NCBI GenBank assembly: GCA_025041175.1
Contig: JAKCFJ010000004.1
Coordinates: 744,001 to 808,000 of the forward strand
Source: Halobacteriales archaeon YIM A00010
Lineage (GTDB): Archaea; Halobacteriota; Halobacteria; Halobacteriales; Haloarculaceae
Direction: 5' to 3'
DNA length: 64,000 nt
In this document: positions 1 through 64,000 of the stretch, piece after piece
How positions within the stretch are numbered: the stretch's first letter is position 1
Layout of the letters: each line of letters begins with the position of its first letter
Notes under the pieces: generated by a model
The model's input: the letters and a program-made list of their open reading frames with translations, nothing else
The model's database searches: none
What the model was told of the DNA's origin: nothing
Made by a program: the position numbers and the translations under genes

Positions 1-803
1 GTGTAGACGTGGATGCCGCGGATGCCGTACTCGGGGTCGGCGGTGTACGGTGCGAGACCGTCAACGAGGTTGTCGGGCCGGTATCGCCCGCGTGAGCCGA
101 CGAACTGGCGGATGAAGCCGAAGATTCCGCTCGTCTTCGTGAGAAACCGAATCGAATCGCCGACGCCGACCTTCTTGGAGATACCCAGTAGCTTCTCGTA
201 CTTCATCACGCCGGGGATACCCACCTCTACCGGGAGGTTGACGCCACGATCCCGGACCTCCTCGATCCAGTTGACGACAGCGTTGGAGTCGTAGCACAGT
301 TGCGTCGCAATGTACGTCGCGTACGGTGCCTTGTTCTCCATCGACTCGGCGAGCGTCTCGTCGGAGAGGAAATCGTGGCCTTCGGGATAGCCCGTGATTC
401 CTATCTCCTCGAACTCGTATTCGAGGGTCTCTAGCGCGACGAGAAGGTCGTAGGCGGACTCGAACTCGCCGATCGGTTCCTCGCGGTCGCCCCCTGGCAC
501 GAAGATGTCCTCGATGCCGACGGCCGTGAGCCGTTCGCAGATGACGGCGAGCTGCTCCTCGTTGTGTACGTATCTCGCGGAAATGTGCGGAACGACCTCG
601 TAGCCGTCCTTTGCCGCCCGTTCTGCGGCGTCGATCGTCGCTTCGAGCTCTAGTGTGGGCGACGCTGTGATGGTTACGGTTGCCCCGTCCGGTAGATGTT
701 CGACCTGCTCGTCGAAGCTCTCGAACGGCATCAGTTCGAAGCGGGCGTCGGCAAGCAACGACGAGACGGTGTCGGCCGACGCAGCCGAGGGTACGCTAGC
801 CAT
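1..803 (-). CDS. metF: 5,10-methylene-THF reductase (MetF family), cut by window edge
   Basis: The readable part is about 267 residues starting MASVPSAASADT and running off the left edge, so the C-terminus is missing. It reads as the TIM-barrel reductase that interconverts methyl-THF and methylene-THF: family-like stretches include VTITASPTLELEATIDAAERA near the N-terminus, PHISARYV, the FVPGGDREEPIGEFESAYDLL region and an ITGYPEGH motif. The ATG at 803 is preceded by a GGAGGG purine run at good spacing. It lies downstream of, and on the same strand as, the LigM homologue, with a 201-base gap. In Sphingobium the metF gene likewise sits beside ligM, where it oxidises the methyl-THF made by demethylation; the same role is inferred here. 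The family call is firm, the direction of catalysis is inferred. Confidence 0.88.
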   Translation of the reverse strand, partial: MASVPSAASADTVSSLLADARFELMPFESFDEQVEHLPDGATVTITASPTLELEATIDAAERAAKDGYEVVPHISARYVHNEEQLAVICERLTAVGIEDIFVPGGDREEPIGEFESAYDLLVALETLEYEFEEIGITGYPEGHDFLSDETLAESMENKAPYATYIATQLCYDSNAVVNWIEEVRDRGVNLPVEVGIPGVMKYEKLLGISKKVGVGDSIRFLTKTSGIFGFIRQFVGSRGRYRPDNLVDGLAPYTADPEYGIRGIHVY

Positions 804-1004
804 CGCTCCCTCCGACGGATCTGCGGGCTTGCTTGTAACGAGCCGTGATCTCTCTCGGTTCGATCCTCTGACCAGTCGACACTCTAGCCTGACTCGATGG
901 GCACATCGTTTGTGTGGAACAGGATCACACACATAAGCTTTGCTCTCATCGGGCCCACGACGGCGCGAACACGCACCCGACGATTCGGACACAACTGGCT
1001 CGGT

Positions 1005-2354
1005 CTATCGTCTATCCTCGGTGTACGGAACGGGCGCGACGGTCGCGTGGATCTCGGTCTGCTCGTGCCGTTCGATCGCGGGATTTCGGGAGCCGTCGGA
1101 ACTACCCCAGACGAGCGTGACCTCCGTGCCGGGATCGGCGTATTCGACGTCGACGACGGCCAGCGACAGCAGTTCACGTTCGTTGACCATGTACGCCGCC
1201 CACATTGACATCCCGACTGCCTCACCGTCTTTCGACACGGTGTCGTGGTGGGACGCGGACCGCCACGGCACGGGGAGATCGACGAACTTGTTCGTGGGTC
1301 CCTCGCGGAACAGGGAAGCATACACGTCGGCGAGGTCGTCGGCGTTCCATTCGAGGGTCACTTTCTTCCGATCGGGGTCGTCGATCTCCTGTTGCAGCGC
1401 TGCCTTGCCGACGAAGCCGTGGTCGAAGTCGACGATGTGGTCGTAGCCGAGTTCGACCGGCGTCACGTAGTAGTCGGTGATGTCGTCGGAGTTGAGGCTG
1501 CCAGCGATCGAGTAGTGGTACTCGATGTGGCGGGCGTCTAGCCACTCCCGGTAACCGCGCATCTCCTCGCTCTCGTACACGGCGGGCAACGGCATCCCGA
1601 CCCACCCCGAGATGACGGCGGAACTCCCGTAGCTCTTCGCGCCTAGCTGACGAAGTCCGTACCTCTCGCCAGCGTCAAGCACCGACTCTTTGACGGTCTC
1701 GGCGTCCTCCCACGGGCCCCAGAACTCGAAGCCCGCCTCGCCAGCCATTCCATGGCGCAACGCGCGAACCGAACGCCCCTCGATCGTCACGTCTGCGAAG
1801 TTGAAAAAGGGGATGTCGGGCAAGGGGTCTTCCGTCACGTCTTGCATCAACTGGACGGCGTTCGGACCCTGTAGTTGGTACCGGTAGTTTCTCGGCGGTC
1901 CGTCCCGAACACCAGATGTCGCATCCCGATCGGTCGTCACGTCGTAGTCACCGGTCTCCACGTTGTACTGGACCCAGTTGGGTGCTTGTGGAGGACCGAC
2001 GAGGACGAACGCCTGGTCGGCGAGGTGAAAGAGGATCCCGTCGCCGATCAAGTATCCATCGGGGTTCGCAAGGACGAGTTGCTTCGCCTGCCCGGGTTCG
2101 AATCCCTCGAAGCTGTTGACGGCTAGTTCGGTGAACAGCGCCAGCGCGTCGGGTCCCTCGATCCAGTAGTCGACCATGTGGTGTGACTGGTCAGCGAACG
2201 AGCACGTCTCCGCCCAAGCACGTTGCTCTTCGATCCAATGGGTGTGCTCGTCAGGAACGACGGGAAAGCCAAACGATCCCCCTCCCCTGTTCCGCAGCAG
2301 TTCGACGGACGAGTCGGCCTCTTCTAGGACTTCCTGTAGATTTCGGTCGCTCAT
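1005..2354 (-). CDS. ligM: LigM-like THF-dependent O-demethylase, copy 1
   Basis: 449 residues, close to the 471 of Sphingobium LigM, the enzyme that moves the O-methyl of vanillate or 3-O-methylgallate to THF. From memory of LigM the whole chain aligns: DQSHHM (55-60), NSFEGFEPGQAKQ, the LRHGMAGEAGFEFWGP block, then KSYGSS with Tyr242 at the place of LigM's catalytic Tyr247, and an IEDYYV-type segment seen here as ITDYYVTP. The GcvT-like fold is shared with aminomethyltransferases and DMSP demethylase, but the LigM-type motifs argue against glycine cleavage. ATG 2354 (MSDRNLQEVL) matches the LigM N-terminus; a GTG 15 bases upstream is possible. A 221-base internal block is nearly identical to copy 2. 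The actual methyl donor is unknown. Confidence 0.82.
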   Translation of the reverse strand: MSDRNLQEVLEEADSSVELLRNRGGGSFGFPVVPDEHTHWIEEQRAWAETCSFADQSHHMVDYWIEGPDALALFTELAVNSFEGFEPGQAKQLVLANPDGYLIGDGILFHLADQAFVLVGPPQAPNWVQYNVETGDYDVTTDRDATSGVRDGPPRNYRYQLQGPNAVQLMQDVTEDPLPDIPFFNFADVTIEGRSVRALRHGMAGEAGFEFWGPWEDAETVKESVLDAGERYGLRQLGAKSYGSSAVISGWVGMPLPAVYESEEMRGYREWLDARHIEYHYSIAGSLNSDDITDYYVTPVELGYDHIVDFDHGFVGKAALQQEIDDPDRKKVTLEWNADDLADVYASLFREGPTNKFVDLPVPWRSASHHDTVSKDGEAVGMSMWAAYMVNERELLSLAVVDVEYADPGTEVTLVWGSSDGSRNPAIERHEQTEIHATVAPVPYTEDRR

Positions 2355-2529
2355 TTGGAGTCGTACCACGTGCTTTCGACCGAACCCACCTAACCGTTAC
2401 TACTGGAATCATCACCGGGCTATCGTCCCATCTCCCGAGCGCAGAAGATGGCTTCCGACCACGGACGCCTCTGGCGTTCGAACGCGGTACGATCACTATT
2501 CAACCCATGAGGCGTGACCACACATCAGC

Positions 2530-2546
2530 ATCCGATTATATCGGAT
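2530..2546. promoter_or_regulatory. Perfect 7-bp dyad, putative operator
   Basis: Half-sites ATCCGAT and ATCGGAT flank a TAT centre. The same architecture recurs at 2814-2830, which supports a specific DNA-binding site rather than chance. It lies about 180 bases upstream of the ligM copy 1 start. The binding protein is unknown; an IclR-type regulator (one intact gene lies at 36.5 kb) is one possibility. Confidence 0.5.
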
Positions 2547-2813
2547 CAAATCTCATATCGAATCAAAAAATAAGCAAAAATGCAAAATAAGTCGTTCAAC
2601 CGCGGGAGACGGTCCGTGCGTGCTCTACGGCCACGTATTACTGCGACTCCAGGTTCACCGCGGAAACGTGGTCGGACCCGCTGGCCGTGCCGACGGGCAG
2701 CAAAACGATCTAGATTTACAAGATTAGGTCTGTAAACCTTCGTCTCCATCCAGTGGTTGACGGGTCCATTTGCGTAATTCGTCGCTGTGGATGGGTGTTC
2801 ATCTCGCACAGAC

Positions 2814-2830
2814 ATCCGAATATTTCGGAT
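2814..2830. promoter_or_regulatory. Perfect 7-bp dyad, second putative operator
   Basis: Half-sites ATCCGAA and TTCGGAT flank a TAT centre. With the site at 2530-2546 it gives the consensus ATCCGAWTATWTCGGAT. The two centres are 284 bases apart in the same intergenic region. Confidence 0.5.
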
Positions 2831-3136
2831 AAATTTCCCGAGACCGATGACCCACTGCTCCGAGGCCGTCGCTCGATTTCCTCGTTTGAAGTGATCTTGA
2901 TGTGGGCATCGGTCAGAAACGGCTATGACGCCATCGGACCCGAAACAAGGTTTCTCAGTCTCGGTCCGTCAGTTTTCCGTGGATCGGTCGCGTTCGATCA
3001 ATTGCGCCGACGATAGGGATACCGTGCTGTCCCGATCGCTAGCCCCGAATTTGAAGCGGATCAGATTCACTGGTGTTCCTCGTTTCGCCAACGTCGTCCT
3101 CATACAATCGAACCGAGACAGGGATCGCCGCGCTGC

Positions 3137-3538
3137 TCATTCCGTCGCTTCTTCGATAGTCGCGTGGATCTCGTCGGGGATCTCGACCGGTTCGTTGTCG
3201 TCGAGTCTGACGCAGACGTGCTGTTCGTGGCCCTCGAATGCGGGTGAACCGTCCTCATGTGTCGCTTCGAAATTCATACCGAGGCTCTTCGTGCCCAGGT
3301 CCGGGTCGACCGTGAAGGTGAGAACGTCACCAACCTCGACTGGCTTCTCGAACTCCATGTCCATCGCAACGATCGGGAAACTCACGTTGTACTCGTCGTG
3401 GAGGTCCCAGTACGCGATGCCCAGTTCGTCCAGGAACTCCTCGCCGGACTGGTGCATTGCCTCGACGAGACGCGGGTAGTACGCGATGCCGTGTGGGTCG
3501 ACGTGACCCCACGCACACTTCCATTGGTGTTCGAACAT
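3137..3538 (-). CDS. Hot-dog acyl-CoA thioesterase (4HBT family)
   Basis: 133 residues starting MFEHQWKCAWGHVDPHGI. The N-terminal VDPHGIAYYPRLVEAMHQ segment corresponds to the 4-hydroxybenzoyl-CoA thioesterase signature in which an Asp near the loop serves catalysis, followed by the long hot-dog helix. It would hydrolyse an acyl- or aroyl-CoA in the cytoplasm. A longer reading to 3637 adds 33 basic, low-complexity residues unlike the family, so ATG 3538 is preferred. It is transcribed divergently from the acyl-CoA synthetase at 3674, which suggests both act on the same CoA thioester pool. The substrate cannot be read from the sequence. Confidence 0.75.
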   Translation of the reverse strand: MFEHQWKCAWGHVDPHGIAYYPRLVEAMHQSGEEFLDELGIAYWDLHDEYNVSFPIVAMDMEFEKPVEVGDVLTFTVDPDLGTKSLGMNFEATHEDGSPAFEGHEQHVCVRLDDNEPVEIPDEIHATIEEATE

Positions 3539-3642
3539 CGTTTGCTGAACGACAGCACTGGATAAATAGATTTTCCTGGGCCGACGGCTGAGACGGCGAC
3601 GGTCCTCGTTCGGTGTCTGACGACTGGCTTCGTTCACTGAAC

Positions 3643-3652
3643 ATTTAACTTA
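3643..3652 (+). promoter_or_regulatory. TATA-like box for acyl-CoA synthetase
   Basis: ATTTAACTTA centred about 26 bases before the ATG at 3674, the geometry of a haloarchaeal promoter producing a leaderless transcript. Confidence 0.45.
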
Positions 3653-3673
3653 TCGGAATACCAGGCGGACAGT

Positions 3674-5230
3674 ATGCACCAAACGTCAACAGTCGACGTA
3701 CCTCCTATCAAGCAACTTTCGAGCATCGCGGCGGAGAACAATGCCGACCGAACGGCGTTCGGCAACGGTATCGATGGGCGGACCGTCACCTGGCAGGAGT
3801 TCGACGAAGAGAGCAAACGGGCCGCCAACGGCCTCCGCGAGTACGTAAAGCAGGGCGACCGCGTCGCGTTCCTCTGTGAGAACTCCCTCGAACACACCAT
3901 CCTCTGGAACGGCACGCAAAAGGCCGGTTGCGTCGGTTCAAACCTCCATATCAGGGCATCACCGGAGACGGTGACCCACTGCATCGACACGTTTCGGCCG
4001 CGGGTGCTCGTCGTCGACTCGTCGACCTCGGTGTTCTTCGAAGAGCGCATCCGGGATTCGATCACGACGGACTTCGCTGCGGTCGTAACGACGGGCGAAC
4101 CACGCACCGAGTACGAGCGATCGATAGCGGATCTCACGGCCGATGTGCCGGCCACCGAACCCGACGTCAGGGATGGGGAAGACGACATCGCAGTCGTGAT
4201 GTGGACCTCGGGGACCACCGGGAAGCCGAAGGGGTGGTGTTTCACGAATCGCGCCCTGTACCTGCGCGGGTCCATGCTCGTCGACGTCATGGACATCAAT
4301 CGCTCGACGCGACAACCCAGCGTGTTCACCCCCTCGTTTGCGGCCTGGTACTCGGTGTTGTTGCCAGCGCTCATCTCGAACGCGAGCACGTACTTCCACA
4401 GTGACTGGACCGCCGAGACGTACCTGCGCGCGATCGACGAGAACGAGATGACCACAGCACTGCTGGTGCCGACGATGTGGCGGGAGATACTCAACCTGGA
4501 GAACTTCGACGACTACGACACGAGTTCACTGAAATCCGCCACGTCTGCGGGCGAGGTGCTCGACTCGAACACGCTGGAAGCGCTTCGATCGAATGTCTGT
4601 GAGGTGGTGAAAAACTCGTACGCGGCGACGGAGGCGTACGCCACCGTGATGATGAACGACGAACTCGAAGGCGACCGAATCCAGAGCGTAGGGAAACCCG
4701 TTCCCGGCGCGCAGGTCCGGGTCGTCGAGGAGGGTGGCTCTTACGAAGACGTTCTCCCGCCTAGTGAGATTGGGGAACTCGCCGTCAAGGCTCCCGACTG
4801 CCCGGTCTGGGCGTGGGAACGGTCCGATAAGACGGAGGAGGCTTTCGAGGACGGGTGGTGGTACTCCGGCGATCTCGGCTACCGCGACGAAGACGGGTTT
4901 CTCTATCTCGAGGGACGCAGCGATTTCCTGATCATGTCCAGGGGGATCAAGGTGTATCCCGCGCCGGTCGAGGAGCGTCTCAACGAGCACCCCGGTGTCG
5001 AGGAGTCAGCAGTCGTCGGTGTCGAGGACGAAGAGTACGGCGAACGGGTGACTGCCTACGTCTACCGGTCGAATTCGGATCTAACTGTCGAGGAACTGGA
5101 CGAGTGGTGTCTGGCGAGCGGCCAGCTCGCGCGACTCGAACGACCGCGGGAGTACTACTTCGTCGAGCAACCGCTTCCCCGGACAGCGACGGGGAAACTC
5201 GACCGCAACGCCACCTACGAACAGTTCTAA
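3674..5230 (+). CDS. AMP-forming acyl-CoA synthetase / ligase
   Basis: 518 residues of the ANL superfamily. The phosphate-binding loop TSGTTGKPKG sits at about 178-187, the hinge region reads YSGDLGYRDEDG followed by GRSDFLIMSRG, and the C-terminal catalytic lysine lies in TATGKLDR close to the end. It activates a carboxylic acid to the acyl-AMP and then the CoA ester. It is shorter than acetyl-CoA synthetase and looks like the FadD/benzoate-CoA ligase group, but I cannot name the acid. Its divergent thioesterase neighbour and the downstream LigM homologue suggest an acid released from, or carrying, a methyl ether; this is inference. Confidence 0.85.
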   Translation: MHQTSTVDVPPIKQLSSIAAENNADRTAFGNGIDGRTVTWQEFDEESKRAANGLREYVKQGDRVAFLCENSLEHTILWNGTQKAGCVGSNLHIRASPETVTHCIDTFRPRVLVVDSSTSVFFEERIRDSITTDFAAVVTTGEPRTEYERSIADLTADVPATEPDVRDGEDDIAVVMWTSGTTGKPKGWCFTNRALYLRGSMLVDVMDINRSTRQPSVFTPSFAAWYSVLLPALISNASTYFHSDWTAETYLRAIDENEMTTALLVPTMWREILNLENFDDYDTSSLKSATSAGEVLDSNTLEALRSNVCEVVKNSYAATEAYATVMMNDELEGDRIQSVGKPVPGAQVRVVEEGGSYEDVLPPSEIGELAVKAPDCPVWAWERSDKTEEAFEDGWWYSGDLGYRDEDGFLYLEGRSDFLIMSRGIKVYPAPVEERLNEHPGVEESAVVGVEDEEYGERVTAYVYRSNSDLTVEELDEWCLASGQLARLERPREYYFVEQPLPRTATGKLDRNATYEQF

Positions 5231-5262
5231 CGTGTCTCCTGACGGTGGCGCTGCGTACGAAA

Positions 5263-5272
5263 TACTTAAGTA
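5263..5272 (+). promoter_or_regulatory. TATA-like box for ligM copy 2
   Basis: TACTTAAGTA lies about 30-38 bases before ATG 5301 and would place transcription start a few bases before that ATG. It argues against the in-frame TTG at 5292 as the main start. Confidence 0.4.
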
Positions 5273-5300
5273 AGAGACGAGCGATCTCTCGTTGTATCCA

Positions 5301-6656
5301 ATGAGTCGGGAAAGACAATGGTCCTTTAGCGACAGCATGAAAGAAGCCATCGAGGCTGCTGGGAATCCGGTCTGGTTGATGCGTGATCTCGGCGTCGGGC
5401 GGTTCACCGACCTCCCTGATGAGTACACCCACTGGATCGAGGAGCAACGCGCGTGGCGCGAGTCGGTTGCGCTTGCTGACCAGTCTTACCACATGACCGA
5501 TCTCCGGTTCGAGGGGCCGGATTCGATCGAACTCCTCGAGCGGTTCGGCGTCAACAGTTTCGAGGGCTTCGAACCCGGGCAGGCGAAGCAACTCGTCGTT
5601 GCGAACCCGAACGGGAAGTTCATCGGCGATGCTATCCTCTTTCACCTCGAGAAAGACACGTTCCTGAGCGTGGGTGCCGCGGCGGCCCACAACTGGCTCC
5701 TGTACCAGATCGAGACAGGCGACTACGACGTCACCGGCGATCTGCAGGGACGCCCCGTGGCGATGAGTGATGATCCGACGACGTATCGCTATCAGGTCCA
5801 GGGGCCCGACGCCGTCGCCACCATGGAAGACGCCGCGGACGAACCCCTGCCGGATCTCGGCTTCTTCAACTTCGAGACGATCACTATCGACGGCTACGAA
5901 GTCAACCTCCTGCGCCACGGGATGGCTGGCGAGGCGGGCTTCGAGTTCTGGGGCCCGTGGAAGGATGCCGACGAGATCAAACGTGCCATCCTCGATGCCG
6001 GAGAGGAGTACGGAATCCGTCGTCTCGGTGCCCAGAGCTACCAGACGGCCAACGCTATCCTCGGATGGCTCCCCCTCACGGTACCAGCGATTTACGACGA
6101 GGGCATGGACGACTACCTGGAGTGGCTCGATGTCGGTCAAGGTCTCCTGTCTATCGGTGGGAGCTTCGACTCCGACGATATCACCGACTACTACGTGACG
6201 CCGGTCGAACTCGGCTACGACCACATCGTCGACTTCGACCACGACTTCGTCGGCAAGGCAGCGCTGCAACAGGAGATCGACGACCCCGATCGGAAGAAAG
6301 TGTCCCTCGAATGGAACGCTGAGGACCTCGCCGACGTGTATGCCTCCCTGTTCCGCGAGGGACCCACGAACAAGTTCGTCGATCTTCCCCACCCCCGCTC
6401 CTCGGCGTGCCACTACGACGAGGTCCGAAAGGACGGTGGCATGATCGGCATCTCGACGGACAAGAGCTACGTCTACAACGAGCGAGAGATGCTGTCGCTG
6501 GCCGTCGTCGACGACGAGTACGCCGATCCCGGTACGGAGGTCACGCTCGTCTGGGGTGAACCCGAGGACAACACGAACGCCAAAGTCGAACGACACGAGC
6601 AGACCGAGATTCGCGCGACCGTCGCGCCCGCGCCGTATGGACGGGACAATCGATAA
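5301..6656 (+). CDS. ligM: LigM-like THF-dependent O-demethylase, copy 2
   Basis: 451 residues, the same family as copy 1 and full length compared with LigM. Key stretches are DQSYHM (60-65), NSFEGFEPGQAKQ (85-97), LRHGMAGEAGFEFWGP (204-219) and QSYQTAN with Tyr247 at the position of the catalytic tyrosine of LigM. Product would be methyl-THF plus a demethylated phenol or alcohol. It follows the acyl-CoA synthetase by 70 bases with its own TATA box. N-terminal halves of the copies differ clearly, while bases 6169-6389 are about 97% identical to copy 1, suggesting gene conversion. Divergence in the substrate region (SYHM here, SHHM in copy 1) suggests different methyl donors. Confidence 0.82.
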   Translation: MSRERQWSFSDSMKEAIEAAGNPVWLMRDLGVGRFTDLPDEYTHWIEEQRAWRESVALADQSYHMTDLRFEGPDSIELLERFGVNSFEGFEPGQAKQLVVANPNGKFIGDAILFHLEKDTFLSVGAAAAHNWLLYQIETGDYDVTGDLQGRPVAMSDDPTTYRYQVQGPDAVATMEDAADEPLPDLGFFNFETITIDGYEVNLLRHGMAGEAGFEFWGPWKDADEIKRAILDAGEEYGIRRLGAQSYQTANAILGWLPLTVPAIYDEGMDDYLEWLDVGQGLLSIGGSFDSDDITDYYVTPVELGYDHIVDFDHDFVGKAALQQEIDDPDRKKVSLEWNAEDLADVYASLFREGPTNKFVDLPHPRSSACHYDEVRKDGGMIGISTDKSYVYNEREMLSLAVVDDEYADPGTEVTLVWGEPEDNTNAKVERHEQTEIRATVAPAPYGRDNR

Positions 6657-6712
6657 CCACCGCTCACCGGACGGAGTGGCCGGTAGACCGGTCACACACC
6701 GATCGACAGTAG

Positions 6713-6720
6713 ATTAATAC
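6713..6720 (+). promoter_or_regulatory. TATA-like box for folCP
   Basis: ATTAATAC is centred about 27 bases before the ATG at 6744, fitting a leaderless transcript. Confidence 0.4.
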
Positions 6721-6743
6721 ACCCATATCCACACAGCAAAACC

Positions 6744-9191
6744 ATGGAGTACTACGAGGCGGTCAATTACATTACTGACCTGAAACATTCGCGGATGAAA
6801 CTGGGAACGGAGACGACGGCCGCAATGCTCGACCACCTCGGGAACCCACACGAGGGCGTCGCTTTCGTCCAGGTCGCCGGATCGAACGGGAAAGGGAGCA
6901 CGGCGCGGATGCTCGAAAGCATTCTTCGGAGTGCCGGGCTGACGGTCGGTCTGTACACGTCGCCGGACCTGAGCGACATCCGCGAACGAATCACGATCGA
7001 CGGACGGAAGATCCGCAAGGAGACGTTTCGGTCGTTCGTCGAGCGGATTCGCCCGTTCGTCGCCGAGCAGGCCGCCACCGGCGACTCTCCGACGCATTTC
7101 GAGGTGCTCACCGTGCTCGCGCTGGCGACCTTCGGTGAACGCGACGTCGATGTCGCTGTCCTCGAGGTCGGCATCGGCGGGCGGTACGACGCAACGAGCG
7201 TTGTCGACCCCGTTGGGAGTGCTGTCACGACCGTCAGTCTCGAACACACTGATCTCCTGGGCGATACGGTCGGCGAGATTGCCCGCGACAAGGTACAGGT
7301 TGCACCCGCCGACGCGCCGCTAGTCACGGGCGCGACGGGCGAGGCGCTCGCCACCATTCGTGAGGAGACCGACACAGTGACAGTGGGGGCGGACGGTACA
7401 GACGTCACGGTTACGACGAACGGTTTGGTCTCCTCGACCGAGCAATCGATCTCGATTGACGGCCCCGACTGGTCCGTCGACACGCGGCTTCGACTCATGG
7501 GAGACTACCAGGCCGTCAACGCCGGTATCGCCGCCACGCTCGCGCGGCAGGTGACCGACGTTCCGGCGTCGACCGTCGCGGACGGTTTGTGGCGCGCACG
7601 TTGGCCGGGCCGATTCGAAGTGATGGACACCGACCCGTTCGTGGTCCTCGACGGGGCGCACAACCCGGACGCGTGTGCGAAACTCGCCGACCTCGTCGAG
7701 CGCTACGATTTCGAGGACCGACACGTCGTCTTCGGCGCGATGAACGACAAGGACCACGAACGGATGGTCACCAACCTGCCCGAGGCGGACACGATGACAC
7801 TCTGTCGACCGGACGTCGGTCGAGCAGAGAGTGTAGAGACGCTGAAACGCGTCGTGAATCCGGAACCCGACACTGATGTCGCCGTCGCCCCATCCGTTCT
7901 CGCCGCGGTCGATAGGGTGCTCGAAATGGCCGAGACTGACGACTTCGTGCTCGTGACTGGATCGCTGTACACCGTTGCGGAGGCCCGCGACCGGTGGATG
8001 CAACCCCGAGCGCGGATCACATCCCGGGCGACTGCGCGCGAGACCCTCTCGAATACGGACGTCGCTTCCGCCCGAACGCGGGAGATCGTCGACAGCGCTG
8101 CCCACCGGACGATCAGGGCCTGTGTCCGCCCAGCCCAGGCCGAGCGGCTCAAAGAGGTGATGCTCTCTCTGGGTGGCACGGCCGCCGTCTCGGGCATCGA
8201 GAATCACCATCAACCCGTCGATATCGTCCTGAACGGATCGGTCGCCCAGCTCGACCGACTTGTCGAACGGATTGACGACGGATCACGGACGCTGTCCCAT
8301 GTGGCCGACCAGATCCGTTCCCTGTTACACCCCGACGCGTCGGACGGCAACCGGACCTATCCGTGGGAATCCGGCACGGTCGTGATGGGGATCCTGAACG
8401 TCACTACTGACAGCTTCTACGACGGCGGCACGTACGTCAACCCCGACGACGCCGTCGACCACGCTGTGCGGATGGTTCGCAACGGGGCGGACATCGTGGA
8501 TGTCGGCGGTGAGAGCACGCGACCCGGTGCCGACCCGGTCACCGAATCCACTGAAATCGATCGTATTATGCCGGTGCTCGACCGACTGCGCGATCTGGAC
8601 GCATTCGTCTCAGTGGATACGCGCAAACCGGGCGTCGCCGAGACGGCCCTCGAAGCGGGTGCGGACATGATCAACGACGTCTCGGGACTTGACGATCCCA
8701 CGATGGCTGACATCGTCGCCCGTCACGACGTTCCCGTGGTGGTGATGCACAGCGTCGAGACGCCGGTCGCCTCCGATCGGATGGTCGGATACGACGACGT
8801 GGTGGACGACATCCTCCGGAAACTCACGGAGCGAGTCGCTATAGCCGAACGCGCAGGAATCGACCGGTCGAACATCGTCGTTGACCCCGGCATCGGCTTC
8901 GGAAAGACCGCGGCGGACAGTTTCGAACTCGTCGATCGTCTTGAGGAGTTCCGGAGTCTGGGCTGTCCGGTTCTCGTCGGCCACTCCCACAAGTCGATGT
9001 TTGCATCCATCGACTGCGAGTTCGACGAACGACTGTGGCCGACTGTCGCCGTGTCGGCGATGGCCGCCGAGCGAGGGGCGGACATCGTTCGCGTCCACGA
9101 CGTGAAGGAGAACGTAGCGGCCGTCCGGGCAGCGACGGCGACCAAGGTGCGAACGCGTCGGGGAATCGCTGACGATACTGATGGATGGTGA
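6744..9191 (+). CDS. folCP: Bifunctional folylpolyglutamate/dihydrofolate synthase - dihydropteroate synthase
   Basis: 815 residues. The FolC half shows the P-loop GSNGKGST (46-53), YTSPDL and DGAHNPDAC. The FolP half begins near residue 540 with VMGILNVTTDSF, followed by GGESTRPGA at about 587-596, and ends with the conserved GHSHKSMF region. FolP joins pABA to the pterin diphosphate; FolC adds glutamate. This fusion is known from haloarchaea (for example Haloferax), which supports the lineage call. Here it sits next to folate-consuming demethylases and ahead of pabBA, so the likely context is cofactor supply for the methyl-transfer module. Whether it is the cell's only copy cannot be told from this window. 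Confidence 0.92.
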   Translation: MEYYEAVNYITDLKHSRMKLGTETTAAMLDHLGNPHEGVAFVQVAGSNGKGSTARMLESILRSAGLTVGLYTSPDLSDIRERITIDGRKIRKETFRSFVERIRPFVAEQAATGDSPTHFEVLTVLALATFGERDVDVAVLEVGIGGRYDATSVVDPVGSAVTTVSLEHTDLLGDTVGEIARDKVQVAPADAPLVTGATGEALATIREETDTVTVGADGTDVTVTTNGLVSSTEQSISIDGPDWSVDTRLRLMGDYQAVNAGIAATLARQVTDVPASTVADGLWRARWPGRFEVMDTDPFVVLDGAHNPDACAKLADLVERYDFEDRHVVFGAMNDKDHERMVTNLPEADTMTLCRPDVGRAESVETLKRVVNPEPDTDVAVAPSVLAAVDRVLEMAETDDFVLVTGSLYTVAEARDRWMQPRARITSRATARETLSNTDVASARTREIVDSAAHRTIRACVRPAQAERLKEVMLSLGGTAAVSGIENHHQPVDIVLNGSVAQLDRLVERIDDGSRTLSHVADQIRSLLHPDASDGNRTYPWESGTVVMGILNVTTDSFYDGGTYVNPDDAVDHAVRMVRNGADIVDVGGESTRPGADPVTESTEIDRIMPVLDRLRDLDAFVSVDTRKPGVAETALEAGADMINDVSGLDDPTMADIVARHDVPVVVMHSVETPVASDRMVGYDDVVDDILRKLTERVAIAERAGIDRSNIVVDPGIGFGKTAADSFELVDRLEEFRSLGCPVLVGHSHKSMFASIDCEFDERLWPTVAVSAMAAERGADIVRVHDVKENVAAVRAATATKVRTRRGIADDTDGW

Positions 9192-9219
9192 CAATGATAC
9201 TGATGAAAATCGTTTCGTT

Positions 9220-9241
9220 CTCCGGAGTACTACGTCCGGAG
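9220..9241. repeat. Short inverted repeat after folCP
   Basis: CTCCGGA and TCCGGAG flank an 8-base loop between folCP and pabB, and another TCCGGAG follows at 9262-9268. It may be a termination or processing hairpin; no U-tract follows. Confidence 0.3.
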
Positions 9242-9294
9242 ATCCTTCCTCGACACCTTCGTCCGGAGATTGACGAGGGGGGCGACCGTTACCC

Positions 9295-10774
9295 ATGACC
9301 AATATTCGCGTCGCCACGGATCCGGAGTCGTTTACGAAGGTCGTACGCGGTGCACCGTCGGATGTTCGGGTCCCGGTCGAAGTGCAGGTGGCTGACGTCC
9401 ATCCCTTCTAGGCGTATCGCCGGGCACGCAACGGTCCCGGCGGCTTCCTCTTCGAAACGACCGGCGGCCAGGAGGGATGGGGGTACTTCGGCGTCGATCC
9501 GGTGCGACGGATTCAGGTCGGCCCTGCGGCCGTCACGTTGACCGGCCGCGGCCCGTCGATGGCAGCCATCGTCGGCCTGCTCGCAAGCGAACGGCTGGTA
9601 CGGGGCGACTGCGACGTCCCGTACCCCCGTGGTACATTCGGGTGGCTTTCCTACGATATCGCGCGCGAACTAGAGGACCTTCCGTCGACGACGCGCGACG
9701 AGCGCGGCCTCTCCCGTCTCCAGTTAGGCGTGTTCGACTGTGTGGCCGTGTGGCGCGAACCCCACGACGGAGCCGTCACCCTCCGCGTGACCGCATGTCC
9801 GATCGTCGACGACGACCCGACAGCAGCGTACGAACGCGGTCGCCGGGAAGCCACAGCCCTAGCGAGGGCGGCCACGACCGGGTCCGGTGTCGTCGAGTCT
9901 CCAGTCGACGTGACTGCCACGTTCGAGAGCGAGTGTGGACGTGCTGGCTTCACGGAACGGGTGCAGGCGGTCAAACGTTACGTCCACGACGGCGACACGT
10001 TCCAGGCCAACGTCTCACACCGACTCTCGGCACCTGCGGTCGTCCACCCGGTGGAGGCCTACGCGGCGTTACGGTCTGCCAATCCTGGAGTTCCCCGGCG
10101 TCGACCTCGTGAGCGCGAGCCCCGAGCTCCTTCTGGCGGCGAACGACAACGAACTGTCGACCGAACCGATCGCGGGGACCCGACCACGCGGGGAAACCCG
10201 CACCGCTGACGACCGCCTCGAAGCCGAGTTGCTCTCCGACGAGAAAGAGAGGGCTGAACACGCGATGCTCGTCGACCTGGAGCGCAACGATCTCGGCAAG
10301 GTCTCGACGTTCGGCAGCGTCGATGTGACCGAATACCGGCGCGTCGACCGCTATTCCGAGGTGATACACCTCGTATCGCTGGTCGAGGGGCGGCTTCGTG
10401 AGGACGAAACGCTCGCCGACGCCATCGCGGCCGTCTTCCCCGGCGGGACGATCACGGGTGCACCGAAACCGCGGACCATGGAGATAATCGACGAGGTCGA
10501 GACGACGCGGCGAGGCCCCTACACAGGAAGTATCTGTGTTCTGGGATTCGACGACCGGGCGACGTTGAACATCACCATCAGAACGCTCGTGCGTCACGAC
10601 GATGAGTACCACCTGCGGGTCGGCGCGGGTATCGTCCACGACTCCGAGCCGGAACGCGAGTACGAAGAGACCCTCGATAAGGCCGCCGCGCTGGTTGCTG
10701 CTGCCGACCGGGCGCTGGCCGACCGCGCGTCGTTCGCGGTGGCGGCCGCGGACGGAGCGGGGGGTGCGCAGTGA
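9295..10774 (+). pseudogene. pabB: Aminodeoxychorismate synthase component I (pabB), disrupted
   Basis: The reading MTNIRVATDPESF is typical for the family, but an in-frame TAG interrupts it at 9409-9411 (codon 39, context VADVHPF-stop-AYRRARNG). Translation after the stop continues as a normal chorismate-binding protein until about 10080, where the frame changes: LRSAN is followed in another frame by [17 protein letters not shown], and the residues usually between them are missing. The second part holds [21 protein letters not shown] and [13 protein letters not shown]. Its stop overlaps the pabA start. One nonsense change plus a frame-changing deletion make an active full-length product unlikely, unless either is a sequencing error. 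A functional pabB or trpE elsewhere could substitute. Confidence 0.8.
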
Positions 10775-11436
10775 TACTCGTCGTCGACAACTACGACTCG
10801 TTCGCGTACAACCTCGTCCAGTACGTCGGCCAGGCAGTCGGTGCCGGGTATAGGGTCCCGGGGAACGGTGCCGACATCGTCGTCAGGCGCAACGACGAGA
10901 TTGACGTTGAGAGAATTCATGATCTCGACCCGGACGGCATCGTCGTCTCACCGGGTCCAGGAACGCCCCCCGACGCTGGCGTCTCGGTGGACGTGTTCGC
11001 CCAGCTGTCCTTTCCCACGCTGGGCGTCTGTCTGGGTCACCAGGCGTTGTGCGCTGCACACGGTGTCGCCGTCGGTCACGCGCCGGAGGTGGTCCACGGG
11101 AAGGCCTCGTTGATGACCCACGACGGCCAGGGCATCTACACTGGCCTCCCCGAATCATTCCAGGTCGGTCGCTATCACTCGCTCGCAGTCACGGTCGACC
11201 TCCCTGACTGTCTCGTCGCCACGGCACGGACCGTCGGTGTCCCAGTGGACCCTGTGGAGAAGCCCGACGAACAACCGGGGGAACGTGATGTCCTCATGGG
11301 AGTCCGCCACGTCTCGAAACCACACATTGACGCCCAGTTCCATCCCGAAAGCATTCTCACTGACGTCGGCTACCGACTCGTCGAGAATTTCTGTCACGAC
11401 ATCGCGTCGGGAGCGTCTCAGTCGCCGGTGGCATGA
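10771..11436 (+). CDS. pabA: Aminodeoxychorismate/anthranilate synthase component II, glutamine amidotransferase
   Basis: 221 residues of class I glutamine amidotransferase. It begins [18 protein letters not shown] from a GTG that overlaps the pabB stop (GTGA). The triad is visible: the nucleophilic Cys in GVCLGHQ, and His and Glu in QFHPES. It releases ammonia from glutamine for the PabB partner in the pABA branch of folate synthesis. TrpG is the close alternative; the position between folCP and folD favours PabA. It is intact although its partner is broken. A linker of about 20 residues ([13 protein letters not shown]) before the last strand is unusual in length. No pabC is seen. Confidence 0.85.
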
Positions 11437-11596
11437 CCGCGGAAACGCGGCATCCGACGACTACGAACTAGCCGCAATGACTGCGTGAACCAAAGCATAT
11501 TTGATCTGTGGCGTGGACGATTCAGGTACGAGAGGGCTGGACACATCTGCAGTCACGACTGCCTCTCGACCGGATCCAATCAGGTGGTAGCACGAA

Positions 11597-12517
11597 ATGA
11601 CACATGTTATCGACGGTAACGCGGTTGGCGACCGCATCACGGACGAACTGGCCGAGAGTATCGAGAAACTCGAGGCGAACGGTGTGACGCCCGGTCTCGC
11701 GACGGTGCTGATGAGCGACGACGGGGCCAGCGAGACGTACGTCTCGATGAAGCAACGGGCCTGTGAAGAGATCGGGATCGAGGGATCTCACTACGACATC
11801 AACCCAAACGTACCGGAAGAGGTGCTGATCGACTGCATCGACGAATTGAACGAGGATCCATCGGTTCACGGAATCCTCGTCCAGATGCCTGTACCCGACC
11901 ACATCGACTCGCAAGCGGTCCTCAAGCGCATCGATCCGATGAAAGACATCGACGGCTTCCACCCGGAGAACGTCGGCCGCCTCGTCGCCGGAGATCCACG
12001 GTTCGTCCCGTGTACCCCACACGGTGTCCAGAAGCTACTGGCGGCGACGGACGTCGACCCCGAAGGGAAGGATGTCGTGATCGTCGGTCGGTCGAACATC
12101 GTCGGCAAGCCCCTGGCGAACCTCCTTATGCAGAAATCCGACGGCGGCAATGCAACCGTCACCGTTTGTCACTCCCGCACCGACGACCTGGGTGCCAAGA
12201 CTCGACGGGCTGACATCGTCGTTGCTGCGGCCGGGGTTCCGGAACTCGTCGACGGCGATATGATCTTGGACGGGACGACCGTCATCGACGTCGGCGTAAA
12301 CCGTGTCGACGCGGACAACGAGAAAGGCTACGAACTGGTCGGCGATGTGGATTTCGAGAGCGCGAAGGAGAACGCCAGCGCCATCACTCCTGTCCCCGGT
12401 GGCATCGGCCCCATGACGATCACGATGCTCCTGTACAACACGGTGAAGGCCGCGAGTCTCCAGGCGGACATCCCGGTCGAACTCCCGGACGGAACGTCGT
12501 CATACCGGCTGGAGTGA
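11597..12517 (+). CDS. folD: Methylene-THF dehydrogenase / methenyl-THF cyclohydrolase
   Basis: 306 residues, full length. Characteristic segments are the active-site YVSMKQRACEEIGI with the catalytic Lys, GILVQMPVPDHID, the cofactor-binding VIVGRSNIVGKPLANLL and the C-terminal TPVPGGIGPMTITMLL. It oxidises methylene-THF to methenyl- and formyl-THF with NAD(P). Together with metF at the left edge it would complete the oxidation of methyl groups taken by the LigM homologues up to formyl-THF. It has a 160-base gap from pabA with a possible TATA box near 11492-11500. The step from formyl-THF to formate is not encoded in the window. Confidence 0.93.
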   Translation: MTHVIDGNAVGDRITDELAESIEKLEANGVTPGLATVLMSDDGASETYVSMKQRACEEIGIEGSHYDINPNVPEEVLIDCIDELNEDPSVHGILVQMPVPDHIDSQAVLKRIDPMKDIDGFHPENVGRLVAGDPRFVPCTPHGVQKLLAATDVDPEGKDVVIVGRSNIVGKPLANLLMQKSDGGNATVTVCHSRTDDLGAKTRRADIVVAAAGVPELVDGDMILDGTTVIDVGVNRVDADNEKGYELVGDVDFESAKENASAITPVPGGIGPMTITMLLYNTVKAASLQADIPVELPDGTSSYRLE

Positions 12518-12519
12518 AC

Positions 12520-13299
12520 TCAGGCCCACCTGAGTAGCCGCCGTCTAATCTTCCGAAGGGTCCCATCGAGGACGAATCCGATGAGCATGATCGCGATGAG
12601 GGTGGCGTACGTTTGGGTCGAGGTGAACGACCGGACGCCCTGGATCTCCAGGTGGCCGAGTCCGCCCCCACCCGCGACCATCTCGAAGACGAATGTGATG
12701 ATGAGCGAGAGCGGCAACGCGATCTGAATCCCCGTTAGAACTCCCGGAGCGGCATCCGGCACGACCACTTTCCAGACGAGATTCCGCTTGGGAGTGCCCA
12801 TCATCCGGGCCGACCAGATCAGGTTCTGGTTGACCGCTCGGGCACTGTTGCGCGCATTGATCGCTATCGGCCAGAACGTGCCCACACCCACCAGGATGAT
12901 CTTCGAGACGTCACCGATGCCGAACCACAGCATGAACACCGGGATGAGCGAGATGATAGGAACGGGATAGCCGATGGTGATGATCGGGTCGAAGAACCAC
13001 CCCACGAACCGGTTCCGGGCGATGAGGATCCCGATCGGCACGCCGAGCACCGTCGCGATGAGCAGTCCGAGGAAGGCGCGCTTCAACGTGAGAAGCGAGG
13101 CCTGAATCATCTCCCCGCTCACTGTCAGTTCGTACCCCTCGATCAACACGTCTGAGAGCGGCGGCAGGAAGTAGTAGTGAATCAAGCCTGCCTGTGTGAT
13201 TAGTTCCCACAGTGCGATGAGGAGGATGAGCGAGTAGATCGACTTGGCGCCTTCCACCACGTCGTGTCGGCTGATCCGGGCGATGTTGGTTACGTCCAC
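12520..13299 (-). CDS. ABC importer permease (SsuC/TauC type), second
   Basis: 259 residues from GTG 13299, which overlaps the end of the preceding permease by 10 bases. It has about six hydrophobic segments and the inner-membrane permease EAA-like loop near KVVVPDAAPGVLTGIQIALPLS. It forms the membrane channel of an importer with the products at 13290-14081 and 14085-14864. An open frame continues upstream to 14007 but is arginine-rich shadow of the other permease. Having two distinct permeases suggests a heterodimeric channel. The 3' end meets folD tail-to-tail with two bases between. Confidence 0.85.
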   Translation of the reverse strand: MDVTNIARISRHDVVEGAKSIYSLILLIALWELITQAGLIHYYFLPPLSDVLIEGYELTVSGEMIQASLLTLKRAFLGLLIATVLGVPIGILIARNRFVGWFFDPIITIGYPVPIISLIPVFMLWFGIGDVSKIILVGVGTFWPIAINARNSARAVNQNLIWSARMMGTPKRNLVWKVVVPDAAPGVLTGIQIALPLSLIITFVFEMVAGGGGLGHLEIQGVRSFTSTQTYATLIAIMLIGFVLDGTLRKIRRRLLRWA

Positions 13300-14081
13300 A
13301 CCAGAACCCTCCGTTCGATCCGTTCGAACCCACGGACGCCGACGTAGGCAGCCAGCGAGATGACCACGATGACGGCCAACATCGACTCGTAGATGCCGAG
13401 TTGTCCGTAGGATAGGATCCGATACCCGATCCCTCGGTTCGCGGCGATCAGTTCCGCGCTCACGAGCGCCACGAACGCGATGGGCACGGCCTGCCGGATG
13501 CCGGTTATTATTTCCGGGATCGCTGCCGGGACGACGACCCTCCTGAACATATCCCTGTCGGAGGTGCCCATCATCTTCGCCGACCAGACCAGGTTCTGAT
13601 CGACCGATTCGGCGGCGTTGTAACTGTTCAGGACGATCGGAAGAAGACACGCCAGAAAGACGACGAGGATCGCCGTTCCCGACCCACTGCCAAGCCAGAG
13701 CACGGCCAGCGGCACGAGCGCGGTCTTCGGAAGGGGGTAGATAAGTGACATGAACACGCCGAAGAAGTCCTCGATTGGATCGACCCGAGCCATCGTGACG
13801 CCGAGCACGACGCCGACGCCGATGGCGAGACTGAGTCCCCAGATGATCCGCCATAGCGACACTAGCAGGTCGCCGACGATCTGTCCGCTGACGACGAGGT
13901 CCACGGCGATGATCAACACGTCCAACGGCGGCGGCAGGACCGTCTCGACGACGACCCAACCGCTCGCGAGTTCCCAGAGCCCCGTCACGATGAGGAGCGG
14001 AAGCCAACGGACGACGACGTCACCGACGTGTCGAACGCCAGTCGAAACGATTCCGGCCTTTTCGCTGTGTAAGTACGACAT
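13290..14081 (-). CDS. ABC importer permease (SsuC/TauC type), first
   Basis: 263 residues, about six membrane segments, EAA-like loop FRRVVVPAAIPEIITGIRQAVP. It lies four bases after the ATPase and overlaps the second permease, so these genes form one operon with the binding protein. Shared short motifs with the second permease (NLVWSAKMMGT versus NLIWSARMMGT) show they are duplicates that have diverged. Family members import sulfonates, nitrate, thiamine precursors or aromatic acids; the substrate here is unknown. Confidence 0.85.
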   Translation of the reverse strand: MSYLHSEKAGIVSTGVRHVGDVVVRWLPLLIVTGLWELASGWVVVETVLPPPLDVLIIAVDLVVSGQIVGDLLVSLWRIIWGLSLAIGVGVVLGVTMARVDPIEDFFGVFMSLIYPLPKTALVPLAVLWLGSGSGTAILVVFLACLLPIVLNSYNAAESVDQNLVWSAKMMGTSDRDMFRRVVVPAAIPEIITGIRQAVPIAFVALVSAELIAANRGIGYRILSYGQLGIYESMLAVIVVISLAAYVGVRGFERIERRVLVWT

Positions 14082-14084
14082 TGA

Positions 14085-14864
14085 TCAGACGGTGTGTTTG
14101 GTTTCCTCGCGGAGCGACCGCCACACCTCGTTCTTCGTCTCCGTAAACTCCTCCGAGGTGATGATCGCTTCCCGGTCCTGCGTTCGATCGAGGTCGATAT
14201 CGATTACCTGCTTTCTCGTTCCCGGGTGTCGGGTCATGATGAGCACCCGCTCGGAGAGATACACCGCCTCTTCGACGTCGTGGGTGATGAAAACGACAGT
14301 CTTTCCGAGTTCCCGCCAGATGTCGAGGAGGTTGTCCTGTAACGCTTCCCGAAGCGGTTGGTCGAGCGCGCCGAACGGTTCGTCCATCAGGAGGATCTTC
14401 GGATCGTACGCGAGCGTTCTCGCAAGACCGACTCGCTGTTTCATTCCTCCCGATAGTTCCTTGGGGTAGGTGTCCTCGAAGCCATCTAGCCCCATCGTGT
14501 CGATGAAGTGCTGGGCCGTCTCGCGGCGTTCGTCTTTCGGGACGCCGTTCTCTGCCAATCCGTAGGTGACGTTACCCATTACCGTCTTCCAGGGAAACAG
14601 CGCGTAGTCCTGGAAGACGACCCCACGGTCCGTTCCTGGACCCTCCACGGCGTGGTCGTTGACCGTTATCATGCCGCTCGTGACGTCTAGGAACCCGGCG
14701 ATCAGGTACAAGAGCGTACTTTTCCCACATCCACTCGGACCGACGACGGAGAAGAACTCCCCGTCGCCGACTTCGAACGAGAGGTCTTCGATCGCCGTCG
14801 TCGGTGTTCTTTCTGATCGATATACTTTCTCGACATTTGATGCGATGACGCGTCCTTCGTTCAT
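14085..14864 (-). CDS. ABC importer ATPase (SsuB/TauB/NrtD type)
   Basis: 259 residues. Walker A GPSGCGKST lies at about 44-52, the Q-loop in VVFQDYALFPWKTV, the signature LSGGMKQR, Walker B ILLMDEPFGALD, and the switch histidine in FITHD. It energises import through the two permeases encoded immediately downstream. It sits 54 bases after the binding-protein gene in a four-gene minus-strand operon. Confidence 0.92.
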   Translation of the reverse strand: MNEGRVIASNVEKVYRSERTPTTAIEDLSFEVGDGEFFSVVGPSGCGKSTLLYLIAGFLDVTSGMITVNDHAVEGPGTDRGVVFQDYALFPWKTVMGNVTYGLAENGVPKDERRETAQHFIDTMGLDGFEDTYPKELSGGMKQRVGLARTLAYDPKILLMDEPFGALDQPLREALQDNLLDIWRELGKTVVFITHDVEEAVYLSERVLIMTRHPGTRKQVIDIDLDRTQDREAIITSEEFTETKNEVWRSLREETKHTV

Positions 14865-14918
14865 ATGTTCAAGAACCTGTTGTGAAATTTTTGAGCCCGT
14901 ACCCGAATCGGGTGCTGT

Positions 14919-15932
14919 TCAGGGGAGATACTCGTTCGTCGCATGGTTGTTCACGTCGAAGGTGTCGTCGATGAATCCGAGCGACTGCATCTCGTCCACG
15001 ACGAACTGGAGACGATCTATGTCCGTGTTCACCTCCCGGTGATAGTCCTGGTCGGTGAAGTAGTACGACGAGATCGACTGTTCCGGCAGTTCGAACTGTT
15101 CCGCTGCCTGGGTTGCGACCTGCTCGCGGTTGTTCTGGATGTAGTCCATTAGGCTCGCGTAGTCGTCCGCCCACGCGTCTATCGCCTCGGATTTGTTTTC
15201 GAGCGAGTCCTTCCGGGCGACCACGTAGGCGAACGGATACTCCTCCTGCCAGAGGTCGTGGGTGTTGTACACCTCAGTGAACCCCTCGTTCCTCGCGTCA
15301 ACGGCGAAGAGAGCGGGATAGACGCCAGCGTCTATCGTGCCGTCGTTGATCGAGGCCGTGAACGTCGGGAAGTCAGTTTCGACGAACTGGACATCGTTTT
15401 CCGGGTCGAGACCGGCCTCTTCGAGCGCTTTGACGTAGATGGAGTGGATGCCGGTTCCGAGCGCGTTGACGCCCAGTTTCCTGCCCTCAAGGTCGGCTGG
15501 CTCCGTGATTTCCGAGTCGGGCCCAGAAAAGACCGTCACGGCGTACTGCTCGGGGTGAGCATCCCAGAAGTCGGTGCCGATGATCGAGATACCGCCTGGG
15601 ACGGCGTCCTGGTTGATGGTTGAGGAGTAGCTGACGGTCGTCGCCACGGCGAGGTCGGCATCACCGGTCGCCATCGCGTTGATCGAGTCGGGAGTGCTCG
15701 AGTCGTGGACGACTTCGAGTTCGTAGGCCTCCCCGCGGTGTTCCAACTGCTCTTGAATCTCGTCGATGCTCAACAGCGACGCGGCGTTCTCTATCGGAAC
15801 GACATAGTGAAAGTTCAGCACCGACGGATCATCATCGCCCAGTATCCCGGTGCAACCGGAGAGCGCCGAGAGTCCGACCGTCCCGGCAACACCTGCTGAC
15901 CTGATAAACTGACGCCTGTTATATCGTGCCAT
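14919..15932 (-). CDS. Tat-exported lipoprotein binding protein, NMT1/SsuA-like
   Basis: 337 residues from ATG 15932. The N-terminus MARYNRRQFIRSAG is a twin-arginine signal and LSALSGC is the lipobox, so the protein is exported folded and anchored by the Cys. The mature part has the two-lobed binding fold of the SsuA/NMT1 group: MATGDADLAVATTVS, DLEGRKLGVNALGTG and DGTIDAGVYPALFAV are typical. It delivers the ligand to the permeases encoded downstream. A TATA-like TTTATT lies about 35-45 bases upstream. The location beside the THF module suggests a methylated or aromatic acid, but nothing in the sequence proves it. Confidence 0.85.
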   Translation of the reverse strand: MARYNRRQFIRSAGVAGTVGLSALSGCTGILGDDDPSVLNFHYVVPIENAASLLSIDEIQEQLEHRGEAYELEVVHDSSTPDSINAMATGDADLAVATTVSYSSTINQDAVPGGISIIGTDFWDAHPEQYAVTVFSGPDSEITEPADLEGRKLGVNALGTGIHSIYVKALEEAGLDPENDVQFVETDFPTFTASINDGTIDAGVYPALFAVDARNEGFTEVYNTHDLWQEEYPFAYVVARKDSLENKSEAIDAWADDYASLMDYIQNNREQVATQAAEQFELPEQSISSYYFTDQDYHREVNTDIDRLQFVVDEMQSLGFIDDTFDVNNHATNEYLP

Positions 15933-16168
15933 GGCTGACCATTGCTCATACAGCCAAAATCGACCCAATAGAATAAACGTTAGGGTTTTACGTCTCGAAT
16001 GATGATCGAACCTTCTCGATGCTCGCGTCCCCGTCGAACCGCGAACCAGCGGATCCCGTATGCCGTTCCGGTACTGATCGACACTACCTTGACCCGCAGA
16101 TTTATAACCCTTTGCCAGGAATTTATTTCCGACAACATCGTGTACGACGCACACGGGATGGTTTATCT

Positions 16169-17671
16169 ATGGAAGACACTATCGAATTCGAACTTCCCGA
16201 CGTCGGCGAAGGTGTCGCCGAGGGAGAAATCGTCGCCTGGCACGTCGAGAGCGGGGAACACGTATCGGAGAACCAGACGGTCGTCGAGGTGGAAACCGAC
16301 AAAGCCGTTGTCGACATTCCGTCGCCGGTCGACGGAGCGGTTCGTTCGAGACTCGCCGAGGAGGGCGAACAGGTACCCGTCGGTGAGACGATAATTACGT
16401 TCGAGCGCGACGGGCCCGAGACGTCTGCCGACGCCGGTGATTCGGAGACAGGAACCCGGGAGAGTGCCGACGACGGTACGGTTGCTCCGTCTATTGACGG
16501 CGTAGCGACGGACAGGACGGAAGCCTGTTCCCAGAACGGCCGCGTGTTCGCGCGTCCGAGCGTGAGACGCCTCGCAAGGAAGACAGGTGTCGATCTCGCA
16601 GCGGTATCCGAGACCAGCGGACTGCAGGTGACACGACGAGACGTCCTTGCAGCGGCGTCCGACGGTGTGGCCACGGCCGAGCACACGTCCGTGGACGCTG
16701 TCGAAGAGACGGATCACGGCGTAGACGTGGACCGTTCGGCGTCGTCCGGCAACACCGCTGCGGAGGAGTCCCCAGCCGACCGGGATCGCACGCTTGCGAT
16801 GCCGGCGACTCGGAAACGCGCCCGTGAACTCGGCGTGCCACTCGACGACGTATCAACGGACGAAACATGCGACGGCCACGCGTTCGTCGGGCCAGAGGCC
16901 CTCGAATCGTTCGTCGCGGCGCGGAAACACGAACGCGCCGAACGAGACCAGCACGCGGAACCGGTGTCGGATCGACCGGAGCGGCGGATTCCCTACACCG
17001 GCGTCCGTCGGACTATCGGGGAGCGGATGGAGCAGTCGATGTACACCGCGCCGCAGGTCTCCCACCACGACACCGTCGACGCATCCGAACTCGTCGAGAC
17101 CCGCCAGCAACTCGAACCCGAGGCGGCAGACCAGGGCGTCGATCTCACGTACCTTCCGTTCGTGATGAAAGCCTGCGTCGCGGCGCTGGAGGCGTATCCA
17201 GTTCTCAACGCGGAACTCGACGAGGATAACGGCGAGATAATCGAGAAACGCTACTACAACCTCGGCGTGGCGACCGACACGGACGCCGGACTGATGGTGC
17301 CAGTCGTCGAGGACGTAGACCGGAAGAACCTCCTCGAAATAGCGAGTGATGTACAGAGTGTGGTCGAGCGCGCCCGCGATCGATCGATCAGTCGTACGGA
17401 GATGGAGAATGGCACGTTCACGGTGACGAACATCGGCGCGATCGGCGGGCAGTTCGGCACGCCGATTCTCAACTACCCCGAGGTGGGCATCCTCGCGCTC
17501 GGTGCGCTAGCAGAGCGTCCGCGTGTGGTCGACGGCGAGGTGGTTCCCAGACCCGTGCTTCCCATCTCCTTGACCTCGGACCACCGCGTCGTCGACGGCA
17601 GTGACGCGGCCCGCTTCACGAACGAGTTGAAGCGATACCTGGAGAACCCATCTCTCCTCTTGCTGGAGTGA
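16169..17671 (+). CDS. 2-oxoacid dehydrogenase E2 (dihydrolipoyl acyltransferase)
   Basis: 500 residues. A single lipoyl domain has the swinging-arm lysine in ETDKAV (Lys45). Two peripheral-subunit-binding-like segments follow, at about 127-162 (ARPSVRRLARKTGVDL) and 208-250 (AMPATRKRARELGVPL), then the acyltransferase core ending in the DHRVVDG catalytic motif. It transfers the acyl group from E1 to CoA. The start ATG 16169 gives the conserved FELPDVGEG; upstream in-frame residues are non-family. It is followed by E1-alpha and E1-beta; no E3 gene lies in the window. Substrate is likely a branched-chain or other 2-oxoacid, unproven. Confidence 0.9.
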   Translation: MEDTIEFELPDVGEGVAEGEIVAWHVESGEHVSENQTVVEVETDKAVVDIPSPVDGAVRSRLAEEGEQVPVGETIITFERDGPETSADAGDSETGTRESADDGTVAPSIDGVATDRTEACSQNGRVFARPSVRRLARKTGVDLAAVSETSGLQVTRRDVLAAASDGVATAEHTSVDAVEETDHGVDVDRSASSGNTAAEESPADRDRTLAMPATRKRARELGVPLDDVSTDETCDGHAFVGPEALESFVAARKHERAERDQHAEPVSDRPERRIPYTGVRRTIGERMEQSMYTAPQVSHHDTVDASELVETRQQLEPEAADQGVDLTYLPFVMKACVAALEAYPVLNAELDEDNGEIIEKRYYNLGVATDTDAGLMVPVVEDVDRKNLLEIASDVQSVVERARDRSISRTEMENGTFTVTNIGAIGGQFGTPILNYPEVGILALGALAERPRVVDGEVVPRPVLPISLTSDHRVVDGSDAARFTNELKRYLENPSLLLLE

Positions 17672-17754
17672 CGGTTGTCACAGCGAATACGGGGACGACG
17701 CGGGCAGAGTCGTTCACAGTGCGGGCCTCGGCAGAGACGAACCGCGCAGCGTTA

Positions 17755-17764
17755 TGTTTATACG
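17755..17764 (+). promoter_or_regulatory. TATA-like box for E1-alpha
   Basis: TGTTTATACG about 33-42 bases before ATG 17797, suggesting that E1 has its own promoter inside the E2-E1 cluster. Confidence 0.35.
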
Positions 17765-17796
17765 CTCGCCGACTAGTCTCATGGTACGAGATCGCC

Positions 17797-18945
17797 ATGT
17801 CAAATAACCTGTCACGGCAGGCGTTGGACCTCGACGCACCCTGGATTTCACAGGATACTCTCTCCGTCGAGCCCCACCAGATCGTAGCGCCGGATGGATC
17901 GTACGACCCGGACGACGTACCCGACCTTACCGAGGAGGCGTTTCTCGACCTCTACCGGTGGATGCTCTTCGAGAAGCGGTACGCCGAGCGGATGGTGAAA
18001 CTGCAGCGACGAGGTGAACTGGGCACGTTTGGCTCCAGCCGCGGTCACGAAGCCAGCATCGTCGGTAGCGGGTATCCCCTCCAGGACTCCGACTGGCTCT
18101 TGGGGATGGGCCGGGAGACGATGGCGATGTTACAGCAGGGCGTCTCCCTCCGCGACATGATCCTGTTCTGGCGCGGCGTCGACGATGCACAGCAGTTCCT
18201 TGCCCAGGAGAACTGCATGATCGGCATCTCGGTCGGTGGCTACCTCCCGCTCGTCACCGGCATCGGATGGGGAATGAAACGGATGGACGCGGACGCGGTC
18301 GTGACCGCCCACTTCGGCGATGGTGCCACGAGTACGGGCGCGTCACACGAGGCGATCAACTTCGCGGGCGTCCTCGACATCCCGGCTATCTTCTACTGTC
18401 AGAACAACCAGTGGGCCATCTCGACGCCCTTCGAGAAGCAGACGAACGCCAACTCGATCGCCCAGCGCGCCATCGGCTACGGCGTCGACGGCGTTCGCGT
18501 GGACGGCAACGACGTGCTCGCCGTCCACGCGGCGATGACCGAAGCGCGCGAACTCGCAAGCCAGGGCAATCCGGTGATCGTCGAGGGGCTTACCTATCGA
18601 CGCGGCGGTCACTCGACGAACGACGACCCGTCCCGGTACCGCGACGACGAGGAGCGGGAGACGTGGATCGACCGCGATCCGATCGAACGGTACGAACGAT
18701 TCCTCCAGTCCGAAGGGCTCTGGGATCGGGTCGACAGAGAGACACTGCTCGAAGGGATTGACGAGGAGTTCGACGCGGCCCACGAGGCCGCCGACGCCTA
18801 CGGTCCGCGAGACGTCGAGGAGATATTCGTTCACCTCTACGACGAGATGCCGCCCGCGCTGGAGGCGCAGATGGCGTCGTTCGGGGAGTTCTTGGAGACC
18901 TATCCGGAGATGGACGAGCATGTGGACCGGCGACCCAAGGGGTGA
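17797..18945 (+). CDS. 2-oxoacid dehydrogenase E1 component, alpha subunit
   Basis: 382 residues. The thiamine diphosphate motif GDGATSTGASHEAINFAG leading to YCQNNQWAIS is at about 173-205, and the phosphorylation-loop-like region YRRGGHSTNDDPSRYR follows. It decarboxylates a 2-oxoacid with the beta subunit and hands the acyl group to the E2 lipoyl arm. ATG 17797 gives MSNNLSRQALDLD; upstream in-frame sequence back to 17668 is non-conserved. The motifs are closer to the branched-chain type E1-alpha than to pyruvate-specific enzymes, so branched-chain 2-oxoacids are the best guess. Confidence 0.9.
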   Translation: MSNNLSRQALDLDAPWISQDTLSVEPHQIVAPDGSYDPDDVPDLTEEAFLDLYRWMLFEKRYAERMVKLQRRGELGTFGSSRGHEASIVGSGYPLQDSDWLLGMGRETMAMLQQGVSLRDMILFWRGVDDAQQFLAQENCMIGISVGGYLPLVTGIGWGMKRMDADAVVTAHFGDGATSTGASHEAINFAGVLDIPAIFYCQNNQWAISTPFEKQTNANSIAQRAIGYGVDGVRVDGNDVLAVHAAMTEARELASQGNPVIVEGLTYRRGGHSTNDDPSRYRDDEERETWIDRDPIERYERFLQSEGLWDRVDRETLLEGIDEEFDAAHEAADAYGPRDVEEIFVHLYDEMPPALEAQMASFGEFLETYPEMDEHVDRRPKG

Positions 18946-18951
18946 TATCAC

Positions 18952-19917
18952 ATGAATGCAACCATAATCGAGGCGATCAACGACTCGCTGACGACGGAGA
19001 TGGAGCGCGACGACCGGGTGATGGTTTTCGGCGAGGACGTCGCCGAAAACGGCGGCGTGTTCAGGGCGACCGAAGGGCTGAAGGAACGATTCGGCGCGGA
19101 CCGCGTCGTCGACACGCCCCTTTCGGAGATCGCCATCGTCGGCGGTGCGGTCGGTCTGGCGCTGTACGGCCTCCGTCCCGTCGCGGAGATCCAGTTCTCC
19201 GGGTTTCTCCCGCCAGCGTTCGACCAGCTAGTGACCCACGCTAGTCGGATCCGGTGGCGCACGCGGGGCGAGTGGAGTGCCCCGCTCGTCGTGCGCACGC
19301 CCTACGGTGCTGGCGTGCGTGCACTCGAACACCACTCCGAGAGCCTCGAGGGTGCCTACGGACACGTGCCGGGTCTGAAGGTCGTCGTTCCCAGCACACC
19401 CCACGACACGAAGGGCCTCCTCAACGCGGCCATGCACGACCCGGACCCCGTCGTCTTCCTGGAACCGAAGCACATCTACCGGTCCGTCCGCGAGGAGATT
19501 CCCGACGACGATTACGAGGTCCCGATCGGAGAGGCGGCCGTCCGCCGCGTGGGCGAGGACGTCACAGTTATCTCGTGGGGCGCTATGATGGAACCGACGC
19601 TCGAAGCGGTGGCGGAACTCGGTGTCGATGCCGACGTGATCGATCTCCGCACTATCTCGCCGCTGGACCGGACGTCGATCGTCGACTCGGTGAAGAAAAC
19701 GGGCCGGGCTGTCGTCGTCCACGAGGCAGCCCGTAGCGGCGGGTGGGGTGGCGAGATAATCGCCACCATCAACGACGAGGCGCTCATGTATCTCGAGGCT
19801 CCGATCGAACGGATTACCGGCTTCGATGTTCCCGTACCGCTGCTCTCCATGGAAGACTACTACCTCCCGCATCCACCGCGCATCGCGGCCGGGATCGAAC
19901 GCGTTCTCGAGTACTGA
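18952..19917 (+). CDS. 2-oxoacid dehydrogenase E1 component, beta subunit
   Basis: 321 residues, the usual length. Conserved segments include MVFGEDVAENGGVFRATEGL, DTPLSEIAIVGGAVGLA, EIQFSGFLPPAFDQL, PYGAGVRALEHHSES and the C-terminal RITGFDVPVPL. It forms the alpha2beta2 E1 with the gene just upstream (six bases between). The gene ends shortly before a convergent dehydrogenase gene. Confidence 0.93.
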   Translation: MNATIIEAINDSLTTEMERDDRVMVFGEDVAENGGVFRATEGLKERFGADRVVDTPLSEIAIVGGAVGLALYGLRPVAEIQFSGFLPPAFDQLVTHASRIRWRTRGEWSAPLVVRTPYGAGVRALEHHSESLEGAYGHVPGLKVVVPSTPHDTKGLLNAAMHDPDPVVFLEPKHIYRSVREEIPDDDYEVPIGEAAVRRVGEDVTVISWGAMMEPTLEAVAELGVDADVIDLRTISPLDRTSIVDSVKKTGRAVVVHEAARSGGWGGEIIATINDEALMYLEAPIERITGFDVPVPLLSMEDYYLPHPPRIAAGIERVLEY

Positions 19918-19938
19918 CCGATTCATCCACTTTCAGGG

Positions 19939-20904
19939 CTATCCCTCGCTACGCGTCGATTCGATGTCTGCGTAGATCACGTTGTGGGCTTGGCGAAGTC
20001 GCTCCCGTTCCGAGTCCTTGAGATTCCACTCGATGACCGACTCGACACCGTCACCGTCCAGCGTCACTGGAACGCTCAGACAGCCGTCGTCGAATCCGTA
20101 CGCGCCGTTGAGGGGTGTGGAGACGCAGCATAGCTCCTCTGTACCCCCGCCGAGTATCGTTCTCACTAGGCGGGCGATACCGGCACCGGACACCCAGCGC
20201 GACGAGTCCGCCATCCCCCGACGATCGGCGATGTCGAAGCCGATGTCCCGAACGTAGTCGATGATTTCGGTCCGTCGATCGTCCGGGATCTCGACGCGGT
20301 TTCCGTCGATCGTCGCCCGTGAGAAGATCGGGACCACGTGCTCGCCGTGTTCGCCCATCGTCGGACACTGGACCACGTTCGGATCCACGTCGTGAAACTG
20401 AGCGATCGCGTCCGCGAGCCGAGCCGACTCGGCCAGCGAGAATCCGATGAACCGTTTCCGCGACCACCCGAGCAGGTCCCACAGCCGATACGTGATCCGG
20501 TCGACCGGATTGGTCACGACCACGACCGGGAGGGGACTGAACTGCTCCAGTTGCCCCGCGACGTCGTCTGCGACGGGCAACGTGTCGGTGAATCGCTCAC
20601 GTCGTTGATCGCCGTCGCTCCACTCCGACCGGGGAACGCTCGCGGCGACGACGGCCAGATCCGGATCGACACCAGCCAGTTCGTCGGTCCCGACGCTCCT
20701 GACCGTTCCCCGGTCGGCGTCACACGTCGACACCGGCGCGTCGGTGAAGAAATACGACGCGTGCAGCAGGTCTCTGGCATGTCCCCATGCCGCCTCGTCG
20801 GCGATGTCTACTAGCGTGATGTCGAGCGATGGGTCCATCGCTGTCAGGGCGAACGCTGCCGTCGAACCAATCGTACTCGCACCTCCGATTATCGTGACGT
20901 GCAT
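19939..20904 (-). CDS. Malate/lactate dehydrogenase family oxidoreductase
   Basis: 321 residues. An N-terminal nucleotide-binding GGASTIGSTAAFAL, then TLVDIADE (acidic residue favouring NAD), VVTNPVDRITY and the catalytic histidine in MGEHGEHVVPIF. It oxidises a 2-hydroxyacid to a 2-oxoacid. The usual GxGxxG is GGASTIG as in archaeal malate dehydrogenases. The neighbouring oxoacid dehydrogenase could use its product, which would explain the clustering, but substrate specificity is not readable with confidence. It faces the E1-beta gene tail-to-tail. Confidence 0.8.
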   Translation of the reverse strand: MHVTIIGGASTIGSTAAFALTAMDPSLDITLVDIADEAAWGHARDLLHASYFFTDAPVSTCDADRGTVRSVGTDELAGVDPDLAVVAASVPRSEWSDGDQRRERFTDTLPVADDVAGQLEQFSPLPVVVVTNPVDRITYRLWDLLGWSRKRFIGFSLAESARLADAIAQFHDVDPNVVQCPTMGEHGEHVVPIFSRATIDGNRVEIPDDRRTEIIDYVRDIGFDIADRRGMADSSRWVSGAGIARLVRTILGGGTEELCCVSTPLNGAYGFDDGCLSVPVTLDGDGVESVIEWNLKDSERERLRQAHNVIYADIESTRSEG

Positions 20905-21661
20905 ACATCTCGGTAATCATTCGACCGCAAATAAACACTGGGGCACGGTACCGAGACACTGCATAGGAACAGATCGACGAGCGAAGATGACTGGATTTTC
21001 GCCGTGGTTCCTTCGAGCCAACCGGAGATCCGAAGCGAAGATCATCATTAAAATTTATTGGGAACTGATGAGTGTTCCTATTGTGACTCGATCGATTCCC
21101 TATTATCGGCAGTATCGTCGATTACAAATATAAATATCTAAAGTGATATTTTGGGTGATGATATCATTACTGACTGATGTTGTAGGTCGATTCGATGCCG
21201 GAAACCGGGAATGAGTTCTTCACCTCTACTTCCACATTGATATCTGACGTTCCGATGAACGACTTTAAATCGGCGTTGAAGGAGGTCGAGAAACGTTTTC
21301 GACTTCGGCGAAACCATCCGCTCCGTCAAATATTTCTACTAGAATCATAATAGTGAATAAAGCAGAAATGGCGTCTATACTGGCTATACTCGTCGAGAAT
21401 CGAGGAATAGAGATCGAAACAACACTCACATGTTCTGGCTTTCGCTTCCAGCGCGAAGCGAGTGGAACCTCCCGAGCCGTCGAACGTATCTGTCTACTAA
21501 TGAAAACATAATACTATCTAGATATAAAGGTGTTGTTGTTATCCGAAATTCTATATTATGTTTTCCAGGCATCTATCATTGGTGATGTGTGTGGTTTATT
21601 GTGGGAACCGATCTATGCCTTCTTACAAAAGTTTATACGGAGTGCGAGTTCATGAGTGAGT
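20905..21661. other. Long AT-rich non-coding region
   Basis: About 750 bases between divergent genes, with AT-rich islands at about 21040-21180, 21330-21370 and 21490-21570, unlike the surrounding GC-rich DNA. I see no convincing protein or tRNA. A 63-codon frame on the minus strand (21138-21329) has no recognisable features. The region holds the promoters of both flanking genes and could host a small RNA or be remnant DNA. Confidence 0.4.
21631..21638 (+). promoter_or_regulatory. TATA-like box for BKACE gene
   Basis: GTTTATAC centred about 27 bases before ATG 21662. This favours ATG 21662 over the in-frame GTG at 21656. Confidence 0.45.
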
Positions 21662-22510
21662 ATGGCGTACGAAGGCTATAGTGATTACTTCGAGGAGAAG
21701 TTGATCATCTCAGTGGCGACGACAGGCGGCTTTCACGGCAAGGAAGCGAACCCGAACCTTCCGGAACAACCCGAAGAGATAGTCGAAGACGTCGCCGCGT
21801 GCAGGGAGGCCGGTACATCGATCGTCCACCTTCATGCTCGCGACGAGGATGGCAATCCGACCAAGGCGGTCGAACGATTCCAGGAACTCCGGGACCGTCT
21901 GCAAGAGCGCGTTCCGGACATGATCGTCAACCTCACGACGGGCGGACCACAGTCGCGTGCTGAACGTCTGGCACCTGTCATCGAAACCGACCCGGCTCCC
22001 GACTTAGCGACCATCGACGTCGGGCCGATAAGCACTGGTCAGACGGGTATTGCGATGAATCCCCGCGAGCAAAACGAGGAGTACGCCCGGCAGATGGCGG
22101 ACAGGGGGATCAAACCGGAACTGGAGGTGTTCAACCAGGGTCATTTCACCGAAGTGGAGAACCTCGCCGAGAAAAACCTCGTCGATGCGCCCTACTGGTG
22201 TACGTTGATCCTCGGCATGCAAGCGTCGACACCTCCCCATCCCCGCAACCTCCTCAACTACGTGGACAACCTTCCCGACGAATCCCACTGGCAGTGTCTC
22301 GCTATCGGGAAACACCAGCTTTCCCTGACGACGATGGCGATACTCCTCGGTGGTCACGTCCGTGTCGGTATGGAAGACAACGTCTACTACCGAAAAGGGG
22401 AACTTGCCGAGAGCAACGCACAACTCGTCCGACGAGCGGCACGGATCGCGGACGAACTGGAACGGGAGGTCGCAAGTCCCAGCGAGACCCGGGACATTCT
22501 CGATCTGTAA
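21662..22510 (+). CDS. BKACE / DUF849 beta-keto acid cleavage enzyme
   Basis: 282 residues with a TIM-barrel pattern. The zinc ligands of the family are seen in IVHLHARD (His56 and His58), TTGG and the VRVGMEDN segment near 240 carrying the conserved Glu. BKACE enzymes condense a beta-keto acid with acetyl-CoA to give acetoacetate and a new acyl-CoA; the best known member acts on 3-keto-5-aminohexanoate. It stands alone between a long AT-rich region and a hairpin array, with an aldehyde dehydrogenase following. The particular keto acid is unknown. Confidence 0.85.
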   Translation: MAYEGYSDYFEEKLIISVATTGGFHGKEANPNLPEQPEEIVEDVAACREAGTSIVHLHARDEDGNPTKAVERFQELRDRLQERVPDMIVNLTTGGPQSRAERLAPVIETDPAPDLATIDVGPISTGQTGIAMNPREQNEEYARQMADRGIKPELEVFNQGHFTEVENLAEKNLVDAPYWCTLILGMQASTPPHPRNLLNYVDNLPDESHWQCLAIGKHQLSLTTMAILLGGHVRVGMEDNVYYRKGELAESNAQLVRRAARIADELEREVASPSETRDILDL

Positions 22511-22590
22511 CTGCCTCCTGTGGTAGGGGCTGTTCCGCTTTGTGAGACGTTCTGTGTCCCTCTTCGACCGACCAGATCGTTCTCCGCTGG

Positions 22591-22731
22591 TCGTCGGCCT
22601 GTGGCCGACTGCTTGAGGCACGGAGTGCCTCTCTGTCGCCGGCCCGCGGCCGGCTGCCCGAGACGCAAAGCGTCTCGCTGTCGCCAGAATCGGACGGTTC
22701 TGGCTGCTAACCGGAACTCGGAGAGTTCCGG
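22591..22731. repeat. Array of six hairpins (three double-hairpin units)
   Basis: Six perfect or near-perfect stems lie head to tail: 22594-22608, 22615-22631, 22638-22654, 22660-22676, 22683-22704 and 22711-22731, with mostly 3-base loops. Stem sequences all differ, but the linkers are conserved and alternate: CTGTCG (GTCG in the first) before the odd hairpins and CTGCTT, TGCCC or TGCTAA before the even ones. This gives three tandem copies of a two-hairpin module. The same module, with the CTGCTTG linker, occurs twice at 37.56-37.70 kb. It occupies the gap between the BKACE and aldehyde dehydrogenase genes. Confidence 0.8.
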
Positions 22732-22769
22732 TGATGTTGCCACCGGTATCGTTCGATCACGAACGAATG

Positions 22770-22775
22770 TTTAAG
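22770..22775 (+). promoter_or_regulatory. TATA-like box for aldehyde dehydrogenase 1
   Basis: TTTAAG about 28 bases before ATG 22801, which supports that start over the ATG at 22786. Confidence 0.4.
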
Positions 22776-22800
22776 TCATTCTACCATGTCCTGTGATAGT

Positions 22801-24279
22801 ATGGCACGACGACAACAGCCTGATTTGACGGACGATACGGACTGGCCGCTGTACATCGGTGGCGAGTGGACGGTCCCCTCCGATGCCGGAACGCTCGAAG
22901 TGCAGAACCCGGCCACACAGGAGGTGTTCGCCGAGGCACCCGCCGCGACGACGGACACCCTCGAGGAGGCGTTCGAGGCCGCCCAAGCGGCACAGGCAGA
23001 GTGGGCGGAGACGCCGCCACAGGAACGCGCGGGCGTCGTTTCGAGCGTTCTTGAAGCGATACACGAGCGTCACGACGAACTCGTCGACCTGATCGTCAGG
23101 GACACTGGCGGCACCTACCTCAAGGCCGAGACGGCGATCCACATCGCCGAAGGGCACACACAGTACGCGACGAGTTACCCGTTCCAAGACGGGGGAAACC
23201 ACGAGAAGTCGACGATTCCGGGCAAGGAGAACATCGTCGAACGGGAACCGGTCGGCGTCGTCGCCGCTATCGTCCCGTGGAACTTCCCGTTCAACCTCAC
23301 GATGCGGATCGTTCCCCACGCCATCGCGCTGGGCAACAGCGTCGTTCTGAAACCATCACCGGATACGCCCCTCATCGGGGGTGTTGCGATCGCCTCCCTC
23401 TTCGAGGAGGCTGGGCTACCGGACGGCGTTCTCAACGTCGTGATCGGCGAGGACGAGGAGATCGGTGACTACGTCTCGGGCCACCCGGTTCCCGATGTGA
23501 TGTCGTTCACCGGATCAATCGAAATCGGCAAGCGCGTTGGCCGTCGCGCCGCCGAACAGCTCACAGACCCGGCGCTGGAACTCGGGGGCAACAACCCGCA
23601 CATCGTGACCGACGACGCTGACCTAGAGTACGCAGTCGACGCCGCGACGTTCGCGACGTTCGTCCACTCGGGTCAGGTTTGTATCTCCATCAACCGCCAC
23701 ATCGTCCAGGAATCGGTCTACGACGACTACGTGAATGCACTCACCGAGCGGGCGAAGAACGTCCCGTACGGCGACCCGCGGAAGGAAGGAACCGTCGTCG
23801 GGCCCGTCATCAATGAGACCCAGCGGGACAAGATTCTCGACCTCGTCGAACGGACGACCGACGCCGGTGCGACCCTCGAGACCGGCGGCGACCACGAGGG
23901 TCTGGTGATCGAACCGACGGTCCTCTCGGATGTGACCAACAACATGGAACTAGCTTGTAACGAACACTTCGGACCAGTCGCACCCGTCATTCCGTTCTCG
24001 ACAGACGAGGAGGCAGTCGAAATCGCCAACGACACCCGAATGGGACTCTCCGGATCGGTCCATTCCACGGATCTCGATCGCGCCCGACGGATCGCCGATC
24101 GGATCGAGACCGGTACGATCCACATCAACGACCAGCCAATTAACGACGAACCGCACGTTCCCTTCGGTGGCGTCAAGGATTCGGGCATGGGTCGGTACAA
24201 CGCCGAGGCGCTCATGCGGAAACTCACCCGGACGAAGTGGATCTCGATCCAACACGAGCAACGCGAGTTCCCGTTTTGA
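22801..24279 (+). CDS. NAD(P)-dependent aldehyde dehydrogenase 1
   Basis: 492 residues. Catalytic residues are in place: Asn161 in PWNFPFN, Glu260 in LELGGNNP and Cys294 in GQVCISINRH. It oxidises an aldehyde to an acid. The GQVCISINR form of the active site resembles the benzaldehyde/vanillin dehydrogenase and lactaldehyde group more than betaine-aldehyde dehydrogenase, so an aromatic aldehyde is possible, not shown. The gene follows the hairpin array and stands opposite the peptide-type transporter operon (tail-to-tail, 160 bases). Confidence 0.88.
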   Translation: MARRQQPDLTDDTDWPLYIGGEWTVPSDAGTLEVQNPATQEVFAEAPAATTDTLEEAFEAAQAAQAEWAETPPQERAGVVSSVLEAIHERHDELVDLIVRDTGGTYLKAETAIHIAEGHTQYATSYPFQDGGNHEKSTIPGKENIVEREPVGVVAAIVPWNFPFNLTMRIVPHAIALGNSVVLKPSPDTPLIGGVAIASLFEEAGLPDGVLNVVIGEDEEIGDYVSGHPVPDVMSFTGSIEIGKRVGRRAAEQLTDPALELGGNNPHIVTDDADLEYAVDAATFATFVHSGQVCISINRHIVQESVYDDYVNALTERAKNVPYGDPRKEGTVVGPVINETQRDKILDLVERTTDAGATLETGGDHEGLVIEPTVLSDVTNNMELACNEHFGPVAPVIPFSTDEEAVEIANDTRMGLSGSVHSTDLDRARRIADRIETGTIHINDQPINDEPHVPFGGVKDSGMGRYNAEALMRKLTRTKWISIQHEQREFPF

Positions 24280-24441
24280 AGCCACGAAACCGGCTCCATG
24301 CGTTCGAATTCTCCTCGTACCGTTTCGATTCTGGATGGTCCTCCTGACCGCGGTAACGACATCCTGAGCGGTATGTGCTGCTCTCGGGAAGACCAACCAC
24401 ACACGGCGACGGACAGTAGCACGAGTTAGAGGTGGTCGACC

Positions 24442-25419
24442 TTATTGTCCGACCGTGACGCGCGGATCTAGAATGCCATAGAGGATGTCGACCAAGAAGT
24501 TGCCGACAATGATCATCGTGGCGAGGACGGCAAAGATGACTTGGATCACCGGAAAGTCACGGAGTAGGGTGGACTCGATCAACAACAGCCCCATCCCGGG
24601 CCAGTTAAAGATCAGTTCGATCAGGACGGAGCCACTAATGATCGTCGTGAACGACCCCGGAAGGACCGTGACTACTGGGAGCGACGCGTGTCGCATCAAT
24701 CGCAATAGACGCGTTCGCCGCGGAATGCCTTTGATCCGGTGATAGAACATGAAATCCTGCCCACTGACCTCAACGATGCTAGATCGCATGACCAGCATGG
24801 AGTAGTAGATGCCTCCAAGGGTGAGCGTTAGGAACGGCAACGTGTAGTGCCACAGGAAATCGAGAGTGAAGTAGACCGACCACGGATTGTCGGCGTACGT
24901 TTGGGCCGTGACTAATCCGCCAGTCGGGAAGAAGTCGAAAACACCGCCAGCGAACAGGGTCAATAGGACGATACCCATGAAGAACTCCGGCACCGTTCCG
25001 AACATCGTCGGAATCACGATGCCGTACTTTTCGAGGCGGGATCCGACCCGAGTCCCGATGACAGCTCCGAGACTGGAGCCCACAAGAAAGTTGACTACGA
25101 CGGCCGGCAACAGCAGAACAAGCGAGTTCATCAGCCGGGGCTTTACCACGTCGAAGACGGGCTGGCGGTACTGGTGGGAGATACCGGCGTTGCCCTGCAC
25201 CAGATTGATCATGAAGTCGATGTACTGAACGTACAGTGGCTTGTCGAGACCCCATAGCTCCTTGGTCCGGTCTATCTGTTCCTGGGAGGCGCCAGATGAG
25301 GCCAGATAGTCAATGATATCACCAGGCATTAGCCTGATGAAAAAGAAGATCACCGTGATAGTAAGGAAGATCAACAAGACCGTCAACGCGGACCGCTGGA
25401 CGAGGTATTTGAAGTTCAT
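24442..25419 (-). CDS. Dipeptide-family ABC permease (DppB type), importer 1
   Basis: 325 residues with an N-terminal membrane anchor, TITVIFFFIRLMPGD, and about six segments in all, plus the loop GIPRRTRLLRLMRHASLPVVTV near the ATPase contact. It pairs with the DppC-type permease at 27492-28433. It is the last gene of a five-gene minus-strand operon (binding protein, DppC, DppD, DppF, DppB) and overlaps the previous gene by four bases. The family imports peptides, nickel, sugars and oligosaccharides, so the substrate is open. Confidence 0.88.
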   Translation of the reverse strand: MNFKYLVQRSALTVLLIFLTITVIFFFIRLMPGDIIDYLASSGASQEQIDRTKELWGLDKPLYVQYIDFMINLVQGNAGISHQYRQPVFDVVKPRLMNSLVLLLPAVVVNFLVGSSLGAVIGTRVGSRLEKYGIVIPTMFGTVPEFFMGIVLLTLFAGGVFDFFPTGGLVTAQTYADNPWSVYFTLDFLWHYTLPFLTLTLGGIYYSMLVMRSSIVEVSGQDFMFYHRIKGIPRRTRLLRLMRHASLPVVTVLPGSFTTIISGSVLIELIFNWPGMGLLLIESTLLRDFPVIQVIFAVLATMIIVGNFLVDILYGILDPRVTVGQ

Positions 25420-26480
25420 TCTCTCCCTCCATCACTAACTGCCCGGTACTCCTGGTCCGTGGCCTGACTGTCGGGATGCTGTTCGTGGTCATAGTGGAGG
25501 TGGCACTTCGTCCGGTGGTTCTCGTCTGTGGAACAGAGGATCGGCTCCTCGTCACAGATGTCCATCCGGTCAGGACACCGATCCTTGAAATTACATCCGG
25601 ACGGAAGATTTACCGGATCGGGTGGATTCCCAGGGATGTTCGATCGGGTCCGGTCGTGGTCGGGATCCGGGATCGGGATTGCTCGAAGGAGCTCCCGTGT
25701 GTACGGATGCTGGGGATCCTCAAGTAGTTCCTCCGTCGGTGCACTCTCGACGATATTCCCGAGATACATCACGTTAATCTCGTGACAGACGTACGAGACG
25801 GTCGAGATATCGTGGGAAATATAGATGACGGAAAGGTCGGATTCGGCTGCCAGTCGCTTCAGAACGCGGAGGATGGCGACCTGCGTCGAGACGTCGAGCA
25901 TCGACACCGGTTCGTCCGCAAGGATCACGTCCGGATCGACGATCAATTCGCGAGCGATAGCCACGCGCTGTTTCTCCCCGCCCGACAGTTCCCCTTCATA
26001 CTTGTCAAGATACTGCGAGGGTGGGGTCAGATTGACCCGCTCCAGCACGTCGTGGACGAGTTCCTCGTTGGTTTCCATTCCGTGGATCGAGAGGGGTTCC
26101 ATGAGGGAACGTCGAACGGTGAATCGCGGGTTCAACGCTTCGTAGGGGTTCTGGAAGATGATTCGTACCCGTCTGCGGTACTCGTGCCAATCCTGTTTTC
26201 CGAACTTGGACGTCGGCTTGCCGTCGAAGTAGATTTCGCCCCCCATTGGTTCGTGGAGGCCGATCAACGTCTCCAGCAGTGTGGTTTTCCCACAGCCGCT
26301 TTCGCCGATAACGCCGGAGATCTCATTTTCGTGGAACGAGAGATCCACCCCATCGACAGCCTTGATGGGTTCTTGAGAGCCCCGAGTCAATCTGTTTCGC
26401 AGTACCTCTAGGGCCGTGGTCGAGGGGTCGTAGTACTTTTCCAGTCCGTCGGTTTCAAGGATCGGATCAGTTGATGTCAT
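25416..26480 (-). CDS. Dipeptide-family ABC ATPase (DppF type), importer 1
   Basis: 354 residues: Walker A GESGCGKTT, signature LSGGEKQR, Walker B VILADEPVSMLD, switch His in YISHD, then the C-terminal oligopeptide-ABC extension with CNFKDRCPDRMDICD and further cysteines in CSTDENHRTKCHLH. Such cysteine-rich tails can hold a metal or iron-sulfur site in this family. It overlaps the DppD gene by 14 bases, implying translational coupling. Confidence 0.9.
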   Translation of the reverse strand: MTSTDPILETDGLEKYYDPSTTALEVLRNRLTRGSQEPIKAVDGVDLSFHENEISGVIGESGCGKTTLLETLIGLHEPMGGEIYFDGKPTSKFGKQDWHEYRRRVRIIFQNPYEALNPRFTVRRSLMEPLSIHGMETNEELVHDVLERVNLTPPSQYLDKYEGELSGGEKQRVAIARELIVDPDVILADEPVSMLDVSTQVAILRVLKRLAAESDLSVIYISHDISTVSYVCHEINVMYLGNIVESAPTEELLEDPQHPYTRELLRAIPIPDPDHDRTRSNIPGNPPDPVNLPSGCNFKDRCPDRMDICDEEPILCSTDENHRTKCHLHYDHEQHPDSQATDQEYRAVSDGGRE

Positions 26481-27495
26481 CGGTCACCTCGGCGTGTCGT
26501 GTCTCCTCGGCCGCAAGATCATCCATTTCGTGACTCCGAATGCAGGAGTTCAGGTGCGTCGGGTCCCCCTCCGAAGGTTCCAGCGGTGGGGCCTGATCCC
26601 GACACAGCGGTTCCGCCCAAGGACACCGGTCGGCGAACGTACACTCGGTCACCTCGCCGGAGAGGACCGGCGGTGTCCCATCGATAGTGGCGAGTTCCTG
26701 GTCCGGATATCGAATGTCAGGAAACGTTTTCTGAAGGAGGATGGAGTAGGGGTGTTTAGGATCGTAGAACACATCCCGAATCGACCCACTCTCGGCGATC
26801 TGCCCGCCATGCATGACCGCCATCGAATCGCACTCCTCGAAGACCAGCGAGATGTCGTGGGTGATCAACAGCAGTGAAACGTCGATATCTTCCTTGATCT
26901 CCTGGAGGTGGGCCATGATCTGGTCCTGCATGATCACGTCAAGTGCGGTCGTCGGCTCGTCGGCGATGATCAGATCCGGTCCCAACAACAACGCCAAGGC
27001 GATGACGACCCGCTGTTGCATTCCGCCGGAAAACTGATGTGGATAGTCCCGCATGCGTTCAGCTGGCAGTCCGACGATGTCGAACAGTTCACGGAGTCTG
27101 TCCATGGTCTTTTTCTCGGTCCAATCAGTGTGGACCTCGGCCAGATCTAGCGCCTGGTTGTTGATCCGCATCACCGGATCCAGGCTATTCATCGAGGCCT
27201 GCGGAATCATGGCGATACGTTTCCAGCGAATCTCCTTGTTGTGAGCCTCGTCGTCGAAGTCCTGGATCTCCTTACCTCGGAACTTGATTTTTCCCGCGGA
27301 AATCTCGCCATTGGCGTCTAGCCCACCGATGATGGACTTGGCGATGGTGCTCTTTCCACAGCCACTCTCCCCGACTAGGCCGTGGTACTGACCTTCTTCG
27401 ATCGTAAAGGAGGCGTCGGTGACGGCAGCGATATCTGCCTGTTGGGTGTGGTAGCGGATGTTCAAGTTCTCGACTTCGAGTACTGGTTCGGTCAT
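26467..27495 (-). CDS. Dipeptide-family ABC ATPase (DppD type), importer 1
   Basis: 342 residues: Walker A GESGCGKST, signature FSGGMQQR, Walker B LIIADEPTTALD, switch His in LITHD, and a C-terminal CTFADRCPWAEPLCRD extension. It forms the second half of the ATPase heterodimer. In the related importer at 42.7 kb the equivalents of this gene and the next are one fused protein. Confidence 0.9.
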   Translation of the reverse strand: MTEPVLEVENLNIRYHTQQADIAAVTDASFTIEEGQYHGLVGESGCGKSTIAKSIIGGLDANGEISAGKIKFRGKEIQDFDDEAHNKEIRWKRIAMIPQASMNSLDPVMRINNQALDLAEVHTDWTEKKTMDRLRELFDIVGLPAERMRDYPHQFSGGMQQRVVIALALLLGPDLIIADEPTTALDVIMQDQIMAHLQEIKEDIDVSLLLITHDISLVFEECDSMAVMHGGQIAESGSIRDVFYDPKHPYSILLQKTFPDIRYPDQELATIDGTPPVLSGEVTECTFADRCPWAEPLCRDQAPPLEPSEGDPTHLNSCIRSHEMDDLAAEETRHAEVTDDIN

Positions 27496-28433
27496 AGTGC
27501 CTCACGTTGTGTTTTGGATTCCTGCAGTCGTTCGTACTCCCGCCCGATGAGGTACGTTGCGAGGATGGTAAACGAGATCATGAATCCGGGCGGCATCGAC
27601 CACCACCAGGCTTCGACCAGGAAGCCAGAATTGTACGCATTCCTGATCATGACGCCCCAGGAAGGAATGAAGGGATCGAGGAACCCGAGGAATGCGAGGC
27701 CCGCCGCGAGGAGAATGGAGATACCGATTCCCAGTGCCAGGAACAGGATGATCATCCCAATCATATTCGGAAGGATGTGGTACACCATGATGTAGAGATC
27801 CCCGGCGCCGCTGGCCTTCGCGGACCGGACGTAACTCTGCTCTTTCAGTTGTAACACTTGTGAGCGAAAGATACGGGAGTTGCCCCGCCACAGTAACAAA
27901 CCGATCAGAAGAATGGTCGACCAGAACCCGATACCGAAAAAGCCCAGCAGCACGACCGCGAACGGAATGAACGGGATACCGTAGAGGACATCCACAGCCC
28001 GCATCAGCAGTTCGTCTACCCATCCGCCATAGTATCCCGCGGTCACACCCACCGTTAACCCGATCGACATGATGATGATGCCGCCCAGGAATCCGGTGAG
28101 TATCGTGGGCTGGGCGCCGTAGATGACTCTCGAGAGAACGTCCTGTCCACCCTCGTTGGTCCCGAGCAGGTGATCCGCCGACGGGGATGACGTGCGGAGC
28201 AGATCGCCATCCTCGGAGTAGAAGCGCTGGTCGTACTCGTAGGGCATTACCGCGTTTCCGAACACCGCCAGAAACGAGACGAGGATCAGAAACAACAGCG
28301 ACAGTTCGATGATCCGATTCCCCCGGATCTCGCCAGCGAACTCGGCCAATCCCTCCAGCATCGGATTGTCCTTGATTCGCTTGCTGATCGAGGCCGTCAG
28401 CCCGTACAATGGATTCTCGGATGAACTAGCCAT
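27492..28433 (-). CDS. Dipeptide-family ABC permease (DppC type), importer 1
   Basis: 313 residues. After a cytoplasmic N-terminus there is a first membrane segment (LSLLFLILVSFLAVFG), the family motif GTNEGGQDVLSRVIYGA, further membrane segments and the LKEQSYVRSAKASGAGD coupling loop. It clearly aligns with the DppC-type permease at 41766-42689 (TILTGFLGG, GIPFIP versus GIPLIP, FIPSWG). The start is 40 bases after the binding-protein stop. Confidence 0.88.
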   Translation of the reverse strand: MASSSENPLYGLTASISKRIKDNPMLEGLAEFAGEIRGNRIIELSLLFLILVSFLAVFGNAVMPYEYDQRFYSEDGDLLRTSSPSADHLLGTNEGGQDVLSRVIYGAQPTILTGFLGGIIIMSIGLTVGVTAGYYGGWVDELLMRAVDVLYGIPFIPFAVVLLGFFGIGFWSTILLIGLLLWRGNSRIFRSQVLQLKEQSYVRSAKASGAGDLYIMVYHILPNMIGMIILFLALGIGISILLAAGLAFLGFLDPFIPSWGVMIRNAYNSGFLVEAWWWSMPPGFMISFTILATYLIGREYERLQESKTQREAL

Positions 28434-28475
28434 GGTGGAGTGACTGAGATTGGTGTGAGACGGTCATCGGTTGTG

Positions 28476-30278
28476 CTAGTACCCCTCGGGGATGTTCTCG
28501 ACACAGGGCCACTCGTCGGGGTGGTCCATCGGCGACTCGCCTTGGGGCCACTTAGGTGTCAGGTCCTTGTCTTCCGGATATCGCAACCGGCCGTCGCTGT
28601 CCCACGTGTACCCCGCATCCGACAGTGTCTCTCGAGCAACTTCTTCGTTCCCGGTCGGGGAGGGCGCGATCTTCGTGAGCCCTTCGTGGTCGTCCGGATA
28701 GAACGGATGGCTGGGAGCGACGAAATTCGAATGGAGCATGGGGGTCGAGTTACCACGCACCGCGACCGCGTTCGCCTCCCGCCGATCGATCGCTTGAGAG
28801 GCGGCGAGGCGGAACTCCCGGAACTGGAACGGAGGGTAGCTCATCTGCGGGGCGATTGAACCGATCGTGTACGCTTCGACCTGGTCGACGGACCGATTGT
28901 CCTGTTGTTCGATCTCCTCCGCCATTGTTCCATTCGCGTTGAGGAATATCGAGAGATTTTCCTCCTGGAACGCCCGGTAAGCCGCCTGCGTGCTCGTGAA
29001 GGCGCGAAGGTTCAGGTCCTGATTCGGCGTGTTGTAGTGGTCCTCGTTGGGGGTTAGCTGGAGGATCGTGTTCGGCTCGAAGTTGGTGGGAATGTACGGT
29101 CCTGAGCCGACGATTTCGTCTAGGGGAAGGTCCATGTTCGGGAGGTTTTCCGGTTCTCCCATCCTCTCCTGCCAATGAGCCTTCGGTAGAATGCCGTACG
29201 CTGTCAGTCCTCCCCCTCGGAGGAAGGTGGGGTTCGAGACGTCGAATGAGAACCGGACGGTCCTTTCATCGACTGCTTCGACCGTCCCTTGCATCTCGTT
29301 CGACGCCCCGAATCCGTCGTAGTCGGTATTGTAGAGATCGTACGTGTATACCACATCCTCGGCAGTCACCGGCTCCCCGTTGGTGAACGCGTGGTCCTTA
29401 AGGGTCATCGTGACTTCTTTAAATTCGTTGGTGACCTCGTAGTTCTCGGCGAGCTCGGTCACCAAGTTGTAATTCTGGTCCCACTTCATCAACGGCGAAT
29501 AGACGAGGTTTGCCCAGTAGCCGTGATATGCGATGGTCGTCAACTGCGGGTGAACGGTGGTGTTCAATGCCGCTGTTGCGACGTCTAAGGAGGGTGTCTG
29601 ATCCGTCTTTGCCTCCATGTTGATCATGAAATTGTAGTTGTACCCGCCCGGCCCCATTTCGCCGAGTAACTCGTCGTCGTCGACGACCTGGTTCGTGTTG
29701 ATCGCGGAGTACCCGACGAGCGGGAACGTGGTGATCTCGGGGATGTCGTTGGAGAAGGTTTCCATCGCCTGCTGGATGAGGTCCGCACGCTCGTCTTCGT
29801 TCGCGGAGAAGTACTGCTCCTCGGCGAGGCTCGAGAACTCGCAGCTGTGGTAATGCGGCTTGTTGAACCCATCCCTGTTCCCCGCATACCGGATATGGTA
29901 GAGCTCCATGAAGAAGTTCGGATCCAACCCTGACGGGTTGGGGGCGAACCCGCTTGCGTACAGGTGTGCAGTCCGCTCGTCGTGTATCTGCTCCTGCCAG
30001 AGCGTCGTCGACTCCTTCGCCGTCGGAGAAACCTTGAGTCCGAGGCGTTCCGACATGTTCTTGGACGCCGTGTTCGCCACCGACTGCTCCACCGACGACC
30101 AGTTCCCGAGACCAGTCGTGAACATATAAAGGAGCTCTGCGACCCGTTCACCATGATCTCCGTCCGAACCGTCACCGTTCATGGCACAACCTGCGATCGA
30201 CGCTGCCCCAGCACTCGCAATGGCGGCTAGGTACGTTCGTCTATCGACGCTATTCTCCCTGTCGGTATCTTGTACCAT
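28476..30278 (-). CDS. Dipeptide-family solute-binding lipoprotein, importer 1
   Basis: 600 residues from ATG 30278 (an in-frame TTG at 30293 is less likely). DRRTYLAAIASAGAASIAGC is a Tat signal with lipobox, so export is Tat-dependent with lipid anchoring. The mature protein is the large two-lobed binding protein of the DppA/OppA family: FTNGEPVTAEDVVYTYDL and IVGSGPYIPTNFEPN are characteristic. A TATA-like TTTATTTAA lies about 25-35 bases upstream, and the transcript is probably near leaderless. It aligns end to end with the binding protein at 39018-40820. Confidence 0.88.
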   Translation of the reverse strand: MVQDTDRENSVDRRTYLAAIASAGAASIAGCAMNGDGSDGDHGERVAELLYMFTTGLGNWSSVEQSVANTASKNMSERLGLKVSPTAKESTTLWQEQIHDERTAHLYASGFAPNPSGLDPNFFMELYHIRYAGNRDGFNKPHYHSCEFSSLAEEQYFSANEDERADLIQQAMETFSNDIPEITTFPLVGYSAINTNQVVDDDELLGEMGPGGYNYNFMINMEAKTDQTPSLDVATAALNTTVHPQLTTIAYHGYWANLVYSPLMKWDQNYNLVTELAENYEVTNEFKEVTMTLKDHAFTNGEPVTAEDVVYTYDLYNTDYDGFGASNEMQGTVEAVDERTVRFSFDVSNPTFLRGGGLTAYGILPKAHWQERMGEPENLPNMDLPLDEIVGSGPYIPTNFEPNTILQLTPNEDHYNTPNQDLNLRAFTSTQAAYRAFQEENLSIFLNANGTMAEEIEQQDNRSVDQVEAYTIGSIAPQMSYPPFQFREFRLAASQAIDRREANAVAVRGNSTPMLHSNFVAPSHPFYPDDHEGLTKIAPSPTGNEEVARETLSDAGYTWDSDGRLRYPEDKDLTPKWPQGESPMDHPDEWPCVENIPEGY

Positions 30279-30448
30279 ACCCTTTGAGAACAAGACTCAA
30301 TATTAAATAAAGCTTCCTATTGGTAATTGATATACATGGTAAATGTGAATACGTGTTCTTAGCCGGATCGAACACGACATGCAAGTTCCAAACTGGTCCT
30401 AACGAACCGGCGATGATTCGACAATGACGATCGAGGGTAATGGGACGA

Positions 30449-31126
30449 TCATGCGTCCGACTGCGAGTTGGTCGGCACGGATTCACTCGTGTCGTCCGTT
30501 ATTATCTTGACCTCTCGTTTCACGTGGCTGAAGTCACGCGGACCGATGGCCCGCACATCTACCGATCGCCCGGCGAAATACAGAGTCGTCGGGAGAATGG
30601 CGATATCGTATTCCTCTCTCAGCAGTTCGGCGCCGTCTTCCACACAGATCGACCCGAGTCCGATGGTCTCATCCACCGGCGGGAGCGTGTGGAGTCGACT
30701 CAGCGTGTCTGCCATTCGTTCACAGGACGAACTTCCGGGAGTCCAGACGAAGATCACTGACGCTCGATGCTCCACGAGGAATCCGCGCAGGTCCTCCTGG
30801 TGGAGGGGGACGAACTCTTCGGGAACGCCGGTCGTCCTCGGTGGCTCTGCGAGTCGATCGAGCGCCGTCGCAGCGACGACTATCTCGTGGTCGGCCATCC
30901 CGTCGGTGAACTCCGCTACTGCCAGCGCGGTTGCGACGAAGTCGTCCTCGAGTCGTTCGGGATCGACCAGGTCCGCTGTCAGCCACTCCGGTCTGTGCTG
31001 TGTGTTCTCGGGAGCCTGGAGCTCCGAACAGCGCGCTTCGAACTCCGCCGTGGGAAACACGTGCCCACCGTCCGACTCGACGATACCCGCGTCGATCATT
31101 CGTTGGAGAACCTCCTCGGTTTTCAT
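30449..31126 (-). CDS. Thioredoxin-fold protein 1, with Ser-x-x-Cys active site
   Basis: 225 residues from ATG 31126; upstream in-frame sequence is non-conserved. An N-terminal helical part of about 110 residues begins MKTEEVLQRMIDAGIVE, then a thioredoxin-like part has the strand VIFVWTP, the motif GSSSCERM (Ser132-x-x-Cys135) and a cis-proline ILPTTLYF. Its paralogue at 40963-41637 has CEPC at that place, so here the first cysteine is serine: this copy cannot form the usual disulfide. No signal peptide is seen. It is next to, and upstream of, importer 1 as the paralogue is inside importer 2. The function is not known to me. Confidence 0.65.
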   Translation of the reverse strand: MKTEEVLQRMIDAGIVESDGGHVFPTAEFEARCSELQAPENTQHRPEWLTADLVDPERLEDDFVATALAVAEFTDGMADHEIVVAATALDRLAEPPRTTGVPEEFVPLHQEDLRGFLVEHRASVIFVWTPGSSSCERMADTLSRLHTLPPVDETIGLGSICVEDGAELLREEYDIAILPTTLYFAGRSVDVRAIGPRDFSHVKREVKIITDDTSESVPTNSQSDA

Positions 31127-31407
31127 GGAATATTGTACTATCGTATCACTACATAATGCTAGGGCATAACGGATCCGTAGCACTGACCGAACCCAGTTTG
31201 AGCGCGACCTGCCGTCTGAGCGGAGCACGAAACACGTCGGCGCCTCACGAGTCCGATTGCACCGCTGTTTGGTCGACGGCGGTTCGTTTCCTCCTGCGTG
31301 GGCGTTTCGCCCCACTGCAAAACAGGAAGAGAACAGCTCTCTCTGGTTTTCCGATCCTTCACCGGAAGCGACGATGTACTAAACAATAGTAGTCGCGAAA
31401 GATTAAT

Positions 31408-31435
31408 CATACCTCCACGAAACATGTGAGGTATG
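31408..31435. promoter_or_regulatory. Inverted repeat spanning the SDR start codon
   Basis: CATACCTC and GAGGTATG are perfect 8-base inverted arms around a 12-base loop; the last three bases are the ATG at 31433. Inner CAC/GTG could extend the stem past a bulge. A TATA-like ATTAATCA lies at 31402-31409, so the dyad overlaps the transcription start; it may be an operator or, in RNA, a start-masking hairpin. Confidence 0.4.
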
Positions 31436-32188
31436 TTCGATTTAGATGGAGAGACCGCTATCGTCACTGGAGCGGCCCAGGGGTTCGGACGCGCCATCGC
31501 AGAGCGTCTCGGAGAGGCTGGCAGCAACATCGTGATCGCCGACATCCAGGTCGAGAAAGCCGAGAACACGGCCGAGGAACTCCGCGAGGAGGACGTCGCG
31601 GTCGAAGTTGTCGACTGCGACGTGACCGATCTGGCGTCCGCTCAAGCCCTGATCGACGCGACGGTCGAGCGATTTGGGGGCGTCGAGATTCTCGTCAACA
31701 ACGCCGGTGGAGCCACGTCCGATCGTTTCACCGACCTCGATTTCGACGCGTGGTTCGACGGCCTCGCACTCAATCTCTCGGGACCATTCAACTGTTCGAA
31801 GGCAGTGGCACCGGAGATGCGCCAGCACGGCGACGGCCGGATCGTCAACATCTCCTCGATGGCGGGCCGGAACGTCACTGTCCACGGGGACGCCAGCTAT
31901 ACTGCCGCGAAGTGGGGGCTGATCGGTCTCTCGAAGCACACTGCCCGTGACCTCGGTCCCGACGTCAGGGTGAACGCGCTCTGTCCCGGCGGCGGTCCGA
32001 ACGGGCCGCTGGGCCGTGGTGTCAAGGGAGAGGACGTTGCCAACGGTGTCTTGTTTCTCGTGTCCGACCTCGCTGACTACGTCAACGCGACGGTGCTCGA
32101 AGTCGACGGCGGTGGCCACGTGAACGCGCGACCGGACTACCTCGACAAACCACCCGAGGAGTGGCCCGACTTCTTGCAGGACCAGTAG
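31433..32188 (+). CDS. Short-chain dehydrogenase/reductase (classical SDR)
   Basis: 251 residues. The cofactor motif TGAAQGFG (12-19), Asp in the second strand (IADIQ, favouring NAD), NNAG, and the Ser and Tyr-x-x-x-Lys pair in NISSMAG and YTAAKWG are all present. It interconverts an alcohol and ketone. It lies 100 bases before a zinc alcohol dehydrogenase on the same strand, and the two may oxidise alcohols imported by the adjacent transporter. The C-terminal HVNARPDYLDKPPEEWPDF extension is longer than usual. Confidence 0.85.
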   Translation: MFDLDGETAIVTGAAQGFGRAIAERLGEAGSNIVIADIQVEKAENTAEELREEDVAVEVVDCDVTDLASAQALIDATVERFGGVEILVNNAGGATSDRFTDLDFDAWFDGLALNLSGPFNCSKAVAPEMRQHGDGRIVNISSMAGRNVTVHGDASYTAAKWGLIGLSKHTARDLGPDVRVNALCPGGGPNGPLGRGVKGEDVANGVLFLVSDLADYVNATVLEVDGGGHVNARPDYLDKPPEEWPDFLQDQ

Positions 32189-32289
32189 TACGTTCGGCCG
32201 AAGCGGGAACAACTTGGGCTACGACCTTCTTGTCGGATCTAATTACAATAATCAGTACATTTAATAAGTGGCAGGGAGAGGTGCCGAGC

Positions 32290-33321
32290 ATGAAAGCCGC
32301 GCAGTTTTACGGCGTAGAGGACATGATAGTCGAAGACGTCGACGAGCCGTCGCCCGACAGCGGTGAGATACTCGTCGATGTCGCAGCCTGTGGGATCTGT
32401 GGTTCGGATCTCCATTTCTACGAGCACGGAGTCCACGAGAACGCGGAGTATCCCGTGACGCTCGGCCACGAGGTCGGTGGTACCGTCGTCGAAACTGGTT
32501 CAGATATCGACATCGAGGTCGGGACCGACGTCGTCCTCAGCCCGCACACCCCGTGTATGGAGTGTTGGTGCTGTGAGGAAGGCCTGTACAACCTGTGTCG
32601 CAACCTGAACGCGACATCGGCCCGTCCAGGTGGGTACGCGGAGAAGGTGGTAGAGCGCGCGGCGAACGCGATTCCCCTCCCCGACGGCGTCTCGCCCGAA
32701 GACGCGGCGATCGCCCAACCGGTTGCCGTCGGTCTCCACGCGGTCCGCCAGTCACCGCTGGGCATCGGTGATAGCGCGGCGGTCATCGGGGCCGGTCCGA
32801 TCGGACTCGGTGCGGTCCGCTTCGCGAAGTCGGCGGGTGCCGGGCCGGTCTACGTCTCCGAGCCACAAGCGTCTCGCCGGTCGGTCGCAGCGGACTTCGG
32901 GGCGGACATCGTCATCGATCCGAGCGAGGAAGACCCGGTCGAGCGGATTCACGACGAGACCGGAACTGGCGTCGACGTCGCTTTCGAGGCGGTCGGTCAC
33001 GAGACGACGTTCAACCAGGCAATCGAGACGACGAAGGCCAACGGCCACACCATGGTGATCGGGGTGTTCGGTGGAGCGGCGGACATATCGCCCCAGAGCC
33101 TCGTCCGTCACCAGCGGTCGGTGTCGGGGTCGACGTCACACCAACTCGGACCGGAGGTTACCAAGGAGTACAATGTGGTGTTTCGACAACTCGAGAGCGG
33201 CGAACTCGACACCGACCAGTATGTGACCTCGCGGATCAGCCTCGACGACGTCGTCGAGAAAGGATTCGAAACGCTCCTCGACGAAGACAGCGAAGAACGC
33301 AAGATCCTCGTCTGCCCGTAA
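32290..33321 (+). CDS. Zinc-dependent alcohol dehydrogenase 1 (MDR family)
   Basis: 343 residues from ATG 32290, with a TATA-like TTTAATAA at about 32259-32266. The catalytic zinc site is seen in CGICGSD (Cys34, Cys37) and GHE (His60, Glu61), the structural zinc cysteines in CMECWCCEEGLYNLC, and the Rossmann motif in VIGAGPIGLGAV. It resembles threonine or polyol dehydrogenases. It ends GFETLLDEDSEERKILVCP, a useful reference for the interrupted C-terminus of paralogue 2 at 37625-38707. Confidence 0.87.
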   Translation: MKAAQFYGVEDMIVEDVDEPSPDSGEILVDVAACGICGSDLHFYEHGVHENAEYPVTLGHEVGGTVVETGSDIDIEVGTDVVLSPHTPCMECWCCEEGLYNLCRNLNATSARPGGYAEKVVERAANAIPLPDGVSPEDAAIAQPVAVGLHAVRQSPLGIGDSAAVIGAGPIGLGAVRFAKSAGAGPVYVSEPQASRRSVAADFGADIVIDPSEEDPVERIHDETGTGVDVAFEAVGHETTFNQAIETTKANGHTMVIGVFGGAADISPQSLVRHQRSVSGSTSHQLGPEVTKEYNVVFRQLESGELDTDQYVTSRISLDDVVEKGFETLLDEDSEERKILVCP

Positions 33322-33416
33322 CGACCGTCGGATCTACGCGCCACGTTTTGCGCATCCGGACGGAACAGCCGACTTGCGGGATTCTTTCTGTCGACGGAAC
33401 ATGCCCTGGCGTTACA

Positions 33417-34943
33417 CTAGGCGTCCTTGACTAGATCGGCGCCCTTCTCGGCGATCGCGATGGTGGGGCCGTTCGTATTCCCGCTAGTGACTTTCGGCAT
33501 GATCGATGCGTCGATAACGCGCAATCCTTCGATGCCGTGAACGCGGAGGTTGTCGTCGACGACCGCCATCTCGTCGTCGCCCATTTTGCACGTTCCCACT
33601 GGGTGATAGCCCGATACCGCCGTCTCCCTGACGAACTCCGTGATCTCCTCGTCGGTCTGGACGTCGGATCCCGGCCACTCTTCGGTCGTTCTGTACTCCG
33701 AGAGCACGTCTGTCTGTCCGATTTCGCGGGCGGCTCGCACGCCAGCGACGGCGTCAGAGACGTCCTTCTCGGTGGTGAGATACGCCGGATCACAGAGCGG
33801 TGCGTCGTACGGATCCGTGGACTGGAGCGTGAGCCGTCCGGTGCTCGTTGGCCGAAGTGGGAGGACGGTGATCATGTACCCGTCCGTGGGTCGGTCGGGA
33901 CCAAGACCCGCGGTGATGCCGTACTGGATGTCGGGGGCCGGACGGTCGGGGGCAGAGCGCTCGAACCCGCCAACCAGCACCTGGTCGTACCGGTCCGCTT
34001 GGACCGCGTCGTCTTCGGGCGCGATCGGTTTCGAACTCTCGTAGGCGATCGACCACCGGAGGTGGTCGTGGAGGTTCCGACCGACGCCAGGGAGATCGAG
34101 CCTGACTTCGATTCCGTGTTCCTCGAGGTGGTCCGCAGGACCGATCCCCGAGAGCATGAGCAGTTGGGGCGACTGAATCGCCCCAGCAGAGAGAACGATC
34201 TCCCCGCAGTCGTCTACCTCGACCGTCCGCTGCTTGCCGTCCCGTTCGTAGACGACCCCCGTCGCCCGGTCGCCGTCGAACGTGAGTCGCGTGGCGTGGG
34301 CTCCCGTCTCGACAGTGAGGTTGGATCGGTCCAGCACTGGCAGGACGTAGGCCGCTGCCGCGCTGTGGCGCTCGCCGTCTTTGACCGTCCAGTGGTAGTA
34401 GCCCACCCCTCCTTGGCGTTCGCCGTTGAAATCCGGGTTCCGCTCCAACCCGGCTTCCACCGCGGCGTCGACGAGACGCTCCGAAAACTCGTTTGGTTCG
34501 CCGCGGCTCGAGATACTCAGCGGCCCGCCAGTGCCGTGGTACTCTTCATCACCCTCTGCGTTCATCTCCTCCATCCGCTTGTAATACGGCAGGATGTCGT
34601 CGTAGCCCCATCCCTCGTTGCCCTGGTCTGCCCAGTTGTCGTAGTCGTAGGAGTTGCCCCGTACGTACGCCATCCCGTTGATGACGCTGGACCCACCGAG
34701 CGCCTTCCCACGGGGCCAGTCGATCTGCCTGCCGTGCATTTCGTCCTGTGGCTCCGTCGAGAACCCCCAATCGATGTCGGAACCCAGTAGTTCCATCACG
34801 CGCTCGGTGTCCTGGACCGCATCGCGGTCCTCTTCCGGTTTGCCAGCCTCGAGCAACAACACGTCGGTCGACTCGTCTTCCGTCAGTCGATGTGCGAGCA
34901 CGCAACCAGCGCTACCGCCACCGACGACGATGTAATCGTACAT
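33417..34943 (-). CDS. GMC-family FAD oxidoreductase 1
   Basis: 508 residues, full length. FAD-binding [20 protein letters not shown] is at the N-terminus, [14 protein letters not shown] is the first GMC signature, [13 protein letters not shown] the second, and the catalytic histidine lies in [10 protein letters not shown] near the C-terminus. GMC enzymes oxidise alcohols, with choline dehydrogenase and aryl-alcohol oxidase as well-known members. Because the cluster contains LigM homologues and aldehyde dehydrogenases, an aryl or methoxy alcohol is possible, but choline-like alcohols are equally so. A paralogue sits at 52713-54233. Confidence 0.88.
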
Positions 34944-35240
34944 GTGTGACAGTGTCTCAATAGTCGGATCTGTAACTTATAATTTTGGGTGATTGTCATC
35001 CAAGAGACGTCGCGGTGGTTCCAACGATCCAGCGTCGTCCTCCCGTCGTTCCGGCTCCGCTTCCGACTCTGACAGCGCCCGGCCGATCGCACGTACTGCC
35101 TGACTACGGCGGATCAACCGGCACACGGCGTCGATCATTCAGTACGAGGTCCGGTTCCTGCTGGTTCGCTGCTATCTCGGAAATGGGGGTGCATCACCGT
35201 CATCTTTATCGGCTATCCACGCCGACATTTATTGGAACTC

Positions 35241-36146
35241 ATGATGTACGACGTCATCATTATTGGGACCGGACCTGCGGGACTGACCACTGGCCAGTAC
35301 ACGTCCAGGCGTGGTTTCGAGACGCTCTTGCTCGAGAAAGAGAGCATCGGTGGCGAACTGGTCAACAGACACGAAATCGAAACGTATCCCGGCTTTCCCG
35401 ATGGCATTACAGGCACGGAGTTACGGTCGAAACTCGTCGCCGAACTGGAGAAACACGAGACTACCGTCGAACTCGGCGAGGTCGAGGCGATCCGGTCTGG
35501 TGAGCCACACGTCGTCCGGACCACCGGGACGGAGTACCGTGGAAAAACGGTGATTCTCGCAACGGGTGGTCGACATAGCCACCTCGATGTCCCCGGTGCC
35601 GATCAGTACGAGGGTCGGGGTGTCTTCCACTGTGCTCAGTGCGACGGGCCGCTCTACGGAGATGAAGAGATTGCTGTCGTCGGCGGGAGCGATCACGCGC
35701 TGACCGATGCGCTCTTCTTGACAAAGTTCGCATCCGCTGTGACGGTCATCACCCGCGAAGCACGACTCTCCGCGGGGGAGTACTTCCGGGATGAGGTCGA
35801 GGCGGATCCGGATGTCGACGTACTGCGTAACACCGAAGTAACAGCGATCGACGGGGACGACGGGGTCGTCGACGCTCTCGAACTGACCGACACGGAGAGC
35901 GGCGGCGAACGGACGCTATCGGTGGGAGGCCTCTACGTCTGCATCGGTCTCGATCCCAACACGGCGTTCCTCGATAGCGTTCCCCTGACTGACGACGGAC
36001 ACGTCGTCGTCGGTTCGAACCTGATGACGGAGGTCGAAGGGGTCTTCGCTGTCGGCGACGTGCGCCAGGACGCTGGCCGGGAGGTCGCCGCCTCGGTCGG
36101 TGATGGTGCCGTCGCAGCACGCGCCGCGGCAAAGTACATCGAGTAG
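35241..36146 (+). CDS. Thioredoxin-reductase-like FAD protein with CxxC
   Basis: 301 residues. FAD-binding IIIGTGPAGLTTGQYTSRRG at the N-terminus, the redox pair in HCAQCDG (Cys131 and Cys134), NAD(P)-binding VVGGSDHALTDALFL and the C-terminal FAVGDVRQDAGREVAASVGDGAVAA. The usual CATC is CAQC here. It may reduce the thioredoxin-fold proteins encoded beside the two peptide-type importers, or cellular thioredoxin; this is inference. ATG 35241 or 35244 is preferred over an in-frame TTG at 35232. Confidence 0.85.
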   Translation: MMYDVIIIGTGPAGLTTGQYTSRRGFETLLLEKESIGGELVNRHEIETYPGFPDGITGTELRSKLVAELEKHETTVELGEVEAIRSGEPHVVRTTGTEYRGKTVILATGGRHSHLDVPGADQYEGRGVFHCAQCDGPLYGDEEIAVVGGSDHALTDALFLTKFASAVTVITREARLSAGEYFRDEVEADPDVDVLRNTEVTAIDGDDGVVDALELTDTESGGERTLSVGGLYVCIGLDPNTAFLDSVPLTDDGHVVVGSNLMTEVEGVFAVGDVRQDAGREVAASVGDGAVAARAAAKYIE

Positions 36147-36498
36147 CGACGAGGGACGCACACGCCAGTACTGTCGCGGGAGACGACAGAAACTCTCCCT
36201 CCGAAGCTGACTATCGCGGTCGGCCTTTCTTTCATCCACGTTCGATACTCGTTAGAACGTCTTCTTTTTCAATTCGACTGAGGGCGGTCGGTACTGTGGT
36301 GTGTTATCCGAGCACGTTGCATTTGCGAGTACCAAATGAATAACAGAAAAATTAATAAATACAAATATAAAAATAAATGATTCATAGAAAAATATATTGC
36401 TATTGAACTCCAGAAGGACGTGGTCGGGGCGTTTTACAGCTATAGGAGTGTAATTTCTTTCCAGCGAGCGGGTTTGTTTTGGGAGAGACAAAAACATC
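36147..36498. other. Intergenic region with AT-rich block
   Basis: About 350 bases between convergent ends of the reductase and the IclR gene. An AT-rich block at about 36340-36400 stands out from the GC-rich surroundings. No credible gene or RNA is seen. Confidence 0.4.
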
Positions 36499-37290
36499 CT
36501 ACAACGAGCTATCCTCGGTGTGGATGTTGATTTCGACGTTGTTGGCCGAGCGAATTACTGCTTCGACGAGTTCCTCTTCGACCTGTTCGTTCCGCCAGTT
36601 GTTGGCCGGTCCTGAAATGCTGATCGCACCGACGATGTCGTGATCTTCGTGAAGGATTGGCGCTCCGATGCCCCTGTTTCCGGGGACGACCTCCTCGTTG
36701 TTCACTGCATAGCGTTGGTTTCGGATTTCGTCGAGTTCGTCGTAGAGGATCTCTTTGTCCGTTACAGTGTGTGAAGTGTACGCAGGGAGCCCGACTCGTT
36801 CGATTATCTCTTCGACTGCCGACTCGGGCATGTAGGCGAGTATCGCCTTGCCAGCGGCCGTGCTGTGCAGGTGTGCCTGGGGTTTGTCCCGTTTCTCGGT
36901 GTGGATTTCTTTACCGATAGCGTCCTTTCCGAACGTTTCGTGGATAAGGAGTAGCTTGCCGTCGTACTCGGTAGAGAGGTGAGCGACTGCGTCGTACTCG
37001 TGGGCCAACTTGTGGATCTCGTGTTTTCCGGCTCTGTAAAGCGTCATCTGATTCCGGACGTGCTCGCCGTAGGGGATGAACTCCATCCCAAGCCTGTACG
37101 TATCACCGTGCTGTTGAACGAACCCGTTCAGTTTGAGCGTAGCGAGGTGCGTGTGAACGGAACCTGGGGAGAGATCGATGCTCTCTCCGAGTTCTGAGAT
37201 GCCAGCGGGGCCGTTCTCCGCGAGGTAGCGAAGGATCTGAAACGTCGTCTCAACGGATTTGATCCGTCGTTGGGTGTTTTCTGTTGGCAT
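36499..37290 (-). CDS. IclR-family transcriptional regulator 1
   Basis: 263 residues. An N-terminal winged helix-turn-helix (about 8-70: TFQILRYLAENGPAGISELGESI, SPGSVHTHLATLKLNGFV) is followed by the IclR effector domain, with LHSTAAGKAILAY and GNRGIGAPIL typical of the ligand pocket. IclR proteins respond to small organic acids and often control aromatic or sugar-acid catabolic genes. It is the only intact regulator in the window, so it is the first candidate for the palindromes at 2.5, 2.8 and 49.3 kb. Confidence 0.9.
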   Translation of the reverse strand: MPTENTQRRIKSVETTFQILRYLAENGPAGISELGESIDLSPGSVHTHLATLKLNGFVQQHGDTYRLGMEFIPYGEHVRNQMTLYRAGKHEIHKLAHEYDAVAHLSTEYDGKLLLIHETFGKDAIGKEIHTEKRDKPQAHLHSTAAGKAILAYMPESAVEEIIERVGLPAYTSHTVTDKEILYDELDEIRNQRYAVNNEEVVPGNRGIGAPILHEDHDIVGAISISGPANNWRNEQVEEELVEAVIRSANNVEINIHTEDSSL

Positions 37291-45882: not shown

Positions 45883-47325
45883 CTATCGTTCGGCGAGGTT
45901 GACGCTGATGTTCTTGGTCTGGAGGTACGAATCGAACGCTTCGAGACCCATCTCCCGACCGATACCGCTCTTCTTGAACCCGCCGAACGGTGCGCCCATC
46001 GCCCCGCCGAACCACTGGTTGACGTAGATGCTCCCGGCGTCGATCTCACGGGCCATGCTGAGCGCTTGCTTGACGTCCCGGGAGAAGACGCCGCCGGTGA
46101 GTCCGAGCTCGATGTCGTTGGCGATCCGAATCGCTTCTTCGCGGTCGCTGAAGGGGATTACACAGAGCACCGGCCCGAAGATCTCCTCTTGGGCGATCCG
46201 CATGTCGTTTTCGACGTCCGAGAAGACGGTCGGTTCGACGAAATACCCTTCCCGGTCGAGCGGTTCCCCACCCGTTTCGACCGTCGCACCTTCCTCGATA
46301 CCGAGGTCGATGTAGTTCAGGACTTTCTCGTAGTGTTCGGCGTGATTCAGCGGGCCTATGTCGGGATCTTCGATTCCCGGTCCCAGCGTGTAGGACTCGG
46401 CGCGCTGGACGATTCGTTCGACGAACTCGTCGTAGATCGACTCGTGAACGATGGCGCGGTCCGCGGCCGCACAGATCTGCCCCGTGTTCGCAAAGATCCC
46501 GATCTGGATCGACGTCACCGCCTCGTCGAGATCCGCGTCGGGCATCACGATCGCGGGATTCTTCCCGCCGAGTTCGAGGGTGACCGGCGTGATCGTCTCC
46601 GCCGCGGACTTCATCACCGCCTCGCCCGTGGGGACGCTCCCGGTGAACGACACGGTATCGACACCCTCGTGTCCGGAGAGGGCAGCACCTGGTTCCGCAC
46701 CACCAGTGACAACGTTGATCACGCCGTCCGGGATGTTCACTTCCTCGATGAGCCGTGCAAGGTGGATCGCCGAAAGCGGCGTCGTCGGGGCGGGCTTGAT
46801 GACGACCGTGTTTCCCGCGACGAGCGCTGGCGCGGTTCCCTGCCCCATGAGGTTGAGCGGAGCGTTCCACGGGATGATCTGCGCACTCACACCGTAAGGC
46901 TCGCGGACGGTGAAGTCGATCGTGTCGTTGCCGGACGGGATGCTCTTTCCCTCCAACTTGTCCGCCGCGCCCGCGTAGTACTCGAGGGTCCGCGCGAGTC
47001 CTTCGACGGCCCGCTGTGAGGCCGACAGCGGCTTGCCTTGATCCAGGGTTTCGATCTCCACGAGCGTCTCCGCGTCGTCTCGCACCGCGTCCGCGAGGCG
47101 CTCTAATGCTTTCCCCCGTTCGGTGGGCTGTTTCTGCTGCCACTCCGGGAGGACCCTGCGAGCGGCTTCCACGGCCCGATCGACGTCTTCGCTGGTGGCA
47201 GTTGCGAAGCGAGCGATCGTCTCTTCGGTCGCAGGATTCTCGGTCTCTTGGTACTCCTCGTTCGACGATGCTACCGTCTCGCCATCGATGAACAGTCGAT
47301 AGCGCTCATTTATTTCTGTTGACAT
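45883..47325 (-). CDS. NAD(P)-dependent aldehyde dehydrogenase 2
   Basis: 480 residues from ATG 47325. Asn154 in PWNAPLN, Glu251 in LELGGKNP and Cys285 in TGQICAAADR are the catalytic set, and the C-terminal FGGFKKSGIGREMG is typical. It resembles the betaine-aldehyde and succinate-semialdehyde group. It lies opposite importer 2 and may oxidise aldehydes derived from its cargo. Upstream in-frame sequence to 47400 is basic and non-family. Confidence 0.87.
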   Translation of the reverse strand: MSTEINERYRLFIDGETVASSNEEYQETENPATEETIARFATATSEDVDRAVEAARRVLPEWQQKQPTERGKALERLADAVRDDAETLVEIETLDQGKPLSASQRAVEGLARTLEYYAGAADKLEGKSIPSGNDTIDFTVREPYGVSAQIIPWNAPLNLMGQGTAPALVAGNTVVIKPAPTTPLSAIHLARLIEEVNIPDGVINVVTGGAEPGAALSGHEGVDTVSFTGSVPTGEAVMKSAAETITPVTLELGGKNPAIVMPDADLDEAVTSIQIGIFANTGQICAAADRAIVHESIYDEFVERIVQRAESYTLGPGIEDPDIGPLNHAEHYEKVLNYIDLGIEEGATVETGGEPLDREGYFVEPTVFSDVENDMRIAQEEIFGPVLCVIPFSDREEAIRIANDIELGLTGGVFSRDVKQALSMAREIDAGSIYVNQWFGGAMGAPFGGFKKSGIGREMGLEAFDSYLQTKNISVNLAER

Positions 47326-47496
47326 TCTTGCTCTGATAGCGGAACCACGATATCGTCGCTTGTAGTCCCGCTTCAACGAATCCCAACGGACGCGAACCAA
47401 ATAATTCTATGCATGACGTCTCACGTGTTTGCTGACGGGATCTGATCGCGTTTTTGGAGAACGGTGACAATGGTACCCACGGAGTACCGTGGTGGT

Positions 47497-48576
47497 TCAG
47501 TCGTAGAAGCCCTCGGTGGGCACCCACTCGCGCTCGACCGAGTACTCCTCGACCAGCGAGTCCCAGTTGTCGGGGAACTCGATCTTCTTGGTGACCGGTC
47601 CTCCGATGGAGGTTCCGACGATGGCGTTGACGCGGCCCGGCCCGCCGATTGTCGCGAGTTTCACGGCGTCGGTGTCGCCGTACTGTCGGACTTGGCGCGG
47701 GGTGATGGGGTCGCCGCCGAAGATCGAAGACTGACCGTCGGTCTCCCGGTAGGAGTTCTCCACGAGGTACTCTTTGATCTCCGCTTTGCTCAGGTCCTCC
47801 TTTTCTAGCTCTTCTGCGTTGTACGGGTTGACGGCGTGGAGGATAGTGGCGTTCAGTTCGTCACCCGACCGGGCGCGCATCGAGGCAGGAGTGTTGTCGA
47901 TCATCCCCCGGAGGACGTTTTCGGCGGTGTTCTCGCTCGGGAACCACTGGACCCAGCCGTTGGGTCCGGCCAGCGAGATCGTGCTGTCCTCGGCCTCGAA
48001 GCCGTGGGTGACGTGGTATGGCTCCCACGGACTCGCCTCCTCGTTTTCGCCAGCGAGGAAACTGAACTTGAACGGGTTGCCCATCACGCCCATGTCTTTC
48101 TCGCCGGGGTAGATCTTGGCCGTGTTCCGGTAGGCTATGCCCAGCGCCCGGGCGATGGTCTGATTGGCGTGGAAACTCGGGCCGAACGCGCCCGAACCGG
48201 TCTCGATGTCCAAGGCGTCGCGCACCGGCCCGTTCACGATCCACTGATACGCCCACGAACCGGTACTGACCGAGAACTGGATCGAATTCGAATCGGGATC
48301 GGCCAGCGCGCGCACACCGGCTTCCAGCACCGGCATGTACGTCGGCAGACAGCCAGCCATCACGGCGTTCGACGCCAACTGCTCGACTCGGAGCGGCGAA
48401 TCGCCGTTCCCGAGTCGCCCGATGACGTGATCGCGCGGGAGGTCGGTCCCGCGCAACATCTCCTTGACGCGTTCTTCCGTCGGTGGGATCACCGGCAGGC
48501 CGTCGGTCATTCCTTCGCGGTACAGCGATCGGTTGATCTCCGCTAACGACTGCTCGTCTTCTGATCGTTCGGACAT
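47497..48576 (-). CDS. Conserved partner of UGSC protein, unknown function
   Basis: 359 residues without membrane segment or signal. The N-terminal stretch MTDGLPVIPPTEERVKEML is a feature I associate with proteins found next to UGSC-family genes, some of which are loosely annotated as selenoprotein-B-like; I do not know a proven activity. Other distinctive segments are FSVSTGSWAYQWIVNGP, ARALGIAYRNTAKIYPGEKDMGVMGNP and IGGPGRVNAIVGTSIGGPVTKKIEFP. One cysteine appears in VMAGCLPTYM. It follows the UGSC gene by 20 bases and is clearly co-transcribed with it, so the two probably form a complex. Confidence 0.65.
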   Translation of the reverse strand: MSERSEDEQSLAEINRSLYREGMTDGLPVIPPTEERVKEMLRGTDLPRDHVIGRLGNGDSPLRVEQLASNAVMAGCLPTYMPVLEAGVRALADPDSNSIQFSVSTGSWAYQWIVNGPVRDALDIETGSGAFGPSFHANQTIARALGIAYRNTAKIYPGEKDMGVMGNPFKFSFLAGENEEASPWEPYHVTHGFEAEDSTISLAGPNGWVQWFPSENTAENVLRGMIDNTPASMRARSGDELNATILHAVNPYNAEELEKEDLSKAEIKEYLVENSYRETDGQSSIFGGDPITPRQVRQYGDTDAVKLATIGGPGRVNAIVGTSIGGPVTKKIEFPDNWDSLVEEYSVEREWVPTEGFYD

Positions 48577-48595
48577 GAATTGTTCCTCTATGTTG

Positions 48596-49165
48596 TTACT
48601 GCGCCGCTGCTTCTGCGCGTTCCTTGTCGGTCAATCCTCTCGTCAGTTCGTCCACGATCCCGTCGACGACTTCCGCCGTCACTTCCTCCCGGACGCGATT
48701 GAGGTTGGTCGTTTCACACCGGACGGGGGTCTTCTTGTATCGAAGCGGGCGGCCCCGTTCGATCGCGTTCGACTGGTAGTCCAACTCGAAGCCCTCGTCG
48801 ATCAGTCCGACGCCGGGCGTGCCAGCGTCTTCGATCAGTTCGATGCCCCACGCCAGGAACTTGGTGCACGAGCCACAGTCACCGATCGCGCCGACGGCGG
48901 TGTCGACGTCTCCAGCCCAGTCGGCGACGCTATCCTGTTCGTCGTCGGCTTTGATCTTGTTCAGGTGCCCGACGTGATACCACTCGAAGGTGGCGTCGGG
49001 ATACCGTTCCGATAGCTTCTCTTTGACCGCGGTCAGTAGCGGTTCGGCCGCCGGTTTCCCGTTGTCGTACAGGCCGATGCGCGCGCCGGAAAGCGAGTCG
49101 ACGCGGGAAACGAGCGGTTTCTGTTCGGCGTCACTCTCTGCTGAAGAGGGGGTTACGAGACCCAT
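48596..49165 (-). CDS. UGSC-family protein, cysteine form
   Basis: 189 residues. The motif GDCGSCT has Cys97-Gly-Ser-Cys100; in bacterial relatives found in marine metagenomes the first position is selenocysteine (UGSC). A redox role at that pair is therefore likely, but no reaction is established to my knowledge. The N-terminal part IGLYDNGKPAAEPLL and the WGIELIEDAGTPGV segment suggest an alpha-beta fold. It precedes the partner gene, and is divergent from the acyl-CoA ligase at 49312. Co-location with ligase and aldehyde dehydrogenases suggests a catabolic step. Confidence 0.7.
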   Translation of the reverse strand: MGLVTPSSAESDAEQKPLVSRVDSLSGARIGLYDNGKPAAEPLLTAVKEKLSERYPDATFEWYHVGHLNKIKADDEQDSVADWAGDVDTAVGAIGDCGSCTKFLAWGIELIEDAGTPGVGLIDEGFELDYQSNAIERGRPLRYKKTPVRCETTNLNRVREEVTAEVVDGIVDELTRGLTDKERAEAAAQ

Positions 49166-49262
49166 GTGTGTGATACACAGGCGCTCAGAACATATAATTT
49201 TTGGTAACTGAGCGGGAATCGTGTGTCAGCAGTTCGAACGATCCTCTCACACAGAATTCATA

Positions 49263-49291
49263 AGATATATAATGGAATGTCTTATATATCT
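49263..49291. promoter_or_regulatory. Perfect 10-bp inverted repeat in ligase promoter
   Basis: AGATATATAA and TTATATATCT flank a 9-base spacer (TGGAATGTC) and end 20 bases before ATG 49312. The right arm serves well as the TATA box of the ligase, the left arm as that of the divergent UGSC operon. It may be a symmetric bidirectional promoter or an operator covering the TATA elements. Confidence 0.55.
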
Positions 49292-49311
49292 GTTAATGGA
49301 TTTCTACAGTC

Positions 49312-51000
49312 ATGGATGACGTCGGCAGACTAGAAAGTTACTATTTCCACCAGCACGATTTCGAGACGCGAGCGGGGCTGAGAGAGTGGTTCAGCTGGGA
49401 GGTTCCCCAGCAGTTCAACATCGCCGAGTATGTGTGTGACCGGTGGGCAGACGAGAACAAGAACAAAGTCGCCCTGTACGTCAAACAGGAGGACGGGAAA
49501 CAGACGGCGCACACGTATAAACAGCTCCGATACCACGCCAACAGGTTCGCAAACTATCTCGCCGATCGAGGAATCGGTGCGGGCGATCGGATCGCCATCA
49601 ACGGGACCCAACGGGTCGAGTCACTCGTCGCTCATCTTGCGGCGTTCAAACTCCGTGCCGTATCCGTCCCTCTGACCGTACTGTTAGGGACGAACGGCCT
49701 CCGGTACCGGCTCACTGATTGTGAGGCCACCGCGTTTGTGGTCGACGAACAGGCCGTCGACACCCTTCGGTCGATCCGTGGGGAGATCGATTTACTGGAA
49801 CTGGTCGTCACCACCGACGACTTCGATCGGGACGACGAAGTCGCCTTCTGGGAGGCGATCGACGGCCACTCTCCGGAGTTCAGCACCCCACAGACGGATG
49901 CAGAAGAGACGGCGTTCATCATGTATACGAGTGGGACGACCGGACAGCCGAAAGGGGTCGTCCACGCACACCAGAATCTCCTGGGTCAGCTACCTCAATT
50001 TCTCACTCTGCAGCGCCACGATACGTCCGACGACCAGGTCGCACGGACGGTATCGGAGTGGTCGTGGATCATGTCTCTCCCGGGGATGATCCTGCCTGCC
50101 TTGTTTTACGGGATGTCCGTCGTCGCGTATCCGAGTCGGGGATTCGAACCGGAGCGGGAGTTCGAACTCGCCGAACAGTTCGGCGTAACCCACCTCAACC
50201 TCCCCCCGACCGCCGTCAGAATGATGCGACAGGTCGATCGTCCGAAACAGCGGTTCGACCTGTCCAGCCTGCAGTCCCTTTCGACCGGCGGCGAATCTGC
50301 GGATCAAGGCATCATCGACTGGACCACCGACGTTTTCGAAAACGCGGCGTTCATAGAGGGGTACGGAACGACGGAAACGGGCGGTCTCGTCTGTGACGAC
50401 CCCGCGATGGACTTCGGCCATCGAACCGGATACTTCGGCGTACCGTCCGTCGGTCACGAGATAGCCGTGCTTGACCCCGAAACCCGAGAACCGATCGACA
50501 AGCCGGGTGAGATCGGCGAGTTGGCCGTTCAATACGGACACAATCCGCTGTTGTTCCGGGAGTATCTCGGGAAACCGGAGCGAACGAGGAAGACGATCAA
50601 TGACGGCTGGTTGCTCTCTGACGATCTCGTCTCGGCCGACGAGGACGGCTACCTCAAGTTCCACGCGCGCCACGACGATCTGATCATCAGTTCGGGATAC
50701 CGTATCGCGCCGATAGAGATCGAAGAGGAGTTGCTCTCCCACGAGGCAGTGAAGAACGCCGGCGTCATCGGCGTGCCAGACGAGACGCGCGGTGAGACCC
50801 CCAAGGCGTTCGTTGAACTGAGCGAGGGGTACGATCCGAGCGACGAGCGCAAAGAGAAACTGCAGACCCACGTCAAGGACGGGCTGGCGAGCTACGAGTA
50901 CCCCCGCGAGATCGAGTTCGTCGAAGAACTCCCCCAGACCACGACCGGAAAGATCCGCCGACAGTCCCTCCGAAAGCGTGAGGGTGTCATCGACGAGTGA
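49312..51000 (+). CDS. AMP-forming acyl-CoA ligase 2
   Basis: 562 residues of the ANL superfamily, longer than the one at 3674. The phosphate loop TSGTTGQPKG is at about 206-215, YGTTETGG, the hinge SDDLVSADEDGYLKFHARHDDLIISSGYRI, and the terminal catalytic Lys in TTTGKIRR. The overall pattern is nearest to the medium-chain acyl-CoA and 2-aminobenzoate-CoA ligase group. It faces the UGSC operon across a 146-base promoter with an inverted repeat. Confidence 0.87.
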   Translation: MDDVGRLESYYFHQHDFETRAGLREWFSWEVPQQFNIAEYVCDRWADENKNKVALYVKQEDGKQTAHTYKQLRYHANRFANYLADRGIGAGDRIAINGTQRVESLVAHLAAFKLRAVSVPLTVLLGTNGLRYRLTDCEATAFVVDEQAVDTLRSIRGEIDLLELVVTTDDFDRDDEVAFWEAIDGHSPEFSTPQTDAEETAFIMYTSGTTGQPKGVVHAHQNLLGQLPQFLTLQRHDTSDDQVARTVSEWSWIMSLPGMILPALFYGMSVVAYPSRGFEPEREFELAEQFGVTHLNLPPTAVRMMRQVDRPKQRFDLSSLQSLSTGGESADQGIIDWTTDVFENAAFIEGYGTTETGGLVCDDPAMDFGHRTGYFGVPSVGHEIAVLDPETREPIDKPGEIGELAVQYGHNPLLFREYLGKPERTRKTINDGWLLSDDLVSADEDGYLKFHARHDDLIISSGYRIAPIEIEEELLSHEAVKNAGVIGVPDETRGETPKAFVELSEGYDPSDERKEKLQTHVKDGLASYEYPREIEFVEELPQTTTGKIRRQSLRKREGVIDE

Positions 51001-51078
51001 ACGCCGAAACTGTCGGCTCGAAATATCGTCGGGATAGACGGAGGTGTCGGTCTCGCGGATGATCCAGTACGGATCGCG

Positions 51079-52596
51079 TCACTCGAGATCGTACTTGACG
51101 CTCTTCGTCTGCGTGTAGTGATCGAGCGTGTCGGCCGAGAGTTCGCGGCCGATCCCGGACTGCTTGTAGCCGCCGTACGGGAGTCCGGGAGACATCTCGT
51201 GCCACGTGTTGACCCAGATGTATCCTGCCTCGATGTCGCGGACCGTCCGGTCTGCCTTCTCGAGATCGTTCGTGATCACGCCGCCAGCGAGTCCGTACTC
51301 CACATCGTTGGCAAGCGTCATCATCTCGTCGTAGTCGTCCCAGCGGAACACTTCGAGGACGGGCCCGAAGATTTCCTCTTGGACTGCCTCGTGGTCGTGG
51401 TCGAGCCCCTCGATGAGCGTCGGTTTGACGAAACAGCCGTCGTCGAGTGTCTCGTCTTCGGGTGGCTCACCGCCAGCGAGGAAGTTTGCCCCGCCCTCAC
51501 GAGCGCGTTCGAGGTAACCCATCGTCCGTTCGACCTGCTCGCGCGAGACCTTCGGTCCGAGATCCGTCTCGTCGTCGAGCGGGTCGCCGACGTTCATTCC
51601 CTCGGCGGCGGCGACCAGTCCCCCGAGTACGTCGTCGGCGACCTCCTCGTGGACGAACAGCCGCGATCCCGCCTCACAGCACTCGCCGGTGTTGGCGAAG
51701 ATCGCAAACGCGATCGTCTGGACGGCCTCCTCGGGATCCGCGTCCGCGTGGACGACAACAGGGCTCTTCCCGCCGAGTTCGAGGGTGACGTCCGTGACGG
51801 TGTCCGCCGCGTTGCGCATAACCTGCTTGCCGACCGCGGTCGATCCAGTGAACGCGAGCTTTCGAACGTCCTCGTGTTTGGAGATCGGTTCTCCTGCCTC
51901 CTCGCCGTAGCCGGTCACGACGTTGATCACACCGTCGGGAATGATGTCCTCGATCAGCTCCATCAGCCGGAGGATCGAGAGCGGCGTCTGCTCGGCAGGC
52001 TTGATCACTGTGCAGTTCCCCGCCGCGAGTGCCGGGGCGATCTTCCACGACACCATCGCGAGCGGGAAGTTCCACGGAATGATCTGTCCGACGACCCCGT
52101 ACGGTTCGTGGATCACCCGACCAGAGACGCCCGGTTCGTCGGTGGTCTGGCCGCGGTTCGTCTGGACAGCGCCAGCGAAAAATCGAAACTGTTCGACGAT
52201 TCCATCCATATCGATGCGAGCCTCCATCAGCGTCTTGCCGTTGTCGAGGGTCTCGAGTTTCGCAAGTTCGTCCTGGTGGTCCTCGATGCAGTCGGCGATC
52301 GCATCGAGAACCGCCTGACGCTCGCTGGTGCTCGTCTCGGACCACTCCTCGTCGTACGCCTCCCACGCTGCCTCGACCGCCCGGTCGACGTCCTCTGCGC
52401 GTCCCCGGGCAACCGAGGCGAGTACCTCTCCTGTCGTCGGATCGAGGGTGTCGAACGTGTCGCCGCTCGCGGCGTCCTGCCACTCACCCCCGACGAACAA
52501 CTGCGTGTGGTCGGGAATCACCTCCTCGGCCACAGCTCGGTGTCGAGATCGAATGGTCTCCGTCGTGTTACTGCCGTCATCACTCACGTTAGACAT
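51079..52596 (-). CDS. NAD(P)-dependent aldehyde dehydrogenase 3
   Basis: 505 residues from ATG 52596, chosen since a TATA-like ATTAA lies about 26 bases upstream; an in-frame ATG at 52617 is possible. Asn176 in PWNFPLA, Glu273 in LELGGKSP and Cys307 in GECCEAGSR are the active site, and YGGYKQSGIGREL is at the end. It is close to the classical betaine-aldehyde/retinal dehydrogenase type. Its promoter faces that of GMC oxidoreductase 2, so an alcohol to aldehyde to acid sequence by this divergent pair is plausible. Confidence 0.88.
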   Translation of the reverse strand: MSNVSDDGSNTTETIRSRHRAVAEEVIPDHTQLFVGGEWQDAASGDTFDTLDPTTGEVLASVARGRAEDVDRAVEAAWEAYDEEWSETSTSERQAVLDAIADCIEDHQDELAKLETLDNGKTLMEARIDMDGIVEQFRFFAGAVQTNRGQTTDEPGVSGRVIHEPYGVVGQIIPWNFPLAMVSWKIAPALAAGNCTVIKPAEQTPLSILRLMELIEDIIPDGVINVVTGYGEEAGEPISKHEDVRKLAFTGSTAVGKQVMRNAADTVTDVTLELGGKSPVVVHADADPEEAVQTIAFAIFANTGECCEAGSRLFVHEEVADDVLGGLVAAAEGMNVGDPLDDETDLGPKVSREQVERTMGYLERAREGGANFLAGGEPPEDETLDDGCFVKPTLIEGLDHDHEAVQEEIFGPVLEVFRWDDYDEMMTLANDVEYGLAGGVITNDLEKADRTVRDIEAGYIWVNTWHEMSPGLPYGGYKQSGIGRELSADTLDHYTQTKSVKYDLE

Positions 52597-52712
52597 CGAC
52601 ACGACGTTTGGTCGCATTCAACTTAATATTTGTCTATGATGAATATCTCAGACAATTCAATATTATTACATACAAAAATTTCATTACGTATCATTTCCTG
52701 TGGGTTAATGTC

Positions 52713-54233
52713 ATGGCGCACACGTACGATTACGTCATCGTTGGAGCCGGATCTGCCGGTTGCGTACTCGCAAACCGCCTCTCGGCCGACGAGGGCAACG
52801 AGGTATTGTTGTTGGAAGCAGGAGAACCGGACGAGAGCGACGACATTCACGTTCCGACGATGTTCCCGCACCTGATGAAGTCGGAGGTGGACTGGGACTA
52901 CTCGACGGTTCCCCAACCGGGTCTCAACGGCCGCGAGGAGTACTGGCCCCGGGGAAAGACACTCGGTGGCTCCTCGTCGATCAACGCGATGATGTACGTC
53001 CGGGGGAACCCCTGGGACTACGATCGCTGGGCGGACCTGGGTAACGACGGGTGGGGCTGGAACGAGATGTCCTCTTGCTTCAAGCGGATGGAGGATTTCG
53101 AGGATGGCGAGTCTGTGCATCACGGAGCCGATGGGCCGCTCCACGTCGAACAGGAGCATCCATACGGTGACGTCACGGATACCCTGATCGACGCCTCCGT
53201 GGAGGTCGGATTCGATCAGAATGAGGACGTAAACGCCGGACAGCAAGAGGGAATGGGATATCTCCACCTGACCGTCGAGGACGGCGAGCGCCAGAGTACC
53301 GCTGTTGCCTATCTCCACCCCGTACTGGATCGGAGCAACCTGACCGCCGAGACTGGCGCACGTGTGACACGGGTCGTCCTTGAGGGAGATACCGCGACTG
53401 GCGTCACATACGTCCAGAACGGCGTCACCCAGGACATCGCTGCCGAGGAGGTCGTCCTCTCGGCTGGGGCGATCGACTCGCCGAAACTGCTGTTGCTCTC
53501 GGGGGTCGGTCCCGCCACCCACCTCGAAGAGCACGGCATCGACGTCGAACACGACCTCCCCGGCGTCGGTCGGAACCTCCAGGATCACCTCGTCGCCTCG
53601 TCGGCGTACGAGTGCACAGGATCAGAAATCAATCCGGGAGAGGTCCTCTGTCAGGTCACCGGCTTCGAGCGGTCCGACCCGGACCTCCCTGCTCCCGATC
53701 TCCAGTACTTCCTCGCGCGGGTGTACTTTATGAACCACGGTTTCGACAATCCCGAGGAAGGAGAGGGGATGACCCTCAGTACGACCCTGCTCCATCCGGA
53801 GAGCCGTGGCCGGGTCACGCTCGCTTCCGACTACCCGTTCGACGATCCGGTCATCGATCCGAACTACCTGGACGAAGAAGCCGATATGGAGCGACTCGTC
53901 GAGGGCCTTAAGCGGACCCGAGAGATCGCCCATGCTAGTGCTCTGGATGGGCACCGCGGCAGGGAAGTCTGGCCGGAAGAGGAGATCGGGAGCGACGATG
54001 ACCTCCGCCAGCACATTCACGAGACGGTCCAGACGATCTACCACCCTGTTGGGACGTGTAAGATGGGCGACGACGAGATGGCTGTCGTCGACGACCGACT
54101 ACGCATCCACGGGCTAAACTCACTCCGTGTTGTCGATGCCTCCGTTATGCCTCGCATCACGTCTGGAAACACGAACGCTCCGACCATTGCGATCGCCGAG
54201 AAGGCCGCGGACCTGCTCAAGGAGGCTCGGTAA
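52713..54233 (+). CDS. GMC-family FAD oxidoreductase 2
   Basis: 506 residues from ATG 52713. FAD-binding [47 protein letters not shown] and the catalytic histidine in [10 protein letters not shown] are all present. It is paralogous to the enzyme at 33417-34943. The family oxidises primary alcohols, choline among them. Sequence before ATG 52713 is AT-rich and carries the promoter shared with aldehyde dehydrogenase 3. Confidence 0.88.
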   Translation: MAHTYDYVIVGAGSAGCVLANRLSADEGNEVLLLEAGEPDESDDIHVPTMFPHLMKSEVDWDYSTVPQPGLNGREEYWPRGKTLGGSSSINAMMYVRGNPWDYDRWADLGNDGWGWNEMSSCFKRMEDFEDGESVHHGADGPLHVEQEHPYGDVTDTLIDASVEVGFDQNEDVNAGQQEGMGYLHLTVEDGERQSTAVAYLHPVLDRSNLTAETGARVTRVVLEGDTATGVTYVQNGVTQDIAAEEVVLSAGAIDSPKLLLLSGVGPATHLEEHGIDVEHDLPGVGRNLQDHLVASSAYECTGSEINPGEVLCQVTGFERSDPDLPAPDLQYFLARVYFMNHGFDNPEEGEGMTLSTTLLHPESRGRVTLASDYPFDDPVIDPNYLDEEADMERLVEGLKRTREIAHASALDGHRGREVWPEEEIGSDDDLRQHIHETVQTIYHPVGTCKMGDDEMAVVDDRLRIHGLNSLRVVDASVMPRITSGNTNAPTIAIAEKAADLLKEAR

Positions 54234-54251
54234 CGGTTCGTAATCTTGTGG

Positions 54252-54722
54252 CTACCGTTTGGGTTCGAATCGGAAGAACACCCGTTCGTGGTCGACTGGG
54301 CCGTCGATCTCGGTGACGTTCAGTTCCACGGGGTCACCGATTTCGAGGTCGTCATACTCGGCGTTGTCGATCCGCGACGAAAGCTGCACGTCACCGAGAT
54401 CGACGATGCCGATCACGAACGGCACCTCCGATTGCATTCCAAGCGGAGCACCGGCCCGGACCGTCGAAAACGCGAACAGTTCGCCTTCGTGCGGGAGGTC
54501 CACGTATTCGAGATCGTCGCTCTGACACTCCGGGCAGACGATGCGGGGCGGGAACTGCAGGTTCCCACAATCCCGACAGCGCGTTGTCGAGAGCTGCCCG
54601 TGGCGGAGGTTCTCGTAGAACTCATGGATACCCGTGTGCGCTGCGCTCTGTAGCTCGTAGAAGTCGAGTAGCCGAGGGAGCTCGATGGTCTCCGGCAGCT
54701 CGATGGTGTCGTGGTCGCTCAT
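54252..54722 (-). CDS. DUF35 OB-fold / zinc-ribbon protein
   Basis: 156 residues. A rubredoxin-like zinc ribbon has Cys49-x-x-Cys52 and Cys63-x-x-Cys66, followed by an OB-fold part (FAFSTVRAGAPLGMQSEVPFVIGIVDL). In archaea and actinobacteria such proteins form complexes with thiolases and position acyl-CoA or CoA. The start overlaps the end of the thiolase gene by four bases, which fits a complex, although that thiolase gene is frameshifted here. Confidence 0.85.
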   Translation of the reverse strand: MSDHDTIELPETIELPRLLDFYELQSAAHTGIHEFYENLRHGQLSTTRCRDCGNLQFPPRIVCPECQSDDLEYVDLPHEGELFAFSTVRAGAPLGMQSEVPFVIGIVDLGDVQLSSRIDNAEYDDLEIGDPVELNVTEIDGPVDHERVFFRFEPKR

Positions 54723-55909
54723 GGTCGCTCACGCTCTAGAATCATGACGCTGTGGACGGATGCGCTGCCACTGAGGTTGTGAATCAGTCCCGTCTCCGGG
54801 TCGGGAACCCGCCGCTCGGCCGGCACGTCGCCGCGGAACTGGTCGTAAATCTCAAGCGCCTGCGAAACGCCGGTCGCCCCGAGCGGGTGGCCGCAGCCAA
54901 GCAGCCCGCCCCGCGGGTTGACGGCGATATCGCCATCGAGAGCGCTGCGTCCATCTTCGACGAACCGGCCCCCCTCGCCCTTCTCGACCCAGCCGAGATC
55001 TTCGTACTCGACGATCTCGCTGATCAACAGTCGTGGATCTCGGCTACGTCCAGTTCTCTGGGGGATCAGTGACGCCCGCCTGGTCGTAGGCCTTCTCCGC
55101 GGCGGTCGTGGCCTGTGGCCAGCCCGACATCGAGGGGAGGTTGTTGACCGAGTTGCTCGCGAAGCACGCCTGCCCGCTGCCGGTGATCCACGCCGCCTCG
55201 TCGGTCACCTCGCGGGCTTTCTCCTCGCTCATGAGGACGAGCCCGCAGCACCGTCAGTGATGCCGCTGCAGTCGTAGAGACACAGCGGCGGCGACAGCGG
55301 ATACGATTCGAGCACTTCCTCGACGGTGACCTCGTCCTGAAACTGTGCGAACTCGTTGTGTGCGGCATGGCGCTTGTTCTTCGCGCTCACGAGTGCGAGT
55401 TGCTCGCGAGTCGTGCCGTACTCGTACATATGTCGCTGGGCGACCATGGCGAAATACGGTGGGGCGTTCAGCCCGTTGACGCCGTCGAACTCCCGATCCA
55501 TCACGTTTGTCATGCTGGCCTGCGCCTCAGGCATGTGCCCCCCCGGTGGATTCATCTTCTCGACGCCGAGCACGAGCGCAACGTCGAGCTGCCCGGCGGC
55601 GATGGCGAGCCAGGCGTACCGCAATGCGGCCTGCCCGCTGGCGCACGCGAGTTCCGTCCGCGCGATCATCGCGTCGACGTCGATGCCCAGCAGCTCCGCG
55701 ACCAGCGGCGCGACGTGCGTCTGGAATGCGAACCGCTCGGGCTGGACCGACCCGACGAACAGCCCTTCGATGTCCTCTGGACCCATGTCCGGGACCGAAT
55801 CGAAGGTGGCCTTGCCCGCCTCCTGGATCAGGTCCTTGTACGTGGCCTCACGGGACCCCCAACGGGTGTGGCCACCACCGACGATGCCGGCGGTCCGCGT
55901 CACGGCCAC
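54719..55909 (-). pseudogene. SCP2-type thiolase, interrupted by frameshifts
   Basis: About 397 codons in three frames. The first part (55909 to about 55241) carries the catalytic cysteine in TELACASGQAAL; the second (to about 55050) MSEEKAREVTDEAAW; the third GCGHPLGATGVSQAL with the catalytic His. Frame changes are at about 55241 (GGCCTC expected, GGCTC seen), 55050 (TGGGAC expected, TGGAC seen) and 55026 (about four bases short before LISEIVEY). It would cleave or form a beta-ketoacyl-CoA together with the DUF35 protein. The first two are single-base losses in runs and may be sequencing errors. Confidence 0.8.
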
Positions 55910-56015
55910 ATCCCCTCGCTATCGCGTTTCGTGCCGTTCGTTCTCCCGGTGATACTGGCGTATCTCATCGTCCATCTCGTTCGGTAGTAGTCCACATACT
56001 TGAATCCTTGCCCCA

Positions 56016-57982
56016 CTTACTCATCGCCGAACTCGGGCTCGCGATCGTGGGTGAACGCCGCGACGCCTTCCGCATGTCGTCGGTAGTCGTGAGCAGGCCG
56101 AAGCCCTGGCTCTCGATCGATAGGGCCGTTTTCAGGCTCGCGTCTTGTCCCTCGTTGATTGCGTGTTTTGCAACCTCCAGCGCTGTCTGTGGGCCCTCAA
56201 CCAGATCCGAGACGACCTCGTCGATCGCCGCCTCGAACTCGTCGTCCGGAACAGCGCGGTTGAGGATTCCCCAGTCGGCTGCCTTCGACGCCGAGATCTG
56301 GTGACCACGGAAGACGAGTTCTTTCGTCCGCGGCTTGCCGATGAGTCAGGTGAGCCGCTGAGTTCCGCCGCCGCCAGGGATGAGTCCGAGTTCGATCTCC
56401 GGACTGCCGAGTCTCGATCCCTCGGTCGCAATGCGGATGTCACAAGCCAGCGTGACCTCCAATCCGGCACCGAGGCAGAACCCGTCAATCTTGGCGACGG
56501 TCGGACGGGGGAACTCGTAGATGGTCTCGATGGATTCGTCGATCGACATCAGCTCCGTCGGCTTGGCAGTGGTGAACCCGGTGATGTCCGCGCCAGCGCT
56601 GACGCGCGATCGCCTGCGCCCTCGAAGACAACGCAGGAGACTTCTTCAGTGTCAACCGATGTAAGCAGGCGCTTGACCTCGTCGAACATGTCCGTCGAAA
56701 AGGCGTTGAGTCGCTCTTCGCGGTCGAAAATAACGCTCAAGACGCCATCATCGGACAGCTCGTGTCTGACGTAGTGGTACGGTCCGCCGTCGTTGTAGTC
56801 GTAGAAGCCACGGCCCGCGTCTTCTCCGGTGTGACCGGCCTCGACCAGCTCGATCAGATAGTCCGCCGGCTCGTACCGCTCGGCCCCGGTCGCATCGTGG
56901 AGGTCGCGTAGCTTCTCGAGAGCGACGTCAAGGCCGATCTTGTCCGCAGTCCGGCACGTTCCCTCAGGGAGGCCCCCGCCGAGTCGCATCCCGGTGTCGA
57001 TGTCCTCCGGAACAGCGACTTCCTGCCCGACAAGCTTGGCTGCCTCGTTGATCATCCGGGCTTCGATGCGAACCGTGTCGACTCCCTCGCCCTGGCCGGG
57101 CTCGTAGTCGACGCCGCTGTCCTCGTAGTCGTAGAAGCCTTTCCCGGTCTTTCGGCCGAGATCGTCGTCCTCGATGCGGGAACTGACTGACTCCGGCACT
57201 GGTTCGTCCCACTGCTCGCGGGTGTGGGCAAAGATGTCTAGCCCGCCGAAATCGTTGAGTTCGAACGGACCCATCGGGTAGCCACGCTGGAACACCATCG
57301 CCGCGTCGATCTCCCGGATGCTAGCCGCACCTGCATCGAACATCCACGCGGCTTCGCCCATGTACGGCGTCAGGACGTTGTTGACGACGAACTGTGGAAT
57401 GTCCTTGCGGACGCGGATGGGCGTCTTGTCGATCGACTCGACGAACGTGTAGGCTGTGTCGGTGACCACCTCGTTCGTCGCCTCGCCGGAAACGACCTCG
57501 ACGAGATCCATCTTCACCGGCGGATTGAAGAAGTGTAGCCCGCAACACCGCTCCGGTTGGTCCACCGCTGCCGCGATGTCGCTCACCCGGAGGCTGGACG
57601 TGTTCGTCGCAATGATGGTCTCCGACGAGGCCGCAGCGTCGACGGCACTGAAGATCTCCGTTTCAGATCGAGGTCCTCTGGCGCGGCTTCGACGACGAGG
57701 TCGGCGTCGGCGACCGCTGTCTCTGATCAGTCGTCGTCGAGATACGATCGAGGACGACATCGGATCGTCGTCGATCCGGCCCTTCTCGGCGAGTTTGCCG
57801 ACGCTCCACTCGATCTGCTCGTAGCCCTCCCGAACGATGTCTTGCTCGACATCGCGCATCACGACGTTGTAGCCGGCGATGGCAGCCACTTCGGCAATAC
57901 CGTGTCCCATACTGCCAGCCCCCAAAACTGCGAGGCTGTCTATCTCGATATCCATCACTTGAAACTCCTCGTCGGACATCAT
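56016..57982 (-). pseudogene. 3-hydroxyacyl-CoA dehydrogenase / enoyl-CoA hydratase fusion, disrupted
   Basis: About 650 codons. The dehydrogenase half has VLGAGSMGHGIAEVAA, ATNTSSLRVSDIA, HFFNPPVKMDLVEVV and FQRGYPMGPFELNDFGG; the hydratase half has VVFEGAGDRA, GFCLGAGLEVTLACDIRIA and GLIPGGGGTQRL. Three single-base losses (about 57761, 57724, 57661) shift and then restore the frame, leaving about 35 Arg-rich wrong residues where VVLDRISTTTD and ADADLVVEAAPEDLDLK belong. A further loss near 56602, an in-frame TGA at 56346-56348 (Arg expected) and a loss near 56070 break the hydratase part. The intact fusion, known in archaea, does two beta-oxidation steps. Confidence 0.8.
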
Positions 57983-58072
57983 CAATGTAACGGTGCACTA
58001 TCAGACCGCAGAAACGTTCGAGCCAACGGCTGATGTTTCCCATGCGGTCCGACAAAGCGTCATGCACCCGCC

Positions 58073-58780
58073 TTACACGCCCAGATACTCCTGGCGCAGG
58101 GTCTCGTCCTCGCGCAGGCGCTCGGTCGACACTGCATCGACAATGCGACCCTCATCGAGGATATAGTGGCGATCGGCGACTGCCAACGCGACGGCGACGT
58201 TCTGCTCAACGAGGAGTACCGTTACGTCCCGTTCCTGGCTGATCTCCTCGATGATGGATTCGATGCGTCTGACAATATAGGGTGCAAGACCCTCGCACGG
58301 CTCGTCAAGAAGCATCATTCGCGGATTCGCTACCAAGCTACGCGCGATGGCGAGCATCTGCTTTTCACCCCCGCTCATGTTCTTCGATGGACGATCGCGC
58401 ATCGCCGCCAGTTCGGGAAACTGATCGAGGATCAAGTCGACCGCTAACGGGTCGGTGACATGGTTGGCCGCGAGCCGGAGATTTTCTTCGACCGTCATAT
58501 TCTCAAAGCAGCGCCGGCCCTCCGGAACGAGCGTGAGTCCGAGCTTCGGGATTCGGTGGCTGCGCGTAGCGCGAAGGTCATGTCCATCGAACGTGATGGA
58601 TCCGCCCTGCACATGCGGGGTATCCGCGCCAACGATGGCGCGGATGGTCGTCGTTTTCCCGGCACCGTTGCGGCCGAGTAGCGAGACGACTTCATCGCGT
58701 TCGACGGTCACATCGACGCCGAACAGTACTTGTCCGGTCTCGTAGCCAGCCGCCAAGTCACGGACTTCAAGCAGCGTCAT
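58073..58780 (-). CDS. livF: Branched-chain amino acid-type ABC ATPase
   Basis: 235 residues: Walker A GRNGAGKTT, signature MSGGEKQM, Walker B MMLLDEPCEGLAP, and switch histidine replaced by Gln in LLVEQN, as usual for LivF. It pairs with LivG (four-base overlap) to energise a LivHM permease. LivF/LivG-type systems also import aromatic acids, urea and amides in various microbes. It is undamaged although the neighbouring genes are not. Confidence 0.93.
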   Translation of the reverse strand: MTLLEVRDLAAGYETGQVLFGVDVTVERDEVVSLLGRNGAGKTTTIRAIVGADTPHVQGGSITFDGHDLRATRSHRIPKLGLTLVPEGRRCFENMTVEENLRLAANHVTDPLAVDLILDQFPELAAMRDRPSKNMSGGEKQMLAIARSLVANPRMMLLDEPCEGLAPYIVRRIESIIEEISQERDVTVLLVEQNVAVALAVADRHYILDEGRIVDAVSTERLREDETLRQEYLGV

Positions 58781-59580
58781 AGCTCCTCCCTCATGCCGCC
58801 GAGATAGGCGTTCTGTACGTCCTCGTTGTCCCGGATCGCTTCGGGGCTGGCCGTGGCGATGACCTCACCCTGGTTGAGCACCGTGATTCGATCGCTCATC
58901 AAGAGAACGATGTCCATATCGTGTTCGATCAGGAGAATGGTGAGGTCGAGTTCCTGCCGCAGATCGTCGATCATCTCGGCTGTCTCCTGCGTCTCCGTGG
59001 TACCGATGCCGCTGGTCGGCTCGTCGAGCAGGAGGACCGACGGCTCCGTCGCCAGCGTAACCGCGATGCCGAGCCGGCGCTGGTCGCCGTGTGAGAGGTT
59101 CTTCGCCGCTGTGCTGTACTGGTCGTCGAGACCGACCCGCTCTAGGTGGTCGAACGCACGGTCGCGGTACCGATCCTGGCCTTCGCCGAGGAGGTCCAGA
59201 CTAAACGTACCGGTCTGCGCCGTCTGGACGACGACGCGGACGTTCTCCAGAACAGATAAATCGTTGAACAGCTGGTTGGATTGGAACGACCGCGCGAGGC
59301 CGCGGTGCGGCCGCGCCTCTTGGGGCAGGTCCGTGATCTCCTCGCCGTCGAACCAGACGGTTCCGGCTGTGGGCGGGAGAGCGCCGGTGACCGTATCGAA
59401 CAGCGTCGTCTTCCCGGCACCGTTTGGCCCGATGATCGCGTGCAGTTCGCCCTGCTCGACGGCTAGATCGACGTCATCGACTGCGACGACGCCGCCGAAC
59501 CGCTTCGTTAACCCGTCGGTTTGCAGGATGGGATCCGATTGAACCGCCTCCGTTGCGTCATTCTGTCTGATATCGATCAC
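58777..59580 (-). CDS. livG: Branched-chain amino acid-type ABC ATPase
   Basis: 267 residues: Walker A GPNGAGKTT, signature LSHGDQRRLGIA, Walker B VLLLDEPTSGIG, switch His in LIEHDM, and the C-terminal AYLGG usual for LivG. It overlaps livM and livF by four bases each, so the cluster is translationally coupled. Confidence 0.93.
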   Translation of the reverse strand: MIDIRQNDATEAVQSDPILQTDGLTKRFGGVVAVDDVDLAVEQGELHAIIGPNGAGKTTLFDTVTGALPPTAGTVWFDGEEITDLPQEARPHRGLARSFQSNQLFNDLSVLENVRVVVQTAQTGTFSLDLLGEGQDRYRDRAFDHLERVGLDDQYSTAAKNLSHGDQRRLGIAVTLATEPSVLLLDEPTSGIGTTETQETAEMIDDLRQELDLTILLIEHDMDIVLLMSDRITVLNQGEVIATASPEAIRDNEDVQNAYLGGMREEL

Positions 59581-60692
59581 TCTTGATCACCTCCGAATCG
59601 TTGGAACAGCCGCTCGACGCCGCCCCGAAACAGCCCCCAGACGCCCTCACGCGGCGCGACCAGTACCGCGATGACGAACAGCAGCCCCAGAAAGAACTGC
59701 CAGTACGTTAGCACGCCGGAGAGTTCGACCCTGACTATCGGGAACTCGGAGAGGGGTACCACGAGCGTTTCGAACTCGGTGAGGAAGTCCCGAGAGAACA
59801 GCCAGACGAACACGCCTGTGAGCGGGCCGAAGAAGTATTTTGTTCCACCAAGGACGGTCATGAGAATGACGTCACCGCTCGTCGTGACCGAGAGGTCATG
59901 GAGCGTTGCGCCCTGGTTGTTGATCTCCAACAGAACGCCCGCCAGCGCCGCAAACATCCCGCTGAAGGTGAACGACCAGATCTTGTACCGTCTCGTGTCG
60001 ATCCCGACGGCACGGGCCAGCTCCTCATTCTCACGGACGACTGCCAGCGTCCGGCCAAACGGCGATCGAACGAGTTGCCAGAGGGCGAGCATCCCGATCA
60101 GGAACACGACTGCCAGCAGGTAGTACCAGTCGAACCTGAGCCACTCCAGCGAAACGTACATCACGCCGCGGTAGCTCTCAATCCACGCCGGAAGCGCGCC
60201 GCTGAGTCCAGTGCTCCCGCCAGTGATTCCGCCGTAGTTCTGGTTCGCAATGAAGTAAACGGACTGTGCGAACGCGAGTGTGAGCATTGCGAAGTATATC
60301 TCTCCCTTCTGGACTGTGAGCCGTCCAATGAGGTGCGCGACGACGGTCGCTACCGCGACGCTGATGAGTGCGGCCACGATGAACGGAAGCCCCATGTGAA
60401 GGACGCCGATAGCGGCCCCGTACGTGCCGAACCCGAGGAACATCGCGTGTCCGAACGAAAGCAGGCCGGTGTAGCCGATGAGGAGGTTGAACGACGCCGC
60501 GAACAGCATCCAAATGAGGATGCTGTTCGCGATCTGCTCGTAGCCGAGCAACACTGGATGTGAGACCACCGGCCGGATGAACACGATGACAGCGACCAAA
60601 CCGAGCGGGACTCGGAGCCGGTGGAGCACGTCGGTGTCCAGTGACTCCGTCGCCCAGCGCGCGATGGTTTCGGGTGAACGACGGTCGCTCAT
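59577..60692 (-). CDS. livM: Branched-chain amino acid-type ABC permease
   Basis: 371 residues with about ten hydrophobic segments. LLSFGHAMFLGFGTYGA, the family's substrate-channel helix, and SPFGRTLAVVRENEELARAVGIDTRRYK, the coupling loop, are clear. It forms a heterodimeric channel with LivH, whose gene overlaps it by four bases and carries frameshifts. Confidence 0.92.
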   Translation of the reverse strand: MSDRRSPETIARWATESLDTDVLHRLRVPLGLVAVIVFIRPVVSHPVLLGYEQIANSILIWMLFAASFNLLIGYTGLLSFGHAMFLGFGTYGAAIGVLHMGLPFIVAALISVAVATVVAHLIGRLTVQKGEIYFAMLTLAFAQSVYFIANQNYGGITGGSTGLSGALPAWIESYRGVMYVSLEWLRFDWYYLLAVVFLIGMLALWQLVRSPFGRTLAVVRENEELARAVGIDTRRYKIWSFTFSGMFAALAGVLLEINNQGATLHDLSVTTSGDVILMTVLGGTKYFFGPLTGVFVWLFSRDFLTEFETLVVPLSEFPIVRVELSGVLTYWQFFLGLLFVIAVLVAPREGVWGLFRGGVERLFQRFGGDQE

Positions 60693-61705
60693 TCGAGAAA
60701 GCCCTCCTGGCCGAACAGTCCACGCGGTCTGACAAGCAAAACGACGATCATCACGAGATAGGGCATCAACCCACCGATGCCGGGGATGGCTAGCGCCTCG
60801 ATGTTCGTCCGGATCGCGAGCGTCTCAAGTAGCAACGGTGTCAGGAACACCGCCTCGCCGATGAGCAGCCCCGAGACGACGCTCCCGAAGAGACTCCCGA
60901 TACCTCCGACCACGATCACGACGAACGCAAGGATGATGAACTGGTCGCCCATGGCGAGGTCCATCCCAACCTCGGTCCCTCGAAGGACGCCACCGAGACC
61001 GGCAATGCTCGCCCCGAGAAAGAACATCAGGACGAATCGGCGGTGAATGTTCACACCGACCAACTCCGCCATCTCTCGGTCGAGGACGCCAGCACGAACC
61101 GAGAGGCCGAAATCGGTCCGCTCGATGAGCAGATACACTACGACGACAGTCAGCACACTGACGACGACGGTGAACAACCGAAATCGGGCAACAGTCGTGG
61201 TGAACAGGGTGAAACCCGCCGAGAGGGCCTCCGGGTCGGCACGCTGAGCGGACTGCCACCCCACGTCGCTCGTGTGGCCTCGTTCAACATCAAAGCGAGG
61301 CCGAATGTGGCGAGCAAACCGATAAGGGGTTCTCGTCGTAGATGAACTGCAACACTGCACGTTCGATGATGATGCCAAGCACGCCGACCAGTAGTGGAAC
61401 GACGATGAGCGCGACCCAAAACGAGAATCCCCACTGGACGACGATCTGGTGGGTGAGATATGCACCGACCATGAACAGGGCCCCGTGAGCGAAGTTCACC
61501 ACGCCGAGGAGCCGAGGATGATGGACAGCCCGAGAGCGAGCAGGACGAGAATGAACCCGTAGACAAGCCCACCAACCACCTGATCGACGAACAGCCCTGG
61601 TTTCATCACGAACGCGTTCACCAGCACTGTGAGGAGGACGACGACGCCCGCTCTCTCGGCTGATGAATGGCTCCGATTGCCCGTGTTCGGTAGAGACATG
61701 TTCAT
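60689..61705 (-). pseudogene. livH: Branched-chain amino acid-type ABC permease, interrupted
   Basis: About 339 codons. The start MNMSLPNTGN is followed by LFVDQVVGGLVYGFILVLLALG, then frame changes at about 61511 (GGCCTC expected, GGCTC seen), 61332 (GAGGAA expected, GAGAA seen) and 61234 (ACCCCGG expected, ACCCGG seen). Each is one base lost from a run, and together they restore the frame, with VVNFAHGALFMVGAYL in the second frame and RMAELVG-like DREMAELVGVNIHRR in the last. If the losses are real the importer lacks half its channel; if they are read errors it is intact. Confidence 0.8.
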
Positions 61706-61712
61706 TGTGGGA

Positions 61713-62960
61713 TCACAGATCACACCCTGTCGCGTCACAGCTCCGGACGACCTCATCGCCAGCAACGCTCGTATCGACCGTGAACCACTGTTTGTACGGC
61801 TCATCCTGCATCTCGCTTTCGGCCAATCCGGAGACGATATGCGTCGGCTGAACGAGTTGGTGATCACAGGCACGCCAGTAGGATGTCCCTCCCTGAATGT
61901 CGGTGACGGGGCTTTGTAGCTCGTGGTCTTCGAGCTCGGCCGTGATGGCTTCAGCGTCCGTCGAGCTGGCCCGCATCGCGGCGCGGACCTGCTGGTCGAG
62001 GGACGTGTACGCCATGAAGTGTCGAGCGAACGGATTGGTCTCGCCCTCATCAACGACGCGTTGTTTGAATTCCTCGTCGCCATCGACGGCGTTAGCCCAA
62101 CCAGTCGGCCCGATATCCACCATCATGGCCGCCTCCTTGCCAAGTCCCCAGAGCACGAGATCTTCAAACTGGTGAAACATGACCGTCAGTTCTTCGTGGA
62201 GACCTTTGCTCATCATCTGCTCGGCCGCGAGGCGAGCGTCGAGACCGGGGATGAGTAGCGCGACGGCGTCCGCGTCGGAGTTGGCTACGTTGTTGATGTA
62301 CTGGGTGTAGTCGTCGCCCGGAAACGGTGTCGCGTCCTTGCCGACCACCGTCGCTCCGTTCTCGTTGAGGCTCTTTGTAATGACTTCTTGTCCGGTGTTG
62401 CCCCAGACGTAGTCGGAGTAGAGAACGTACCAGTTGTCGGCTTGTTCTGCCATGCTCGGACCGGCCGACTGGGCCATCATCGTGTTCGACTGGTAGACGT
62501 TGAACATGTGTTGAGCGCAGTCCGAGCCGGACAAGGAGTCAGAGGCTCCTTGCGCGATGTAGGAGACGCCGTTATTGGACGCCCACGTCCCAATGCTCGT
62601 ACAGACGGCCGATGAGATACCACCATGAGCAAAGTCGATATCGTCGGAGGTAACGGCGCGTTTCATCCGGTCGAGCGCCGCGCTCGGATCCGTCTCGGTG
62701 TCGTACTCCTTGAGTTCGATACTGATATCGAACTCCTTTGTGAGGTCCTGCTTTGCGAGTATCGAGCCCGTCGTCACGGACTGTCCCCAGGGTGCGAATG
62801 GGCCAGTGTATGGCGCGAAGACGCCGACGGTAAGCGACTCCAGTTCGCCGTCGCCATCGCCACTACCACCAATGTTACTACAGCCAGCGAGGAGCGTCAT
62901 GCCGGCCGACGAAGCCACCCCTATCCGTTTGAGCATCTTCCGTCTGCTGGTCGCTCGCAT
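61713..62960 (-). CDS. Branched-chain amino acid-type binding lipoprotein
   Basis: 415 residues from ATG 62960. TSRRKMLKRIG is the Tat motif and MTLLAGC the lipobox. The mature chain is a LivJ/LivK-type type I binding protein: FAPYTGPFAPWGQSVTTGSILA, FAHGGISSAVCTSIGTWA and WYVLYSDYVWGNTGQEVI are typical. It is undamaged. It lies first in the liv operon, eight bases before livH, and probably binds an amide, amino acid or aromatic acid. Confidence 0.87.
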   Translation of the reverse strand: MRATSRRKMLKRIGVASSAGMTLLAGCSNIGGSGDGDGELESLTVGVFAPYTGPFAPWGQSVTTGSILAKQDLTKEFDISIELKEYDTETDPSAALDRMKRAVTSDDIDFAHGGISSAVCTSIGTWASNNGVSYIAQGASDSLSGSDCAQHMFNVYQSNTMMAQSAGPSMAEQADNWYVLYSDYVWGNTGQEVITKSLNENGATVVGKDATPFPGDDYTQYINNVANSDADAVALLIPGLDARLAAEQMMSKGLHEELTVMFHQFEDLVLWGLGKEAAMMVDIGPTGWANAVDGDEEFKQRVVDEGETNPFARHFMAYTSLDQQVRAAMRASSTDAEAITAELEDHELQSPVTDIQGGTSYWRACDHQLVQPTHIVSGLAESEMQDEPYKQWFTVDTSVAGDEVVRSCDATGCDL

Positions 62961-62996
62961 ACTATCATGCCTCAAAGGAAGAGCTACACATATACC

Positions 62997-63743
62997 TTAC
63001 GACGGTCGATGGATGCCGCGCCGACGAGGTTGAACTCGGAATTCGGTCCAGGGTTCATCACACAGGACGAGTCGGACCCATCGATCGATCCCCCGAATTA
63101 CGGTCTGTATCGACACTGAGACGAGTCCGATCCCTGAATCCACGACGCTCATGCCGACGACTTGTTGGTTCCGGTCGACGCCGTACCCACGTTCGCGGAT
63201 GGTTTCGAGTTCGGCTACCAGCTCGTGGCGGTCCGTGACAGTGTGTTCGGTCACCTGATCCAGACCATGTTCGTCAAGAATTCGATCTACTTTCTCCTCG
63301 GCGAAGTTCGCTAACATAACCTTCCCAGCGGCGTGGGTGTGAATCGGGTCGACATCCCGGGTAGATGCCGAGCTGGAGCGACTCCGCACCGTACTCAGTG
63401 TGAAGGATGATGAATCGACCGTGCTCCTCGATGTTGATGCTGGCCAACTCTCCCGTCTTCTCAGCTGCCGCTCGAGTTCCGGTTTAGCGGTGTGGAACAA
63501 TCGATTGCGGTACTTAACGTGTCCACCGAGCTCTAACAGCCGAAACCCGAGACTGTACGTCCCACCGTCGTTGACGACGTAGCCTGTCGCCTTCAATGTC
63601 CGGAGGTAGTCGTGAACAGTGCTCTTTGGCAGGTCCATCCGGCGCGAGAGTTCCGAGACCCCGACTGTCTTCTCTTCTTTCAGCACGTCCAGTATCTCGA
63701 ACGCGCGCTGAATCGTCTTCAGAGGGGGTGTTTTCTGTCCCAT
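62997..63743 (-). pseudogene. IclR-family transcriptional regulator 2, frame-shifted internally
   Basis: The winged helix-turn-helix is intact (TIQRAFEILDVLKEEKTVGVSELSRRM, KSTVHDYLRTLKATGYV), as is HTHAAGKVMLANF in the effector domain. Between about 63465 and 63357 the frame is wrong: the plus-one frame gives the expected ELASINIEEHGRFIILHTEYG and SLQLGIYPG. One base seems lost near 63464 and two (or one gained) near 63357. The C-terminal end (about 62997-63080) is also unlike the family. It stands 36 bases upstream of the binding-protein gene and probably controlled the liv and beta-oxidation genes. Confidence 0.7.
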
Positions 63744-63966
63744 GTGTGCAGCTATCATGACCTGCCACAGTAAAGACTTCGGTTATTTCGGACACGATTC
63801 GATACTCCAGCGGCCGGACGGATCGATTCCGTCTCCGTCGTGCGGCTCTCTCGGTCTCCAGCGCGTCCTTCTTCCGGCTCGGCGACGGAGAGTCGGTGCG
63901 TACTTCGAGGAGAACAGTTACAAGCGCACTTTTGTAACTCCTTGATCTCATCGATCACCGTCCGAT

Positions 63967-63989
63967 TTGTCCGGACTTTATCCGGACAA
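63967..63989. repeat. Perfect 9-bp inverted repeat at right edge
   Basis: TTGTCCGGA and TCCGGACAA flank a 5-base centre CTTTA. It lies about 225 bases upstream of the minus-strand IclR gene, so it is either an operator or the terminator of a gene beyond the window. Confidence 0.4.
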
Positions 63990-64000
63990 CGTCGGATCCG

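Follow-up and report, generated by a model that had tools for sequence, protein, structure and literature searches.

The array lies at positions 22591-22736 of the window, by which we mean the whole stretch of 64,000 nucleotides of haloarchaeal DNA analysed here. It is located between a BKACE family gene and an aldehyde dehydrogenase gene, both given as context only, and two further units of the same kind are found at 37.6 kb, one of them inside a Zn-dependent alcohol dehydrogenase (ADH) gene. The features are as follows, with R1 and R2 denoting the covariance models for type I and type II modules.

21656..22510, + strand: BKACE family gene (PF05853, 2.4e-91), upstream neighbour of the array, context only.
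22591..22635, + strand: module 1, type I, 45 bp (R1, 66.0 bits, C4:766587-766637 = window 22587-22637); TC, hairpin A 22593-22609, linker TGCTT, hairpin B 22615-22631, TCTG.
22636..22680, + strand: module 2, type I, 45 bp (R1, 67.5 bits, window 22632-22682); TC, hairpin A 22638-22654, linker TGCC, hairpin B 22659-22677 (8 bp), CTG.
22681..22736, + strand: module 3, type II, 56 bp (R2, 78.9 bits, window 22677-22738); TC, hairpin A 22683-22704 (GCCAGAA stem, 8-nt loop), linker TGCTA, hairpin B 22710-22732 (10 bp), GATG.
22786..24279, + strand: aldehyde dehydrogenase gene (PF00171, 6.6e-160), downstream neighbour of the array, context only.
37558..37602, - strand: module 5, type I, solitary, downstream of the ADH gene (R1, 65.0 bits; hairpins 37562-37600).
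37625..38707, - strand: Zn-dependent ADH gene (Pfam ADH_N and ADH_zinc_N), carrying module 4 in frame.
37665..37709, + strand: module 4, type I, in the 3' end of the ADH gene (R1, 54.9 bits; hairpins 37667-37705).

An earlier note on this DNA had described six hairpins arranged as three tandem double-hairpin modules, and all six were confirmed in the window sequence at 22593-22732. Folding of the array as DNA returns exactly these six hairpins at -50.1 kcal/mol, compared with -29.5 ± 2.7 kcal/mol in shuffled sequences (n = 200; z = -7.6; 0 of 200 shuffles as good), and folding as RNA gives z = -5.9. The two units at 37.6 kb that the note had counted to reach five modules with one grammar are also real, one on the minus and one on the plus strand. 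When both covariance models were run over the whole window, no module beyond these five was found, and an Rfam scan of the window gave 0 matches above the gathering score.

All five modules align to one unit grammar, YG^TC - hairpin A - TGC(TT, CC or TA) - hairpin B - (TC, GC or GA)TG, where ^ marks the insertion point. The stems of type I are 7 bp long, with RYCGRNC in A and GAGGNNC or CGAGNNNC in B; those of type II are mostly 9-10 bp, with RCCAGAANNC in A and ACCAGAANNC or ACCGGAACTC in B, and mixed forms of the two types occur. The statement that the stems share no sequence was wrong, as they are drawn from a small vocabulary whose outer bases are conserved; variation, with compensation, falls in the 2-3 pairs at the tip and in the loop. 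The alternating linkers that had been proposed are indeed conserved, as TGTC and TGC(TT, CC or TA) around one double-hairpin unit, but the first odd hairpin is preceded by CTGGTC and not by CTGTCG. In general, the double hairpin is the unit: nearly every A hairpin has a B hairpin behind it, whether perfect or decayed, there is almost no A without B, and no credible longer element with A and B set apart was found in the sequence examined.

Pairing was first scored in aligned modules that had been picked for Watson-Crick stems. In the type I alignment (26 modules), 10 of the 14 stem pairs had changed on both sides; in that of type II (18 modules), this held for 11 of 20, and in each alignment the covariation score was above all 500 shuffles. 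Because these sets had been picked for paired stems, the count was repeated with anchors only and no pairing requirement. In the A stems of both types, 604 of 630 pairs were Watson-Crick, and the remainder comprised 11 G-T, 6 A-C and 9 other combinations; the B stems of type I, which have a weaker anchor, were noisier (496/630). At position 2 of the type I A stem, C-G was found 51 times and T-A 46 times, with the intermediates T-G (4) and C-A (1). Comparison of orthologous loci gave a mixed picture of the stems: the two copies at one tnpB site (L082 and L006) have the same stems and differ in the loop alone, and at the site in a multicopy gene the A stems differ among species (L012 vs L090).

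The loops are also restricted. Among 242 loops of 3 nt, the closing pair is C-G in 239, and 165 have the sequence GNA or TNC, against an expectation of 12.5%. The C(GNA)G motif forms a very stable DNA mini-hairpin of the d(GCGAAGC) type. Hairpins outside modules that have a C-G-closed 3-nt loop also favour GNA or TNC (90/155), although this background may itself include decayed modules. Many other perfect palindromes with 3-nt loops that do not follow the module grammar are present in the window's genome, for example CAAGAGCTTCGCTCTTG (L012:9680-10100). Stable hairpins have been discussed previously (PMC10527192). Because wobble pairs are few (11 G-T against 6 A-C) and the triloops are C-G-closed in the DNA manner, the pairing and loop statistics point to DNA hairpins, rather than RNA, as the acting form. 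Of the readings put forward in the earlier note, that of a replicating palindromic element is strongly supported by the empty and filled sites and the class-wide dispersal described below; structure is kept by compensation, with the pattern favouring DNA over RNA.

The genome-wide covariance search that had been suggested for the modules returned many further copies, both in the window's genome and in other Halobacteria. In the window's genome, R1 gives 103 matches, 69 of them at 50 bits or above, and R2 gives about 51 distinct places at 50 bits or above among the matches listed; types I and II together amount to at least 120 strong copies. R1 matches 174 of 194 Halobacteria genomes (58 of 65 genera) and R2 matches 97 of 116 (42 of 46 genera). 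Across the phylum, the strong matches all fall within the same order, and outside it only 7 weak matches (E at least 5e-6) were obtained in about 240 genomes. Viral contigs contained no exact match to the type I or type II core pattern. In one Halorubrum-like genome (G014), double-hairpin modules are found inside a repeated intergenic element of ~290 bp, GTGGCGCGTGC...GCACGCGCGAGG ... GGCTGGGGAGGCGTGAGG, with copies at L191:5782-6058, L192:6491-6782, L193:6398-6682 and L190:7969-8093.

Filled and empty sites could be compared at about ten loci, and they define net insertions of 45, 51 or 57 bp located 3' of a YG dinucleotide. One case is a multicopy gene family on the main chromosome (C1), in which 5 of 23 members are filled and 18 are empty at one shared point; the filled form CTGG TG^TC...GA TG^TCGG corresponds to the empty form CTGG TG^TCGG, a net gain of 51 bp. 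On the tree of the family the filled members lie scattered, and a different B hairpin is present in one of them; gene conversion, instead of repeated insertion, may have spread the module here. This family has about 24 divergent copies on C1 (75-84% DNA identity), encodes a small CxxC-containing protein (examples: L137:9311-9934, - strand; L012:8732-9692) and is also multicopy in genomes G003 and G005. Further empty sites were obtained by local flank comparison at L140, L107, L058, L180/L083 and L183; that of L140 belongs to a type I module in intergenic DNA and has a left-flank identity of 96%. Among the clean sites in these comparisons, one lies in an enolase-superfamily gene and others lie in tnpB genes. 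The tnpB site mentioned above is filled in two congeneric genomes (G000 and G002). One tnpB gene carries four modules (L020:9465-11175), and the tnpB genes of L021 and L177 carry inserts too; such genes look like preferred or tolerated targets.

Another recurrent target is the right-end palindrome of IS1341, CCGCGCCGTTTACGGCGCGGAGGATGTCA, whose sequence differs from that of the module. Type I modules are located at the tip of this palindrome, in the form CCGCGCCG^TC...TCTG^TTTACGGCGCGG, and the empty form in L148 reads CCTCGCCG^TTTACGGCGAGG. Two otherwise equal modules (C1:930631 and C1:1734950) are related by a loop flip between TTC and GAA. The empty and filled sites, along with the class-wide dispersal, strongly support the conclusion that the element is mobile DNA, and the array in the window is three side-by-side copies of this interspersed double-hairpin unit of 45-57 bp. 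On the other hand, some filled sites (the 961-bp family and the IS1341 ends) may reflect gene conversion or carriage with the host IS and not repeated insertion.

The edges of the insertion are precise. Measured from YG to YG, the net length is 45 bp in 69 of 129 copies and a multiple of three in 96 of the 129. Type I singletons with CG on the left have TG on the right in 16 of 17 cases, and three type I singletons have TG on the left and CG on the right. The filled IS1341 sites have CG/TG, CG/CG or TG/CG flanks, and never TG/TG. Because of this asymmetry and the mixture of flanks at IS1341, the YG of type I is supplied once by the target and usually once by the element, with no simple target duplication; a strict 2-bp duplication for all copies is not supported by type I modules at CG targets. 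For type II, the flanks are TG/TG, CCG/CCG or CG/CG, which would also fit a 2-3-bp target duplication as in a classical MITE. Covariation of the linker with the right end, as in the guide and cleavage pairs of IS608, was examined and followed no consistent rule. Neighbouring units of an array have a TG junction in common, a pattern that would follow from new copies landing at the border of existing ones.

Insertions are also found within coding genes. Module 4 lies antisense and in frame in the ADH gene, where the alignment shows that it adds 15 residues near the C terminus in comparison with the paralogue at 32161-33321 and three homologues. The two paralogous Zn-dependent dehydrogenases (32161-33321 and 37625-38707) have about 50% identity and lie 5 kb apart in the window. 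Eight Pfam-supported genes carry modules, namely those of ADH, PEP carboxylase, GH3, two AMP-binding enzymes, a P-type ATPase, an LD-carboxypeptidase and an enolase-superfamily dipeptide epimerase, and in all of them the Pfam domains are otherwise intact. In all 8 the module is antisense to the gene and is translated in one and the same frame (GAC in frame), which yields peptides like SEEQRSSGNRTQSGD. Compared with solved structures, the insert of the dipeptide epimerase is exactly 15 residues and that of PEP carboxylase about 48, and these extra residues correspond to the module or modules; the triple array of the latter gene is missing in 15 homologues, from six congeners and nine other genomes. 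If all six combinations of orientation and frame were equally open, 8 of 8 in one combination would have a probability of about (1/6)^7, but they are not strictly so, and the in-frame count itself selects for open frames; the value is thus a guide and not a test. The bias in orientation and frame is evident, and it suggests selection for persistence: insertions in genes would persist when read in the sole orientation and frame that gives a hydrophilic segment of 15-19 residues. New protein segments would arise in this way in core enzymes such as PEP carboxylase, and haloarchaeal protein and structure annotation should expect them.

It is likely, from all these observations, that the array consists of three copies, next to one another, of a very small, non-coding mobile element, widespread in Halobacteria, with the form TC-A-TGCxx-B-xxTG, which spreads as folded DNA. 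Its insertion, its unit boundaries and its dispersal are established by the sequence comparisons. In the proposed mechanism, the element would insert just 3' of YG, usually TG, and would normally bring its own TG at the right end. Once a new copy enters the TG junction of an old copy, a tandem array would form, probably by re-insertion rather than recombination. The need to act as single-stranded or cruciform DNA would preserve the pairing of the element, with each hairpin closed by C-G around a GNA triloop (TNC on the other strand). Copying may proceed by single-strand transposition in trans or by template switching during replication, through YG microhomology at the hairpins, and these two routes appear about equally likely. 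No mobiliser is named here, since several genomes that hold modules have no Y1 transposase, none of the Y1 genes inspected is flanked by modules and A is almost never found without B. It is tentatively conceivable that a new route, either a non-Y1 single-strand activity in trans or hairpin-driven template switching, spreads these exceptionally small elements as folded double hairpins across the class, and that they repeatedly donate in-frame hydrophilic segments of 15-19 residues to housekeeping enzymes of halophiles.

Four other explanations were weighed. Spread could be enzyme-free, in which case forks would stall at the hairpins and a nascent 3' YG end would switch to the TG beside another module, copy it and return. 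The two-base YG microhomology, the CG/TG and TG/CG mixtures at one site, the insertions at the IS1341 palindrome tip, the loop flips and the copy-rich genomes without Y1 transposase are all consistent with this route; the length and boundaries of the inserts are nevertheless too exact and uniform for ordinary template switching (with the 45-bp length the commonest case), and we regard it as doubtful. Alternatively, the unit could be like a classical MITE, with a DDE transposase moving it and leaving a 2-bp (sometimes 3-bp) target duplication; the hairpins would then be mere internal palindromes. The type II ends, TC(A/G)CCAGAA...TTCTGG(T)GA, are inverted repeats and their TG/TG or CCG/CCG flanks at empty sites agree with such a duplication, but the type I ends are not inverted repeats, the right TG at CG targets does not fit, and neither a longer element with such ends nor a parent IS was found in the sequence examined; a MITE is thus an unlikely source.

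Mobilisation of REP-like elements by a Y1 (HUH) transposase (RAYT or IS200/IS605 type) that would act in trans and cut 3' of YG on one strand was also considered. A short conserved tag lies 5' of each hairpin (TGTC, TGCY), insertion is site-specific 3' of a dinucleotide, the right TG is borne by the element, the hairpins are tandem, and Y1_Tnp genes are present in G000 and most Halorubrum-like genomes. However, the stem sequence is not conserved as it is in REPs, and Y1_Tnp is absent from G014, G197, G025 and G027, which have about 23-29 type I matches each, and from G002, all of which carry modules; the Y1 loci of G000 were inspected and none is flanked by modules. Copy-rich genomes of this kind rule out RAYT or Y1 as an obligatory partner in general, and REP-like movement is considered quite improbable. 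The modules are not IS605 ends either, given that the matches close to Y1 are a tnpB-gene insert and other or decayed hairpins, and that the IS1341 ends are another palindrome. Finally, a structured RNA, or a transcript-stability or termination element under RNA-level selection, would explain the good RNA fold and the compensatory changes, but G-U is scarce relative to A-C, modules lie antisense within coding genes, orthologues and paralogues have empty sites and Rfam gives no match, so this reading is very improbable.

No prior description of haloarchaeal double-hairpin repeats was found in the literature searched, outside subscription journals. On the reading favoured here, mobile DNA of this kind would be abundant in an entire archaeal class, with no description in Rfam or that literature, and would offer a ready system for studying how enzyme-less, hairpin-only elements, such as yeast GC clusters, double-hairpin elements, RPEs and SMRs, move.

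Among known systems, REP/BIME sequences with RAYT have a short tag 5' of the hairpin, high copy number and runs of units in common with the modules (PMC3733652); no haloarchaeon is named in the main text of this survey of REP families. The tags differ, however (TGTC/TGCY in modules vs GTAG or CGTC in REPs), module stems vary where REPs have a sequence-conserved palindrome, the modules are direct tandem pairs and not inverted ones, and a Y1 transposase is not always in the genome. PATEs and terminal-only IS605 remnants are likewise haloarchaeal, palindromic, about 50 bp long and without a transposase (PMC3119063), but the IS1341 ends in L195 and L196 are a different palindrome from the module, which targets such ends. 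The SMR-A and SMR-B elements of Haloquadratum walsbyi are also haloarchaeal and transposase-free, with an enigmatic mobilisation, and the near-terminal palindromes of both IS605-type elements and PATEs serve as insertion sites for SMR-A (PMC3119063), much as type I modules sit in the IS1341 right-end palindrome. Unlike the modules, with 45-57 bp and variable stems, SMRs measure 80-110 bp (about 110 bp for SMR-A), carry inverted repeats at their termini, prominent ones in SMR-A, and are >95% identical to others of their type (PMC3119063).

In Rickettsia palindromic elements (RPE), as in the modules, palindromic repeats enter unrelated metabolic genes without loss of frame, and the peptide that they encode is tolerated (PMC10969869). 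RPEs are set apart by size, being about 150 bp long, and are bacterial, whereas the modules have two tandem hairpins, are archaeal, lie mostly outside genes (as judged from about 0.94 Mb of stretches, mostly chosen around matches and hence biased), form tandem arrays and have a YG insertion point. The GC clusters of yeast mitochondria (GC42 and others) are, by analogy only, comparable in being short, GC-rich and palindromic, with no enzyme of their own and short flanking repeats; AG or ACT repeats (2-3 bp) flank them, their units merge and shuffle, and their mobiliser is unknown (PMC4478555). The double-hairpin elements of Allomyces, cited in PMC2800124, are by the same analogy two-hairpin mobile units with no enzyme of their own. 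Both are mitochondrial and apparently unrelated to the modules in sequence, and these sources report neither a class-wide distribution nor a C(GNA)G rule for them. We file the element as a new variety among short palindromic mobile elements and not as a member of RPE, GC clusters, SMR, REP or PATE; by functional analogy, its closest counterparts would be the yeast mitochondrial GC clusters, the Allomyces double-hairpin elements and RPE.
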